NCBI GenBank assembly: GCA_903929135.1
Contig: CAIYTH010000048.1
Coordinates: 62,001-126,000 of the forward strand
Origin: an uncultured Chlorobiales bacterium
GTDB taxonomy: Bacteria > Bacteroidota > Chlorobiia > Chlorobiales > Chlorobiaceae
DNA: 64,000 nucleotides
Direction: 5' to 3'
Both the position numbers and the translations under genes were made by a program. Shown here one piece after another: positions 1 through 64,000 of this stretch. How positions within the stretch are numbered: the first letter of the stretch is position 1; every line of letters starts with the position of its first letter. The notes beneath the pieces were generated by a model. The model saw nothing but the letters and a program-made list of their open reading frames with translations, was not told the origin of the DNA and did not search any database.

Positions 1-197
1 TGAAGCTCTCCTTCAGCGACAGGGAATCGAGGCTGCTCGACTACCTCGCCCTGCACCCGCGGATCACGGCCCCTGAATTTGCCGATCAGGCGGGCATCCC
101 CGTCGCCGAAGCACGCCGCATTCTCGTGTCGCTGGTCAGGTCAGGTGCAGTTCGCCTGTTGACAGAAGGAAATTCGGCCGCATATGCCCTCGGATGA
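1..197 (+). CDS. C-terminus of a winged-helix protein (5' end outside window)
   Basis: An open frame enters from the left edge (first full codon at base 3) and stops with TGA at 195-197, leaving about 64 residues. The residues show the pattern of a winged helix-turn-helix: a first helix (ESRLLDYLALHP), a second (TAPEFADQAGIP), a recognition helix (AEARRILVSLVRSG) and a short wing. Such domains often end ATP-binding or helicase-like regulators, but the rest of the protein is missing, so no function can be assigned. Codon use is GC3-rich like the neighbouring genes, which supports real coding. Confidence 0.6.
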   Translation, partial: KLSFSDRESRLLDYLALHPRITAPEFADQAGIPVAEARRILVSLVRSGAVRLLTEGNSAAYALG

Positions 198-229
198 TCT
201 GCCCGAACTCCGAAAACATTACATTTGCG

Positions 230-235
230 TATAAT
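230..235 (+). promoter_or_regulatory. Candidate -10 element
   Basis: A perfect TATAAT lies in an AT-rich stretch (about 215-310) between the winged-helix gene and the ATP-grasp gene, 89 bases before the latter's start. It is preceded by GCG, giving GCGTATAAT, which resembles the GTATATT motif seen before several other genes here. No convincing -35 box is visible at the standard distance. Confidence 0.35.
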
Positions 236-324
236 ATTTTTAGGACTATTTTTTATTTGGCCGAAATTATTTAAGTTTAATCCGAGAGAGTTACGGTATT
301 TTATCAGCGTTACCACTTCCCGCC

Positions 325-1773
325 ATGACCCGCCTTTTCGAACATTATGACGCCGGCCCCGAAAGGTTTTTCGATGAAGTCATCTCGAAGGAGGGCTCAC
401 CCAGGGGGCATTATGAAAAAATGATGCGCCGGTTCTCCCAGCTCTCGGTCGAGGACATACGGGCAAGACGACAGCTGATGAACATCTTCTTCCGTAACCA
501 GGGCATCACGTTCACCGTCTACGGAGTTGACGAGGGCATCGAACGCATCTTCCCGTTCGACCTGATTCCGCGTATCATCCCCTCGCCGGAGTGGGAAACC
601 ATCGAACGGGGGCTCGTCCAGCGCATCACGGCACTCAACGAGTTCCTCTCCGATATCTATCATGACCAGAAAATCCTGAAGGACAAGGTCATCCCCCCCG
701 AGCTGGTGCTCGGCAGCAAGCACTTCCGCCGGGAGTTCGTCGGGGTCAGGCCTCCGCTCGGGGTCTACATCCACGTCACGGGAAGCGACATCATCCGGGA
801 TGACTCAGGCAAGTTCCTGGTGCTCGAAGACAACCTCCGGACTCCGAGCGGCGTCTCGTACATGCTGCAGAACCGGCAGGCGATGAAACGGGCGTTCCCG
901 GTGCTGTTCGACCTCTACAAGGTCCGGCCGATCGACAACTACCCGCAGCAGCTCCTGAGGACGCTCCAGGAGATCAGCCCGACTCCCAAAGCGGAGCCGA
1001 AAGTGGTCGTGCTGACCCCGGGCATCTACAACTCGGCTTACTTCGAGCACAGCTACCTTGCGCAGCAGATGGGTGTGCAGCTCACCGAAGGCCGCGACCT
1101 CGTGGTCAACAACAACAAGGTCTATACGCGGACAACCCGCGGCCTTCAGCGGGTGGACGTCATCTACCGCAGGGTGGATGACGATTTCCTCGATCCGCTG
1201 GTCTTCAGGCCTGACTCGAAACTCGGCGTGGCCGGCCTGATCAACGCCTACAGGAAGGGCAACGTAGCCCTGGCCAACGCTATCGGCACCGGCGTGGCCG
1301 ACGACAAGGTGATCTACAGCTTCGTTCCTGATATCATCAGGTACTACCTCGGGGAAGACCCGATCATCGACAATGTCGAGACCTGGCTGGCCAGCAACCC
1401 GAAACATCTGAAATACATCCTCGAAAACCTCGAGTCGCTGGTCGTGAAGGCCGCCAACGAGTCTGGAGGCTACGGCATGCTGGTCGGTCCGCACTCCACG
1501 CTTGAGGAGCGGGAAAAGTTCGCCGAGATGATCGTCGCGAACCCGCGCAACTATATCGCACAGCCGACGATCTCCCTGTCGCGCCACCCGAGCTTCTTCA
1601 ATGATTCGGAGATCGCCCCCTGCCATATCGACCTTCGACCTTACGTGCTGTACGGCAAGTCACCCTCGATCGTGCCGGGCGGACTGACCAGGGTCGCCCT
1701 GAAGCGGGGGTCGCTCGTGGTCAACTCCTCCCAGGGCGGAGGAAGCAAGGACACCTGGGTCATCGATATCTGA
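325..1773 (+). CDS. Circularly permuted ATP-grasp protein (DUF404/DUF407 type)
   Basis: 482 residues, the usual size for the circularly permuted ATP-grasp type 2 family. Visible hallmarks are the N-terminal GITFTVYG, the central [18 protein letters not shown] block and the C-terminal [16 protein letters not shown] and GGLTRVA segments, which form the permuted nucleotide-binding site. Family members are predicted to form amide bonds on a peptide or small substrate, but no substrate is established. It is first in an operon with an alpha-E protein (20 bases downstream) and a transglutaminase-like protein, a widely conserved trio. The start is the first ATG after the AT-rich intergenic region. 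The family call is firm; the biochemical role is inference. Confidence 0.9.
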
Positions 1774-1793
1774 ACCATTAACGCACGAACACC

Positions 1794-2864
1794 ATGCTGA
1801 GCCGCGTAGCCGAATCGCTTTTCTGGATGAGCCGCTACTTCGAACGGGCCGAAAATACGGCCAGGTTCCTTGACGTCAACTTCAACCTCCTGCTCGACCT
1901 GAACAACATCGCCGTCGTGGACCATCCGAACTACTGGAGCCCGTTGATCATGGTGATGGCCGATCCGAAGGATTTCAGCAGGCACTACCAGGAGTACAAC
2001 GCCCACAATGTGACCGACTACCTGGTGTTCAACCGCCAGAACAGCAGTTCGATCATCTCGTCGATCGGCATGGCAAGGGAGAATGCGCGCAGCATCATCG
2101 AAAGCATCTCGAGCGAAATGTGGGAGCAGGTCAACAACCTCTATCATTACCTGCAGAGCGTTACCCCCCAGCAGGTGCACAACGACCCCTATATCTTCTA
2201 CAAGGAGATCAAGAACGCATCGCACCTGTTCCAGGGCATCACCGACAACACCTTTTCGCGCAATGAAGGGTGGGATTTCGTACAGATCGGCAAATACCTC
2301 GAGCGGGCAGACAATTCAGCCCGCCTGATCGATGTCAAGTACCACATGCTGATGCCGAAACGCGGCCAGCACCTCGACCTGGTAAAGAACTCGGTCGACA
2401 TAATCCAGTGGATGGCCGTCCTGAAAAGCTGCAGCGCCCTGGAAGCGTTCAGGAAGGTCTATCTGTCGAAAATCGATCCGGACAACATCCTCAGGTTCCT
2501 GATCCTCGACAGGACTTTTCCACGGAGCATCACCTTTTCCATCTGCGCAGCCGAGGAGGCGCTCTGGAGAATCTCCGGCAGTTCCCGGCACCGCTATGTC
2601 AACAACGTCGACCGGCTCATCGGCAAAATGGACGCCGAGCTGAGCTATACCACCGTCGAAGACATACACCAGCAGGGCGTCCATCAGTTCCTCGAAGATA
2701 TCGAAAACGGGCTGATCAGGATCGGCGAACAGTTGCATCTGCTCTTCTTCGCCTACCACACGCCGAAGATCGAACCGACCGACGCTTCGGAAGGTCTCAC
2801 GTTCACCGGCATGGCCGGCGGCAGGGCGAACTGGAGCCAGTCACAGCAACAACAGCAGCAGTAA
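1794..2864 (+). CDS. Alpha-E domain protein (DUF403)
   Basis: 356 residues, almost all predicted helical, opening with the family signature MLSRVAESLFWMSRYFERAE. A second family block, GKYLERADNSARLIDVKYH, is near residue 170. Members are cytosolic helical proteins that nearly always accompany the permuted ATP-grasp protein and a transglutaminase-like protein, so it probably works in the same complex or pathway, perhaps as scaffold or substrate holder. The C-terminus ends in a run of glutamines (QSQQQQQQ), coded by cag/caa repeats and probably non-functional. It starts 20 bases after the ATP-grasp stop, consistent with one transcript. Confidence 0.9.
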   Translation: MLSRVAESLFWMSRYFERAENTARFLDVNFNLLLDLNNIAVVDHPNYWSPLIMVMADPKDFSRHYQEYNAHNVTDYLVFNRQNSSSIISSIGMARENARSIIESISSEMWEQVNNLYHYLQSVTPQQVHNDPYIFYKEIKNASHLFQGITDNTFSRNEGWDFVQIGKYLERADNSARLIDVKYHMLMPKRGQHLDLVKNSVDIIQWMAVLKSCSALEAFRKVYLSKIDPDNILRFLILDRTFPRSITFSICAAEEALWRISGSSRHRYVNNVDRLIGKMDAELSYTTVEDIHQQGVHQFLEDIENGLIRIGEQLHLLFFAYHTPKIEPTDASEGLTFTGMAGGRANWSQSQQQQQQ

Positions 2865-2905
2865 CCGTCTGCCATCCGGACAACAATCGAGAAAACCGCA
2901 ACGCA

Positions 2906-3739
2906 ATGATCCTCAAGGTTGAACACACCACGGTATTCGAATACGAAGAACCGGTCTATGAAACAGCCACCGAGGTACGCCTGCACCCGGCCAGCGGGCT
3001 GCTCAGCCCGCAACGGTGCGCAAGCTTCAGCCTTCAGGTGACTCCTCCGGCGCCGATCTTCGAGTACACCGATTTCTATGGCAACAGGGTGCACCATTTC
3101 AACCTCCTGCAGAGCCACAAGCGAGTGCAGATCGTGGCGACATCGGTGGTCGAAACGATGTCGGCGGTTCAGGAACCGTCCCGGGAAGAAAACGAAATCC
3201 ACCTGCTCGACTTCTCGGCCGAAAGCAGGTACGTACATTTCGACCCGGCCATCTGCACCCTGGCCGATCAGTTCAGGGAGATCGGCACCCCGTCCCTGCA
3301 GGCCCTCGAAATCTGCCGGTATATCAACGATAACTTCCAGTACGAACCCGGCGTCACCGACGTGCACAGCACCAGCGCCGTCGTCATGGCCCTGGGCCGG
3401 GGCGTCTGCCAGGATTTTGCCCACATCATGCTCTCCCTGTGCAGATATCTCGGGATACCCGCCCGTTACGTCAGCGGCTACCTGTACGGCGGGGGGAGCA
3501 CGCCTGACGGCCATGATGAGGCAAGCCATGCCTGGTGCGAGGTGTATGGCGGACCTGAGCAGGGTTGGTGCGGTTTCGACCCGACCCACAAGACCCTGAT
3601 GGTGGACGAGCGCTACATCAAGATCGCTTCCGGGCGTGATTACGCGGACGTACCTCCGGTCAGGGGCACCTACAAGGGCACCTCATCCGAGACCCTCCAG
3701 GTTGCGGTCAGGGTGAGCTCGCTCGACCATAACTCCTGA
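2906..3739 (+). CDS. Transglutaminase-like cysteine peptidase family protein
   Basis: 277 residues. The N-terminal third is a beta-rich domain found in bacterial transglutaminase-like proteins (MILKVEHTTVFEYEEPV onward); the rest is the transglutaminase core. The catalytic triad is visible: Cys in GRGVCQDFAHIM, His in EASHAWCEVY and Asp in GFDPTHKT. There is no signal peptide, so it is probably cytosolic. Such proteins hydrolyse or transfer amide bonds. As third member of the ATP-grasp/alpha-E operon it could process the amide made by the ATP-grasp enzyme. The start is set at ATG 2906, because the frame upstream overlaps the alpha-E gene and has no family similarity. Confidence 0.9.
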   Translation: MILKVEHTTVFEYEEPVYETATEVRLHPASGLLSPQRCASFSLQVTPPAPIFEYTDFYGNRVHHFNLLQSHKRVQIVATSVVETMSAVQEPSREENEIHLLDFSAESRYVHFDPAICTLADQFREIGTPSLQALEICRYINDNFQYEPGVTDVHSTSAVVMALGRGVCQDFAHIMLSLCRYLGIPARYVSGYLYGGGSTPDGHDEASHAWCEVYGGPEQGWCGFDPTHKTLMVDERYIKIASGRDYADVPPVRGTYKGTSSETLQVAVRVSSLDHNS

Positions 3740-3780
3740 ACTCTTTCAGGCCGTGACGGTCAGAGAGATCGCCTCGGGTT

Positions 3781-6246
3781 TCAGCCCGATGCAAAAATCT
3801 CCCTGACCTTGCTGGTCAACCCGTTGACGGTGAAGGGCTTCTGGATGAAATGGGTTCCAGGGTCGAGCACACCGTGGCTGGCGACGATGTCGGCGGTATA
3901 GCCCGACATGAACAGCGTCTTCAGGGAGGGGACGATCTTCCGCATCCGTATCGACAACTGGCTGCCGTTCATCTCCGGCATGATGACGTCGGTGAGCAGC
4001 AGATCGATCTCCTCTCCGAACGCTTCGACCAACCTGATCGCCTCGGCATGGGAAGCGGTTGCAAACACCCTGAAGCCGGACTTTTCAAGCATCCTCCTGC
4101 AGAGATTGAGAATTTCCGGTTCGTCCTCAACAATGAGTATGGTCGCCTGGTCACGTTCAGGCTCCAGGACGCCCTGATTCTCCGACAGAGCTCCGGCGCC
4201 TTCTGTAACAAGAGGCAGATAAACACGGAAAAGGCTTCCCTTCCCGGATTCGGTCTCGAAATTGATGAAACCCAGGTTCTGCTTGACCACCCCGTAGACG
4301 GTCGACAAACCGAGGCCGCTCCCTTTTCCCAGGGGCTTGGTCGTATAGAAGGGTTCGAAGATATGCCCACGATGCTCCTGTGCGATACCCGTCCCCGTAT
4401 CGGCAACCGAGAGTTCGACAAACTCCCCATGCATGCCGCCTGTCGAATCTCCGCTGCCTTTGTCACTGACGTTCAGCCGTCGGGTGCCGATCGTGATCGT
4501 GCCCGAGCCATCCATTGCATCGCGGGCATTCAGGCAAAGGCTCGTCAGAACCTGATCGATCTGGGAGGGGTCCACCCTGACAGGGCAGTCGTTTTCGTCC
4601 GGGTCCCAGACAATGGCGATCTTTTCACCGATAAGCCCGTTCAGCATGCCGATCGTCATTGCCACCACTCGATTAAGATCGAGCAGTTGCGGCAGTGACA
4701 CCTGTTTCCGGGCAAAGGCAAGAAGCTGGCTCGTCAGCGCGGCAGATCGATCTGCCGCGATAAATATTTCTTCGAGGTTTCTTCTTATCGACGGGTCGAG
4801 AGACTCTTCCAGAAGCGCGAGTTCGGTGTTTCCGAGAATCACACCGAGAAAATTGTTGAAATCGTGTGCTATGCCTCCGGCCAGCTGGCCGACAAGTTCC
4901 ATTTTCTGGATCTGCAGCAGCAGCGCCTGCAGTCTGCTTTCGGATCTTTCTGCCCGTTGACGCTCGACGATATCCCAGACCATGTCGAGGAGTGCCTTCA
5001 CACAGCCCGCGTCATCATCCTGATAGTCGGTCTGCTTGTTGCCAAGCACCAGGACGGCCGCCACGCCGTCGACGTTCAGGAGCGGTACAGCAAGGCTGTT
5101 GTGCAAAACAGGATGATGATCCACAGGAAAACCGGACGGACGGCAGGAGACGTAGTCGTTGCAGATCACGTGTGATCTGCTCTTGACGGCATCCTCCCAG
5201 AAGGCAAACTCGTCCACCGGATGATGATGTCCAACATGCGCCAGGTCGGAGAGGCGCTTCCTGACACGTTCGGACCAGATGCGCCGGGAAAAGCCATTTC
5301 CGGGGGGAACGAGAAAATGTAAAAAACCGAACGTGCTGTCGGTGATGCGTTCTGCCTCGTCGATCGCCACCCGGATCAGCTCCTCCGGATTCGCGCTCAC
5401 GGCCATCTGCAGTAGGCGGAGGCGCACTGCCGTAAGGGCTTCGAAGCGCTTGTGCTGTGTCAGGTCGTAGATCACCCCTATGGTGCCGTCGGTGACGCTG
5501 TCATGATAGAACTGGAGCTTGATTTCGCCAAAACAGATCGATCCGTCCTTCTTGCGCAACCTGAACTCCGCGACGCGGGTTGCCGCAGGATCGGCAACGA
5601 CGTCGCTGAACATTGCCAGGGCAACCCCGATGGCCTCACCCTCGAGAAACCTTGCGAAGGGGCGACCGAGTACATCCTCACGGGTATAGCCGGAGAGGTT
5701 TTCGATCGCCTGGGACATGTAGACCACGTTGCCTGCCATGTCGGTAATAAACACGGGAATATCGACCTGTTCGGCGATCGACCGGAGGCGCTCTTCGCTC
5801 TGCCACAGGATCTGTTCGGCGCGTTTCCGGCTGGTGATATCCATGCCGATGCCGGCGAGGAACGGTGCGCCGTCGATCATGAGACGGTTTCCCGTCACCA
5901 GGAACCAGCGATACTCGGGACCGCCTTTCATGAGCAGCCTGATCTCGACGGTCTCCTCGATACCGCTCTCCAGCACTCGACCCATCTTCTCCAGCGTCAG
6001 CCTCAGGTCGTCAGGATGCACCATCTCCTTCGCATTGACCGATGGCATCTCCTCTTCGCTCCTGCCGGCAAAAATCTCACGGAGGCACGGGTTCCAGCGG
6101 GCGAACCGGCCGTCAGCATGAAGCAGGTAGATCGTGCCGGGAAGGCTTTCAAGAAAGTTCTGGTAAGAGCGGCTCTCGGCCTCCTGCTCACGGTTACGTT
6201 CGGAAGGTGGCCGGCCGGAATCGGGCGTGCTGTTTGTTTCCTGCAT
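3781..6246 (-). CDS. PAS-PAS-GAF hybrid histidine kinase with C-terminal receiver
   Basis: About 821 residues. Domain order: PAS with PAC (about 27-150), second PAS (about 155-270), GAF (about 285-450), histidine-kinase dimerisation domain with GGIAHDFNN (phosphorylated His near 464), HATPase with GTGIAQEH and GKGSGLGLSTVYG, then a receiver with ILIVEDEPEI, phosphoacceptor Asp in LLTDVIMPEM and Lys in QKPF. No transmembrane segment is clear, so it is a cytosolic sensor. No response regulator gene is adjacent. It is a clear architectural paralogue of the kinase at 55673-58447. The start could also be upstream (TTG at 6324 or ATG at 6312); ATG 6246 is preferred because the extra residues match no domain. 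Confidence 0.85.
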   Translation of the reverse strand: MQETNSTPDSGRPPSERNREQEAESRSYQNFLESLPGTIYLLHADGRFARWNPCLREIFAGRSEEEMPSVNAKEMVHPDDLRLTLEKMGRVLESGIEETVEIRLLMKGGPEYRWFLVTGNRLMIDGAPFLAGIGMDITSRKRAEQILWQSEERLRSIAEQVDIPVFITDMAGNVVYMSQAIENLSGYTREDVLGRPFARFLEGEAIGVALAMFSDVVADPAATRVAEFRLRKKDGSICFGEIKLQFYHDSVTDGTIGVIYDLTQHKRFEALTAVRLRLLQMAVSANPEELIRVAIDEAERITDSTFGFLHFLVPPGNGFSRRIWSERVRKRLSDLAHVGHHHPVDEFAFWEDAVKSRSHVICNDYVSCRPSGFPVDHHPVLHNSLAVPLLNVDGVAAVLVLGNKQTDYQDDDAGCVKALLDMVWDIVERQRAERSESRLQALLLQIQKMELVGQLAGGIAHDFNNFLGVILGNTELALLEESLDPSIRRNLEEIFIAADRSAALTSQLLAFARKQVSLPQLLDLNRVVAMTIGMLNGLIGEKIAIVWDPDENDCPVRVDPSQIDQVLTSLCLNARDAMDGSGTITIGTRRLNVSDKGSGDSTGGMHGEFVELSVADTGTGIAQEHRGHIFEPFYTTKPLGKGSGLGLSTVYGVVKQNLGFINFETESGKGSLFRVYLPLVTEGAGALSENQGVLEPERDQATILIVEDEPEILNLCRRMLEKSGFRVFATASHAEAIRLVEAFGEEIDLLLTDVIMPEMNGSQLSIRMRKIVPSLKTLFMSGYTADIVASHGVLDPGTHFIQKPFTVNGLTSKVREIFASG

Positions 6247-6483
6247 AGGGGGTATGGGAAAACAACCAAGAATGATGTAAGAGAAAACGTCACTATATGA
6301 CGAAATATACATAGATAATTCCAACGCGCAATATTCGTACCCGGAACCATCGGGTCAGCCCCCCCCTGAAAGGAGGAGAACCCGGCTCCTGCCCGACAGC
6401 GGATGGATGCCCCGTTTTTTTTTATGGACTTCGTTCCCTACCTTCACAGGAACCCAATTGCAGCAGTCACCATCCGGCACTCC

Positions 6484-7617
6484 ATGAAATTCACCGTCAC
6501 CGCAACAGACGCACGATCCGCAGCACGGTGCGGCATGCTTTCAACCGGCCATGGCGACATACCTACCCCGATCTTCATGCCGGTGGGAACGAGGGCCAGC
6601 GTCAAGTCTGTCGAGCCGGCTGAACTGAAGGCGCTCGACGTCAGGATCATCCTGGCCAACACCTACCACCTGTACCTGAAACCCGGCAACGACATCCTTT
6701 TCAAGGCGGGAGGCATCCACCGCTTCATGAACTGGGACAGGCCGCTGCTCACCGACAGCGGAGGCTACCAGGTCTACTCCCTTTCGGAGCTGCGCAAGAT
6801 CAGCGAGGAGGGGGTGACCTTCAAATCGCATCTCGACGGCTCGCGCCTGAACTTCACTCCGGAGAACGTGGTCGACACCCAGAGGATCATCGGCAGCGAC
6901 ATCATGATGCCGCTCGACGAGTGTCCTCCCTGGCCTGCCGACAAGGCCTATGTCCGCAAGTCCGGCGAGCTGACCATCCGCTGGGCGGAACGCGCCAGGA
7001 ACCGTTTCCTGTCGACGACACCCCACTACGGCTACGACCAGTTCCAGTTCGGCATCACCCAGGGGGGCACCTATGCCGACCTGAGGGAGCATTCGAGCCG
7101 GGCGCTCGTCGACCTCGATTTCGACGGGTATGCCGTCGGAGGCATGGCCGTCGGCGAGCCTGCTGAAGAGATGTACCGCATGCTCGAGCTGTCGCACACC
7201 CTGCTTCCCGAATCGAAACCGCGCTACCTCATGGGTGTGGGAACGCCTTCGAACATCCTGAACGCCATCGAACGGGGCATCGACATGTTCGACTGCGTCA
7301 TCCCGACCCGCGAAGGGCGGAACGGCCGGGTCTACACCCGCTCCGGGACCATGAACCTCAGGTCGGCCAGGTTCGCCGACGACTTCAGCCCCATCGACGA
7401 GGGCTTCGACAACCACGTCTGCCGCAACTACTCCCGTGCCTACATCAGGCACCTGCTGAACGTCGGCGAGATCCTCGGCATGAAGCTCTGCACCCTGCAC
7501 AACATCTCGTTTTACCTCTGGCTCACCTCCACTGCGCGCAGGCATATCCAGGAGGGAACCTTCCCGGAGTGGAAAGAATCGTTTCTCAAGGAGTTCAACC
7601 GCAATGACAAGCCTTAA
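6484..7617 (+). CDS. tgt: Queuine/preQ1 tRNA-ribosyltransferase
   Basis: 377 residues, the normal length for bacterial TGT, which exchanges guanine 34 for preQ1 in tRNAs for Asp, Asn, His and Tyr. Seen: PTPIFMPVGTRASVKS near the N-terminus, the substrate-binding LTDSGGYQVYSL (catalytic Asp in the DSGG area), QFGITQGG, GGMAVGEP and the nucleophile Asp in FDCVIPTREGRNG. The zinc ligands normally contributed by a C-terminal Cys/His cluster are partly visible (CTLHN). The frame runs upstream to 6403, but ATG 6484 matches the family N-terminus. It overlaps rimO by 14 bases. With queD at 49112 it implies queuosine synthesis. Confidence 0.95.
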   Translation: MKFTVTATDARSAARCGMLSTGHGDIPTPIFMPVGTRASVKSVEPAELKALDVRIILANTYHLYLKPGNDILFKAGGIHRFMNWDRPLLTDSGGYQVYSLSELRKISEEGVTFKSHLDGSRLNFTPENVVDTQRIIGSDIMMPLDECPPWPADKAYVRKSGELTIRWAERARNRFLSTTPHYGYDQFQFGITQGGTYADLREHSSRALVDLDFDGYAVGGMAVGEPAEEMYRMLELSHTLLPESKPRYLMGVGTPSNILNAIERGIDMFDCVIPTREGRNGRVYTRSGTMNLRSARFADDFSPIDEGFDNHVCRNYSRAYIRHLLNVGEILGMKLCTLHNISFYLWLTSTARRHIQEGTFPEWKESFLKEFNRNDKP

Positions 7618-8917
7618 CCCCGCATCGCGCACTCCCGCGCTCTTCATGCTCAGCCTCGGCTGTTCCAAGAACACGGTCGACAGCGAACGGCTCCTTGCAC
7701 AGGCTGCCGGCAGCGGCATCATGATTACCGATGAGGTCGACGATGCGGACATCATCGTCATCAACACCTGCGGGTTCATCGAGGACGCCAAGGAGGAGTC
7801 GGTTTCCGAAACCCTTGCGGCCATCGAAAAGAAGAAAGATGGCGCCGTCCGCGAGGTCTACATCATGGGATGCCTCGTCGAGCTCTACCGGAAAGAGCTT
7901 GCCGAAGAGCTGCCCGAGGTTGACGGGTTCTTCGGCACCCGCGAACTGCCGGGGGTACTTGCGGCCATCGGGGCACGGTACCGCGAGGAGATTGCCGAGA
8001 CGAGGCAACTGCTCACTCCCCCGCATCACGCCTGGCTCAAGATTTCGGAAGGGTGCAACCGTCGCTGCACCTTCTGTTCGATCCCCAAAATCAGGGGACC
8101 CTACCACAGCCAGCCGATCGAGCGGCTCCTGAAGGAGGCGGAACACCTGAAACGGAAAGGAGTGAAGGAGCTGAACCTGATCGCCCAGGACATCAGCCTC
8201 TACGGCTTCGACCTCTACGGCCGAGCGGCCCTGAACGACCTCTTGCTGCGACTCTCCGACATGGAGTTCGACTGGATCAGGCTCCTCTACGCCTATCCCC
8301 TGAACTTCCCCATGGAGGTGATCGACACCATGCGGGAACGCGAGAACATCTGCAACTATCTCGACATGCCGCTGCAGCACATCAACGACCGCATCCTGAA
8401 GTCGATGCAGCGGGGCATCGGCCGCGAGGAGACCCTACGGCTCATCGGCGACATCCGCGACAGGAACCCCGACATCCGGCTGCGCACCACCATGATCGCC
8501 GGCTACCCCGGCGAAACACGGGCCGAGTTTGACGAGTTGCTCGACTTCGTTCGCGAAACCCGCTTCGACCGGCTCGGATGCTTCCCTTACCGGCACGAGG
8601 AGCACGCCCCCTCGTTCTCGATGGAAGACTCGGTCTGCGACGAGGAGAAGGAGTCCCGCGTCGGCGAGCTGATGGATCTGCAGGAAGGGATCTCCGCCGA
8701 AAAAAACCGGGCCTTCGAAGGAGAGACGCTGCAGGTGATCATCGACGAGGTCGACGGCAGCACGGCCTTCGGGCGCACCCAGTACGACGTTCCGGAAGTG
8801 GACAACGAGGTCATCATCGACATCGGGGAGAGCCACCTCCTCCCCGGCACCTTCTGCCTCGTCGAAATCCACGACACCACCGCCTACGAACTGCACGGCA
8901 CGGTCCGGCAGTGCTGA
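7604..8917 (+). CDS. rimO: Ribosomal protein S12 methylthiotransferase
   Basis: 437 residues, the usual RimO size. The enzyme uses two iron-sulfur clusters and S-adenosylmethionine to methylthiolate the conserved Asp of ribosomal protein S12. The N-terminal UPF0004 domain carries its three cluster cysteines (LGCSKNTVDSE, NTCGFI, MGCLVE). The radical SAM domain has CNRRCTFCSIP (CxxxCxxC), and the C-terminal 70 or so residues form a TRAM domain. RimO rather than MiaB is favoured by LGCSKNTVDSE and KISEGCNRRCTFCSIP. The ATG at 7604 lies inside the tgt 3' end with AAGGAG 11 bases upstream, so translation is probably coupled to tgt. Confidence 0.93.
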   Translation: MTSLNPASRTPALFMLSLGCSKNTVDSERLLAQAAGSGIMITDEVDDADIIVINTCGFIEDAKEESVSETLAAIEKKKDGAVREVYIMGCLVELYRKELAEELPEVDGFFGTRELPGVLAAIGARYREEIAETRQLLTPPHHAWLKISEGCNRRCTFCSIPKIRGPYHSQPIERLLKEAEHLKRKGVKELNLIAQDISLYGFDLYGRAALNDLLLRLSDMEFDWIRLLYAYPLNFPMEVIDTMRERENICNYLDMPLQHINDRILKSMQRGIGREETLRLIGDIRDRNPDIRLRTTMIAGYPGETRAEFDELLDFVRETRFDRLGCFPYRHEEHAPSFSMEDSVCDEEKESRVGELMDLQEGISAEKNRAFEGETLQVIIDEVDGSTAFGRTQYDVPEVDNEVIIDIGESHLLPGTFCLVEIHDTTAYELHGTVRQC

Positions 8918-9007
8918 ACTCGCGCCACGCCGGCACACACCAGGCCGGAACGGCTTCATGAACCTCTCCTGTCGATAAAATCGGATCGGCAGCTGACATC
9001 GCTTTTC

Positions 9008-9014
9008 GTATATT
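9008..9014 (+). promoter_or_regulatory. GTATATT promoter-like motif
   Basis: GTATATTCC sits 43 bases before the start of the gene at 9057. The same heptamer occurs before aroK, typA, hisN and the barrel protein gene in this window, so it is a candidate -10-type element. It resembles the TAnnTTTG element of the related Bacteroidetes more than a classical TATAAT. Confidence 0.4.
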
Positions 9015-9056
9015 CCCGGAATCGAATCGGAATCCATCATTATCGGGAGTAACGAC

Positions 9057-9968
9057 ATGGACCTGGGTCAGTCCGGAGCAGGCAGGAAGAACATCGGCGT
9101 CATCTGGGCGGCAAGCCTCGTCGCAGCAGTCGTCATCACCTTTTTCGCCTCATCCTGGTACCAGTCGTTGCCAGGAAACGCCGGCAGCGGCGCCGAAAGC
9201 AAGCGGCGTCTCATCACGGAGATGAGGACAGACCTTGCCCGTGCCGCAGAGAAGGAAAAATGCGCCGTCATATCGCTCACCGATGAAGAGTCCGGCAACT
9301 ATGCCGACCAGTCCAGGGCTGCCTCGGCGTCCCTCGAACGCGACCTCGCAGCCCTTCAGGGGATGATCGGAAGGAGTGGCTCCGGAAAGGAACGGGATCA
9401 GCTGAAGAAGTTCGAAACCTCCTGGAAAAACCTTCACCAGATCGATACGGAGCTGCTCGTCCTCGCAGCCCAGAACACCGACATGAAGGCGATCGGGCTT
9501 TCCGAAACGATCGGTTCGGAGCTGCTCCAGAAGTTCCATGACGACCTTGCCAGGCTCTCCCTTCGGGTAAACCCGCCGACACGCAGGTTAGAGCTGGAAA
9601 AGGCAGCGGGACAGGCCGAGATCGCAGCGCTGAACCTGGCCGCGCTCCAGATGCGCCATATCCACGCACCGTCGATCGCCGAGAAAACGGCGATCGAAAC
9701 GACGATGAAAAGCTACGAACAGAAAGGGGGGGCCGCACTGAGAGCCCTCGAGACCCTCACGGGGAAAAAAAGCAATCCGTTCATCAAGGGGGCGACCACC
9801 GAATTCAGCGAGTTCCTGCAGGTCAACGAAGAGATCGTGCGGCTGTCGCGGATCAATTCGAACCAAAGTTCGATAGAAATCTCGCTCGGCAGAAAACTGC
9901 TTGCCGATACCGAATGCGACCGCGCGCTCAAGGAGCTCCTGACATCGGTCGTCGCCGGCGCGAAATAA
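9057..9968 (+). CDS. Membrane-anchored helical protein, chemoreceptor-like periplasmic domain without output
   Basis: 303 residues. One N-terminal transmembrane segment (about 14-31, IGVIWAASLVAAVVITFFA) is followed by a long, helical, charged region rich in heptad-like leucines. This resembles the four-helix-bundle sensor domain of methyl-accepting chemotaxis proteins, but there is no second membrane span, HAMP or signalling domain. It is predicted to be anchored in the inner membrane and face the periplasm. I do not recognise a named family. GGGAG lies about 9 bases before the ATG. The neighbours (rimO, recD2) do not suggest a role. Confidence 0.75.
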   Translation: MDLGQSGAGRKNIGVIWAASLVAAVVITFFASSWYQSLPGNAGSGAESKRRLITEMRTDLARAAEKEKCAVISLTDEESGNYADQSRAASASLERDLAALQGMIGRSGSGKERDQLKKFETSWKNLHQIDTELLVLAAQNTDMKAIGLSETIGSELLQKFHDDLARLSLRVNPPTRRLELEKAAGQAEIAALNLAALQMRHIHAPSIAEKTAIETTMKSYEQKGGAALRALETLTGKKSNPFIKGATTEFSEFLQVNEEIVRLSRINSNQSSIEISLGRKLLADTECDRALKELLTSVVAGAK

Positions 9969-10047
9969 GCCCTGCATCGATTCCGCCGTGCGCGACAGGC
10001 AAAACCGTGTCCTGCACGGCGACAGGGAACAGAACCAAGATGGCATC

Positions 10048-12252
10048 ATGAATGCTAACAGCTCCGATACAAACGCGGAACGTCTGGCCGGCTCGGTCGA
10101 GCGGGTGACCTTCCACAGCGAAGAGAGCGGTTTTTCGGTGCTCCGGCTGAAGGTCAGGGGGCATCGGGACCTGGTGACCGTCGTCGGCGCCGCCGCTTCG
10201 CCGAGTCCCGGCGAGTTCATGGAGTGCATCGGCTCCTGGCATAACGACCGGACTCACGGCATGCAGTTCAAGGCCCGGCAGATCACTCCTGTCCCCCCGA
10301 CCACGCTCGACGGCATCGAACGCTACCTCGGTTCGGGACTGGTCAGGGGTCTCGGGCCCTACTTTGCGAAAAAGCTGGTCAAGGCTTTCGGTGAATCGGT
10401 CCTCGACATCATCGAGACACAGCCTGAACGGTTGCTCGAGGTACCCGGCATCGGAGAAAAAAGGGCCGCGCTCGTCGCCTCCTCCTGGTCGGAACAGAAG
10501 GCGGTCCGTGACATCATGCTCTTCCTCCAGTCCCACGGGGTCGGCACGGCGAGAGCATGGCGGATCTACCGCCTCTATGGCGAGGAGGCCATCGCCAGGG
10601 TGACCGACAACCCCTACCGCCTTTCGCTGGACATCGACAGCATCGGGTTCCAGACAGCGGACTCCATCGCTGAAAGCCTCGGCATCGAAAAAAATTCGAT
10701 CATCAGGGCCGAAGCAGGCATCCGGCACGTGCTCCGGAACATGGCGCTCGAAGGGCACTGCGCGGTGCCCGGGGAGGCGCTGATGACCGAGGCATCGAAC
10801 CTGCTCTGCATCGACCTGCCGATCGTTGCTGAAGCACTGGCGACGGAGAAGTCGAACGGCAACGTCGTCGCGGAGTCTATCGACGGTGAGGAGTGCATCT
10901 TCCTCGCCCAGCTCCACCAGGCCGAGAAAGCCCTGGCACTGGGGATCCGGAGACTCCAGGAGGGCATCCTTCCATGGAACGCCATGGACCCGCACGACAT
11001 CCTGCCCTGGATCGAACATGAAACCGGACTCGAACTCTCCCCCTCGCAGCGCAGCGCCGTCACGCTGGTGCTGGCCAGCAAGGTTTCGATCATCACCGGC
11101 GGCCCGGGCGTCGGCAAGACAACCCTGCTCAAGGCCATCCTCTCCGTGCTTCGTCGCGATAAAGTCTCCGTCGCGCTCTGCGCCCCGACCGGCAGGGCGG
11201 CCAAGCGCCTGACCGAATCGACCGGCATCGAAGCCCGGACCATCCACCGGCTGCTCGAATTCGACCCGAAGGCATTCGATTTCAGGCGTGGCCGGGGAAA
11301 CCCGCTCGACGCATCGTTCGTGGTGGTCGATGAAACCTCGATGGTTGACGTGGTGCTGATGCAGAAACTGTTGGCGGCCGTTCCCGACAGGGCCGCCATC
11401 GTGTTCGTGGGCGATGTCGACCAGCTCCCCTCGGTAGGGCCCGGGGCCGTCCTTGCCGACATGATCTCGTCGGAAGTCGTGCCGACCGTGCGGCTGACCG
11501 AGATCTTCCGCCAGGCCGCCGAGTCGATGATCATCGTCAATGCGCACCGGATCAACCAGGGGGAGATGCCGCTGACCGCCGAGGGAGATGACCTTTCCGA
11601 CTTCTACCTCGTTCCTGCCACATCGCCCGACGACCTCCACGGCAAGCTCATCCAGCTCGTCACGGAGCGAATCCCGAAACGGTTCGGCCTCGACCCTGTC
11701 AGGGATATCCAGGTGCTTACCCCCATGAACCGGGGAGGCATCGGAACCAGGGCGTTGAACACCGAACTCCAGGCCTCCCTGAACGGCGGAGCAGAACCGA
11801 AAGTAAACAGATTCGGCAACGTTTTTGCGCCAGGCGACAAAGTGCTCCAGATGGTGAACAACTACGACAAGGAGGTGTTCAACGGCGATATCGGGCTTGT
11901 CGAGACCGTCGACCGGGATGAGGGTCTCCTGACCGTCCTGTACGACCGGCATCGGGTGGAGTATGCCCTCGGGGAGCTCGACGAACTCTCACTCGCCTAC
12001 GCGACCAGCATCCACAAAAGCCAGGGATCGGAGTATCCGGCCGTGGTGATCCCGCTTGCCATGCAGCATTATACGCTCCTTGAGAGGAACCTCGTCTACA
12101 CGGCGGTCACCCGGGGAAAAAAACTGGTAGTGATCGTTGCGGAGCCCAAGGCGCTCGCCATGGCCGTGAAGAACTGCCGTTCGAGACGACGCCTGACCGG
12201 CCTTGCGTCAAGGCTCAGTTCGCCTGGCCGGCGAGACTGGCAAAATTCCTGA
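10048..12252 (+). CDS. recD2: RecD-like DNA helicase (RecD2 type)
   Basis: 734 residues, matching stand-alone RecD2 enzymes, which are 5'-3' superfamily 1B DNA helicases working without RecBC. Visible are the N-terminal RecD2-specific OB and helix-hairpin-helix region (GSVERVTFHSEESGFSVLR; YLGSGLVRGLGPYFAKKLV; VPGIGEKRA), then helicase motif I GGPGVGKTT, motif II VDETSMVD, motif III GDVDQLPSVGPG, and near the C-terminus the YATSIHKSQGSEYP and YTAVTRGKK motifs V and VI. ATG 10048 is chosen over the upstream GTG of the open frame because it gives the family N-terminus. The 3' end overlaps the convergent amidotransferase gene by 38 bases. Confidence 0.9.
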   Translation: MNANSSDTNAERLAGSVERVTFHSEESGFSVLRLKVRGHRDLVTVVGAAASPSPGEFMECIGSWHNDRTHGMQFKARQITPVPPTTLDGIERYLGSGLVRGLGPYFAKKLVKAFGESVLDIIETQPERLLEVPGIGEKRAALVASSWSEQKAVRDIMLFLQSHGVGTARAWRIYRLYGEEAIARVTDNPYRLSLDIDSIGFQTADSIAESLGIEKNSIIRAEAGIRHVLRNMALEGHCAVPGEALMTEASNLLCIDLPIVAEALATEKSNGNVVAESIDGEECIFLAQLHQAEKALALGIRRLQEGILPWNAMDPHDILPWIEHETGLELSPSQRSAVTLVLASKVSIITGGPGVGKTTLLKAILSVLRRDKVSVALCAPTGRAAKRLTESTGIEARTIHRLLEFDPKAFDFRRGRGNPLDASFVVVDETSMVDVVLMQKLLAAVPDRAAIVFVGDVDQLPSVGPGAVLADMISSEVVPTVRLTEIFRQAAESMIIVNAHRINQGEMPLTAEGDDLSDFYLVPATSPDDLHGKLIQLVTERIPKRFGLDPVRDIQVLTPMNRGGIGTRALNTELQASLNGGAEPKVNRFGNVFAPGDKVLQMVNNYDKEVFNGDIGLVETVDRDEGLLTVLYDRHRVEYALGELDELSLAYATSIHKSQGSEYPAVVIPLAMQHYTLLERNLVYTAVTRGKKLVVIVAEPKALAMAVKNCRSRRRLTGLASRLSSPGRRDWQNS

Positions 12253-12934
12253 GCACCATCCTCGCGTCCGGAGTCTCCGTGACCATCTCGATCATACCGT
12301 CCACATCCCTGCACTCTTTTTCCAGGAACCCTCGCTGCGCCTCGATAGAGGCTATCATGACTTCGGCGCTGTATTCGGGATGGAACTGCACGCCCCACGC
12401 GCATGCGCCGACCCTGAACGCCTGGTTGGGCTCGAACGCGTTGCCGCCCAGTCGTACCGCATCCGGGGGGAGCTGCAGGAGGCTCTGGGCATGGGTGGCA
12501 TGGGCGGAGAAACGTTCCTGGACGCCCTCGAACAGCGGATCTGACGCTGCCGCTCCTGTCAGCGCCACCGGCACCATGCCGACTTCCCTGCCGCCGGTGT
12601 GGTAGCCGACCTCGCCTCCGGCCGCACGACCGAGGAGCTGGTGGCCGTAACAGATGCCCAGGTAAGGGACGGCGGAATCAATCAGCTCGACGATCCAGCG
12701 TTCGATTGCAATGCTCCATGGCAGGTTGTCGGTCACCATCGCATACGAGCCGGTGACCACCGCACCTGCAATGCGGTCGACCGGAGGAAGCGGGGCTCCT
12801 CCGACGGCGTCGACGACCTCGACCAGGCTCCGGCCGATGCCCAGCCCGGTGACGATCCAGTTCTCGAAATCCCCAAGCCTGGCGAGCGTTGACGCACGGG
12901 TGGAGCCTGCCTTGATGATGAACAGCTTCTTCAT
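12215..12934 (-). CDS. Class I glutamine amidotransferase (GMP synthase-like)
   Basis: 239 residues making up one class I glutamine amidotransferase domain. The nucleophile elbow GICYGHQLLG (Cys near residue 87) and the His-Glu pair in GVQFHPEYS complete the triad. Proteins of this size are usually annotated as GMP synthase glutamine amidotransferase-like and may hydrolyse glutamine or gamma-glutamyl compounds; the acceptor is unknown. There is no adjacent synthetase gene. ATG 12934 is preferred to an upstream in-frame start because KKLFIIKAGST is the first beta strand of the domain. It is convergent with recD2, and its stop lies inside that gene. Confidence 0.85.
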   Translation of the reverse strand: MKKLFIIKAGSTRASTLARLGDFENWIVTGLGIGRSLVEVVDAVGGAPLPPVDRIAGAVVTGSYAMVTDNLPWSIAIERWIVELIDSAVPYLGICYGHQLLGRAAGGEVGYHTGGREVGMVPVALTGAAASDPLFEGVQERFSAHATHAQSLLQLPPDAVRLGGNAFEPNQAFRVGACAWGVQFHPEYSAEVMIASIEAQRGFLEKECRDVDGMIEMVTETPDARMVLRNFASLAGQAN

Positions 12935-13028
12935 GATGTGCACGGATGAAAGTGGTTCGACTGCGGGAAAGCTATGTTGTTTCGGAGACTGAAACAACAC
13001 GCCACGACCTGTTATAGCCGCTTTTTTC

Positions 13029-13035
13029 GTATATT
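13029..13035 (+). promoter_or_regulatory. GTATATT promoter-like motif before aroK
   Basis: TTTTTCGTATATTTGCGG lies 75 bases before the aroK start. The TATATTTG part fits the TAnnTTTG promoter element known from Bacteroidetes, relatives of the Chlorobi. The same GTATATT occurs upstream of four other genes here. Confidence 0.4.
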
Positions 13036-13109
13036 TGCGGCAAACCGTAAGCATCTGACCATGCCCCGGAAGACGGGCATCACCGATCAGGTGACCTCCA
13101 TACAGCAAG

Positions 13110-13685
13110 ATGAAGCATTACTCGCTCATATTCCTCACCGGCTTCAGCGGCTCGGGTAAATCGACCATCGGACCGCTCCTGGCCAACTCCCTCGGCTTCG
13201 AGTTCATCGACCTCGACAAGTCGATTGAACAGGCGGCGGGCAAAAGCATCAACAGGATTTTCGCCGAAGAGGGTGAGGCAGCTTTCCGGTCGCTTGAACT
13301 GAAAACCATCGAAGCGATCGTCAGCCGACAGGAGCTCGTGGTCTCACTGGGCGGCGGCGTGCTCGAGAACGACCTCTGCTTCAGCCTGATCAGGAAGCAC
13401 GGCACGCTGGTCTACCTGAAATCGAGCCCTGAAATACTGACCATGCGCCTCCAGCACAAAACCGACCGGCCGCTCCTGAAAGGGGAGGACGGCAACCGGC
13501 TGCCCCGGGAAGTCGTCGAGTCCAGGATCAGGGCGCTGCTTGAAAAACGAGAACCCCGATACCTCAAGGCGGACCTCGTCTTTGTGACCGATGCGAAGAA
13601 GATCGGCACCTCCGTCGAAGAGCTGACAAGAAAAATCGAACGGCACATTCGAAGAGCCGCAAGGAACAACAAAAAGGAGAAGTGA
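13110..13685 (+). CDS. aroK: Shikimate kinase
   Basis: 191 residues, typical of AroK, which phosphorylates shikimate at the 3-hydroxyl using ATP in aromatic amino acid synthesis. Seen: Walker A GFSGSGKST, the shikimate-binding DLDKSIE (Asp) and GEAAFRSLE (Arg), the LGGGV loop, and the lid region with DRPLL and the adenine-binding Arg in KREPRYLKA. It is followed after two bases by aroB, which makes the shikimate precursor dehydroquinate, so the pair is an operon. aroC, encoding the last pathway step, is 31 kb downstream. Confidence 0.95.
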   Translation: MKHYSLIFLTGFSGSGKSTIGPLLANSLGFEFIDLDKSIEQAAGKSINRIFAEEGEAAFRSLELKTIEAIVSRQELVVSLGGGVLENDLCFSLIRKHGTLVYLKSSPEILTMRLQHKTDRPLLKGEDGNRLPREVVESRIRALLEKREPRYLKADLVFVTDAKKIGTSVEELTRKIERHIRRAARNNKKEK

Positions 13686-13687
13686 AC

Positions 13688-14791
13688 ATGCCGACCCCGT
13701 CAAGCCATATCGTCGTCAAAACTCCAGTCGTCGATGCGATCGGCGAGCTGTATGCGGCCCATGGCCTCGGCAGGAAATGCGCGGTGCTGTTCGACGAAAA
13801 CACCAGGGCACTCTACGGGGAGACGGTTCTCGGTTCGCTTCGGAGCCAGGGGTTCCTCACCGTGGAGCTGGTCGTCCCTGCCCGCGAAACCTCGAAAAGC
13901 ATGTCGTCCGCATGGAAGATCTACGGAAGGATGATCGAAGCCGACATCGACCGGAGCTGGAACCTGCTGGCAGTCGGAGGCGGCGTGGTCGGGGACCTCG
14001 GCGGGTTCATCGCCGCAAGCTACTATCGGGGCATTCCGGTCGTACAGCTCCCGACCACCTTGCTGGCCATGACCGACAGTTCGATCGGAGGGAAGGTTGC
14101 CGTCAACCACCCCCTCGGCAAGAACCTCATCGGCTTCTTCCACTTGCCGGAACTGGTGCTGATAGACCCTTCATTCCTGAAAACGCTTCCCTCGAGGGAG
14201 ATCTACGGTGGTCTGGCTGAGGTGGTCAAGTACGGGTTCATCTCCGACCGGGGCTTCTTCAATCTGCTGACAGAGCACTTCGACGGGATCGTCCGCCTCG
14301 AAGAGCCCTGGCTCTCCGAAGCCGTCAGCCGGAGCGCCTTCATCAAAGCCGACGTGGTGGAAAAGGATTTCAGGGAGTCCAGCGGCCTGAGGGCCACGCT
14401 CAATTTCGGCCACACCTTCGCGCACGGTCTCGAAAAGCTCGCGAACTACCGCAACCTGAGGCATGGCGAAGCCGTTACCCTCGGCATGTGCTGTGCGCTG
14501 TTCCTCTCCCATCGGCTCGGGTTCCTGCCCTTGGCGGAACTCGACGAAGGGCTGGCACTGATCAAGAGGTTCCGGTTCCCGGGAGGCGTGATCGAAAAAC
14601 GATTCCTCGCCTATGGCGGGGAGGAGTTGATCGACAGCATGTATTCCGACAAGAAGAAGATTGACCGCAAGCTGAGGTTTGTGCTCATCGACCGCATCGG
14701 CCACGGATTCCTGCACGGTGAGGATGTCGCGAACGCCGACGTGCTCGGCGCCGTCAACGACGCAAGGGCCTGGTTCACGAGCAGGCACTAG
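13688..14791 (+). CDS. aroB: 3-dehydroquinate synthase
   Basis: 367 residues, the expected AroB length. The enzyme converts DAHP to 3-dehydroquinate using NAD and a divalent metal. The signature GGGVVGDLGGFIAA (NAD binding), PTTLLAMTDSSIGGKVAVN, GGLAEVVKYG with its metal-ligand Glu, and metal-ligand His in NFGHTFAHGLE and RHGEAVTLG are all visible. ATG 13688 is chosen because AAGGAG lies 7 bases upstream; a GTG six bases earlier is also in frame. It directly follows aroK. Confidence 0.95.
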   Translation: MPTPSSHIVVKTPVVDAIGELYAAHGLGRKCAVLFDENTRALYGETVLGSLRSQGFLTVELVVPARETSKSMSSAWKIYGRMIEADIDRSWNLLAVGGGVVGDLGGFIAASYYRGIPVVQLPTTLLAMTDSSIGGKVAVNHPLGKNLIGFFHLPELVLIDPSFLKTLPSREIYGGLAEVVKYGFISDRGFFNLLTEHFDGIVRLEEPWLSEAVSRSAFIKADVVEKDFRESSGLRATLNFGHTFAHGLEKLANYRNLRHGEAVTLGMCCALFLSHRLGFLPLAELDEGLALIKRFRFPGGVIEKRFLAYGGEELIDSMYSDKKKIDRKLRFVLIDRIGHGFLHGEDVANADVLGAVNDARAWFTSRH

Positions 14792-14878
14792 GATTCAGCC
14801 GCCCACTTTCAGGAGTCCCGGCATGTCGGGACGACGGAGGTTCAGATCCTGCATGCTCCCGGATCCTGCAGAAGGGTG

Positions 14879-15718
14879 TCAGGTAAGATTGAGATCGAGC
14901 AGGTACCGGCTCCCTCGCACCACGGCGAGTTCGTCGACCACATCGATGCTGCTGATCTCACCGGCGATGAGGCGGCTGTTGCCCCCCGTGGCGATGACGG
15001 CTGCCGAAGCCTCCCCGTACTGTTCACGGAGATGACTGGTGATCTCTTCGATCAGCCCGTCGATCTGCTTGACTGCTCCCCAGAAAATACCGCTCCTGAT
15101 GCACTCGCCGGTTGACCTGCCGAGAAGGTTCGTGCTTTTTTCTATGCTGACCAAAGGGAGTTGGGCCGTCCTGGAGTGGAGGGCTCCGGACATCATGTCG
15201 AGCCCCGGCATGATCAGCCCCCCGACATACGCGCCTTTCGAATCGAGCACGTCGAAGGTGATGGCCGTACCGATATCCACCGCAATATGAGCCTGCTGCG
15301 GAAAGAGTTGGCGACTCCAGGCACAGAGCGCGATGCGGTCGGCGCCGAATGACTTGCTGTTTTCATAGTTCAGGCTGAACGGCAGCCGGAGGGTTGCACC
15401 GATAAGCAGTACCGGAACGGAAAGCATACCCTCGAGCAGCCCGGCACAACGTACCGCGATGTCAGGCACGACGCTGCAGATCGCAGCCCCCCCCGGTACC
15501 GGCGGGTACTTGCGGACGAATCCTTCGAGCTTTGCGGCCATCACGACGGCATCGTCGAAAACGGCGCTGGGCAGGTGTTCGATCACCACCGGTTCAGGAC
15601 CGTCGTGGAACAGGGCCATCGTGGTCGTCGTGTTGCCGATGACGACCACCAGCCTTGGCGCTTCACCGATCTGGCCGACCTGCAGACTTTCCATGGAAAA
15701 CAATGAGGAAGATGACAT
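14879..15718 (-). CDS. coaX: Type III pantothenate kinase
   Basis: 279 residues, the size of CoaX, which phosphorylates pantothenate as the first step of coenzyme A synthesis. Recognisable motifs are the N-terminal VVVIGNTTTTMALF phosphate-binding strand, FGADRIAL (the catalytic-Asp region), VDIGTAITFDV and the final ATGGNSRLIA. One oddity: the first motif is normally D-x-G-N-T/S, and here the Asp position is Val (V-I-G-N-T). Catalysis may depend on the GADR Asp, so the enzyme may still work, but this needs checking. It starts directly next to the stop of the upstream membrane-protein gene, so the two are co-transcribed. Confidence 0.82.
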   Translation of the reverse strand: MSSSSLFSMESLQVGQIGEAPRLVVVIGNTTTTMALFHDGPEPVVIEHLPSAVFDDAVVMAAKLEGFVRKYPPVPGGAAICSVVPDIAVRCAGLLEGMLSVPVLLIGATLRLPFSLNYENSKSFGADRIALCAWSRQLFPQQAHIAVDIGTAITFDVLDSKGAYVGGLIMPGLDMMSGALHSRTAQLPLVSIEKSTNLLGRSTGECIRSGIFWGAVKQIDGLIEEITSHLREQYGEASAAVIATGGNSRLIAGEISSIDVVDELAVVRGSRYLLDLNLT

Positions 15719-16234
15719 TCAGGGACGCTTGACCGTCAGTCCGGTTTTGACGGCAAGTTCCTGCAGCAGCTTGTCCGAACCGGGCAGGCCATGCTCCCCT
15801 TCAGTGATGAAAAGGGAGTCGCGGAGGCCGGCATTCCGGGCGACGACGAAAATTTTCTGCGGCGGATTGTAGGTCACCTGCTCCTGGTAGACCGAAATGA
15901 CATCCTTGAACAGGAACTGCTTCTTGGAGCCGTTGCGGAACCGGTATTCGATACGGTCGGCGGCCAGTCGGACGGTGTCTCCGTCGTTGCCGTGCTCTGC
16001 GCTGAACCTCGTATTGTAGTACTGGGGGCTGCCGAGTGCGATGGTGGTCATCAGGACCAGCAGGGTGGTTTTCCAGAAGCAGCCGAAATCGACCCCGTAG
16101 GAGAACTTGCCGAACCTGTAGAAAAAGGCCCATCCGCCGCCGAGGAAAAGCATGGCCAGCGCCCAGGTGACATAGTAGTAGTAATCAAGCCAAAAACCGG
16201 GAAAGGGCATCGGGTACTGGAAGATATCTGGCAT
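15719..16234 (-). CDS. Uncharacterised two-span membrane protein
   Basis: 171 residues. Two hydrophobic segments (about 17-38, with an unusual run of four tyrosines just before it, and about 55-71) are followed by a soluble beta-rich C-terminal half rich in charged residues. I recognise no family. ATG 16234 is chosen as the start; the frame continues upstream, but that part overlaps the divergent promoter region and reads as non-coding. The stop codon abuts the start of the pantothenate kinase gene with no spacer, so translation is probably coupled. Confidence 0.7.
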   Translation of the reverse strand: MPDIFQYPMPFPGFWLDYYYYVTWALAMLFLGGGWAFFYRFGKFSYGVDFGCFWKTTLLVLMTTIALGSPQYYNTRFSAEHGNDGDTVRLAADRIEYRFRNGSKKQFLFKDVISVYQEQVTYNPPQKIFVVARNAGLRDSLFITEGEHGLPGSDKLLQELAVKTGLTVKRP

Positions 16235-16329
16235 GGGCAACCTTGGGGTGTTTCTTGTTATTTTGAAGGTTAAAAAATACAGCTTTTCAGCTATTGTTCG
16301 AAAAAGAATCATCAGAACCGGAATCGACC

Positions 16330-16746
16330 ATGAAATCATACCACAAGGAACTCTGGATGGAGGTGCCGACAAGGATGGACTTCGTCAACATCACCCGCGA
16401 CGTCGAATCGGCCCTGCGCGAAAGCGGAATCAGGGAGGGGCTCTGCCTGGTGAACGCCATGCACATCACGGCCTCGGTGTTCATCAACGACGACGAACCG
16501 GGCCTGCACGCCGACTACAAGGAGTGGCTTGAAAACCTGGCTCCCCACGATCCGTCGAGATACCGCCATAACCGGACCGGGGAAGATAACGGCGACGCCC
16601 ACCACAAGCGGCAGGTCATGGGACGGGAGGTCGTTGTGGCGGTCACGGCAGGCAGTCTGCATCTCGGACCCTGGGAACAGCTCTTCTACGGCGAGTTCGA
16701 CGGCCGCCGGAGAAAGCGCGTACTGATCAAGATCATCGGGGAATAA
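16330..16746 (+). CDS. YjbQ/UPF0047 family protein
   Basis: 138 residues, the full length of the YjbQ family, small beta-rich cytosolic proteins reported to have weak thiamin phosphate synthase activity, with the true role unknown. Family blocks seen are [21 protein letters not shown]-like spacing in [21 protein letters not shown] (several conserved His) and [16 protein letters not shown] near the C-terminus. It is transcribed divergently from the membrane-protein/coaX pair and converges on glnN, with a strong bidirectional terminator between them. Confidence 0.88.
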
Positions 16747-16830
16747 ACCTGTTCCTCCCTGCGCTCCGTCCGTCACGTCCACCTCGTCCATTCCGTCCAT
16801 AACGTCCATTGCCCACGCCCCCCTGAAAAT

Positions 16831-16860
16831 GAAAAAGGCCTGCATCTGCAGGCCTTTTTC
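16831..16860. terminator. Bidirectional rho-independent terminator
   Basis: GAAAAAGGCCTGCA and TGCAGGCCTTTTTC form a perfect 14-base stem around a two-base loop. It has T-runs in either direction and lies between the convergent yjbQ and glnN genes. Confidence 0.9.
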
Positions 16861-16882
16861 ATGCGTGTTACCACACCGGAAA

Positions 16883-19027
<2,145 letters not shown>

Positions 19028-19083
19028 GAGATCCTCCTTTTGCTTGTTAGCATGATTGAACGTTAATACGGGAAAGCAGTTGT

Positions 19084-19608
19084 CTATTTCCTTGATTTCT
19101 TCTCGTCGAAGGTGATCAGCACCTGGCGGTCCTGGAGATTGTTCTTCACGATCTCGGCGCAGATCCTGTTATTCTTTTTCAGCTGCGACAGTACGAAGCT
19201 GGTGTTGGTGCCGAGCACGCCCGGCCAGCTCTGGATGCGCGACAGGAACCTCTCGAGGGACGCTGTGTTGTGCGTCATGACCTTGAGGATATGCGAACCC
19301 TCGCCGGTCACCGAAAAGCACTCCATGATCTCCTCCTCCTTCATCACGTGCTCCATAAAGGACTTGTAGTGACGCGAGGAGTCGACGCGGACGCGGACGA
19401 AAGCCTGGATGTCGAACCCCAGCTGTCGCTCGTCCACCTCCATGGTGAAGCCTTTGATGATGCCGTTCTTCTGGAGTTTGTCCAGCCTTTCGCTGACGGA
19501 AGGGATTGAAAGGCCGACAACTTCAGCCAGTTCGCTCAGGCGGATTCTTCCGTTACCACCGAGGGACTCGATGATTTTCAGGTCGATAAGATCAAGGTGT
19601 CCTGACAT
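19084..19608 (-). CDS. Lrp/AsnC family transcriptional regulator
   Basis: 174 residues. Residues 1-60 form the winged helix-turn-helix (LDLIDLKIIESLGGNGRIRL, then VGLSIPSVSERLDKLQ as recognition helix). Residues 65-150 form the RAM ligand-binding domain (VRVRVDSS, SVTGEGSHILKV, where Gly-rich turns bind amino acids). The last 20 or so residues are a basic extension. Lrp-family octamers sense amino acids and control nitrogen metabolism; placement just upstream of glnN suggests control of glutamine synthesis. A palindrome 38 bases before the start is a likely autoregulatory operator. Confidence 0.9.
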   Translation of the reverse strand: MSGHLDLIDLKIIESLGGNGRIRLSELAEVVGLSIPSVSERLDKLQKNGIIKGFTMEVDERQLGFDIQAFVRVRVDSSRHYKSFMEHVMKEEEIMECFSVTGEGSHILKVMTHNTASLERFLSRIQSWPGVLGTNTSFVLSQLKKNNRICAEIVKNNLQDRQVLITFDEKKSRK

Positions 19609-19627
19609 AACAGAATCTTCAATTTTG

Positions 19628-19671
19628 TAAGAAATTAATGAAATCTAAGAAATAAACAAGCTTATTTCTTA
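19628..19671. promoter_or_regulatory. Inverted/direct repeat operator candidate for the Lrp-type regulator
   Basis: TAAGAAATAA (19646-19655) and TTATTTCTTA (19662-19671) are perfect 10-base inverted arms around a 6-base centre. A third copy, TAAGAAATTAA, starts at 19628, 18 bases upstream of the first arm. The AT-rich symmetric layout close to the lrp start matches known Lrp/AsnC operators and suggests autoregulation of lrp-glnN. Confidence 0.55.
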
Positions 19672-19697
19672 ATAAAAGAGGATGGTGTCGAGTTTTT

Positions 19698-19714
19698 TCC
19701 TAAAAAAATTAGGA
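19698..19714. repeat. Short A-tract inverted repeat
   Basis: TCCTAA and TTAGGA form six-base arms around five A residues, in the same AT-rich intergenic region as the Lrp operator candidate. It may be a second binding site or a weak terminator-like hairpin; nothing else decides between them. Confidence 0.25.
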
Positions 19715-19871
19715 GCCCTTCACGACGCCGAACGAAAAACGAGATAAGCACGTTGCTATTTGCAATCAAGAATGTAACTTAATATTATGTGTCTCTCAAC
19801 AGGTTTCTCTCCGCCGGGGCCACTCCGGGGAGGAGGATCACAACCTGTCCCTGCGAGTAAAACCGACCGTC

Positions 19872-20066
19872 ATGAAGGAGTATTTAAAAAAATTTTCAGC
19901 AGAACCGGAGGACGACCGGACGGAAGACCGGCAGAACGATCGTAACCCGTCCCAGCCTCAGCCGCCGGCATTCCATGATCTCCGTTTCGTCGTCAGGGAG
20001 TCGGTCAACCTCGGTTTCCGTTTCATCACCGAAATCGAAAAGATGCTCAAAAAGCTCGAGGATTGA
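19872..20066 (+). CDS. Small uncharacterised protein
   Basis: 64 residues starting at ATG 19872. The N-terminal half is strongly charged with a Gln/Pro stretch (NPSQPQPPAFHDL). The C-terminal 25 residues form an amphipathic helix ending in ITEIEKMLKKLED. There is no signal peptide or membrane span. No family is recognised. Its position between the divergent lrp promoter and crtQ, and an inverted repeat just after its stop, argue for an independent small gene, but coding is supported only by its length and composition. Confidence 0.5.
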   Translation: MKEYLKKFSAEPEDDRTEDRQNDRNPSQPQPPAFHDLRFVVRESVNLGFRFITEIEKMLKKLED

Positions 20067-20102
20067 CGCTCCGCCACAGGGAGGCAAGATCTTTTGTGGA
20101 TA

Positions 20103-20148
20103 CCGGGGCAACCCGGATCCGGAACGGGTGTCCGCACGGGTTGCCCGG
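20103..20148 (+). promoter_or_regulatory. GC-rich inverted repeat between the small gene and crtQ
   Basis: GGGCAACCCG (20106-20115) and CGGGTTGCCC (20137-20146) are perfect 10-base arms, extended by flanking CC and GG. No T-run follows. A TATAAT lies at 20162-20167, 50 bases before crtQ. The hairpin could end transcription of the small gene or control crtQ; the right arm overlaps where a -35 box would lie. Confidence 0.4.
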
Positions 20149-20161
20149 CCGCACAAATTCC

Positions 20162-20167
20162 TATAAT
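20162..20167 (+). promoter_or_regulatory. Candidate -10 element of crtQ
   Basis: TATAAT lies 50 bases before the chosen crtQ start. TTGCCC at 20141-20146 is a possible -35 box with a short 15-base spacer, inside the right arm of the inverted repeat. Confidence 0.4.
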
Positions 20168-20216
20168 TACATAAGGGTTGAACAAGCATCACCCACAACA
20201 CAGAACCGCAGGAACA

Positions 20217-21578
20217 TTGAAAGTAGCAATATTCGGAGCCGGTGTCGCCGGACTCAGTGCGGCCATTGAACTGGTCGACCGCGGCCATAAGGTCGAAATC
20301 TATGAAAAACGAAAGGTGCTCGGAGGCAAGGTTTCGGTCTGGAAGGATGCCGAAGGGGACTCAATCGAATCGGGGCTGCATATCGTGTTCGGCGGCTATG
20401 CGCAGCTGCAGGAGTACCTCGGCCGGATCGGAGCGGGCGACAACTACCAGTGGAAGGACCATGCACTGATCTACGCCGAGCCTGACGGCAGGCAGTCGTG
20501 CTTCAGGAAAGCCGCGCTGCCGAGTCCATGGGCGGAGGTTGTCGGCGGACTCCAGGCCGATTTCCTGACCATGTGGGACAAGATCTCGCTGATCAAGGGG
20601 CTCTTCCCCGCCCTTGCGGGCAACGAGGAGTACTTCAGAAGCCAGGATCACATGACCTATTCCGAGTGGCACCGCCTGCACGGCGCTTCCGAACATTCAC
20701 TTCAGAAGCTCTGGAAAGCCATCGCCCTGGCCATGAATTTCATCGAGCCGAACGTCATCAGCGCAAGGCCGATGATCACTATTTTCAAGTACTTCGGCAC
20801 CGATTACGAAGCCACGAAATTCGGCTTCTTCAGGAAAAACCCCGGCGATTCGATGATCGAGCCGATGCGCCAGTACATCCAGAGCAGGGGGGGGCGCATC
20901 TTCATCGACGCGCGCCTCAGCCGGTTCGAGCTGAACGACGACCAGTCGGTGCGATGCGGCGTGCTCAGGGACGGGCACAGGATCGAAGCGGACGCCTACA
21001 TCTCAGCCCTGCCGGTGCACAACGTCAGGAAAGTGATTCCGAACGAATGGCTGCAGCACGATTATTTCCGGAACCTGCACCAGTTCGAGGGAAGCCCCGT
21101 GGCCAACTGCCAGCTCTGGTTCGACAGGAAGATCACCGATACCGACAACCTGATGTTCTCGCAGGGCACTACCTTCGCGACCTTCGCAGACGTATCCCTC
21201 ACCTGCCCGGAGGATTTCCAGTCGGGCATGGGCACGGCCAGCGGCGGCAGCGTCATGAGCCTGGTGCTCGCCCCTGCGCACCAGCTGATGGAGCTGCCCA
21301 ACGACGTGATCATCTCTATGGTCATGAAGGACATCCACGACCGGTTCCCGAAATCGCGGGATGCGAAACTGCTGAAATCGACGCTTGTCAAGATTCCGCA
21401 GTCGGTGTACAAGGCTGTTCCGGACGTGGACAAGTTCCGTCCCGACCAGATAAGCCCCGTGAGGAACTTCTTCCTCGCAGGCGACTACACCTACCAGCGC
21501 TACCTTGCCTCGATGGAAGGTGCCGCACTGAGCGGCCGCCAGGTCGCAGAAAAGCTGCTTTCGAAACTCGGCGGTTAA
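20217..21578 (+). CDS. crtQ: Zeta-carotene desaturase
   Basis: About 453 residues. The Rossmann FAD motif is at the N-terminus (VAIFGAGVAGLSAAIEL) with the downstream EIYEKRKVLGGK. The cyanobacterial/plant-type desaturase segments ESGLHIVFGGYAQLQEYLG and the C-terminal FFLAGDYTYQRYLASMEGA are clear. CrtQ-type enzymes desaturate zeta-carotene to lycopene, as in green sulfur bacteria, which use the CrtP/CrtQ/CrtH route. TTG 20217 is chosen as start because AGGA lies just upstream and KVAIFGAG is the family N-terminus; another TTG at 20178 is also in frame. CrtP is similar in sequence, but CrtQ is the better match as I recall the families. Confidence 0.82.
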   Translation: MKVAIFGAGVAGLSAAIELVDRGHKVEIYEKRKVLGGKVSVWKDAEGDSIESGLHIVFGGYAQLQEYLGRIGAGDNYQWKDHALIYAEPDGRQSCFRKAALPSPWAEVVGGLQADFLTMWDKISLIKGLFPALAGNEEYFRSQDHMTYSEWHRLHGASEHSLQKLWKAIALAMNFIEPNVISARPMITIFKYFGTDYEATKFGFFRKNPGDSMIEPMRQYIQSRGGRIFIDARLSRFELNDDQSVRCGVLRDGHRIEADAYISALPVHNVRKVIPNEWLQHDYFRNLHQFEGSPVANCQLWFDRKITDTDNLMFSQGTTFATFADVSLTCPEDFQSGMGTASGGSVMSLVLAPAHQLMELPNDVIISMVMKDIHDRFPKSRDAKLLKSTLVKIPQSVYKAVPDVDKFRPDQISPVRNFFLAGDYTYQRYLASMEGAALSGRQVAEKLLSKLGG

Positions 21579-21605
21579 CCTGACAACCTGTATCCGGACC
21601 TTCGC

Positions 21606-22658
21606 ATGAAGCCAGAACCAGATTCCTGCCGCCCGAAGTCTGATGCCCTCCTGAAACCCCGGACGGCCTCCCCGCGGGAACCCGGCGACTGCGGCATCCC
21701 GGCTTTCTCAACGACCCTCGCGGAGCACGGCGTCTCTCCCCTCCGCCCGACCGGGATCGACATCCTCCAGGTCAATACCGGATACCGCTGCAACCTGCGC
21801 TGCACCCATTGCCATGTCGATGCGCGACCCGACCGGACGGAGGTCATGACCAGGGACACCATGCAGCAGTGCATCGACGTCCTGACCACGAACCCGATCA
21901 GGACGCTCGACATCACCGGCGGAGCCCCGGAGATGAACCCCGATTTCCGCTGGTTCATCGGGGAGGCCCGACGCGTCCGTCCTGAACTGGAGATACTGGT
22001 CAGAACCAACCTTACCCTCCTCTCCGGCGAAGGTGCCTATCGCGACCTCCCGCACTTCATGAAGGCACATCGCGTGCACCTGATCGCATCGCTGCCCTGC
22101 TTTACGAGCGCCGTTGTCGACCGGCAGCGGGGAACCGGGGTCTTCTCACGTTCGATCGAAGCGCTGAAGAAACTCAACGCCATCGGGTACGGCTCCGAAG
22201 GCGACCTTGAGCTGAACCTGGTCTACAACCCATCCTGCCCAACCCTTCCCGGCTGCCAGCACCAGCTCGAGGATGAGTACCGGAGACAGCTCCGGCAACA
22301 GTTCGGCATCACCTTCACGAAGCTCTACACGCTGACCAACATGCCGGTCAGCCGATTCCTGCAGAGCCTGATCGACTCCGGCAGCTACTGCGCCTACATG
22401 GAGTTGCTCGCGGGTGGGTTCAACCCCGCCGCAATCGGTGCGCTCATGTGCCGGAACACGGTTTCCGTCCGCTGGGACGGCAAGCTCTTCGACTGCGACT
22501 TCAACCAGATGCTCGACCTGCCTCCGGGAGCTGACGCGCCGGGGCACATCGGCGAGTTCGACCGGCAACGACTGCTTGAGCGGACGATCATCGTCGGCCA
22601 GCACTGTTACGGCTGCACGGCAGGGTCCGGATCGAGCTGTCAGGGCAGCCTCGTATGA
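21606..22658 (+). CDS. ArsS-like radical SAM protein (arsenosugar biosynthesis type)
   Basis: 350 residues. The radical SAM cluster motif is GYRCNLRCTHCHVDA (CxxxCxxC, around 61-73), followed by the LDITGGAPEMNP glycine-rich strand. The C-terminal half matches the Cys-rich DUF3641-type domain: ELNLVYNPS, LTNMPVSRF, LMCRNTVSV, FDCDFNQML and CYGCTAGSGSSCQG. This architecture is that of ArsS, proposed to make the dimethylarsinoyl-ribose of arsenosugars. Some family members are selenoproteins; here all positions are Cys. It overlaps the next gene by four bases (ATGA) and forms an operon with two glycosyltransferase-like genes of the same pathway class. Confidence 0.85.
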   Translation: MKPEPDSCRPKSDALLKPRTASPREPGDCGIPAFSTTLAEHGVSPLRPTGIDILQVNTGYRCNLRCTHCHVDARPDRTEVMTRDTMQQCIDVLTTNPIRTLDITGGAPEMNPDFRWFIGEARRVRPELEILVRTNLTLLSGEGAYRDLPHFMKAHRVHLIASLPCFTSAVVDRQRGTGVFSRSIEALKKLNAIGYGSEGDLELNLVYNPSCPTLPGCQHQLEDEYRRQLRQQFGITFTKLYTLTNMPVSRFLQSLIDSGSYCAYMELLAGGFNPAAIGALMCRNTVSVRWDGKLFDCDFNQMLDLPPGADAPGHIGEFDRQRLLERTIIVGQHCYGCTAGSGSSCQGSLV

Positions 22659-23266
22659 CAGGAAAAAAGAACCGGTTGCTGATCGTCTTCTCGAAAAACC
22701 CTGTGGCAGGCCAGGTGAAGACGCGGCTTGCGGCATCCATCGGCGAGCGTGAGGCCCTCGAGGTCTATGAAACGCTCCGAGGCATCACCCTGGTGGCTGC
22801 AGCCGGAGCAGACTGCACGAAAGCCATATTCTACTCCGACTTCATCCCTGAGAACGATCTTCTCCTGACTGGTGGCCAGGAATCCTTCCTGCAGGAGGGA
22901 AAGGAGCTGGGTGAAAGGATGCACCGGGCGTTCCTGAAGGGCTTTTCGCTCGGGTTCGATCATATTGCGCTGATCGGCACCGACTGCCCCGGGCTCAGCT
23001 CATTTCTGATCGACCGTGCATTCGTGGAGCTTGAGATGCAGGATGCGGTGATCGGTCCGGCACGCGACGGAGGGTTCTACCTCATCGGGCTGAACAAACC
23101 GATGCCGGAGCTTTTCCTCGACCGGAAATGGAGCACCTCGCTGGTGCTCAACGAGTCGCTCCGCATACTCGGGAGGCAAGGCGCCGAATATGCACTCCTG
23201 CCGGCGCTCACCGATATCGACACCATCGAAAACCTCCGGGAGAGCGGACTTTGGAACCTGCACTGA
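22655..23266 (+). CDS. TIGR04282-type glycosyltransferase-like protein
   Basis: 203 residues, with a GT-A/nucleotidyltransferase-like fold. Seen: N-terminal LLIVFSKNPVAGQVKTRLA, ERMHRAF, IALIGTDCPGLS (the DxD-like metal site is reduced to TDCP) and GPARDGGFYLIGL. These are hallmarks of the TIGR04282 (DUF2064) family, which regularly neighbours ArsS and TIGR04283 genes and is named for arsenosugar biosynthesis on that basis. The biochemical reaction is not proven. Its ATG overlaps the arsS-like stop by four bases, and its 3' end overlaps the following gene by 16 bases. Confidence 0.85.
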   Translation: MTGKKNRLLIVFSKNPVAGQVKTRLAASIGEREALEVYETLRGITLVAAAGADCTKAIFYSDFIPENDLLLTGGQESFLQEGKELGERMHRAFLKGFSLGFDHIALIGTDCPGLSSFLIDRAFVELEMQDAVIGPARDGGFYLIGLNKPMPELFLDRKWSTSLVLNESLRILGRQGAEYALLPALTDIDTIENLRESGLWNLH

Positions 23267-23940
23267 GCATCGTCGTCCCCGCCTGGAACGAAGAGGCCGT
23301 CATCGGCCGGACACTGGAAGCGCTCTGCGCCGTTACCGCCGGACGAAACGACGTCGAAATCATCGTGAGCATCTCGGGGGAGGACCGTACGGAGGAGATC
23401 GCCGCCGGGTTTCCCGTCACGACCTGTCGTTCCGGCAGGGGGCGCGCCCTCCAGATGAACGCCGGCGCTTCGCATACATCGGGCACGATCCTCTACTTCC
23501 TGCATGCCGACACCATTCCCCCGCCGACCTTCTGCACCGACATCCTCGAGGCTGTCCATCAGGGACACTTCGCCGGATGCTTCCGGATGGAGTTCGACGA
23601 CCCGCACTGGATCATGCAGCTTTACGGGTGGTTCACGCAGTTTCCCCTGCCCGTCTGCCGCGGCGGAGACCAGTCACTGTTCATCACCAGGTCACTTTTC
23701 TCGGAGATCGGGGGATTCGACGAAAACCTGCCGGTCATGGAGGATATCGAGATCATCGAAAGGATCCAGCGTCATACGGATTTCCACATCCTCGACAACC
23801 ATGTCACCACATCTTCAAGGAAATATCAGGTCAACGGCATGCTCAGGCTGCAGGCGATATTCGGTATGGTCCATCTGATGTACGCTTTCGGCTGCGACCC
23901 TGAAGAGATCAGGAATTTTTACAGAGATTCCATCTCATAA
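23251..23940 (+). CDS. TIGR04283-type family 2 glycosyltransferase
   Basis: 229 residues. Opens with LSIVVPAWNEEAVIGRTLEA, the standard family 2 glycosyltransferase strand-helix. The metal-binding region is LHADTIPPPTF (LHAD in place of DxD), with RGRALQMNAGA and RGGDQSLFI further on. The size and these motifs match the TIGR04283 family found beside ArsS. The start is TTG 23251, inside the preceding gene, with GGGAG eight bases upstream; no ATG is available near the conserved N-terminus. It completes a three-gene overlapping operon. Confidence 0.85.
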   Translation: MEPALSIVVPAWNEEAVIGRTLEALCAVTAGRNDVEIIVSISGEDRTEEIAAGFPVTTCRSGRGRALQMNAGASHTSGTILYFLHADTIPPPTFCTDILEAVHQGHFAGCFRMEFDDPHWIMQLYGWFTQFPLPVCRGGDQSLFITRSLFSEIGGFDENLPVMEDIEIIERIQRHTDFHILDNHVTTSSRKYQVNGMLRLQAIFGMVHLMYAFGCDPEEIRNFYRDSIS

Positions 23941-24008
23941 ATCGCATTTTTTCACGATTCCGCCTGCTGCCGAGCGCCCCGTTTGTTAGAGATGCCCATT
24001 ATTATTTC

Positions 24009-24026
24009 TTATATTTCAAAATATAA
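24009..24026. promoter_or_regulatory. Palindrome upstream of csmH
   Basis: TTATATTT and AAATATAA form perfect 8-base arms around CA, 68 bases before the csmH start. It may be an operator or an AT-rich promoter core, since TATATT-type elements are common before genes here. Confidence 0.45.
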
Positions 24027-24093
24027 TCTCCGGTTGCAGGGACCTCTCCTGCAGGCAGCCGGGCTCAACAATACGCCTCAAAATATACCCATT

Positions 24094-24744
24094 ATGGCAA
24101 TTGAAGAACAGAACAAGCCCGCAGCGGCTCCGAAGACGGCGCCAGCCGCTCCGGAAAGCAATGCCGGCAACGGCGATATGGCACACCTCATCGGCAACGT
24201 CGGCATCCTGATCGACTCGGCTGTCGAATCGGTACAGGGCGTCATCAGCACGGTCAGCACCGCGACCGGACAGCTTATCGAAGGTGTCACCACGACCATC
24301 AATTCCGAACCGGTCAAGGAGATCCTCCACAACGTCAATTCCGCGACGGGTCAGCTCATCGAAGGGGTTACCGCAACACTGAATTCCGAACCGGTCCAGA
24401 ACTCGTTCCACGAACTGGGAAAGTTCTGGGAAGGGCTGATCTCGAACCTGAACTCCACGGTCAACTCCAACCAGGTCAAGAACCTGTTCGATAACGTGAG
24501 CGCCGGTATGAGCCAGCTGGTCGGCAACGTTTTCTCTTCGGCTATCCCTCCTGCATTCCTCTCCTCTTCCGACGAGAAGAAAAAGCAGGTCCAGCAAATC
24601 CATTTCACCAGCCCCAAAGAGAGTGCCGCCCCGGTGAAGATCGAAGCCCCTGCAGCTCCGGCTGCGGTCCCTGCAGTTCCTGTTGCTCCTGTCGTTCCTG
24701 TTGCTTCTGTTGCTCCGGCAGCAGGCAAACCGGAAAACAAGTAA
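24094..24744 (+). CDS. csmH: Chlorosome envelope protein, CsmH type
   Basis: 216 residues from ATG 24094. The body (about 28-165) contains two near-identical copies of a block with TGQLIEGVT, LNSEPV/INSEPV and a following helix, all amphipathic with few charges, typical of proteins lying in the lipid monolayer of the chlorosome. The last 35 residues are a Pro/Ala/Val tail (APAAPAAVPAVPVAP). The length equals my memory of CsmH, and the position between crtQ and bshB1 matches other Chlorobiaceae. CsmC/CsmD are shorter relatives and remain possible. A palindrome lies upstream and a long-stem hairpin downstream, so it is probably a single-gene transcript. Confidence 0.7.
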   Translation: MAIEEQNKPAAAPKTAPAAPESNAGNGDMAHLIGNVGILIDSAVESVQGVISTVSTATGQLIEGVTTTINSEPVKEILHNVNSATGQLIEGVTATLNSEPVQNSFHELGKFWEGLISNLNSTVNSNQVKNLFDNVSAGMSQLVGNVFSSAIPPAFLSSSDEKKKQVQQIHFTSPKESAAPVKIEAPAAPAAVPAVPVAPVVPVASVAPAAGKPENK

Positions 24745-24767
24745 GCATCCTGTACTGATCACAGTTC

Positions 24768-24808
24768 CGTCACAAGGACCGCCAATTCCCCCCGAGCTCC
24801 TTGTGACG
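24768..24808 (+). terminator. Hairpin after csmH
   Basis: CGTCACAAGGA (24768-24778) and TCCTTGTGACG (24798-24808) are perfect 11-base arms around a 19-base loop, 24 bases after the csmH stop. No T-run follows, so it may act as an mRNA 3'-end stabiliser for an abundant chlorosome protein rather than a classical terminator. Confidence 0.55.
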
Positions 24809-24840
24809 TGAATGGCCCGGCATGATGGCATGCGACCGCC

Positions 24841-26319
24841 ATGAACAGCCCCGAAAAATCGAGACCGACCACATTGAAAGCTGAAGAAACAACCGCTGGA
24901 CCGGAAAAAAATCCTGGAAGCAAACTCGTGCTGATCGCTGATGATGACAGCTCCTCACGAAAGCTTCTAGGACATTTCATTTCCAAGATGGGCCATAGTA
25001 TCCTCTTTGCAGAAGATGGGGAGACCTGCATCAAGCTCATCAACGAAGAACCCATCGACATACTGCTGCTCGACATCAACATGCCGAAAAAGGACGGCTT
25101 CGATGTCATGACCCATCTTTCGGAGCACAGCATCAAGATTCCGGTCATCATGGTCACGGCCTCGAATGAGATCCCGCTTGCCGTCAGATGCATCAAGATG
25201 GGGGCTTACGAATACCTGACCAAGCCCCTCGATATCGAAAGGCTCAGAATCGTCTTCAGGAACGCCATCAAGGAAACCGTCCTGCAGAACGAGGTGCAGC
25301 TGCTGAAAAAGGAGCTGCTCACCAAAGAGGTGTTCAGGCACATCATCGGAAAGAGCGAATCGATCAAGCGGGCCATGGAACAGGCAATGCAGGTCATGGA
25401 GACCGACCTCAACGTCCTGCTCCTCGGCGAAAGCGGCACCGGCAAGGAGCTGTTCGCCCAGGCGATTCACCAGGGCAGTCGCCGCAAGACCGGGCCATTC
25501 GTTTCGATCAACTGCGCCGCCATTTCGAACGAACTTGCCGACAGCCTGCTGTTCGGACACAAAAAGGGCGCGTTTACCGGTGCGAACAACGACCATATCG
25601 GCTTTTTCGAACAGGCGGACGGAGGCACCATCTTCCTGGACGAAATCGGCGATATGAACTCCGAGATCCAGGCAAAGGTGCTCAGGGTCCTCCAGGAAAG
25701 GAAAATCCGGCGGGTCGGAGAAAAGACGGAAAAATCGGTCGATTTCCGGGTCATCTCCGCTACGAACCAGAATTTTGCGAAAGCCATCAACAACAACACC
25801 TTCCGCGAAGACCTCTATTACCGCCTGGAAGAGTTCCCGATCTCCATCCCCCCGCTCCGGGAGAGAAAAGCTGACATTCCGGTACTTGCGAACCACTTTC
25901 TGGACCAGTTCTGCAGCGCAAACAACCTCGGCCCCATGCAGATCAGCGAAAATACCCTGACGAACCTGGGCGATTACCACTGGCCCGGAAATGTCCGGGA
26001 ACTGAAAAACGCCGTCCAGAGGGCGGCAGTCACATCGCGTGGCCAGGTGATCGAAAAACTGGTTTCGTCGCTGCAGACATCCAGACATACCGAATCCTCC
26101 CAGGAACCGACAGAGAGTGTCCAACCGGTCTCAACCGATAACACGGATGGTGCTGCAGGGAGCTCCGGCAGTGCGTTCACCATGGACGCGCTCGAAAAAG
26201 CCGCGGTCCAGAAGGCATTCGCCAACGCACGGGGAAACGCATCCAAGGCAGCCGAAACCCTTGGCATCAGCAGGGCGACATTTTACAGAAAACTGAAAAA
26301 GTACGGCATATCGGAGTGA
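24841..26319 (+). CDS. NtrC-family sigma-54 response regulator
   Basis: 492 residues. The receiver domain (about 28-145) has VLIADDDSS, phosphoacceptor Asp in LLLDINMPKKDG and Lys in YLTKPLD. The sigma-54 AAA+ domain (about 175-400) has Walker A GESGTGKE, the sigma-54 contact GAFTGAN, Walker B GTIFLDEIGDM and an arginine-finger region. The C-terminus is a Fis-type helix-turn-helix (NASKAAETLGISRATFYRKL). No cognate kinase is adjacent, though orphan hybrid kinases lie elsewhere in the window. The downstream PapD-like gene may be a target, but no -24/-12 promoter was identified. Confidence 0.93.
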   Translation: MNSPEKSRPTTLKAEETTAGPEKNPGSKLVLIADDDSSSRKLLGHFISKMGHSILFAEDGETCIKLINEEPIDILLLDINMPKKDGFDVMTHLSEHSIKIPVIMVTASNEIPLAVRCIKMGAYEYLTKPLDIERLRIVFRNAIKETVLQNEVQLLKKELLTKEVFRHIIGKSESIKRAMEQAMQVMETDLNVLLLGESGTGKELFAQAIHQGSRRKTGPFVSINCAAISNELADSLLFGHKKGAFTGANNDHIGFFEQADGGTIFLDEIGDMNSEIQAKVLRVLQERKIRRVGEKTEKSVDFRVISATNQNFAKAINNNTFREDLYYRLEEFPISIPPLRERKADIPVLANHFLDQFCSANNLGPMQISENTLTNLGDYHWPGNVRELKNAVQRAAVTSRGQVIEKLVSSLQTSRHTESSQEPTESVQPVSTDNTDGAAGSSGSAFTMDALEKAAVQKAFANARGNASKAAETLGISRATFYRKLKKYGISE

Positions 26320-26342
26320 TCCCGAACAATAGAAAACAGATC

Positions 26343-26618
26343 TCAAGCTGAGAAGAACTCGTATAAATTGATATGGCGTTTCGGAATCAGACGAGACGCA
26401 AGAGTACCTGAAATGGGAGCCCCCTTTCCCATTTTACAGACAATGTTTTTCCTGAGAATAACGTTCTCCTTCTCATCGTCAACAGCGGTAACCGTGGCAT
26501 CAATCTTGCAAAATAATTGAAGGATGCGTTCAGCCTTTGGCATGGAACCACCCCGCAACCTGGCCTGAAATGCATCCACGACCTGCAAACACCAATCGCC
26601 CGGCATCTTGCCCGGCAT
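26343..26618 (-). CDS. Doubtful small ORF
   Basis: A 91-codon frame, with an internal ATG at 26543 as an alternative start, fills the gap between the NtrC-type regulator and the PapD-like gene. The central part (KIDATVTAVDDEKENVILRK) looks protein-like, but codon third positions are much less GC-rich than in the neighbours and no family is recognised. It could be a decayed gene fragment or chance. Apart from this I see nothing in 26320-26616. Confidence 0.22.
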   Translation of the reverse strand: MPGKMPGDWCLQVVDAFQARLRGGSMPKAERILQLFCKIDATVTAVDDEKENVILRKNIVCKMGKGAPISGTLASRLIPKRHINLYEFFSA

Positions 26619-27513
26619 GAATCATATGAACTTTTTTTCCGCTTCATTCTGTAGATACTTCTCCTTTCGAGGCCTGAAGCTCCTGACGGCCACACTGTTT
26701 CTCCTGCTTGCCGGCACCAGGGCGGCATCGGCAGGCATCGTGGTTCTCGGCGAGCTCAAAAGGGAGTATCAGCTCCGGCCCGGCCAGACGCATGAGTCAG
26801 TGATCGAAATTGAGAACCGCGATGCCACAGCAAAAAAAGTGAGGATATACCAGACCGACTACAGATACCTCTCGAACGGTGAAAGCTATTTTCCGGCTGC
26901 AGGAACCACAGAACGCTCCAATGCCGGATGGCTGACCTTCAACCCGAAAACCCTGACTATCCTCCCGATGCAGAAGTCGCAGATCCGCTATCTGCTCAGG
27001 GCGCCAAGGGATCTTACAAAAAAAGGCACCTACTGGAGCATGCTGATGATCCAGGAAGTGCCGGGAACTGCCGCAGCAAAACCGGACAGGCAGGAGAGTT
27101 CTGTGCTGCTCCCGGCGGGATCGAACCGCTATGGAGTCCAGATCGTCACCCAGCTCGAAAACACAGGGGTGATCATGCTGGAGTTCACAAAGGCAACCGT
27201 TGAAAGCAAAAACTCGAAACGGCTCCTGACGGTCGACATCGAAAACCGGGGAACCCGGATCGCCCGCCCGGAAATGTGGCTCGAAGTCTACACCGGCAGC
27301 GGCGTGAAAGCGGGACGGTTTGTCAGCGAACAGGGTACCATCCTTCCCGGCTGCGGCGTCCGTCGGGAGATCGACATTTCATCCATTCCGAAAGGCACAT
27401 ACAGCTCCCTGTTCATCGCCGATTGCGGCCACAAGGACGTCTACGGCCTCGAAATCAAGCTCGTGCTCGAAGGAGAGACCGAAACGAAACCACTCCCGAT
27501 CATCAAAAACTGA
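26617..27513 (+). CDS. Exported PapD-like (pilus-chaperone-like) protein
   Basis: About 298 residues. An N-terminal signal peptide (hydrophobic LLTATLFLLLAG, cleavage near ASA) is followed by an immunoglobulin-like domain with the pattern of periplasmic pilus chaperones: VIEIENRDATAKKVRIYQTDY, WLTFNPKTLTILPMQKSQIRYL and later GVQIVTQLENTG. A second beta-rich domain ends the protein. Classical chaperones sit next to usher and subunit genes; none is here, so the partner is unknown. It may act in envelope or surface-structure assembly. The start could be ATG 26617 or 26626; no clear Shine-Dalgarno sequence decides. Confidence 0.7.
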   Translation: MNHMNFFSASFCRYFSFRGLKLLTATLFLLLAGTRAASAGIVVLGELKREYQLRPGQTHESVIEIENRDATAKKVRIYQTDYRYLSNGESYFPAAGTTERSNAGWLTFNPKTLTILPMQKSQIRYLLRAPRDLTKKGTYWSMLMIQEVPGTAAAKPDRQESSVLLPAGSNRYGVQIVTQLENTGVIMLEFTKATVESKNSKRLLTVDIENRGTRIARPEMWLEVYTGSGVKAGRFVSEQGTILPGCGVRREIDISSIPKGTYSSLFIADCGHKDVYGLEIKLVLEGETETKPLPIIKN

Positions 27514-27552
27514 ACTGCCCGGTTTCGCCGTTCGCCGCCCGGCGCCACTGCT

Positions 27553-27990
27553 TCATACCCCGGTATGGCCGAATCCGCCGGATCCCCGGGAAGTTTCGGT
27601 CAGCTCCCCGACCTCCTCGAACACGACCCGGTCAACCCTCGACACAACCATCTGGGCAATGCGGTCTCCATGGCTGACCGTAAACGCCTCCTTTCCGTAA
27701 TTGATCAGGATGACCTTGACCTCGCCGCGATAATCCGCATCGATAGTCGCAGGCGTGTTGGGCAGCGAGATCAGGTGCTTCAGCGCCAGGCCGCTCCTCG
27801 GGCGCAGCTGTGCCTCGTATCCTTCCGGAAGCTCGATGGAGAACCCCGCCGGGACGAGGAGCGTCGAAAACGGTTCGACCGTGACCGGCGAATCGAGACA
27901 GGCGGAAACATCCATGCCTGCAGCATGCGAAGTCGCATACGCGGGCAGAACGGCATTTTGGTTTAGTCGAACTATTTTTACCTTTATCAT
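27553..27990 (-). CDS. dut: dUTP diphosphatase
   Basis: 145 residues, normal for trimeric dUTPase, which hydrolyses dUTP to dUMP and pyrophosphate to keep uracil out of DNA. All five motifs are present: [34 protein letters not shown] (catalytic Asp and substrate Tyr), RIAQMVV and [10 protein letters not shown]. The long upstream extension of the frame overlaps bshB1 antisense and is rejected in favour of ATG 27990. It is divergent from bshB1, with a 76-base shared promoter region. Confidence 0.95.
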
Positions 27991-28066
27991 GTGCAGGTAT
28001 CCAGGGTTGCAGGCTTGACGAATCGGAGTGCTGTGCAGATGACCAATAATACAAAAAACCCCTGAT

Positions 28067-28810
28067 TTGAACCTTCCCGACAAAGTATATGCCCTTGCGT
28101 TCGGAGCCCATCCTGACGACGTGGAGCTCTCATGCGGTGCCACCCTCCTGAAAATCATCGACGAAGGCCACCGCGTTGCGGTCTGTGACCTGACCCATGG
28201 AGAGATGGGCACGCACGGCACCCCCGAAACCCGAAGGGTGGAGGCACTCCAGGCCAGGGAGATCATGGGCTATGCAGCGAGGGATATCCTGGACCTTGGA
28301 GACTCAGAACTGTTCTACACACAGGAGAACCTCAACGACATTATCCGCATCGTCAGGGCATATCGTCCCGACGTCGTGTTCTGCAATCCGCCTGAAGAGC
28401 GCCATCCCGACCATGTCAAGGCATCGCGGCTGGTACACGATGCCTGCTTCTACGCCGGACTCCGCCGGATCGAAACCAGCCTCGACGGCACGCCCCAGTT
28501 GCCGCATCGCCCGCGCCACCTGCTCTACTACATCCAGTTCCGTCAGCTCGAGCCGGACATCATCGTCGATGTCTCCTCGACCTTCGAACATTCGAGGAAA
28601 GGGGTCACTGCCTTCGGCTCCCAGTTCTACAGAAACGATCAGAACGACGAACCGGTGACCCTGATCAACCGGAAAGAGTTCCTGACGGGCCTTGAAGCCC
28701 GGGCCCACTCCCTCGGAGAACAGATCGGCGCGAAATACGGGGAGGGTTTCCTGCTTGCCGGCACGCTCGCCGTACACGAGTTTTCGACGGTCTTCCTCCC
28801 TGTGCCCTGA
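28067..28810 (+). CDS. bshB1: N-acetylglucosaminyl-malate deacetylase (bacillithiol biosynthesis)
   Basis: 247 residues of the LmbE/PIG-L deacetylase family. The metal site AHPDDVE (His, Asp) and the later His in [12 protein letters not shown] are visible, as is the BshB1-type segment [17 protein letters not shown]. BshB1 removes the acetyl group from GlcNAc-malate to give GlcN-malate, the second step of bacillithiol synthesis; green sulfur bacteria make N-methyl-bacillithiol. The start is TTG 28067, because an ATG just upstream is out of frame and soon stops. The other bacillithiol genes are not in this window. The downstream lipoprotein gene begins 43 bases later. Confidence 0.9.
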
Positions 28811-28853
28811 TGGCGCAGGAAAAACGGCACCCCGGGACCTCCCGGACCAACCC

Positions 28854-30551
28854 ATGAGCGCCATGAAAAGATCGTTACCCGCCATCGCCGCCATCCTGTT
28901 CCTGACGCTGCTCGCCGGATGCGGCCGGAATTCGCCTGCAAAGCTCAGGTCGAACCATATCGTGGTCGCAGTCGCAGCCGATTTCGATCATCTGAACCCT
29001 CTCCTCATCCAGCTTTCGCTCTCCAGGGAGGTCTGCTCGATGATCTACCCGTCACTGGTCCGGCCCGCATTTGATGACAAAAGCGGCACAATCTCTTTTG
29101 AGCCCTCCGCTGCAGAAAGCTGGGAGTTCTCCTCCGATGGAAGGAGCGTCACCTTCCACCTGAACGGCAAGGCGAGCTGGCAGGACGGCAAGCCACTCAC
29201 CTCGAGGGATTTCAGCTTCTCCTGGCGACTCTATGCCGATCCGTCAGTAGCGAGCAGCCGACAGGACTACCTGCATGACCTCCTGCTCAAACCCGACGGA
29301 TCGATCGATTTCGACAAGGCCGTCCTGACACCCGACGACAAAACGCTGGTGCTCCGTTTCAACAGACCGATGGCCGAATTGATCGTGCTCGATCACTTCA
29401 ACGACCTGATGCCGGTCGCCGAACACATCTTCCGCTCGATCCCGCCCCAGAGCATTCGCCAGCAGGCGGCCACACTGCCGGTCGTCGGTGCAGGCCCCTT
29501 CATGGTCAAAGAGTGGCGTCGCCAGTCGAAGCTCGTCCTGGCCTCGAACCCATCATCCGTGCTGCCCCACCCGGCGGTGACGCCGACCATCACCTTCATG
29601 GTTGTGCCGGAGTACACCACGCGCCTCGCCATGCTCAAATCGGGCCAGATCGACGCCATGATTTCGGCAGGCGGCATCAACCCGAAAGATGCCACCGAGA
29701 TGAAGCTCGACAATCCCGGCATCTCCATCACGCCGCTTAAAAACCGCTATTTCGACAGCGTTGTCTGGCTGAACATCGACGGCGAAACCTGGCGCAACCA
29801 GAAGGTCGTGCAGCCAAACCGCTTCTTCGGTGACCGTAGGGTGCGGCAGGCCATGAGCTACGCCATCGACCGCCAGGCGATCATCGACGGCTTCATGGGG
29901 CCCGAGCACGCAACCGTCGTCAACACCACCCTCTCGCCAGCCTACACCTCGATCATCGACCAGACGCTGCCCGCCTACGAATGCGATCCCGAGAAAGCGC
30001 TCGCCCTTCTGCGTGAAGCCGGCTGGACGCCGGGCCCTGACGGCATATTGCAGAAAAACGGTCTGAAGTTCTCCTTCGAACTCGCTGCCCCAACCGGCAA
30101 CCCGAGACGCAACTACGCCGCCACCATCATCCAGCAGAGCCTCCGGGAGATCGGTATCGACTGCCGTCTGCGATTCGACGAGTCCCTCATGTTCAACAAG
30201 AACCAGAACCAGTACCGCTACGATGCCGCCCTCTCGGGCCTCGCCGCCGAAACCCTCCCCTTCCAGCTCGTCATCTGGGGCTCCGACTTCGAAAAAAAGC
30301 CCTTCAACTCCTGCGCCTTCCAGAACGCCCGATTAGATGAAGTGGTCTCAAAACTGACCGGCCCACTGCCGGAAACCGAACGACGTCTCCTCTGGAAAGA
30401 GTACCAGCAAATCCTCAGCAGAGAGCAGCCAAGAACCTTCCTCTACTACTACGACGAACTCGAAGGCTTCAGCAAGCGCCTCACCAACGTCCGCGTAACC
30501 CTCCTCGCAACCATGGGCAACCTCTACGACTGGAAGGTCGAAAACAATTAA
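28854..30551 (+). CDS. Oligopeptide-type ABC transporter substrate-binding lipoprotein
   Basis: 565 residues. The N-terminus is a lipoprotein signal (hydrophobic stretch ending LLAGCG, lipid-modified Cys near 23). The rest is an SBP_bac_5 family domain of usual size, with DFDHLNPLLIQLS, FHLNGKASWQDGKPLTSRDF and RVRQAMSYAIDRQAIIDGFMG. These proteins deliver peptides or nickel-like ligands to ABC permeases in the cytoplasmic membrane. No permease or ATPase gene lies next to it, so it is an orphan here. It may be co-transcribed with bshB1. The start is ATG 28854, or 28863 nine bases later. Confidence 0.88.
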   Translation: MSAMKRSLPAIAAILFLTLLAGCGRNSPAKLRSNHIVVAVAADFDHLNPLLIQLSLSREVCSMIYPSLVRPAFDDKSGTISFEPSAAESWEFSSDGRSVTFHLNGKASWQDGKPLTSRDFSFSWRLYADPSVASSRQDYLHDLLLKPDGSIDFDKAVLTPDDKTLVLRFNRPMAELIVLDHFNDLMPVAEHIFRSIPPQSIRQQAATLPVVGAGPFMVKEWRRQSKLVLASNPSSVLPHPAVTPTITFMVVPEYTTRLAMLKSGQIDAMISAGGINPKDATEMKLDNPGISITPLKNRYFDSVVWLNIDGETWRNQKVVQPNRFFGDRRVRQAMSYAIDRQAIIDGFMGPEHATVVNTTLSPAYTSIIDQTLPAYECDPEKALALLREAGWTPGPDGILQKNGLKFSFELAAPTGNPRRNYAATIIQQSLREIGIDCRLRFDESLMFNKNQNQYRYDAALSGLAAETLPFQLVIWGSDFEKKPFNSCAFQNARLDEVVSKLTGPLPETERRLLWKEYQQILSREQPRTFLYYYDELEGFSKRLTNVRVTLLATMGNLYDWKVENN

Positions 30552-30840
30552 TCAATGGACAATGGATAATTGTATCCCGTCGCTTCCGGGTCATTCCTGA
30601 AAAACCGGCTTGCGTAGGGAGTCTTACCGCAAAATAATTCGCGAACAAGGCGGAATAGAGTAGATTGCCACGTCGCCACGCTCCTCGCAATGACAGGCAA
30701 GAGCTGTGCGCTTCTTCTGCCTCGAAATCATCCTTCTCTCCCAAATCATGTTCAACCCATTACTGAAGAGGGCGGCCACCGTTGGCAACCCCTCCCGAAT
30801 TCCGCACCTCCCCCGCCATTATCCATTATCCATTGTCAAC
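30552..30840. repeat. Intergenic repeat mosaic with inverted ends
   Basis: The gap between the lipoprotein gene and bchF has no credible gene. GACAATGGATAAT at 30558-30570 recurs inverted at 30825-30837, so about 280 bases are bracketed by 13-base inverted repeats. The interior includes the segments GATTGCCACGTCGCCACGC and CTCGCAATGACAGG, of a type found as dispersed intergenic repeats in several bacterial groups. It could be a non-autonomous mobile element or an accumulation of palindromic repeats. Confidence 0.5.
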
Positions 30841-30872
30841 TGCCCCCGGTTTTGCCTTCCGGCCTATTTTAC

Positions 30873-30878
30873 TATATT
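30873..30878 (+). promoter_or_regulatory. Candidate -10 element of the bchFCX operon
   Basis: TATATTC lies about 57 bases before the bchF start, just after the repeat region. It resembles the TATATT motif before other genes here. No clear -35 box is seen. Confidence 0.3.
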
Positions 30879-30934
30879 CAACGACGTTTCGGCACCCGTC
30901 CCCGGTGCGTTCACCACCATTGACCAGTCTGCAC

Positions 30935-31408
30935 ATGCCTCGTTATACACCTGAACAGCTCCAGAAGCGTAACGCATCGGTCTGGACGAAAGTACAGGGC
31001 ATCCTCGCCCCGATCCAGTTCCTCATTTTCCTGGCCGGCCTCACAGCCACCTGGCTGTTCACGAAAAACCTCTGGATCACCGATTTCGGCTGGATCACCT
31101 TCTTCGTGAGCCTCAAGACGTTCATGCTCGCCCTGATCTTCGTGACGGGCGGATTCTTCGAGCTCGAGGTTTTCGGCGCCTTCGCCTTTGCTCCCGAGTT
31201 CTTCTGGGAGGATTTCGGCAGCGCGATCGCCATGGTGGTGCATATCTCCTATTTCATCCTCTTCTGGATGGGGCTCGACCAGCATATCCTCATCTGGACC
31301 GCCCTGCTCGCCTACACGAGTTATCTGGTCAATGCCGCGCAGTTCGTCATCAGGCTGCTGCTCGAAAAACACAATGAGAAAAAGCTCAAGGCGGGCCAGT
31401 CAGCCTGA
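30935..31408 (+). CDS. bchF: 3-vinyl bacteriochlorophyllide hydratase
   Basis: 157 residues with about four hydrophobic helices (about 22-42, 52-72, 92-112, 118-138), as expected for the membrane-bound BchF/BchV hydratases. These add water to the 3-vinyl group of (bacterio)chlorophyllide. N-terminal RYTPEQLQKRNASVW and WITDFGWITFFVSLK match the family. Green sulfur bacteria have two such enzymes, BchF and BchV. Placement directly before bchC and bchX, whose products act on the same 3-hydroxyethyl intermediate of bacteriochlorophyll a, favours BchF. ATG 30935 is chosen; the upstream extension reads into repeat sequence. Confidence 0.85.
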   Translation: MPRYTPEQLQKRNASVWTKVQGILAPIQFLIFLAGLTATWLFTKNLWITDFGWITFFVSLKTFMLALIFVTGGFFELEVFGAFAFAPEFFWEDFGSAIAMVVHISYFILFWMGLDQHILIWTALLAYTSYLVNAAQFVIRLLLEKHNEKKLKAGQSA

Positions 31409-31430
31409 TTCAAAAGCAGATCAAACAGCG

Positions 31431-32444
31431 ATGAACAAGTCGAAAGCTATCGTTTTCAGCGGGGTAAGGCAGATCGAGCTCAGGGACGTGACGCTCAAGC
31501 CGGTCTCCTCGACCGACGTGCTGGTCGAGACCTGGTGGTCCTCCATCAGCACCGGAACGGAGAAGATGGCCCTCAACGGCCTCATCCCGTCACCACCCTT
31601 CATCTTCCCGTTCATTCCCGGATATGAAACCGTCGGAAAGATCGTGGAGGTCGGTGACCACGTCAACCAGAGCCTCATCGGCAAATTCGCCTACGTGGCA
31701 GGCTCATTCGGCTACCTGGACGTCAACGCGGCATTCGGCGGAGCCTCGCAATACATCGTCTGCCCGGTCGAGAGCATCACGATCCTCGACGGCATCGACA
31801 ATCCCCGGTGCGGCATCGCGCTGCCCCTCGGTGCCACGGCTCTCCATATCGTCGATCTGGCCGACGTGAAAGGCAAGAAAGTGCTGGTGCTTGGTCAGGG
31901 CGCCGTCGGCATCCTGGCCGCCGAACTTTCGAAGCATATGGGGGCGAGCCTGGTTGCGGTGACCGAGCCGCACCAGAACAGGCTCCGCATCTCGACGGCC
32001 GACCTCAGGGTCAACCCCGAAAAGCAGGATGTCTCCGCGGCGCTGGCCGGCAACGAGTTCGACGTGCTCATCGACAGCACCGGCATCATGAGCGCCATCG
32101 AAACGGGCCTCCGCTTCCTGCGCTTCCACGGCACCGTCATTTTCGGCGGCTACTACCAGCGGATGAACATAGATTACTCGCAAGCCTTCGACAAGGAGCT
32201 CTCGTTCATCGCTGCAAGGCAGTGGGCGAAAGGCGACCTGCAGCGTGTCAGGGAACTGATCGCCTCCCGGAAGCTGAACGCCGTGAAGATATTCACCCAC
32301 CGCTGCACGGTCGATGACGACCTGATGTCCGCCTACACGCAGGCCTTCAGCGATCCCGACTGCCTGAAGATGATCATTCACTGGAAGCCGGATGCCGAAA
32401 AGGAAATCGGCTCCGTTCCCGCATCCGACGCCCGAAAAGGCTGA
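31431..32444 (+). CDS. bchC: 3-hydroxyethyl bacteriochlorophyllide a dehydrogenase
   Basis: 337 residues of the zinc-less medium-chain dehydrogenase family. Early segments are AIVFSGVRQIELRDVTL and ISTGTEKMALNG; the NAD-binding fold is VLVLGQGAVGILAAELSKHMG. BchC oxidises the 3-hydroxyethyl group to the 3-acetyl group of bacteriochlorophyllide a. Its spacing of 22 bases from bchF and 7 bases to bchX supports one operon. Bacteriochlorophyll a serves the reaction centre, FMO protein and chlorosome baseplate in green sulfur bacteria. Confidence 0.92.
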   Translation: MNKSKAIVFSGVRQIELRDVTLKPVSSTDVLVETWWSSISTGTEKMALNGLIPSPPFIFPFIPGYETVGKIVEVGDHVNQSLIGKFAYVAGSFGYLDVNAAFGGASQYIVCPVESITILDGIDNPRCGIALPLGATALHIVDLADVKGKKVLVLGQGAVGILAAELSKHMGASLVAVTEPHQNRLRISTADLRVNPEKQDVSAALAGNEFDVLIDSTGIMSAIETGLRFLRFHGTVIFGGYYQRMNIDYSQAFDKELSFIAARQWAKGDLQRVRELIASRKLNAVKIFTHRCTVDDDLMSAYTQAFSDPDCLKMIIHWKPDAEKEIGSVPASDARKG

Positions 32445-32451
32445 GATTCCC

Positions 32452-33564
32452 ATGGCACCCAGAACCATCGCCATCTACGGCAAGGGAGGCATCGGCAAGA
32501 GCTTCACCACCACGAACCTGAGCGCAACCTTCGCCCTGATGAACAAGCGGGTGCTGCAGCTCGGTTGCGACCCCAAGCACGATTCGACAACCTCGCTTTT
32601 CGGAGGCATCTCCCTTCCTACGGTCACCGATGTGTTTGCCGAAAAAAATGCGAGGAACGAACAGGTTGCGGTAAGCGACATCGTCTTCAGAAGGGATATT
32701 CCCGGATTTCCCCAACCCATCTACGGCATCGAGCTCGGCGGCCCGCAGGTCGGCCGTGGATGCGGCGGCAGGGGCATCATCTCGGGATTCGACGTGCTTG
32801 AAAAGCTCGGGATCTTCGAATGGGATATCGACATCATCCTGATGGATTTCCTCGGCGACGTCGTCTGCGGAGGCTTCGCCACGCCGCTCGCCCGCTCGCT
32901 GAGCGAAGAGGTGCTGCTTGTCACGAGCAACGACCGCCAGTCGATCTTCACATCGAACAACATCTGCCAGGCGAACAACTATTTCAGGACGATCGGCGGC
33001 AAGTCCAGGCTGCTCGGGCTGATCGTCAATCGCGACGACGGCAGCGGCATGGCCGAGAAGTATGCCCAAGCAGCAAGCATCAGCGTGCTCATGAAGGTGC
33101 CCTACAACATGGAGGCACGGGATATGGACGACAGCTTCGATTTCGCCGTGAGACTTCCGGAGATCCGGGAGCGGTTCGAGCGGCTTGCGACCGACATCAT
33201 CACAGGGTCCATCGTTCCCTGCGAAGCGAAGGGTCTCGATTTCATGGAATTCGTCAAACTGTTCGGCGAGGTCAGCGAAGAGCTCCCCGCTCCAGCGTCC
33301 GCCGACGAGCTCTTTTCCCGTCATGTGCATGCCGGAAAGCCGGATGCGGATACGGCAGAATCCGTCCCCGACAGCGAACGGCAGCACCTGGCAGCATGCA
33401 TATCCCGGTTGCCTGAATCGGAAAGGGAGATCTACATCCTGCTGGAAATCGACCGCAAAACCACGCTGGAGATCGCAAACGCGAAAAACCTCACCGAGAG
33501 TGAAGTCGAGGAACTGATATCCAGCGCCCGACGATCCCTGAAAAAGCTGTTTTTCGAGAGCTGA
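32452..33564 (+). CDS. bchX: Chlorophyllide reductase iron protein BchX with unusual C-terminal HTH-like tail
   Basis: 370 residues. Residues 1-285 are a NifH-type iron protein: P-loop GKGGIGKSFTT, GCDPKHDST and the two cluster cysteines in GRGCGGRG and DVVCGGFA. BchX passes electrons to BchYZ for reducing chlorophyllide ring B; BchY and BchZ are not in the window. After a linker, residues 310-370 match a sigma-70 region 4-like helix-turn-helix: LPESEREIYILLEIDR, then TTLEIANAKNLTESEVEELI and ARRSLKKLF. Purple-bacterial BchX, about 330 residues as I recall, lacks this to my knowledge. The frame is continuous with no sign of a frameshift. The tail's function is unknown; it could be regulatory or purely structural. 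Confidence 0.92.
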   Translation: MAPRTIAIYGKGGIGKSFTTTNLSATFALMNKRVLQLGCDPKHDSTTSLFGGISLPTVTDVFAEKNARNEQVAVSDIVFRRDIPGFPQPIYGIELGGPQVGRGCGGRGIISGFDVLEKLGIFEWDIDIILMDFLGDVVCGGFATPLARSLSEEVLLVTSNDRQSIFTSNNICQANNYFRTIGGKSRLLGLIVNRDDGSGMAEKYAQAASISVLMKVPYNMEARDMDDSFDFAVRLPEIRERFERLATDIITGSIVPCEAKGLDFMEFVKLFGEVSEELPAPASADELFSRHVHAGKPDADTAESVPDSERQHLAACISRLPESEREIYILLEIDRKTTLEIANAKNLTESEVEELISSARRSLKKLFFES

Positions 33565-33827
33565 CCACCGGGCTGTTACCCGCTAACGTACTGCACTTCT
33601 TTACTATTATCGATCATTTGCTTACATTCGTGTAGTTGCCGGCGATTGCATTTTCCGATGGCAACTGTCTACCCCCTGTTGGAGTCCGCCCCCCTCCTCC
33701 GGTTCATCCGGAACGCTTTTTTTTCCGAACCTCCGTGTTCGCCATGACCGATTTACGGCTCCGGCGATGCACGGTGAACATCAAAGGGGAAACGGAAACA
33801 TGATCCGCATGACGGCCCCTGCCAATA

Positions 33828-36236
<2,409 letters not shown>

Positions 36237-36276
36237 AAGATATCATCAATTCAATCAACAGAGGAGCAGTACCCCT

Positions 36277-36579
36277 ATGGCTGAAAAATTGATCGTCGAA
36301 ATTGAAAGCGACCTTGAATACCTTATACCTGAGTATCTCGATGGAAGGCGGCAGGACGTGATCTCCATCAGGGAGGCATTGCAGAACGGTGATTTCGAAA
36401 CGATCAGGATACTTGGGCACAACATGAAGGGAACAGGCGGCGGGTACGGATTCAACAGGATCACCGATATCGGGGGAGAGATACAGTCTTCGGCCCTGTC
36501 CGGAGACGCCGGCTCGCTTGAGAAGCTGGCCGGCGACCTCCAGGATTACCTTGAGAGGGTAACCGTCAGGTACGTGTGA
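36277..36579 (+). CDS. Hpt domain phosphotransfer protein
   Basis: 100 residues comprising a single histidine phosphotransfer domain; the phosphorylated His is in RILGHNMKGTGGGYG (near residue 48). It starts 40 bases after the hybrid kinase with GAGGAG upstream. Hybrid kinase plus separate Hpt is the classical layout of a His-Asp-His-Asp phosphorelay, so this protein probably takes phosphate from the kinase's receiver and passes it to an unlinked regulator. Its stop codon directly abuts the convergent typA stop. Confidence 0.9.
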   Translation: MAEKLIVEIESDLEYLIPEYLDGRRQDVISIREALQNGDFETIRILGHNMKGTGGGYGFNRITDIGGEIQSSALSGDAGSLEKLAGDLQDYLERVTVRYV

Positions 36580-38409
36580 TCAATCCATGGCCTTGGCCTT
36601 CTTGAAGGCCTTGGCACGGAGGTCAGCGTTGAGGATCTTCTTCCTGATCCTGATATTCTCGGGCGTCACTTCGAGCAGCTCGTCGTCATTGATGAACTCA
36701 AGCGCCTGTTCGAGTGAAAGCTTGCGGGGCGGGGTCAGCCTCATGGAATCATCAGTTCCGGACGCGCGCATGTTGGTGAGCTTCTTGGTCTTGCAGATGT
36801 TCAGGGTGATGTCCAGGTCGCGGGTTGACTCTCCGACGACCATTCCCTCGTACACCTTGGCGTTCGGCCCGATAAAGAAGTTGCCCCTGTCCTCGAGACT
36901 CGAGATGGCGTAGGCCACGGCAATGCCGGTTTCGGCAGAGACCAGCGCACCGGTCTCGCGCGACGGCACCTTGCCCTTGAATGGCTGATAGTTGTGGAAC
37001 ACATGCGACATCATGCCCTCGCCCTTGGTGTCGGTGGTGAACTCGAGGTTGTAACCGATGAGGCCCCTGGTCGGGATCTCGAACTCAAGCCGGTTCATGC
37101 CGCCGCGAAGGGTGCCCATATGGGTCATTTCGGCCTTCCTGCGGCCCATCTTCTCGATGACCACGCCGGTGTACTCTTCCGGCACGTCGATGGTCACATG
37201 CTCGACCGGTTCCATCTTCACCCCGTTCTCCTCACGGAGGATCACCTCCGGCCTGGAGATGGCCAGTTCGTAGCCTTCCCGCCGCATGGTTTCGATCAGT
37301 ACTGAGAGGTGGAGTTCGCCTCGGCCCGAAACCCTGAAGGTATCGGCGCTGTCGGTCTCCTCGACATTCAGTGCGACGTTCGTCATGATCTCCTTCATCA
37401 GGCGCTCGCGGATCTTGCGGCTGGTCACCTCCTTGCCCTCAAGTCCGGCGAACGGGGAGTCGTTCACCGAGAAGAGCATCGACAGTGTCGGTTTGCTGAT
37501 CTCGAACGATTCGAGTGCTTCCGGCTGGTCGGAGGCGGCAAGCGTCTCGCCGACGTTGGCCGTTGCGATACCTGCGATGGCCACGATGTCTCCGGCAATC
37601 GCCTCCTGGACCTCGACCCGCTGCGTCCTGTCGAAGAGGAAGAGCTTCGTGACGGTGCCCTTGCCGACCACGCCGTCCGGAACCACCAGGGTGAGCTGGT
37701 CGCCCGGCGAGACCTTGCCCCGGCGGATGCGGCCGATCACGATCTTGCCGATGTAGTCGTTGTAGTCGAGGCTGGTCACCAGCATCTGGAATCCGGCGTT
37801 GTCGACAGCCTCCGGAGGCGGGATGTCCTTGACGATCAGGTCGAGCAGGAGGCTCATGTCGCCGTCCGGGTCATCCATGCTGTACTTGGCGATTCCGTTC
37901 TTGGCCGAAGTGAAGATGTAGGAGAAATCAAGCTGCTCCTCCTCGGCTCCGAGCGCGATGAACAGGTCGAGCACCTGGTCGTGCACCTTCACCGGATCGG
38001 ACTGAGGGCGGTCGATCTTGTTGATGACCACGATCGGCTTCAGATGCAGCTCGAGCGCCTTGCGGAGCACGAACTTGGTCTGTGGCATCGGCCCCTCGAA
38101 GGCGTCGACAAGCAGGAGGACGCCGTCGACCATCTTCAGGATGCGTTCTACCTCGCCGCCGAAATCGGCATGGCCGGGAGTGTCCACGATATTGATCTTG
38201 CAGCCCTTATGCTGTGCGGCCGCATTTTTCGAGAAAATGGTAATGCCCCGCTCACGCTCCTGCGGGTTTGAATCGAGCACCCGGACGTTCACCTGCTGGT
38301 TGTCCCTGAACGCTCCGGTCTGCTGGAAAATGGAATCGACAAGGGTGGTCTTGCCATGATCGACATGGGCGATAATGGCGATATTGCGAATATTCTGATT
38401 CCTGCTCAT
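36580..38409 (-). CDS. typA: Ribosome-binding translational GTPase TypA/BipA
   Basis: 609 residues, the family norm. G motifs: AHVDHGKTT (G1), GITIFSKNAA region (G2), DTPGHADFGGEVER (G3) and NKIDRPQ (G4). The C-terminal EF-G-like domain and TypA-specific end (GTDDSMRLTPP, LEFINDDELLEVTPE, IRIRKKIL) are present. TypA helps ribosome function and 50S assembly, especially under stress. ATG 38409 is chosen; the upstream frame has no family similarity. An AATATAC (GTATATT on this strand) lies 43 bases upstream. Confidence 0.96.
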   Translation of the reverse strand: MSRNQNIRNIAIIAHVDHGKTTLVDSIFQQTGAFRDNQQVNVRVLDSNPQERERGITIFSKNAAAQHKGCKINIVDTPGHADFGGEVERILKMVDGVLLLVDAFEGPMPQTKFVLRKALELHLKPIVVINKIDRPQSDPVKVHDQVLDLFIALGAEEEQLDFSYIFTSAKNGIAKYSMDDPDGDMSLLLDLIVKDIPPPEAVDNAGFQMLVTSLDYNDYIGKIVIGRIRRGKVSPGDQLTLVVPDGVVGKGTVTKLFLFDRTQRVEVQEAIAGDIVAIAGIATANVGETLAASDQPEALESFEISKPTLSMLFSVNDSPFAGLEGKEVTSRKIRERLMKEIMTNVALNVEETDSADTFRVSGRGELHLSVLIETMRREGYELAISRPEVILREENGVKMEPVEHVTIDVPEEYTGVVIEKMGRRKAEMTHMGTLRGGMNRLEFEIPTRGLIGYNLEFTTDTKGEGMMSHVFHNYQPFKGKVPSRETGALVSAETGIAVAYAISSLEDRGNFFIGPNAKVYEGMVVGESTRDLDITLNICKTKKLTNMRASGTDDSMRLTPPRKLSLEQALEFINDDELLEVTPENIRIRKKILNADLRAKAFKKAKAMD

Positions 38410-38451
38410 CTTTTTGCGGCAAATAATTATATTAGAAGTCACTGCGGGCCG

Positions 38452-38458
38452 AATATAC
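38452..38458 (-). promoter_or_regulatory. GTATATT promoter-like motif before typA
   Basis: On the minus strand GTATATTCGG lies 43 bases before the typA start, the same motif and nearly the same spacing as at 9008 and 43901. Confidence 0.4.
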
Positions 38459-38577
38459 ACTTTTTCCCTTGATTTGCAGGCCTGAATGAATATTAAAGAA
38501 ATTCAGACAGGTTCCGTACCGCACTGTGCGGTATGCCGGAGCCCGTCCGGATCGAACGATTCCCATACCGCTTGCTT

Positions 38578-39411
38578 ATGGCTAACATATTTCTTGACAA
38601 CAACATACTGTTTTTGCTCACGCAAATCGTACCGCTGTTGTATATCATGACTGCCGCCCTTTACGGCGTCCATTTCTTCAATGAGCTGCCGCAGGCCGGA
38701 AAACTCAAGCAGCCGGCTCTTATCCTGACCGTCATCGCTCACGTTGCAGACCTCGGAGTGCTCACCTCCATGGAGGGTTACCGGCTGAGCTATTCGGCCT
38801 ACAACCTCCTGAGCATGGTGGCCCTGACGCTCACGATCACCTACATGTTCATCGAACTGACCACCAAGAGCGACAAAACCGGTTTTTTCGTCATCACCTT
38901 CGCCGCCGCATCAGAGCTGTTCACCTCGTTCCTTGCGATGCACTCTTCGGGAAGCGGGCCGGCATTCAGCGGCATCGGCATCGGGGTGCACCTCATCTCG
39001 GCGATCTTCGGTTTCAGCTCCATCGCCATCGCCGGACTCTACAGCGGGCTTTACCTCGTGCTTTACCGGCAGATACGGTTGAACCGCTTCGGCCTGCTCT
39101 TCCAGCGCCTGCCGAACCTCGAGGCGCTCGAACTGCTGATCATGCATGCCGTCGCGTTCGGATTCTTCTTCCTGACGATCACGCTGATCGCCGGGGGCAT
39201 CGAACAGCGCTCGTCGGGCGGAAACATCAACCTGCTCGAACCGAAACTGGTCACCCTCGTCACCATCTGGCTGCTTTACGGCATCAGCCTCTTCATCAGG
39301 CCGCTGTTCGGATGGGACACCAAGCACATGGCGGTCCTGCTCATCGCGCTGTTCGTACTGATCACCCTGCTGCTGTTCGTGATGAGCATCATCACCCCGA
39401 CATTCCACTGA
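38578..39411 (+). CDS. CcsA/HemX-like multi-span membrane protein
   Basis: 277 residues with about eight hydrophobic helices, matching the cytochrome c assembly (CcsA/CcmC-like) superfamily as represented by HemX upstream of hemA in many bacteria. The C-terminal helices contain the conserved-type GGIEQ and WLLYGISLFI with a final WDTKHMAV. His residues that could bind haem (HFFNEL, AHVADL, MHSSG, MHAVAF) are visible but not all conserved for certain. Its location 131 bases before hemA suggests a role in tetrapyrrole synthesis or haem handling in the cytoplasmic membrane. Confidence 0.8.
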   Translation: MANIFLDNNILFLLTQIVPLLYIMTAALYGVHFFNELPQAGKLKQPALILTVIAHVADLGVLTSMEGYRLSYSAYNLLSMVALTLTITYMFIELTTKSDKTGFFVITFAAASELFTSFLAMHSSGSGPAFSGIGIGVHLISAIFGFSSIAIAGLYSGLYLVLYRQIRLNRFGLLFQRLPNLEALELLIMHAVAFGFFFLTITLIAGGIEQRSSGGNINLLEPKLVTLVTIWLLYGISLFIRPLFGWDTKHMAVLLIALFVLITLLLFVMSIITPTFH

Positions 39412-39458
39412 GGGTGACCTTTCAGGTAATGAAATTTGAAAAATTAAGCCTTTTGGGA

Positions 39459-39464
39459 TATATT
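39459..39464 (+). promoter_or_regulatory. Candidate -10 element of hemACD
   Basis: TATATT in the AT-rich stretch GGGATATATTAACAC lies 79 bases before the hemA start. It is the best promoter candidate for the hem genes; no convincing -35 box was found. Confidence 0.3.
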
Positions 39465-39542
39465 AACACTCCTTGTTGTGTTCTACCCCATACGGTTCTT
39501 TTTGGCGAAGCATTCAAACCGGATCACTAAAACAATCCTGCT

Positions 39543-40823
39543 ATGAACATCATTTCAGTCGGTGTCAACCACAAGACAGCACCCATTGAAATCCGCGAAA
39601 GGATCGCTCTTTCTGAAGTTCAAAACAAGGAATTCATCACGGATCTTGTATCGAGCGGCCTGGCAAGCGAAGCCATGGTGGTTTCAACCTGCAACCGTAC
39701 CGAGCTCTATATCGTTCCGGCCATGTCGGAAGTCAACTGCGACTACCTGAAGGAGTACCTCATCTCCTACAAGGAGGCTCGCAAGGAGGTCCGCCCGGAG
39801 CACTTCTTCAACCGTTTCTACTGCGGCACCGCCCGCCACCTCTTCGAGGTATCCAGCGCAATCGACTCGCTCATCCTCGGCGAAGGCCAGATCCTCGGCC
39901 AGGTCAAGGATGCCTACCGCATAGCCGCCGAAATGGGCACTGCCGGCATCCTGCTCACGCGGCTCTGCCATACGGCGTTCAGCGTGGCCAAGAAGGTCAA
40001 GACCAAGACCAAACTCATGGAGGGCGCCGTCTCGGTCAGCTATGCCGCCGTCGAACTTGCCCAGAAGATCTTCTCGAACCTCTCCATGAAGAAGGTGCTG
40101 CTCATCGGCGCCGGCGAAACCGGAGAGCTCGCAGCCAAGCATATCTACGCAAAGAACGCCCGCAATATCGTCATCACCAACAGGACCCAGTCGAAGGCCG
40201 AAGCCCTCGCCGAGGAACTGGGCACGAACCGCGTTCTCCCCTTCGAGACCTTCAAGGAGCACCTGCACGAATTCGACATCATCATCACGGCCGTCAGCAC
40301 CAAGGAGTACGTCCTCAACGAACCCGAGATGCAGCAGAGCATGGCAAGGCGCCGCCTCAAACCGGTGATCATCCTTGACCTCGGCCTGCCAAGGAACGTC
40401 GACCCCGAGATCTCAAAGCTCCAGAACATGTTCCTCAAGGACATCGACGCCCTGAAGCACATCATCGACAAGAACCTCGAACGCCGCCGCGCCGAACTGC
40501 CGAAGGTGAACGCCATCATCGAAGAGGAGCTGGTCTGCTTCGGTCAATGGATCAACACCCTCAAGGTTCGTCCGACCATTGTCGACCTCCAGTCAAAATT
40601 CATCGAAATCAAGGAGAAAGAGCTCGAGCGCTACCGCTACAAGGTCAGCGAGGAGGAGCTCAAGCGCATGGAACATCTGACGGACAGGATCCTCAAGAAA
40701 ATCCTGCATCATCCCATCAAGATGCTCAAGGCTCCGATCGACACCGCCGATACGATCCCAAGCAAAGTCAACCTCGTCAGGAACATCTTTGACCTCGAAG
40801 AACCAAACCAGTCACACCAATAA
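39543..40823 (+). CDS. hemA: Glutamyl-tRNA reductase
   Basis: 426 residues. The enzyme reduces glutamyl-tRNA to glutamate-1-semialdehyde, the first committed step of the C5 route. The N-terminal [13 protein letters not shown], catalytic Cys in [28 protein letters not shown] and the NADPH-binding [13 protein letters not shown] are all seen, followed by the dimerisation helix ([18 protein letters not shown]). It is first gene of hemA-hemC-hemD. It supplies all (bacterio)chlorophyll, haem and cobalamin precursors. Confidence 0.96.
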
Positions 40824-40837
40824 AATCAGTAATCGAA

Positions 40838-41776
40838 TTGAAAAAAGAGATTATCATCGGCACTCGCTCCAGCCCCCTTGCCTTGTGGCAGGCTGATTTC
40901 ACCAAGGCAGAGCTCTCCAAGCATTTTCCTGAACTCAACATCACCCTGAAGCTGGTCAAAACCACCGGTGATGTGCTGCTCGACTCCCCTCTCTCCAAGA
41001 TCGGGGACATGGGCCTGTTTACGAAAGACATCGAAAAACACCTGATCGCCAAGGAGATCGACCTTGCCGTGCACAGCCTCAAGGATGTACCGACCGGCAC
41101 TCCCGAAGGTCTCGTCATCACCTCGTTCACCGAGCGCGAAGACACCCGCGACGTCATCATCTCCAAATCGGGCAAGGGCATCAAGGACCTTCCGCCGAAC
41201 GCCAGGATGGCCACCAGCTCACTGCGCCGGATGTCTCAGCTGCTCAGCATGCGTCCCGACCTTCAGATCCTCGATATCAGGGGCAACCTCAACACCCGCT
41301 TCAAGAAATTCGACGACGGCGAATTCGATGCAATGATGCTTGCCTATGCCGGCGTTTTCCGCCTTGAGTTCAGCGACCGCATCTCCGAGATCCTGCCGCA
41401 CGACCTGATGCTCCCGGCCGTCGGCCAGGGTGCGCTCGGCATCGAGACCCGCACGGACGACGCAGAAACCAGGGAGATCGTCAGGGTGCTCAACGACGCC
41501 AACACCGAAATCTGCTGCCGCGCCGAACGCGCGCTGCTGAGGCACCTGCAGGGCGGTTGCCAGATCCCGATCGGATGCTACGGCTCCTATGTCGCCGGCA
41601 CCTTGAAACTGCTCGCCTATGTCGGATCGGTCAACGGCAAAACCGCCATCCGCAACGAAGTGACCAGGGCAGTGACGACTCCCGAAGAGGCTGAAGCCGT
41701 CGGCATCGAACTGGCCGAAATCCTGCTGTCGATGGGTGCTGAAAAAATCCTGTCCGACATCCGCAAAACCCGTTGA
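40838..41776 (+). CDS. hemC: Porphobilinogen deaminase (hydroxymethylbilane synthase)
   Basis: 312 residues. It joins four porphobilinogens into hydroxymethylbilane. Seen: [14 protein letters not shown] at the N-terminus, SLKDVPT with the catalytic Asp, [18 protein letters not shown] and the dipyrromethane-cofactor Cys in [10 protein letters not shown]. The start is TTG 40838, giving the family N-terminus; there is no in-frame ATG nearby. The gene lies 14 bases after hemA and overlaps hemD by one base. Confidence 0.95.
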
Positions 41777-42525
41777 TGAAAACGGTCCTCGTCACGCGCC
41801 CTAAACATCAGGCTGAGCCTTTTGTAAGGGCGCTCGCTGAGAACGGCCTGATCTCGGTCGTCTTCCCGCCGATCGAGATCAGGCCGGTGCCCGGCTGGAC
41901 GGTTCCCGATCTCAGCCGCTTCTCCGGCATCTTCTTCACCAGCGCCAACAGTGTCCAGTTCTTCCTCGAAAGGCTCCTCGAGGAGTCTCCTGCAGAGTTG
42001 CCGAACCTCCGAAAATCAAAAGTCTGGGCTGTGGGCAAAACGACCGCCGCCGACCTGGACAAGCAGGGCGTCAAGACTGAGCCCCTCCCGAAAATCGCCG
42101 ATGCGGTCAACCTCATGGAAAGCATCGATCCGAACGAGATCCGGGGACATACCTTTCTCTTCGTACGCGGAAACCTTTCGCTCGGCACCATCCCGCAGCT
42201 CATCGTCGAACGGGGCGGAACCTGCGTCGAGCTTACCGTCTACGAAAACATCCAGCCTTCGCAGGAGGATACCGAAAAGGTCAGGACGATGCTCATCGAA
42301 GGGAAGCTCGACTGCCTCTCCTTCACCAGCCCCTCGACCGCCATCAACTTCTTCGAAGCCATGGGATCGAAAACCGTGCCCGAAGGCGTGCTCATCGCGG
42401 CCATCGGCACCACGACCTCCGGTGCGCTCGAAAAGCTCGGCGTCCATGTCGATATCATCCCCGAGTACTTCGATGGCCCGAATTTCGCAAAGGCCATCGC
42501 CGGCAGGCTGAAAAGAGATTCGTGA
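41776..42525 (+). CDS. hemD: Uroporphyrinogen-III synthase
   Basis: 249 residues. It cyclises hydroxymethylbilane to uroporphyrinogen III with ring D inversion. Sequence is weakly conserved in this family; recognisable parts are [46 protein letters not shown] and the C-terminal [16 protein letters not shown] and [14 protein letters not shown]. The ATG shares its A with the hemC stop (TGATG), so translation is coupled. Downstream, the hem cluster is interrupted by two antisense genes before hemB. Confidence 0.92.
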
Positions 42526-42538
42526 CGCGTCACGGTTC
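42526..42538. repeat. Left copy of 13-bp direct repeat flanking the antisense module
   Basis: CGCGTCACGGTTC immediately follows the hemD stop. An identical copy in the same orientation is at 43946-43958, on the other side of the two minus-strand genes. Confidence 0.6.
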
Positions 42539-42547
42539 ACGTCTCCC

Positions 42548-43090
42548 TCACTCCACATCAGGTATGTCGTCGATATAACCGACGAAGATCGTATGGGGCT
42601 CGGGTTCTGGCTCTTCGGGCGGTGCCGGCCGTGCGGCTTCGGGCGGGTTCGGCGCTGGATCGGGATGCGTTGCGGCAACGGGATTCTCACCGAACAACGG
42701 AAGCTGGCGCGCAGCTAGGATCGATTCGGGAGGCGCATCATCGAACGTATCCGGATCAGCGAACTGGGGAGCGGCAACGACAGCGGGCATGGCGTCATCC
42801 CCACTCAGGGCCTTGGGTGTTTTCTTCGGCCCCCTCGAGCGCCCGCCTCTTGAACCATAACCGGCCATCTCCCTTTCGATCGACTCCTTGACGGAATCTT
42901 CGACCTCGATGCGGATGGCATGCAGCAACTGGATAGAATCAGCGCGGTGTTCGGCCATTTCGCGGCGCATCGCATCGCCGGCCTTTTCGATCTCCGCCAG
43001 TTCGCGGCCAGGCCATCCGGTCACCATCATGGCGACGATGACGGCGAGCAGCAGCAGGATAGTGCCGAACAGCACGATCGTCAGCGTCAT
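42548..43090 (-). CDS. Uncharacterised membrane-anchored protein
   Basis: 180 residues. One N-terminal hydrophobic helix (about 4-24, VLFGTILLLLAVIVAMMV) is followed by a charged coiled-coil-like stretch (about 30-75), a basic RGGRSRGPKK patch and a long Pro/Ala/Glu-rich disordered tail ending in FVGYIDDIPDVE. I recognise no family. The start ATG overlaps the hisN stop by four bases, so it is translationally coupled to hisN. The two genes run against the surrounding hem genes. Confidence 0.75.
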   Translation of the reverse strand: MTLTIVLFGTILLLLAVIVAMMVTGWPGRELAEIEKAGDAMRREMAEHRADSIQLLHAIRIEVEDSVKESIEREMAGYGSRGGRSRGPKKTPKALSGDDAMPAVVAAPQFADPDTFDDAPPESILAARQLPLFGENPVAATHPDPAPNPPEAARPAPPEEPEPEPHTIFVGYIDDIPDVE

Positions 43091-43863
43091 CGGCCCGCCT
43101 CCGCGTTGGAGATCTCCTCAATGAGCGCTGTGCCGATCGACAGGTTGGCACTGACCAGCCCCTGGCCGTCGATGACCATCCTCCCCCGGTAATCGAAGCA
43201 GCATCCGCCGGCCTCAGTGACGATAGGAATGATCGCCGCGCAATCCCAAGGGCTCATGATCTTGTCCACAGCGACCTCGGCCCTCCCGGAAGCCACGAGC
43301 ATATGGCCATAGCAGTCGCCCCAGCCTCGCACGAGCCCGGCGTCCGTCCGAAGCCGGTCGACCGGGTGGTCCGACGACGGGTCGAGCAGGTACTCCCTCT
43401 CGGTAAAGACCACCGTGGCAGCACCCGGCTCGGCAATGGTCGAGACCCGCACCTCCGTGCCGTTCATGAAGGCCCCGCTGCCCGATTCCGCATTGTAGAG
43501 CTCGCCGAGGGCTGGAAAGTTGATCACCCCGAGACGAAGCCGTCCGTCGACTTCGAGGCCGATCATCACCCCGTAGAGCGGTACTCCGTGGATGAACGAT
43601 CGGGTACCGTCGATCGGATCGATGATCCAGCGCCGACCGTTGTCCGAAGGCTGGTCTTCAAACTCCTCTCCGAACAGCCCGTCACCGGGAAACTTTGCAC
43701 TGATGCCGTTCCGGATCAGCTCTTCGGACTTACGGTCAGCCTCGGTCACCGGTGTGGCGTCCCGTTTGGAAAATACCTGGAGCGATTTGCGGCCGAAATA
43801 GCCGAGGGTGAGTTTTCCGGCCTGTTCGGCCAGGTCGAGGGCCAGTTGAAGTTCTGGGGTCAT
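43087..43863 (-). CDS. hisN: Histidinol-phosphatase, inositol monophosphatase family
   Basis: 258 residues of the inositol monophosphatase superfamily. Metal-binding motifs are GEEFEDQ, IIDPIDGTRSFIHG and the C-terminal SPWDCAAIIPIVTEAGG. Within the superfamily, the D-x-T-P-V-T-E-A-D-R-K-S-E pattern and the length fit the HisN-type histidinol-phosphatase, the penultimate step of histidine synthesis; a general inositol or sugar monophosphatase cannot be excluded. GTATATT on this strand lies 38 bases before the start. Confidence 0.82.
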   Translation of the reverse strand: MTPELQLALDLAEQAGKLTLGYFGRKSLQVFSKRDATPVTEADRKSEELIRNGISAKFPGDGLFGEEFEDQPSDNGRRWIIDPIDGTRSFIHGVPLYGVMIGLEVDGRLRLGVINFPALGELYNAESGSGAFMNGTEVRVSTIAEPGAATVVFTEREYLLDPSSDHPVDRLRTDAGLVRGWGDCYGHMLVASGRAEVAVDKIMSPWDCAAIIPIVTEAGGCCFDYRGRMVIDGQGLVSANLSIGTALIEEISNAEAGR

Positions 43864-43900
43864 GGGCGACGTTCGTCATTAGGTTGTATCGTGACAGGGG

Positions 43901-43907
43901 AATATAC
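43901..43907 (-). promoter_or_regulatory. GTATATT promoter-like motif before hisN
   Basis: On the minus strand GCGTATATTCCCC lies 38 bases before the hisN start, the same element seen before typA, aroK and others. Confidence 0.4.
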
Positions 43908-43945
43908 GCAACCGCAGGTTTACGTCATTCCCGATTCCGAAACTT

Positions 43946-43958
43946 CGCGTCACGGTTC
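43946..43958. repeat. Right copy of 13-bp direct repeat flanking the antisense module
   Basis: CGCGTCACGGTTC, identical to 42526-42538 and in the same orientation, 92 bases before hemB. Confidence 0.6.
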
Positions 43959-43986
43959 GATGAGGGCCTATTTCATGGGCGGTTGA

Positions 43987-45036
<1,050 letters not shown>

Positions 45037-45069
45037 GCGAAGACAGGACCATCAGGAGTTTTCATTACT

Positions 45070-45108
45070 GCCCGGCGTACCGTTTTCGATTGCGCCGGGC
45101 TTTTTTTC
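45070..45108 (+). terminator. Rho-independent terminator after hemB
   Basis: GCCCGGCG (45070-45077) pairs with CGCCGGGC (45093-45100), followed by eight T residues. It separates hemB from aroC. Confidence 0.88.
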
Positions 45109-45126
45109 TATCCGGGGATTGACATC

Positions 45127-46320
45127 ATGATACGATACTTCACCGCAGGCGAATCACACGGCCCGGCCCTGTCGACCATCGTCGAAGGCCTTCCGGCCGG
45201 AATCGGATTGAAAGAGGAGGAGATCAACCGGCAGCTTTCGCGCCGCCAGCAGGGCTATGGCCGCGGCGGGCGAATGAAGATCGAGACCGACAGGGCCGAA
45301 GTGCTCTCGGGCATACGTTTCGGCAGGACCATCGGCTCGCCCGTGGCGCTGGTCATCAGGAACCGCGACTGGGAGAACTGGACCATGACCATGTCACAGT
45401 TCGAGGACCATACCGACAATGTTTCGAAAATCACCATCCCGAGGCCAGGCCACGCCGACCTGACCGGGTTCGTCAAATACGGCTTCGAGGACATCCGGGA
45501 GGTGATCGACCGCTCTTCCGCCCGCGAAACAGCCGCCCGGGTGGCCGCAGGCACATTGGCGAGGGCACTCCTCAGGCAGCTCGGCATTCAGATCGGCAGC
45601 TACGTCTCGTCGATCGGCTCCGCCGGCGAACCGATCAACGCCGATAAGCTGCGCGAAATCCTCTCGGGCGGGGCAGAATCCCTTGCCGACGAAGCCGACC
45701 GCTCCGAAGTGCGCATGCTCGACCGCGACGCCGAACGATCTGCCATCGAGGCCATCGACCAGGTAAAAACCGACGGGGACACGCTCGGCGGTATCGTCGA
45801 GGTGTTCATCACCGGCGTACCCCTGGGTTTCGGCAGCTACGTGCAGCATGACCGCAAGCTCGACGCGGCGCTCGCGGCCGCGATCATGTCCATACAGGCC
45901 ATCAAGGGCGTCGAGGTCGGCACCGCGTTCGAGAACGCCCGCAGACCGGGCTCACAGGTACACGACGAGCTGTTTGCAGGAGGAGCTGAAGGGCTGACGA
46001 GGCTGACGAACCGTGCCGGGGGCATTGAAGGGAGCATGTCCAACGGACAGCCCATCCACCTGCGGTTCGCCATGAAACCCATCTCATCCCTGGTCACCCC
46101 GCTTCGGTCGTTCAACCTTGCCACGCTCGAACCCGTGCAGTCGAGGTTCGAAAGAAGCGATGCCTGCGCCGTACCGGCGGCAGGTGTGGTGGCCGAAGCC
46201 GTCGTGGCCCCGGTCATCGCCAATGCCCTGCTCGAAAAGATCGGAGGCGACCACATGGCCGAGATACACCAGCGTCTGGAAGCCTACCGCGAAGAGCTGC
46301 TCCGTCGCTTCCGTTCCTGA
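45127..46320 (+). CDS. aroC: Chorismate synthase
   Basis: 397 residues, as in the longer bacterial AroC forms. It converts EPSP to chorismate using reduced FMN. Seen: FTAGESHGPAL at the N-terminus, RRQQGYGRGGRMKIE, RPGHADLTGFVKYG, the DRSSARETAARVAAG flavin region and ATLEPVQSRFERSD with C-terminal AEAVVAPVIANAL. ATG 45127 follows the hemB terminator. It is the final enzyme of the shikimate pathway, whose aroK and aroB lie at 13.1-14.8 kb. Confidence 0.96.
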   Translation: MIRYFTAGESHGPALSTIVEGLPAGIGLKEEEINRQLSRRQQGYGRGGRMKIETDRAEVLSGIRFGRTIGSPVALVIRNRDWENWTMTMSQFEDHTDNVSKITIPRPGHADLTGFVKYGFEDIREVIDRSSARETAARVAAGTLARALLRQLGIQIGSYVSSIGSAGEPINADKLREILSGGAESLADEADRSEVRMLDRDAERSAIEAIDQVKTDGDTLGGIVEVFITGVPLGFGSYVQHDRKLDAALAAAIMSIQAIKGVEVGTAFENARRPGSQVHDELFAGGAEGLTRLTNRAGGIEGSMSNGQPIHLRFAMKPISSLVTPLRSFNLATLEPVQSRFERSDACAVPAAGVVAEAVVAPVIANALLEKIGGDHMAEIHQRLEAYREELLRRFRS

Positions 46321-46425
46321 AGACATCCGCAAATCCCGGATCGAAAAGCCGCAACGAGAAAAGCCACCCTGACCCGGGAGGCTTCTGTATTTGACTGACG
46401 GAAATATTGTCACGTAGAAGGCCAC

Positions 46426-46518
46426 CGGGCTTCAGCCTTCCATATTCAGCAGGGTTTCAACCCTGCGGACATTCCTATCTTGCACTCTCTTTCAATTGCC
46501 CCGGGCTTCAGCCCGGGG
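46426..46518. repeat. Cluster of GGGCTTCAGCC-type hairpins
   Basis: Three short palindromic units lie between aroC and cysE: CCGGGCTTCAGCC from about 46427, the hairpin GCAGGGTTTCAACCCTGC at 46449-46466, and CCCCGGGCTTCAGCCCGGGG at 46499-46518. They look like REP-type dispersed repeats and may also end transcription from both converging genes. Confidence 0.55.
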
Positions 46519-46529
46519 TGAGAGCCTCC

Positions 46530-47333
46530 CTACCCTCTCTTTTTATCCGGGAACACCAGGCGCTGGTTCATGTCGAGGGCAGGTGCCGGCGACTCTGTCC
46601 TGCCGACGATATGGGCGGGCACTCCTGCCACCGTATAGTGTGCGGGAACATCGTCCAGCACGACGCTTCCGGCTCCGACCTTTGCGCCCTCGCCGATGAC
46701 GATATTTCCGAGGATCTTGGCGCCAGCTCCGATCATCACCGAATTTTTCACCTTCGGATGACGGTCTCCGCTCTCCTTGCCGGTTCCGCCGAGCGTCACC
46801 TCGTGCAACAGCGACACGTTGTCCTCGACCACTGCAGTCTCGCCGATCACGAGCCCGGTCGCATGGTCGAGCAGGATCCCCTTGCCGATCACGGCGGCAG
46901 GATGGATGTCCACGGCGAAGATCTCGGAGATGCGGTTCTGGAGGAAATATGCCAGCGAATGCCGTCCGTTTTTCCAGAGCCAATGGGCCAGACGGTAGGA
47001 CTGGAGTGCCTGGTAGCCCTTCAGAAAAAGCATGATCTCGAAGTAGTTCACCGCTGCCGGATCGCGCTGCTGCGTGGCCACCAGATCGCTGATGGCGAAC
47101 TCGATGGCATCGGGGCTCTGACGATAGAACCCTTCGAAAAGCTCCTGGAGAACCTGTGGCGGAAAATGCTTAGAACCGAGCTTGACGGACAGCAGCATGG
47201 CCAGGGCCGGCGGGAATTCCGGGTAACGCACGATATGCTGTTCGAGAAACATGCGCAGTTCAGGTTCCCGGTCGCACTCCCTGCGTGCCTCGTCGACGAT
47301 TGCCGACCATATGTTGCTGACGTCAGTTCCCAT
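46530..47333 (-). CDS. cysE: Serine O-acetyltransferase
   Basis: 267 residues. The N-terminal helical domain (about 1-130) is of the CysE type with YFLQNRISEIFAVDIHPAA. The left-handed beta-helix of hexapeptide repeats follows (IGKGILLDHATGLVIGETAV; GAGAKILGNIVIGEGAKVGA). The catalytic His residues are in LDHATG and LLHEVTLGGTG. It makes O-acetylserine from serine and acetyl-CoA for cysteine synthesis. It is probably a single-gene unit, divergent from the unassigned region upstream. Confidence 0.94.
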   Translation of the reverse strand: MGTDVSNIWSAIVDEARRECDREPELRMFLEQHIVRYPEFPPALAMLLSVKLGSKHFPPQVLQELFEGFYRQSPDAIEFAISDLVATQQRDPAAVNYFEIMLFLKGYQALQSYRLAHWLWKNGRHSLAYFLQNRISEIFAVDIHPAAVIGKGILLDHATGLVIGETAVVEDNVSLLHEVTLGGTGKESGDRHPKVKNSVMIGAGAKILGNIVIGEGAKVGAGSVVLDDVPAHYTVAGVPAHIVGRTESPAPALDMNQRLVFPDKKRG

Positions 47334-47898
47334 TGCTTGGTACTAAAAGGCTGTTCGCCGCGATCAATAAATGCTGCCGGTCGGCCCTGGCCGTCACCGC
47401 TTACCTCATGAAAAGCATTCCGGGCTCGAAAAGGTTCATCCTCGAAGTGCCGGACGCCCCTGAATTTATGAAAAAATGCGGGATTACACATCCGAATGAA
47501 TCGAAGACGCCTTCCGGACAGCCGTTCCGGGAATTTCGGCATTTGTACTTTACGAAGAATAATAGTAAAATGATGGTGCAGTAATTCTCCCCGAAACTGC
47601 ACCATCCATTCCGTTTCGCTCAATGACGTTACGGAAATCCTTTTTTTGTCCCGAAACTGAAAAAGGGGTCTCTCATGGCCACTTCCCTCAATGCTTCTTC
47701 CCTCCTGTCGGGCAATCCGCACACTCGCTTGCGTTCCGTTTTCATGAGGGTCACCGACCTTCGAAACTGGCCACCAAACAGGCCTTCAGCATCGACTCCG
47801 ACTTTGTGCTGATCGCACCAGGCACATGATGCAGCCTTCACGGCCTCCATGTGACGTTTTGTAACGTATTTCGTCGACTGTTCAACCCCAGGACCGCA
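47334..47898. other. Intergenic region without convincing gene
   Basis: 565 bases between cysE and the radical SAM gene. Short frames exist on both strands (for example 73 codons on the minus strand at 47629-47850 with a CAWC motif), but none has family similarity or a good ribosome binding site. I see no tRNA or clear terminator. Confidence 0.5.
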
Positions 47899-48993
47899 AT
47901 GAGTACGCGACCCGCCGACATACCTTTTTTAAGCTCACTGAGCTTCATGCTCACCTACCGGTGTTCGAATTCCTGCCCTCACTGCATCGTGGAAGCAGGT
48001 CCTACCAGAAAGAAAAAAATGGCCCTCGGCAGCGTGCTTGGCTGGATCGACGACGCCGCCGCATACCGCCGGAACAAAATCAGGAGCATCTCTTTAACCG
48101 GCGGAGAACCCTTTTATGACCTCCAGACGCTCGCCCTCATTTCGGATCATGCCTGCAATGCCGGCCTGTCGGTATCGGTTGAGACCAACGCCGCCTGGGC
48201 CCCAACCCTCGAACAGGCCCTCAGCACCCTGCAGGAACTGCCCGCTATCCGGACGATCATCATCAGCAGTGACGTCTACCATCAGCAGTTCGTCCCGATC
48301 GAAAACATCCATAACGCGGTCATCGCAGCCGAACTGCTCGGGCTCAATTACCACATAGCCGTAACCACCGACAACGAGAAAGAGGAGGCGTACTGCTCTT
48401 TCAGGGAGTGCCTCGAACGGATCGTCGATCCGGCCCGCATCAGCATCGCCGTGACCTTGCCCACCGGCAGGGCAAGGAAGCTTGTCCGAAGGCTCCGCCA
48501 ACAGACATCGCCTGAACCCGATACATCGGCATGCATGAGGGCAAGCACCCCGGTCATCTTCCCCGACGGCCGCGTCATGGCATGCATGGGCTCGATGCCG
48601 ACACATCCGGCCTCCGACCCGCTCTGTCTTGGCAATCTCCGCAAGGAGTCCCTGGAATCCGTTCTCGAGCGGGCAGAGACCAACCCCATGCTGCACCTCC
48701 TCAGGCTCTGGGGTCCTCACCGGATGGTCACGATCCTCAAGTCGCGGGGCCACGGAGACATCCTGCCGAAAAGGTATATCCGCGGCTGCCACTGCGATAT
48801 CTGCACCAAACTGCTTTCCGAAAAGCAGATCGCCGGCAGGATCGCCGAAATACTCGACGAACCGAAAACACGCGCTGACATCGCCTTTGCAAGACTGTAC
48901 GGCCTCAACGAACCTGAGATGGCCGAACGCTTCCACATCGCCCCTCCCGGTCAGCCGGACCCCTCTGAAAATCGGCTCGGTCCTGAAACCTGA
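47899..48993 (+). CDS. Radical SAM protein with Cys-rich C-terminus
   Basis: 364 residues. The radical SAM motif is YRCSNSCPHCIVEAG (CxxxCxxC, near 27-34), followed by SLTGGEPFYDL. The C-terminal third has further cysteines (SACMRASTPVIFPDGRVMACMG and GCHCDICTK), as in SPASM-type auxiliary-cluster enzymes that modify peptides or cofactors. The exact family is unknown to me. ATG 47899 is chosen with AGGA upstream; an earlier start at 47851 is in frame. The next gene downstream, 118 bases on, is queD, but this protein is too large and too Cys-rich to be a standard QueE. Confidence 0.82.
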   Translation: MSTRPADIPFLSSLSFMLTYRCSNSCPHCIVEAGPTRKKKMALGSVLGWIDDAAAYRRNKIRSISLTGGEPFYDLQTLALISDHACNAGLSVSVETNAAWAPTLEQALSTLQELPAIRTIIISSDVYHQQFVPIENIHNAVIAAELLGLNYHIAVTTDNEKEEAYCSFRECLERIVDPARISIAVTLPTGRARKLVRRLRQQTSPEPDTSACMRASTPVIFPDGRVMACMGSMPTHPASDPLCLGNLRKESLESVLERAETNPMLHLLRLWGPHRMVTILKSRGHGDILPKRYIRGCHCDICTKLLSEKQIAGRIAEILDEPKTRADIAFARLYGLNEPEMAERFHIAPPGQPDPSENRLGPET

Positions 48994-49111
48994 CCGAACC
49001 GCCCCACCCCCTGCCAGTTTCCTGCAGAAGCTCACGATTCGCAAATCAGAATTTTTTTGCGTACAATTCGCATGTTCCGAGTGACCCGAACAAGACATCG
49101 CCTTCAATCCC

Positions 49112-49540
49112 ATGCTCATTTCAAGGAAAATCGAGATCGACTACGGCCACACCCTGCCGAACAGCTTTTCATTCTGTAACCAGCTCCATGGCCACCGGGG
49201 CGTTATTGTCGCCACCGTCGAAGGACCGATCATCGAGCGCCAGGGCGACGCAGAGGAGGGCATGGTGATGGACTTCAAGTTTCTGCACCGGATCATGAAC
49301 GAGGAGATCCACGACAAGCTCGACCACGGATTTGCCATCTGGAAGAACGACCACGAAGACCTCGAGTTCATCCTGAAGCGCAACAGGAGGGTACTCGTCA
49401 CCGACGAACCCCCGACTGCGGAATGCCTTGCCAGATGGGCTTTCAACCAGCTCATGAACAACCTCCCCGAAGGCGTTACCCTGAAAAACCTCCGCTGGTA
49501 CGAAACCCCGAACAACTGGGCGGACTATGACGGCCGGTAA
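49112..49540 (+). CDS. queD: 6-carboxytetrahydropterin synthase
   Basis: 142 residues of the QueD/6-pyruvoyl-tetrahydropterin synthase family. The catalytic Cys and zinc ligands are in NSFSFCNQLHGHRG, with the further family marks MDFKFLHRIMN, DKLDHGF and EPPTAECLA. It makes 6-carboxytetrahydropterin from dihydroneopterin triphosphate, the second step to preQ0 and queuosine, completed in tRNA by Tgt (6484-7617). Queuosine genes queE and queC are not in the window. Confidence 0.92.
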   Translation: MLISRKIEIDYGHTLPNSFSFCNQLHGHRGVIVATVEGPIIERQGDAEEGMVMDFKFLHRIMNEEIHDKLDHGFAIWKNDHEDLEFILKRNRRVLVTDEPPTAECLARWAFNQLMNNLPEGVTLKNLRWYETPNNWADYDGR

Positions 49541-49860
49541 TTACCTTATTTGCACTTGATGATTTACGAGACTCCTTTTTCTGGCAGATACAAATAGGGT
49601 ACAGCCATGTGCCCTATCGTTATTCATCCTCGTCCAGCCAGCTTCACCTCTCCCCTTTACCATTACTAATTGAGCCTGACAACCGGCTACTCACAGCCTG
49701 CATGGTTCATCGACATCCTTCAATTATAATCGGTGTTCAGCAGAGTGGGCTTGCCCGCATCACAAGGCATCTCTCTCCGGACATACCCCATCAATGAGAG
49801 CACTTGCTCATGGAAACGTCTTAAGATCACTGTCGATCCTGTCGGGCGAATTGTTCGACG
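49541..49860. other. Intergenic region with one hairpin
   Basis: 320 bases without a credible gene. ATAGGGTACA and TGTGCCCTAT at 49594-49617 form a 10-base stem (one G-T pair) around GCCA, possibly the queD terminator, though no T-run follows. Nothing else is recognised. Confidence 0.5.
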
Positions 49861-50439
49861 TCACTGCTCGATGGTCCTGATGACCTTGCATGGGTTGCCA
49901 GCCGCGAGCACATTTGCCGGCAGATCACGGACGACGACGCTTCCCGCTCCAACCACCGTATTCTCACCAATCGATACACCCGGGCAGATTACTGCCCGCC
50001 CGCCCAGCCACACACCCGAGGAGATTTTGACTGGCTTTGCTAATTCTTTACCTGACTTTCGCTCCCGGGCATTCAATGGGTGCGTCGCAGTGTAGATGTG
50101 CACGCCGGGCCCAAACTGGACATCGCTTCCAATGTCGATTCGATTGCAATCGAGAAGGATGCAGTCAAAGTTGAAAAAAGTGTTGTCGCCTATAAAGATG
50201 TTAAAGCCGTAATCGCACTTCAACGTCGGGTTCACAACGGATCCGCTGCCAAATGATCCGAAAAGTTCTTCCAGAATCGTTCGGCGTTCAGCGTATGCCT
50301 CGGGTTCAAGACCATTGAATCTTGTGAGCAGATGCCGGGCTTTGCGCCTTGCTGCATGCAGCTCCGGATCATCCGCAAGGTACATATTCCCTGCGAGCAT
50401 AAGATCCCGCTGCGTTTGATGTGCATCCATATGTTCCAC
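49861..50439 (-). CDS. Maltose/galactoside-type sugar O-acetyltransferase
   Basis: 192 residues. The Maa/LacA signature is clear: an N-terminal helical cap (MLAGNMYLADDPELHAAR) followed by hexapeptide repeats and the active-site His in TATHPLNARERKSGKELAKP, then IGSGVWLGG-like KISSGVWLGGRAVICPGV and VVGAGSVVVRDLPANVLAAG. These enzymes acetylate sugars using acetyl-CoA in the cytosol. The start is ATG 50439 or 50430. Neighbours do not indicate the physiological substrate. Confidence 0.9.
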   Translation of the reverse strand: MEHMDAHQTQRDLMLAGNMYLADDPELHAARRKARHLLTRFNGLEPEAYAERRTILEELFGSFGSGSVVNPTLKCDYGFNIFIGDNTFFNFDCILLDCNRIDIGSDVQFGPGVHIYTATHPLNARERKSGKELAKPVKISSGVWLGGRAVICPGVSIGENTVVGAGSVVVRDLPANVLAAGNPCKVIRTIEQ

Positions 50440-50691
50440 TGCTTTTTGTTCAATGTAAAAATATTCAAATACAGACGGAGAGAACGGGTAACCTGAAGTA
50501 TTCAGCAGCGGGCACGAAACAGGATCGGGCGATCAGGAATCGGATATTCTCTTCGGGAATCTGCTGTATTCGAGCGGCAGTGTCCCCAGACCGGATTCCG
50601 GACACAAAACTATTCGTAACCGCATACACTGGGAGCCCCGGTGCTAACCTGCGTCACCTTCAACGTCCGGTTCACCTCCCGCAGGCGCAAG

Positions 50692-51351
50692 TCATCTGGA
50701 CTGGACGGAGTGAGTGTCTGATATTGCCTGTGATTCAGCCCGGACCTTCATTCCTGACAGCACTCCCGGGAAGTCATGCTTCTGCACAAACCTGACCACA
50801 AACGAAGGCGCAAAAAAATCCGGTTTTACTTCTGATTCATAGGACAGAAACGTTCCATGCCCTTTCGGATACGCTTCAAGCATCCATCTCCCTTTGTAAA
50901 CCTTGAAATCACCGGTGATTTTCTGAAAATCAAGGTGCCTGAGATACTCGCCACGGATTCTCACCTGGATATAAACACTCTTACGGAATAAAAATATGCT
51001 GGTTGTTCCTCGCTGGAACATCACCTGCTCAACTCCATTGTCCGAAATCAAACCGCTATCGGTCAGCTTGGGAATGAAATTCTTGTGATTGTTGTAATCT
51101 GTCAAAACCTCCCAGACCTTTTCGGGCGGTGCCGCGATGTAGATTTTCCCGGATACGCCGGTTACCCCATCATCGAGACTGGAAAGCACGACGATAACCT
51201 CCCCGTTCAGTAGTCTCGCCTTTTCGGCAGAGACCGTATCGGGAACTGTCGCTATGGCCGCCCGGGCACCCGAGGAAGAAAAAAGAGGCGAGATGACGAT
51301 CGCTATGACCGTCATCAACAGGGAGGCGTACATGAATAATCGTCTGGACAT
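50692..51351 (-). CDS. Exported SRPBCC (START-like) domain protein
   Basis: 219 residues. A signal peptide or N-terminal anchor (about 5-30, LFMYASLLMTVIAIVI) precedes a SRPBCC/polyketide-cyclase-like domain: GKIYIAAPPEKVWEVLTDYNNHKNFIPKL is the family's beginning, and ending helix FVVRFVQKHDFPGVL the C-terminal helix. Such domains bind hydrophobic ligands in a deep cavity. A periplasmic location is predicted. No ligand can be inferred. Similar proteins in phototrophs are often annotated as cyclase/dehydrase. Confidence 0.85.
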   Translation of the reverse strand: MSRRLFMYASLLMTVIAIVISPLFSSSGARAAIATVPDTVSAEKARLLNGEVIVVLSSLDDGVTGVSGKIYIAAPPEKVWEVLTDYNNHKNFIPKLTDSGLISDNGVEQVMFQRGTTSIFLFRKSVYIQVRIRGEYLRHLDFQKITGDFKVYKGRWMLEAYPKGHGTFLSYESEVKPDFFAPSFVVRFVQKHDFPGVLSGMKVRAESQAISDTHSVQSR

Positions 51352-51562
51352 GGAGCGATCCTGAATTCTGAATTGATTTGAAAAGCATGAGGTGAGGTGA
51401 TGTATCCGGGGTTCTCAGCAAATGCTGTGAATCATGAACGTCAGAGATGGGGCCATGGTTCCGTTGCATAGACGCCAGCCCGGGTAACGTGACTTGGCAC
51501 GAAACACCCGGATGCTCCTGAAAAGTTGCTGAATTCATGTGTTGCCATCACGGACAGAAAAC

Positions 51563-51596
51563 AAGAAAAGCCCCTTCGGATGAAGAGGCTTTTCTT
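51563..51596 (-). terminator. Terminator of the small Ala/Lys-rich protein gene
   Basis: AAGAAAAGCCCCTTC and GAAGAGGCTTTTCTT form a 15-base stem with one mismatch around GGAT, just after the stop of the minus-strand gene at 51635. Confidence 0.8.
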
Positions 51597-51634
51597 GCAC
51601 TTATGCACTGTTGAACAACTCAGCAGTAAAAAAC

Positions 51635-51907
51635 TTACTTACCTGTTTCGGGTTTCGCTTCTGGCTTCGCTTCAGTTTTTGCAGCAGCCTTCTTGGCGGC
51701 CGGAACTCTCTTTTTCGCAGCCTTCTTCTTCACTACTTTCTTCTCTGCTGCAGGAGCAGGGGCTGCTGAAGGATCTGCTGCAGGTGCCGCTGCAGGTGCA
51801 GGGGCTGCGGCCGGAGCTGCATTGTCAGCAGCAAACGAAACACCACCAAAAACACCACTCATCGCGAGAGCAACGACAACACCGAGCTTCAGGTTCTTGT
51901 TCATCAT
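51635..51907 (-). CDS. Small exported Ala/Pro/Lys-rich protein
   Basis: 90 residues. A good signal peptide (MMNKNLKLGVVVALAMSG, cleavage after SFA) is followed by an Ala/Pro segment (APAAAPAPAAAPAADP) and a strongly basic tail rich in Lys-Ala (KKVVKKKAAKK, AAKKAAAKTEAKPEAKPE) like a histone H1 tail. It is low complexity, with no recognisable domain. AAGGA lies 8 bases before the first of two ATGs. A terminator follows. Predicted periplasmic; the role is unknown. Confidence 0.75.
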   Translation of the reverse strand: MMNKNLKLGVVVALAMSGVFGGVSFAADNAAPAAAPAPAAAPAADPSAAPAPAAEKKVVKKKAAKKRVPAAKKAAAKTEAKPEAKPETGK

Positions 51908-52081
51908 ATCAGTCCTTTTGGTTGAATTCAGTGCGATCGAGATTGATCCCACCGTCCATCATGTAATACGAGCCAGGGAAGGTGCTTCTTTCAATAAATC
52001 TTTCGGTTTCCATTACAATCATCGAAAAACGAGCGAATCATCAGTGCTTGTGATCCGCAGGATTCGATTTCACGCGTCAAC

Positions 52082-52110
52082 AAAGAGGGAGCCACGAAGG
52101 GCTCCCTGTT
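52082..52110 (-). terminator. Terminator of the RD-rich repeat protein gene
   Basis: AGGGAGCC and GGCTCCCT form an 8-base stem. On the minus strand it is followed by CTTTG and lies just after the stop of the gene at 52143. Confidence 0.7.
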
Positions 52111-52142
52111 TCGTTGTCACGACGTCTTCTTGAAACGCAAGA

Positions 52143-52724
52143 TCACCGCCTGTCATTGTCTGGACCCCGTCTGTCATCCGGACCACGGCGCTCATCACGA
52201 CCGCCCCTGTCATCCGGACCACGGCGCTCGTCACGTCCGCCCCTGTCGTCAGGTCCGCGACGCTCGTCACGACCGCGTCGATCATCCGGTCCACGGTGGT
52301 CATCACGACCGCGCCATTCATCACGATCACGCCTGAACCGGTCATCCCAGTATCCGCGCTCATGTCTGCGATACTCAATGTCACGATGCCTCCTGATCTC
52401 TTCGATACGATGCCTCCTGATCGCCGGAGGAAGGTCGAAATTCCTGATGCGTCCCCACGGCCCTCTGTAGTCATGAGCGCGGTACCATCCGCCATCTCGG
52501 AAAACAAAGTAGTCGTTTCCGTAGTAGATGACGTCGTAGGGACCACCATAAGAAACCGAGTACCCGTAATCGTTCATATAGACGAAATCAGGCCTGTCCG
52601 AGAAAAAAAACGAGGGGCCGCCCGGAACGTTGACCCCCACCCTTACAGCTGCTTGTGCCTCCGGCTGAGGCTGGCAGGTGAACAGGCCAGCAACTCCAAC
52701 AGCTAACAAAATCTGCTTTTTCAT
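52143..52724 (-). CDS. Exported Arg/Asp-rich repeat protein
   Basis: 193 residues. A signal peptide (MKKQILLAVGVAGLFTCQ, cleavage near AQA) leads into a Tyr/Gly-rich central part (DYGYSVSYGGPYDVIYYG, FVFRDGGWYRAHDYRGPWG) of a type common in small exported proteins of proteobacteria and relatives. The C-terminal 80 residues are Arg/Asp-rich and end in tandem 12-residue repeats (RRGPDDRGGRDE). GAGAGG lies upstream of the ATG. Predicted periplasmic or surface protein; the charged tail is probably disordered. No known function. Confidence 0.8.
   Translation of the reverse strand: MKKQILLAVGVAGLFTCQPQPEAQAAVRVGVNVPGGPSFFFSDRPDFVYMNDYGYSVSYGGPYDVIYYGNDYFVFRDGGWYRAHDYRGPWGRIRNFDLPPAIRRHRIEEIRRHRDIEYRRHERGYWDDRFRRDRDEWRGRDDHRGPDDRRGRDERRGPDDRGGRDERRGPDDRGGRDERRGPDDRRGPDNDRR
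52171..52314. repeat. Four tandem 36-bp units within the RD-rich gene
   Basis: Units start at 52171, 52207, 52243 and 52279. The first two differ at only two of 36 bases; the others diverge further. Each encodes a 12-residue Arg/Asp/Gly/Pro-rich repeat on the minus strand, so the copy number may vary between strains without shifting the frame. Confidence 0.85.
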
Positions 52725-53136
52725 AGAAACCTCTCTTGGCGTTAAACAACGGTTGAATGATGTTATCGATCAGTATCAGGGGGATGCGCGCTTTCCCTTC
52801 CACAACTTTTAATACGTTTATTCACACCCTTTTCTTTCGCTCCCTGCTGCATAAATTTTTTATTTGTCTCAAGTTACGCCACTCTTGCGCCAATATGCCG
52901 ATTTCGCGGGAAGCTGAATACCCTGAAGTTCAGGAATCGCAACCGGGAAAACAGCAATCAGGAGAATCCGGGACGAAAGCTCCTGATAGAGCATGTTTTG
53001 CCGGACGGAACCTCTCAGGCGATTTTGTTGTTGTTCATAATGGGCAGCATATACCTTCCTCCATCTTTTGCGTGCCTTGTTTATAAATGGAAGAAGTATG
53101 GACAGGTTTACGATGTTAAACTTAACAGGAACAACT
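52725..53136. other. Divergent intergenic region
   Basis: About 410 bases between two divergently transcribed exported-protein genes. It is partly AT-rich (52800-52870, with TTTTAATACGTTTATTC), so promoters for both genes are likely here. The 113-codon minus-strand frame at 52869-53210 overlaps the next gene and shows no family pattern. Confidence 0.4.
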
Positions 53137-53757
53137 ATGAAACAGACTGCCAAACTCGCGATGCTCGCCATTGCGCTTTCTGCCGGTATCAGCGGCACAG
53201 CCATGGCCAACGGAAACGACAGGCCAATGCCGGAAAAGTATACCGCACCTCCTGCAGCTCCTGCATCCGAATCGGTCGTGAGACCTGCTGCGGCACCGAT
53301 TGTCGAATCAAGGTCGAATACCGGTCCCTATGTCAGTGGCAATATCGGAGCTGCGATACCCGGCAAAGACTACATTAAAACCGGATATCTGCTCAACGGC
53401 GCTGTCGGGTACAATTTCGATCCGGTGAGGGTAGAGGGTGCTGTCGGTTATCAGCGAAATGAACTGGAAACTGTTGGCGGCCATGTCTTCTACTGGACAT
53501 TCATGGGAAACGCGTACTATGATTTCGATGAAATGTCGGGCGTCAAACCCTACGTGACAGCTGGCGCTGGCGTTGCCAACGGCCATTGGGCAAACAGAAG
53601 CAGCACAGATTTCGCCTGGCAGGTTGGAGCAGGCCTTGGTGTGAAAATTGCAGAGAGGACCATGTTGGACATCGGATACCGCTATTTCAAGCCTGATGAC
53701 GGTAATGTGGTGTTCTCGTCGCACAACGTCACGGCAGGCATCCGGTACCAGTTCTGA
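53137..53757 (+). CDS. Outer-membrane beta-barrel protein (OmpA/Opa-like)
   Basis: 206 residues. A signal peptide (TAKLAMLAIALSAGISGTAMA, cleavage after AMA) is followed by a Pro/Ala-rich linker (about 30-60) and eight alternating beta strands, including GPYVSGNIGAA, LLNGAVGYNFDPVRVEGAVG, PYVTAGAGVANG and MLDIGYRYF, ending in Phe (AGIRYQF), the signal for barrel insertion. It fits the 8-stranded outer-membrane beta-barrel family. AGGA lies seven bases before ATG 53137. A perfect terminator follows, so this is a single-gene unit. Confidence 0.88.
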   Translation: MKQTAKLAMLAIALSAGISGTAMANGNDRPMPEKYTAPPAAPASESVVRPAAAPIVESRSNTGPYVSGNIGAAIPGKDYIKTGYLLNGAVGYNFDPVRVEGAVGYQRNELETVGGHVFYWTFMGNAYYDFDEMSGVKPYVTAGAGVANGHWANRSSTDFAWQVGAGLGVKIAERTMLDIGYRYFKPDDGNVVFSSHNVTAGIRYQF

Positions 53758-53778
53758 ACCGTTGCGATCAACAGAAAC

Positions 53779-53813
53779 GAAAGGCCAGAAGGCAGGGATG
53801 CTTCTGGCCTTTC
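53779..53813 (+). terminator. Terminator after the barrel protein
   Basis: GAAAGGCCAGAAG and CTTCTGGCCTTTC are perfect 13-base arms around a 9-base loop, 22 bases after the stop. Confidence 0.88.
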
Positions 53814-54659
53814 CTGCTTCTGATTTCCGTTCCGGGGTAGAACCGTGCGGTTCCGGAGATTTTGAACGCGGATGAGGGTTCTGCAAAATAATGCGCTCCG
53901 GATGCTGCGGCTTCATTGTAAGAAAGCATCGAACGAAAAGGCGGACGGTGCCGACAAGAAGAAGAACGCGAAGCATCCGAAAGCGCAAATTCCTATAGCT
54001 TACTCACTCCTGGTGCGCAGGCAGGAGTTGTCCTCCGGGTGCCTGATCAGCCTGGATGCCGGCGTTGGAGAGGCAGAGCGTTGCCGCAAATTCGCCTTTC
54101 CCCGACTCGGGGTTCCACGTCTGACGATTTCGTGACCTTGTCGTTCCAAGGCGATCATGCTGGAGGAGCGGTTGTTACTTTGAAAAAAGTACCGGGCCGA
54201 TGGAAGGTGAACAAGGCCGCCTGGATTTCCGTTCCCGTTTCCGACCCTATCGTATAAAACCCGATTATCATCAAAGAGCCCCGCGGACATGCGTTGCATC
54301 TCCGGATCGACATGGATATGCATTCAGGTTGTGAGATGTGGCAAGATAAACGAAATATGTATATTGCTGTCGGGAACCATAAAGCCGACTTCTCAGTTGG
54401 ATTGTAAAATGATCTCCCCCCTCCGTTAAGAATCAGAGCCCCGGCATATAGAACGGGGAATTGTTGTTCCTCATGTTTTGAGACCTCTTGAACAGGGGCT
54501 TTTGTAATCTTCATGCCAATCGAAAAACAGTTGGTTTGATTGATGGCGTCATCTTCGGAATACCTTATCCGCAAATTCCGGAAATTGGGCTATGCGGTTC
54601 ATCGATGAGAATATCTCACCATCGAAAACATTAAACAGTTAAATTCGAGGGAAGGAACC
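53814..54659. other. Decayed or non-coding region
   Basis: About 850 bases with no intact gene. Frames of 72-139 codons exist on both strands but read as low-quality. One part, at about 54117-54257, looks like the end of a former gene and is listed separately. GC content is lower and more irregular than in neighbouring genes. Confidence 0.45.
54117..54257 (+). pseudogene. Possible remnant of a small exported protein gene
   Basis: The last 46 or so codons of a frame that ends at 54257 read like the C-terminal beta strands of an NTF2- or DUF4878-like lipoprotein (VTLSFQGDHAGGAVVTLKKV, GRWKVNKAAWISVP). The sequence before it in the same frame is unlike protein, suggesting an old frameshift or truncation. 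This is inference from pattern only. Confidence 0.3.
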
Positions 54660-54890
54660 ATGCAGGAACAAATCGAGGAAGTCCTGATCCAGCGCCTTGG
54701 ATTGGATGGTATCACACCCGGGCCGCAGGGAACTGTTTTCGTACTTCGTTACGAGAGTCAGGATGCAGAAGACCGCCAACAACTGGGATGGAAGGAACTG
54801 ATCTGCGAGCTTACCGAACAATCGGTCACCCATGGACTTGATGACGTGCTTGAAGCCGCTCATATCGAGATGAAGAAGCCTTTGTTCTGA
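54660..54890 (+). CDS. Small uncharacterised protein
   Basis: 76 residues with a strong ribosome binding site (GGAAGGA, five bases before ATG 54660). The sequence is balanced and acidic (IEEVLIQRLGLDGI; QQLGWKELICELTEQ; HGLDDVLEAAHIEMKK), probably a compact alpha/beta cytosolic protein. No family is recognised. The next gene, a Sel1-repeat protein, begins 36 bases later, so the two may be co-transcribed. Confidence 0.62.
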   Translation: MQEQIEEVLIQRLGLDGITPGPQGTVFVLRYESQDAEDRQQLGWKELICELTEQSVTHGLDDVLEAAHIEMKKPLF

Positions 54891-54926
54891 ATACCGAATC
54901 CTCCGAACCCATAAACGAGAAGTGCT

Positions 54927-55532
54927 GTGAAACGAGCCCGATTCTTCAGCTTGCTGGCTGCGGCCATGCTGATCGCCCCGCTCGGGGCTCACTGCGAACC
55001 TCCGACACCGAAACAGATATCACAATGGAAGCGGGAAGCGGCGAACGGCAATTCGTCCGCCCAGTACAACCTCGGCGTGATGTACGCAAAGGGCGACGGA
55101 GTCCAGCAGGACTATCCCGAAGCGGTAAAATGGTATCGGCTTGCTACTGAAAAGGGCGAAATCTCGGCGCAGTTCAACCTCGCGGTGATGTACCGTGAAG
55201 GCAGAGGTATCCGACAGGACTATTTCGAATCGATGAAGCTCTTCAGATCGATCGCCGACAAGGGATATCCTGAAGCCCAATACGAACTGGGAACGATGTA
55301 TGCCAATGGCCAGGGGGCCCGACAAGACCCGGCAGAGGCGCTGAAATGGTACCGCCTTGCCGCTGCGAAAGGTAATGCGAATGCGCAATTCAGCCTTGGG
55401 AAAGCTTACGAGAACGGTCAGGGCGTAACTCTGGACAAACGTGAAGCGAAAGAGTGGTATGGCAAAGCCTGCGACAACGGACAGCAGAAGAGCTGCGACG
55501 CATACCGGAAACTGAACGAAGCCGGCTATTGA
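54927..55532 (+). CDS. Exported Sel1-like repeat protein
   Basis: 201 residues. The N-terminus is a signal peptide (RARFFSLLAAAMLIAPLGAHC). Four Sel1-like repeats of 36 residues follow, for example AQYNLGVMYAKGDGVQQDYP, AQFNLAVMYREGRGIRQDYF and AQYELGTMYANGQGARQD, forming a superhelix for protein-protein contacts. The start is GTG 54927 with GAGAAG upstream. The protein probably works in the periplasm, perhaps in envelope signalling or as an adaptor; the partner is unknown. Confidence 0.85.
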   Translation: MKRARFFSLLAAAMLIAPLGAHCEPPTPKQISQWKREAANGNSSAQYNLGVMYAKGDGVQQDYPEAVKWYRLATEKGEISAQFNLAVMYREGRGIRQDYFESMKLFRSIADKGYPEAQYELGTMYANGQGARQDPAEALKWYRLAAAKGNANAQFSLGKAYENGQGVTLDKREAKEWYGKACDNGQQKSCDAYRKLNEAGY

Positions 55533-55672
55533 AATCGCGTTCATCCATCATCTTCTGCCTGACGGAATGATCCCACCGGGATATGCCCACCTTGAAGGCA
55601 GAAGACCGGATGAGTTCGGTCGCATGTTCCTGATTGCCGACACTGTTGATACCCTCCACTCACCGGAACTCC

Positions 55673-58447
55673 TCACGACATCCGCAACGTATCGTGAACC
55701 AAAGAGATCAGATCCTTGATCGTAAATGGCTTGTGGATGAAGCCCACTCCTTCGGAAACGCCGTGTTCAGCGACCATGCCGGTCGAATAGCCGGACATGA
55801 AAAGAGTCTTAATGGCCGGAAGCACTGCTGAAATCCGGTCCGAAAGCTCCCTGCCGCTCATCTCCGGCATCACCACATCGGTCAGCAGCAATTCGATAAC
55901 ACCGCCATGTTCAGCGACGAGCCTGAGGGCATCGCTTGGCAACGAGGTCGCCAGCACCCGGTAGCCGTTGCTCTCGAGCATCTTCTTGCAGATCTTGAGG
56001 ATGTCCGGTTCATCATCGACCAGGAGGATCGTTCCCCTGCCGGCACCTGCAGGAGTCCGGCCGGCTCCGGATGCCAGCCGTGAGGCCCCACCGGCATACC
56101 TGGGCAGGCAGATCCGTATTTCCGTCCCCTTCTCAGGCTCGCTGTCGACTTCGACGAATCCGTTGTTCTGCTTGACGATTCCATAGACGGTCGACAGGCC
56201 GAGCCCGGTCCTTTTCCCCATCTCCCTGGTCGTAAAGAACGGTTCGAAAATATGGCCTATATCCGTTCTTGAGATCCCAGTGCCCGAATCCCTAACCGTG
56301 ATCACCACATATTCGCCGGCAGAGGTATACGATGAGTTGTCGTAAAAAGACTTTTCAAGCCGGCGTTCACCGGTGCTGATGCTGACGTGCCCCTTGCCGG
56401 TGATGGCATCGCGTGCGTTGACGCACAGATTTGACATGATCTGATCGATCTGGAAGGGATCGATCATGACCGAAGCGTCCCTGCCGGCAGGCTCCCAGTC
56501 AAGCTCGACGGCATCCCCCACCAGGCGACGAAGCATGGGTATCCTACGCCCGATAGCCTTGTCAAGCTCGATGACCTCCGGCTCCGCCGGCTGCTTTCGG
56601 GCAAATGCGAGCAACTGGCTGGTTATTCCCGCCGATCGTTCGGCGGCCGTGAGGATTTCACGGAGATGGTGACCGACGAGTTCCCCGGACTCGCCAAACT
56701 CGACAGCCATCTCGGCATTACCGATGATGACGCTGAGCATATTGTTGAAATCGTGGGCGATGCCTCCCGCGAGCTGACCGACGAGTTCGATCTTCTGGAT
56801 GTGCATCAACGCAGCCTGCATCCTGCTTTCCGACTCCGCAGCACGTTTACGCGAAACGATGTCCCAGGCCATCTCGGCAATCGCCTCGGCACGCAGGAGG
56901 TCGTCCTGGGCATATGGCTGTGACTTGTTGCCGAGCACGAACACGGCCGGCACGTGATCGCCCCAGACGATCGGGACAACCAGAGCCCTGAGGATGGCAG
57001 GATGCGATTCGGCCATCCCTTCATCCATGAGCTGCGAAAAATCGTCGAGGATCACGGTTCGCTTCTGCTGCACGGCTTCAGTCATTTCACCCCAGGCGTC
57101 CAGGAGTTGGCGATGCCTGTCGTTCGAAACCGTCGACGTTCGCTCGTACATTCTGCTTGACCAGACCATGGGAAGGACGCCGTCGCTTCTGCCGTCAAGG
57201 AAATGGAAAAAGCTGAAGCTGCTCGATGTCTGTCGTTCGGCTTCGTCCAGCGCGGTTCTCAGCAGATGATCGATGGACGATGAACCGGCATCCTGGTAAA
57301 GTCGAATCCTCAGCTCCGTAAGCGCCAGCCAACGATTCTTGTCGGTGACGTCATGAATAATGGCGTAGATGAGCGGCTTGCCGGCAATCTCGACCCGGTT
57401 GCCGAACACTTCGACAGCCCTGTTCGAACCATCCTTGAGGAGATGGCTGAGCGTGACGGGGTTGCCGTTCTTTTCGGCACCCCATTCGAGATCCGTAACA
57501 TGGAGCCCAGGCGGATGATGATCAAGCTGCTGAATGCGTTTGCCCCTGAGTTCATCGATCGACCAGCCATAAAAATCTGCTGCGGACTGGTTGGCGTCGA
57601 CGATCTGCCCGGAGGTTTCGTCAAAGATGAGCATGATGGCCGAATGGCCTTCGAAAAGCTTCCGGAAACGCTCTTCGCTCTTTCGAAGGGCCTCTTCCGC
57701 CTCCTTGCGTTCGGTGATGTCGAAACTGACGGAAACAACCATCGGGTTGCCGTCGACCTCGATCCTCCTACCGGTTATCTGACGCCAGGAAAAATCGGGA
57801 CCTCCCCGCTTGAATACCCTGGCTTCACCATCCATTTCCGAACCGTCGAGCAGGATAGCCCTCGTCTTGCCGATCGCAATTTCCCGTTCATCGGGATGGA
57901 TCACATCGAAGGCGAAGGTTCCGGCCATCTCCTCTTCCCTTTTGCCGACAACTTCGTCACGATGGAACGCGTTCCATTTCAGAAGAGCGCCCTGAGCGTC
58001 AGAAACCGTGAAGGAACCAGGGATGCTTTCCAGCACCGCCTCGATAAAATGGCGCTCCTGCCGGATGTCGCACTCCGCCTTCCGGAAATCCGTCATCTCC
58101 TGCACAACCACAGCAAGTGAGGAGTCGCCGTCCATCGGAAGCAGCGTGAAAACGATATGCCGTCCCCCTTCCTTAGTCTCGACACGTATTGCCTGCTTCG
58201 ATCCGAAGGCCGTCCGGACCTGCTGCCGCCCCTCTTCATGATTGTCCGGACAAAGCAGGTCGGCGATCTCCGAACCAACGAACTCACAGGGAGAACGCCC
58301 ATCGATCATGACGCAGGAGCCTCCTGCCGCAGTCACCAGGCCATTGCGGTCGACGGAAAAGACCCCTCCCGGAAGGGCACTCAGATAAATTTTCGACAGG
58401 TCACAGTCGCGAGACAGGTTATCTTCGACATCGGTTGCATGCTGCAT
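55673..58447 (-). CDS. PAS-PAS-PAS-GAF hybrid histidine kinase with C-terminal receiver
   Basis: 924 residues, cytosolic. Three PAS-type domains (about 20-135, 140-255, 265-375), a GAF domain (about 385-550), the kinase core with GQLAGGIAHDFNNMLSVIIG (phosphorylated His near 572) and SGTGISRTD/GKRTGLGLSTVYG, and a terminal receiver with ILLVDDEPDILKI, Asp in LLTDVVMPEMSG and Lys in IHKPF. The GAF-kinase-receiver half is closely similar in motifs to the kinase at 3781-6246, so the two are paralogues. No adjacent regulator; signalling probably goes through unlinked Hpt or receiver proteins. Confidence 0.88.
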   Translation of the reverse strand: MQHATDVEDNLSRDCDLSKIYLSALPGGVFSVDRNGLVTAAGGSCVMIDGRSPCEFVGSEIADLLCPDNHEEGRQQVRTAFGSKQAIRVETKEGGRHIVFTLLPMDGDSSLAVVVQEMTDFRKAECDIRQERHFIEAVLESIPGSFTVSDAQGALLKWNAFHRDEVVGKREEEMAGTFAFDVIHPDEREIAIGKTRAILLDGSEMDGEARVFKRGGPDFSWRQITGRRIEVDGNPMVVSVSFDITERKEAEEALRKSEERFRKLFEGHSAIMLIFDETSGQIVDANQSAADFYGWSIDELRGKRIQQLDHHPPGLHVTDLEWGAEKNGNPVTLSHLLKDGSNRAVEVFGNRVEIAGKPLIYAIIHDVTDKNRWLALTELRIRLYQDAGSSSIDHLLRTALDEAERQTSSSFSFFHFLDGRSDGVLPMVWSSRMYERTSTVSNDRHRQLLDAWGEMTEAVQQKRTVILDDFSQLMDEGMAESHPAILRALVVPIVWGDHVPAVFVLGNKSQPYAQDDLLRAEAIAEMAWDIVSRKRAAESESRMQAALMHIQKIELVGQLAGGIAHDFNNMLSVIIGNAEMAVEFGESGELVGHHLREILTAAERSAGITSQLLAFARKQPAEPEVIELDKAIGRRIPMLRRLVGDAVELDWEPAGRDASVMIDPFQIDQIMSNLCVNARDAITGKGHVSISTGERRLEKSFYDNSSYTSAGEYVVITVRDSGTGISRTDIGHIFEPFFTTREMGKRTGLGLSTVYGIVKQNNGFVEVDSEPEKGTEIRICLPRYAGGASRLASGAGRTPAGAGRGTILLVDDEPDILKICKKMLESNGYRVLATSLPSDALRLVAEHGGVIELLLTDVVMPEMSGRELSDRISAVLPAIKTLFMSGYSTGMVAEHGVSEGVGFIHKPFTIKDLISLVHDTLRMS

Positions 58448-58539
58448 TGGAACTGAATCTTGCTGGTTTGATACGCCATCAGAACAGGATAACGCTCAAT
58501 GGATAGAGTACAAAAACTATAACGTCATCGCCCTGAACA

Positions 58540-59544
58540 TCAGCGATTGACAAGCCTCATCATGCCTTCGGGATAACGCTCCCCGACAGCCGAACCCCGG
58601 GGCAATGCCTCGGCGATCTCTTCCATCTCTGCCGGGCTGATGACCACCGAACCGGCAGCGATGTTCTCTTCGAGGTACTTCCGTCGCTTGGTGCCGGGAA
58701 TCGGTACGATGTCATCCCCCTGCGCCAGCACCCAGGCAAGGGCCAACTGGCCCGGTGCGATCCCCTTCCTCGCGGCGATCGACCTGATACGCTCCACGAG
58801 ATCGAGATTCTTCGTAAAATTCTCGCCCTGGAACCTCGGCGAGTTGCGGCGATAGTCGTCGGATGCGAAATCGTCAGGGCTCTTCAGTGCCCCGGTCAGG
58901 AACCCTCGCCCGAGCGGGCTGTATGCCACAAGGCCGATTCCGAGTTCTCGAATGGTCTGAAGGAGCTCCTCTTCGGGATCCCTCGTCCAGAGTGAGTACT
59001 CGTTCTGCAATGCGCTGACGGGATGGACTGCATGAGCACGCCGGACGGTCGGCACCCCGGCTTCAGAAAGTCCGATATACCTGACCTTTCCGGCCCTTAC
59101 CAGATCTGCCATGGCCCCCACCGTCTCCTCGATCGGCACTTCGCCGTCGACCCGATGCTGGTAGTACAGGTCGATGCAGTCGATGCCAAGGCGCTTCAGG
59201 GAGGCGTCGCAGCAGGATCGGACGTATTCGGGACGGCCGCAGATGCCGGTAATCGGCGCCCAGCTCCCGTCATCCGAGGGTTTGTTGCGCATGATGCCGA
59301 ACTTGGTGGCGATGACGAGCTTGTCCCGCCGCCCCCTGATCGCCTTGCCTATCAGCTCTTCGTTCGTGAACGGCCCGTAAGCGTCAGAAGTGTCGAGAAA
59401 ATTCACGCCGAGCTCCATGGCCCGGTGAAGGGTCGCTATCGACTCCGCTTCGTCCCGTAAGCCGTAAAAGTCTGACATGCCCATGCATCCGAGACCCTGT
59501 GCCGAAACGACGAGCCCCTGCGTGCCGAGTTTTCGCTGTTCCAT
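58540..59544 (-). CDS. Aldo/keto reductase
   Basis: 334 residues, the common size of (beta/alpha)8 NADPH-dependent aldo/keto reductases. The catalytic tetrad is seen: Asp and Tyr in [17 protein letters not shown], Lys in VIATKFGIM and His in [11 protein letters not shown]. The C-terminal cofactor region [15 protein letters not shown] is present. It resembles the YajO/auxin-induced-protein subfamily that reduces small aldehydes or ketones. Native substrate unknown. It is divergent from the large barrel-protein gene. Confidence 0.93.
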
Positions 59545-59699
59545 GATTCCCTGCGTCCCTTTCAGTCTTGCCGGAAAGATTCAGCCTTTACCGGCGATTG
59601 GAAAATGTTGCTTACTCTTCAACATAACCATAAGCGGCATCCACGTCAAGGCGAATGCAGGAGAATCCGACTTGACCGAACGAAGGAGACCCGGCAATC

Positions 59700-59706
59700 G
59701 TATATT
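59700..59706 (+). promoter_or_regulatory. GTATATT promoter-like motif before the barrel protein gene
   Basis: CGTATATTGC lies 53 bases before the chosen start at 59759, matching the motif seen before aroK, typA, hisN and the 9057 gene. Confidence 0.35.
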
Positions 59707-59758
59707 GCAGTTTGTTCCTTTCCGGAGCCTTACTCTGATCAACGAGCAGTCAAGCATA

Positions 59759-62563
59759 ATGCCTCCAGCTTTCGGCACATATCTCCCCTGGCGAACGATA
59801 CGCCGCCACACGGCAAAACCGCTCCTCAGGGCTGCCAGGATAACGATGCTTTCGGTTGCTGCCATGCTCGCCCATACATTCTGCGCATCCGCGCAGCCCA
59901 GGAAAATCCCGCCTGGACAGCTCGAGGGCAAAACCAGCGTCGTCATCGTTCCAGGGGCTGGTTATCGGCAGGGAACTCCCCGCAGCCTGGTGTTCGGCTC
60001 AAACTGGCGCGACCTGTGGAGCACTCCGATCGAAGTCCCGATCCTCGACCTCGGCTCCTTCTCCGGTGGATTGGAACCGCTTGAAAAAGAGGGGGACCAG
60101 CTTTCGGCAGCCCTGCTGTTCAGGGGGGCGAACGGAAAAGAGTACACGTTCCTGACGCTCGACAAGGACCCGGCAAGGAGCCTGTCGCCAAAAATCCGCG
60201 GCACGGCACTCGAAACCTACATCCAGGAGGGAGTAAGCTCGCTCAACCCTGTTGCCGCCCTGATCCTGGATCCTCTTCTTGATGCTGCCGGGGTTTATCA
60301 TCTGTCGCACCGTCTGGTGGTGATGCCTTATGACCATCTTCGTCTGGGAGCCTATTTCGACGAATTCGCCGGCCTTCCCGGAATGGTTGAGGAACATCCT
60401 GTGGGAAGCGATTCGGGCGGCAAGGGCTTCAATGGAGCCCGAAGGATCATCGGGACCTATGAGCTCCTGCATGCGCTGGATCGGGGCAACGGCAACACTG
60501 TCGATGGCAGGGCTTTTCTGAGAGCCAGGTTGATGGACATCCTTGTCGGCGACGGAGACCGTCAATCTGACCAGTGGCGCTGGGCAGGTTATGCAGAAAA
60601 GGGACAGACCTTGTGGATCCCGGTCCCGATCAGGCAGTACCATGCTTTTTCCCGTCAGACCGGCCTGGCGAAAGCGGGCTCCGGGATGCTGAATTTCGAT
60701 ACCTCATATCCGAAGATCAGGCAGCTTGCCGGTTCAGCCGGCTGGCTCGACCGCCGATTCCTCTCCGGAATCGACAGGAAGGAGTGGAACGATATCACGA
60801 TCGAACTGCTGCAGAAGCTGACCGACCAGGTAATCGTCGAAGCTGTCCGGAACATGCCGCCTCCGATGTATGCAAAAGAGGGGAAACGCCTCGAACGGGA
60901 TCTCATTGCCCGAAGGGACAGGCTCGGACAGGTTTCAGCAGAACTGTACCGCCTTTATGCTGAAGCGGTCGACATCCACGGCTCGGACATGTCTGAATAT
61001 GTCGAGGCCCAACGGATGCAGAACGGGGAACTCGAGGTTTCGATGTTCCGGAGGGAGGCCGGCTCAGGGTTGAAGAGCGGAGAGTCCTTATACCACCGTC
61101 TCTTCTCCCCGGATGAGACGAGGGAGGTCAGGATCTTCCTGCATGAAGGCGACAACTACGCCGTCATCGACGGCCCTGTCAGCGAAAAAAGCATCGCAGC
61201 CCGGTTCATCAGCGGCAAGGGAAAGAACCGGCTCGAAGATCGTACCATCGAGTCGACAGACAAACAACAACCGCAGAGCAGGAAAACGACCTTTTTCTAC
61301 GACCAGGGCCACGATACGGAAATTGTTGCCGAAAAGCATACTGCGGTCGACCATGACCGTGCCGGCGACCGGGAGGAACTGGCCGACGACCGTGCCAGAT
61401 ACGACCTGAAACCTCGTGATACAGGCAGGAAGGTCGTTGCAGACCTCTCGAACATGAAGGTCGACTACTCCCCCGATTTCGGGGCCCTTGTGGGTTGGGG
61501 CGCGTCAATCGAAGAGTACGGCTTCAATTACGATCCATACCGTTACCGTGCCCAGCTGGACGGAGCTGCGGCATTCGGGGAAGATTTCCGGTTCAGCCTC
61601 AATTTCAACAGCGATTTGAGAACGGTTTTCAGGAATGCGAGCGTCCACCTTGAAACCGGAGTCAATACGCTGGACAATATCAATTTTTACGGTCTGGGCA
61701 ACGAAAGCAACGCCGGCAGAACCGCACTCAATATCGCAGAGTTCGAAACACATTCGAAGATCGCCAGGCTCAAAGGATCGCTGAGATATCCGCCCAGGTT
61801 CGAAAAGGATTTTTACTGGGAGGGGGGCATCGAATCGACATGGATCAGGACCGAATCCGAACCGGGTTCGTTCCTTGTCGTTCACCGGAATGAGATACCC
61901 GGAGTCGACGTCGATTTCACGAACTGCCTGCAGCTCGGGTTCCATTACGATTCGAGAAGCAGCGGTGAGGTTCTGGACCTCTCTCCTAGGGAACCCTCCG
62001 AACATCCTGCCGGCAAACGCCTGAAGCCGAACACGACCGCACTCAGCGGAATGACCTTCGACATCGAGGGGAAATATTTCCCGGAATTCATCGGCAACAA
62101 GTCATCGTTCGGGAAGCTGGCCGGCGAATTCCGCACCTACCTCCCCCTGAACGATTCACATTACTCAAGGGTCGTCCTGCGTCTCGGAGGGCAAAAAAAC
62201 TGGGGGAAATATCCCTATTTCGAAGCCGCAACCATCGGGGGATCGGAATCGATCAGGGGGTACGACAGAAACCGGTTCGCCGGGGACGCCTCGGTGTATG
62301 CAAATACCGAATTACGGCTCTACTGCGGGAAAACCACGATTTTCATCCCGATACTCTTCGGACCAATGCTGTTTACCGATACCGGCCGCGTATTCGTCGA
62401 GGGCGAATCGTCGGACCAGTGGCATACCGGCGTCGGCGGGGGAATCTGGCTCGCACTCTTCGAACCCCGGTACAGCGCGCATATAGCCCTGGCAAGAGGC
62501 CTCGACGCCGGAAGGCTGAGCGGCGACTATGCGATGTACGCGAAGGTCGGGTTCAGCTTTTGA
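59759..62563 (+). CDS. Large exported protein: kinase-like N-terminal region fused to Omp85-type barrel
   Basis: 934 residues. A basic N-region and hydrophobic core (ARITMLSVAAMLAHTFCASA) form a signal peptide. The N-terminal half (about 45-420) contains a stretch, RLMDILVGDGDRQSDQWRWA near 256-276, that resembles the catalytic loop (D-x-D-R-x-x-x-Q/N) of HipA/CotH-type protein kinases, with His replaced by Gln. The C-terminal third (about 590-934) is an Omp85/BamA-type barrel with GGSESIRGYDRNRFAGD near 825 and a final Phe (GFSF). POTRA repeats are not evident. It is predicted to be an outer-membrane protein with a periplasmic or surface domain of unknown activity. The start is uncertain. 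Confidence 0.75.
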   Translation: MPPAFGTYLPWRTIRRHTAKPLLRAARITMLSVAAMLAHTFCASAQPRKIPPGQLEGKTSVVIVPGAGYRQGTPRSLVFGSNWRDLWSTPIEVPILDLGSFSGGLEPLEKEGDQLSAALLFRGANGKEYTFLTLDKDPARSLSPKIRGTALETYIQEGVSSLNPVAALILDPLLDAAGVYHLSHRLVVMPYDHLRLGAYFDEFAGLPGMVEEHPVGSDSGGKGFNGARRIIGTYELLHALDRGNGNTVDGRAFLRARLMDILVGDGDRQSDQWRWAGYAEKGQTLWIPVPIRQYHAFSRQTGLAKAGSGMLNFDTSYPKIRQLAGSAGWLDRRFLSGIDRKEWNDITIELLQKLTDQVIVEAVRNMPPPMYAKEGKRLERDLIARRDRLGQVSAELYRLYAEAVDIHGSDMSEYVEAQRMQNGELEVSMFRREAGSGLKSGESLYHRLFSPDETREVRIFLHEGDNYAVIDGPVSEKSIAARFISGKGKNRLEDRTIESTDKQQPQSRKTTFFYDQGHDTEIVAEKHTAVDHDRAGDREELADDRARYDLKPRDTGRKVVADLSNMKVDYSPDFGALVGWGASIEEYGFNYDPYRYRAQLDGAAAFGEDFRFSLNFNSDLRTVFRNASVHLETGVNTLDNINFYGLGNESNAGRTALNIAEFETHSKIARLKGSLRYPPRFEKDFYWEGGIESTWIRTESEPGSFLVVHRNEIPGVDVDFTNCLQLGFHYDSRSSGEVLDLSPREPSEHPAGKRLKPNTTALSGMTFDIEGKYFPEFIGNKSSFGKLAGEFRTYLPLNDSHYSRVVLRLGGQKNWGKYPYFEAATIGGSESIRGYDRNRFAGDASVYANTELRLYCGKTTIFIPILFGPMLFTDTGRVFVEGESSDQWHTGVGGGIWLALFEPRYSAHIALARGLDAGRLSGDYAMYAKVGFSF

Positions 62564-62624
62564 GCCCTGTCGGACAACACCTCGAACGAGGACATTCCAT
62601 CAACCCACAATCAACGCACCTCCA

Positions 62625-63185
62625 ATGAAAAAAAGAGCCGGAAGGTCAATGAACGTGCAACGCCCGGAGCTCATCCGAGAACTCATCGAACCTTATCGAC
62701 AGGCACTGGAGGCGGATTTCGAGGCATACCTCAACCACTGTTTCCGCATCTGGAACTTCTGCCTTGCCCTTGCCGGAGAAGGCGGTGAAAAAGAGGTGAA
62801 GATCGCCGTGGCGACCGTTTTCCATGATCTGGGGATCTGGTCGGATCGGACCTTCGACTACCTGCCGCATTCGAAAAAGCTGGCGCGCGAGTACCTCGAA
62901 AAAACAGGCCGGAACGGCTGGATCGACGAAATTCTCTGCATGATCGAGGAGCATCACAAGCTGACAGAATGGAAGGGAAATCAGGAATGGCTCGTCGAAC
63001 CCTTCCGAAAGGCCGATCTGATCGACATTTCAGGAGGACTGATCAGGTTCAGCATGGATGATGAGTTCGTCAGGGAGGTGCTGGAGGAGTTTCCCAATGA
63101 AGGGTTCCACAAAACGCTTGTCCGGTTGGCCCTGAAAAGATTCAGGACACACCCGTTCTCCCCCCTGCCGATGGTGAAGTGGTAA
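62625..63185 (+). CDS. HD domain phosphohydrolase
   Basis: 186 residues. The HD motif is in VATVFHDLGIWSDRT (His-Asp near 67), with upstream His in YLNHCFRIWNFCLA and a downstream His pair in IEEHHKLTEW that complete a metal site. Such proteins hydrolyse phosphate esters of nucleotides or similar. No second domain. ATG 62625 or 62649 could be the start. It lies 61 bases after the barrel-protein gene and may be co-transcribed with it; the substrate is unknown. Confidence 0.85.
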   Translation: MKKRAGRSMNVQRPELIRELIEPYRQALEADFEAYLNHCFRIWNFCLALAGEGGEKEVKIAVATVFHDLGIWSDRTFDYLPHSKKLAREYLEKTGRNGWIDEILCMIEEHHKLTEWKGNQEWLVEPFRKADLIDISGGLIRFSMDDEFVREVLEEFPNEGFHKTLVRLALKRFRTHPFSPLPMVKW

Positions 63186-63204
63186 CCTGTACCGGAAACC
63201 CGGA

Positions 63205-64000
63205 TCAGCCCGCTTTCATCACCCAGTAGAGTTCGTCTCCATGCCTGACCCTGTTGAATCGGCCAGAGGCAAACATCGACTCCATCGCCTGCCGGACGGC
63301 GTCGGGGTCACCCGGAAAACAGTCGAAAAGCGCGTTTTCGAGTTCCCGCTCCTGCACCGGATGGCGTACGGCGATGGCCGTGACGGCTTCGAGGAGGTCA
63401 GAAGCCCCCTTCAGGTTCATGGTGCCCTTGACCGGATGGATCAACGGGGTAGACCGGGAAAGGATGAAAACCGCATTGCGGATACGATCGTCGTCGGGAA
63501 TGTTGACGTGGCCATCGGGGGCCGGCCTGGTCGGAACCACGAGGTGCACCGAATCGGGATGGATCGCCTCGATCACCCCGGCAAGATCCTCGAGTGCCTC
63601 GTCCGTGTCGTTCATACCTGCGATCAGCATCACCTCGAGCCACAGCTTTCCTTTGTACTCATTCCTGAACTGCATGAGCCCTTCGATGTGGAGCCTGAAG
63701 CTGAAACCGGGCGCCGGCCGGTCGATGAGATCGTGGAGTCCGGCCGAACCGGCGTTCAACGAAGGAAGCACGGCATCGGCTTCGAGCAGTTCCTGCCTGA
63801 CCTCGCGAAGGTGCAGGAGGGAGCCGTTGGTGATGACTGCCACCGGGATGGCGGTGACCTTCTTCACTTCATGGATGAGCCAGCCGATACCCTTGTAGAG
63901 CGTCGTCTCCCCTGAACCGACAAAGGTGATCCAGTCGATCGGGACGCCGCTGTCGAGCGCCTCGATGATCTCGTCCAGGATCTCCTGGCGGGGGAAAAAT
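63205..64000 (-). CDS. Radical SAM protein (COG0731-like), 5' end outside window
   Basis: The minus-strand frame runs off the right edge. The visible 265 residues include WITFVGSGETTLYKGIGWLI and VAVITNGSLL, and VMLIAGMNDTDEALEDL further on, the core of radical SAM enzymes close to the COG0731 group (wyosine-synthase-like iron-sulfur oxidoreductases). The CxxxCxxC cluster motif should lie just beyond base 64000. The C-terminal part (about 150-220 from the visible methionine at 63867) is a small winged-helix-like domain. The function in bacteria is not established. Confidence 0.8.
   Translation of the reverse strand, partial: FFPRQEILDEIIEALDSGVPIDWITFVGSGETTLYKGIGWLIHEVKKVTAIPVAVITNGSLLHLREVRQELLEADAVLPSLNAGSAGLHDLIDRPAPGFSFRLHIEGLMQFRNEYKGKLWLEVMLIAGMNDTDEALEDLAGVIEAIHPDSVHLVVPTRPAPDGHVNIPDDDRIRNAVFILSRSTPLIHPVKGTMNLKGASDLLEAVTAIAVRHPVQERELENALFDCFPGDPDAVRQAMESMFASGRFNRVRHGDELYWVMKAG

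Follow-up and report, generated by a model that had tools for sequence, protein, structure and literature searches.

The BchX protein encoded in a 64,000-nt stretch of DNA from an uncultured member of the Chlorobiales (hereafter, the window) ends in a domain that resembles region 4 of sigma-70 factors, and the domain was present in every distinct Chlorobiales BchX that we read. The residues corresponding to those with which ECF sigma factors contact the -35 element were mostly replaced in these tails. We therefore consider sigma-type -35 recognition by the tail unlikely and favor a recruited protein-contact module, a possibility that the preliminary description of this DNA had offered as an alternative to its main reading of DNA binding.

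The ORF at positions 32452-33564 (+) of the window encodes a protein of 370 aa, in which a NifH-type body is followed by a partly disordered linker and then by the C-terminal sigma-70 region 4-like domain. The protein was identified as BchX by NCBIfam model TIGR02016 (468.4 bits; cut-off, 331.2), and a Pfam Fer4_NifH match spanned residues 4-253. On the basis of these matches the body was assigned to positions 32452-33267 (+; residues 1-272), and its boundary with the linker was placed at a conserved LFG motif. The body contains the P-loop GKGGIGKS, and its cluster cysteines, C104 and C139, lie in GRGCGGRG and DVVCGGFA. The latter two motifs, as well as LPESEREIYILLEIDR, TTLEIANAKNLTESEVEELI, and ARRSLKKLF, were all found in the BchX frame where the preliminary description had placed them. 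Among 54 BchX sequences, C104, C139, and G15-K16-S17 were invariant, and the first five residues of the P-loop were nearly so (one row is cut there). A match to bchC, which occurred at 51 of the 53 bchX loci of named relatives, lies immediately upstream in an open frame at 31188-32444 (+), the bounds being those of the frame rather than of the true start. Both bchY and bchZ were found elsewhere in the genome, above their family cut-offs; by family match, the BchX of the window is probably the electron-donating iron protein of chlorophyllide a oxidoreductase (COR), acting with BchY and BchZ.

The linker (33268-33387, +; residues 273-312) is predicted to be disordered at residues 289-306, where the full-length model of BchX had a pLDDT below 50. 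In the same model, blocks over residues 311-370 reached a pLDDT of 79-92, and parts of the body near the cluster loops were also weak (50s-60s). Linker length ranged from 35 to 127 residues across the Chlorobiales relatives. The long linkers of Thermochlorobacter-like families (L086, L091-L097, L100, and L101) share a motif resembling LGDKxAIGxNAxSLPExDEF, which was absent from the short Chlorobiaceae linkers printed.

The tail domain (33388-33555, +; residues 313-368) was delimited by a profile match, four predicted helices, and a terminal LFF. Positions 4-54 of Pfam model PF08281 (Sigma70_r4_2) matched residues 313-363, with 28.1 bits (E = 1.5e-6) for the whole protein and 32.4 bits (E = 7.2e-8) for the tail alone, against a curated cut-off of 25.7; an HMM search of the tail thus returned a significant helix-turn-helix match, as expected from the preliminary description. 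The other Pfam sigma model, PF04545, gave 20.4 bits, which is under its cut-off of 24.1. When the tail alone was compared to NCBIfam, the best match was Sig70_bacteroi1 (1.8e-8), followed by other sigma families, all under their cut-offs because these apply to whole proteins and only region 4 is present. Region 2, with which ECF sigma factors bind the core enzyme and recognize the -10 element, had no Pfam match at E ≤ 1 anywhere in the 370 aa. A chance match was ruled out by the PF08281 E-values of the window tail and its relatives.

Comparisons of profile and structure pointed in the same direction. A search of the PDB with a profile of 54 tails recovered region 4 of SigE (2h27) at 3e-6, the top match being a repetitive chain named CAP repeat that was reached via repeated weak pieces. 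AlphaFold2, run on the 54 aligned tails, predicted four helices (about residues 307-319, 322-333, 338-345, and 349-369) with a pLDDT of 79.9 and a pTM of 0.60. When the predicted structure was compared to the PDB with Foldseek, the best 50 of 488 matches had titles naming sigma factors or complexes that contain them; the match to sigma factor L had a probability of 1.00 and a TM score of 0.83. The best E-value was 6.5e-3, and none of the 488 matches reached E ≤ 0.001, which is perhaps unsurprising given the small size of the domain. Both the sequence of the tail and its predicted structure thus support a sigma-70 region 4 fold.

In order to map the distribution of the tail, 394 genomes sampled from the phylum were searched; BchX proteins above the TIGR02016 cut-off occurred in 92, all from one order. 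The retrieved loci yielded 76 distinct Chlorobiales BchX proteins from four families, after identical proteins and L089, a 76-residue fragment at a contig end, had been left out; rows L083 and L103 are cut at their 5′ ends. By alignment, the domain was present in 76/76, a count that is not one of independent cases because many of the sequences are close relatives. PF08281 matched at E ≤ 0.01 in 75 of the 76, namely in all of a set of 54 tails that contains the window's own and in 21 of the 22 other distinct proteins, with an E-value of 1e-16 for the tail of a genus-mate. A local fusion or an assembly artifact was thereby ruled out. In a single row, L091 (1633-1698), the terminal LFF is replaced by LFS followed by another 19 residues, which may reflect an assembly error or a change of frame.

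The domain was absent from the 11 proteobacterial plasmid BchX proteins that were read, for which the best E-value with the tail profile was only 2.1. These proteins were all the BchX in the best 60 of 72 matching plasmid records; ten are annotated, and the eleventh (H1) is unannotated but displays the same sequence pattern. The tail is thus not a property of all BchX proteins. The earlier statement that BchX of purple bacteria ends sooner was roughly right, in that no proteobacterial BchX read had a sigma-like domain; those proteins share a C-terminal arm of their own (PAT..DMRG...SLEVVYD). A scan of viral contigs returned no BchX. The tail was also rejected as a general trait of the NifH family, since the 23 NifH-type paralogs listed below the BchX cut-off (matches at E ≤ 1e-60 only) have frames of 278-294 aa, which are too short. 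Because the sample consisted of one phylum plus proteobacterial plasmids, with the Chloroflexota, Acidobacteriota, heliobacteria, and phototrophs of other phyla lying outside it, the tail is not established as specific to the Chlorobiales.

According to PMC6713349, which gives -35 contact positions for SigW and SigE, the recognition helix of SigW contacts the -35 element via T168, K170, T171, R172, and R175. In an ungapped alignment of the tail to SigW (6jhe), part of this helix (T168-R175) corresponds to EVEELISS at 33502-33525 (+; residues 351-358), and the five contact residues are E, E, E, L, and S in the BchX of the window. As controls, we used region 4 of 32 distinct ECF matches in the same and related genomes. 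They came from 34 loci, four from the genome of the window and 30 from strong PF08281 matches, so the set, in which some members are near-identical, leans toward canonical sequences. Three of the four own-genome controls had a Pfam match to region 2, and the fourth (L112) had none at E ≤ 0.01.

The two groups differed at several of the contacts. Serine or threonine at 168 together with lysine or arginine at 175 was found in 0/74 distinct BchX cores but in 20/32 ECF regions, whereas 61/74 cores and only 2/32 controls had neither. An acidic residue occupied position 168 in 52/74 cores compared to 0/32 controls, arginine or lysine was found at 175 in 12/74 compared to 28/32, and serine or threonine at 171 in 11/74 compared to 17/32. 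Two positions did not separate the groups, as a basic residue at 170 was equally common in both (41/74 and 17/32) and one at 172 was, if anything, commoner in BchX (10/74 and 1/32). The net charge of the 51-residue core was -1 in the window BchX and +5 in SigW. Taken together, the replacements suggest that the surface with which the tail would read -35 DNA has largely been lost; weak or non-specific contact with DNA would still be compatible with these sequences.

The tail is under constraint. Median dN/dS was lowest in the body (0.09), highest in the linker (0.39), and intermediate in the tail (0.31). The last value implies purifying selection on the tail, although constraint is much below that on the enzyme body and, on average, weak, since 0.31 is close to the linker value. 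These medians are from 896 of 2850 pairs, with fewer usable values for the tail (670) and linker (621) owing to saturation; about 17 linker residues each of L075 and L082 were scored as body, and in the alignment used for conservation and dN/dS the deletion of one residue in L057 and L062 puts these two rows out of register by one position ahead of residue 336. The most conserved features specific to the tail are the exact C-terminal LFF (74/76) and Cys316 (window 33397-33399), which sits in helix 1 and was found by pattern in 73 of the 76 proteins, the others having S, S, and A. At the equivalent position, ECF controls had A, V, or M in 31/31. Beyond the fold core, L366 (76/76), F367 and F368 (75/76 each), A359 (76/76), R360 (71/76), K or R at 336 (74/76), and E332 (68/76) were also kept.

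Two frames were considered as partners of the tail. Downstream of bchX, at 33828-36579 of the window, we read a hybrid histidine kinase-like frame with a CLQCH sequence, which we take to be a heme c-like motif, followed by a small HPt-like frame; both names are from reading of the frames. The kinase was rejected as a partner, as it was present at at least 3 of the 53 loci and the HPt-like frame at at least 4, the counts being lower bounds because some loci have little downstream sequence. A small sigma region 4-like frame near bchY (C13:186141) was rejected as a split partner, since it comprises only part of the domain and looks unrelated. This frame (L113, 1363-1578) is of HTH type, and its partial PF08281 match (E = 8.7e-5, below cut-off) starts about 290 bases after bchY. 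The region 2-less control, L112 (C5:24240-24347), is a frame of 167 aa in which region 4 was matched only in part and is perhaps a degenerate ECF-like protein.

We give about an even chance to the interpretation that a region 4 domain of an ECF sigma factor was captured by an ancestor of the phototrophic Chlorobiales and now serves, on its tether, as a protein-interaction module that acts in or on COR. The domain would have been fused to BchX through a flexible linker once, in an ancestor common to these phototrophs, and retained ever since while most of its surface for reading -35 DNA was lost. Most likely, the tail would then work through protein contacts that keep BchX within its own dimer, on BchYZ, or on some other partner, with three BchX-specific features, the acidic helix 2, Cys316, and the C-terminal LFF, as candidate contact features, and could in this way tune COR.

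A purely structural role is possible but clearly less probable. In this case the tail would serve only the assembly of COR, i.e., folding, dimer stability, or docking to BchYZ, in place of the terminal arms of the purple-bacterial type, and would have no regulatory effect. Its retention in every distinct BchX would be expected, and so would a difference that we observed: three aligned proteobacterial BchX proteins have an N-terminal extension in addition to the DMRG...SLEVVYD arm, and their BchY proteins have an N-terminal extension, whereas the BchX of the window and the BchY of its genome are without these parts. The BchY comparison comprises one Chlorobiales protein and three proteobacterial ones only, however, and a linker of such variable length is easier to reconcile with a loose tether than with docking in a fixed geometry.

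By analogy with PhyR and NepR, the tail might instead bind an anti-sigma factor or the beta flap of RNA polymerase and so link the state of COR or BchX to transcription, which we regard as unlikely. A sigma fold that is retained although its DNA surface has changed is also what PMC8103513 reports for PhyR, and the genome of the window encodes three ECF-type proteins (L108-L110) that have both region 2 and region 4. Three of the 76 tails also matched the Pfam PhyR_sigma-like model weakly (best E = 1.9e-4), but the match is not telling, as a true ECF protein of this genome scored better (E = 2.4e-5). Moreover, PhyR uses regions 2 and 4, whereas BchX has region 4 only, and the kinase beside bchX is seldom conserved at that place. 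No more probable, in our view, is a sigma mimic built into this pigment enzyme in which the nucleotide or redox state of BchX determines whether the tail is exposed, and in which the tail titrates either RNA polymerase or an anti-sigma factor, so that the iron protein of COR would report bacteriochlorophyll a synthesis to transcription.

Direct action of BchX on transcription through a DNA-binding tail, the main reading of the preliminary description, has become improbable. It would be consistent with the HTH fold and with the basic residues found at 170 in over half of the tails (41 of the 76 proteins) and at 175 in some, but not with the loss of the paired 168 and 175 contacts, the frequent acid at 168, and the negative charge of the core, the contacts being kept more often in ECF controls. 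A decayed fusion without function is more improbable still, as the fast evolution of the tail relative to the body and the altered end of L091 are outweighed by the absence of any loss in four families, the conserved core and LFF, and the dN/dS of the tail.

It is unusual for a domain to be reused in this way, with sigma region 4 retained throughout an order as part of an electron-transfer iron protein, and the case indicates that a Pfam sigma label should not be read as DNA binding. In green sulfur bacteria, COR stands where chlorophyllide a is divided between bacteriochlorophyll a and chlorosome pigments. Since COR draws on this shared chlorophyllide a, a regulatory arm on BchX could help explain why bacteriochlorophyll a is low and chlorosome pigment high. 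The domain is visible by a plain Pfam scan; among open-access papers, searched by title or the start of the abstract, we found none on a sigma region 4-like tail of BchX.

Compared to known systems, the protein of the window resembles the TIGR02016 family in its score, cluster cysteines, P-loop, and bchC neighbor, and differs from the 11 proteobacterial members read in having the sigma-like domain. The tail is like region 4 of ECF sigma factors (PF08281; SigW 6jhe, SigE 2h27, and SigL 6dv9) in sequence profile and predicted fold, but it has no region 2, is joined to an iron protein, and has mostly lost the -35 contacts. PhyR, as described in PMC8103513, has a sigma fold in which the promoter and core contacts are degenerate and which binds a protein, NepR; in the BchX tail, too, the fold is that of a sigma factor, the promoter contacts are degenerate, and the domain is part of a different protein, although PhyR, unlike BchX, has a response-regulator receiver domain. 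In BchL, the iron protein of DPOR, a flexible N-terminus is auto-inhibitory and is released by ATP, according to PMC7948495, which also states that an N-terminal region of this type was not observed in BchX. The tail resembles that segment as a terminal appendage on a sister iron protein, but is a folded C-terminal domain rather than a flexible N-terminal peptide. BchL thus indicates that terminal appendages can regulate iron proteins of this kind, and the two precedents, BchL and PhyR, lead us to favor a tethered interaction module over a structural role, a PhyR-like link to transcription, or direct DNA binding.
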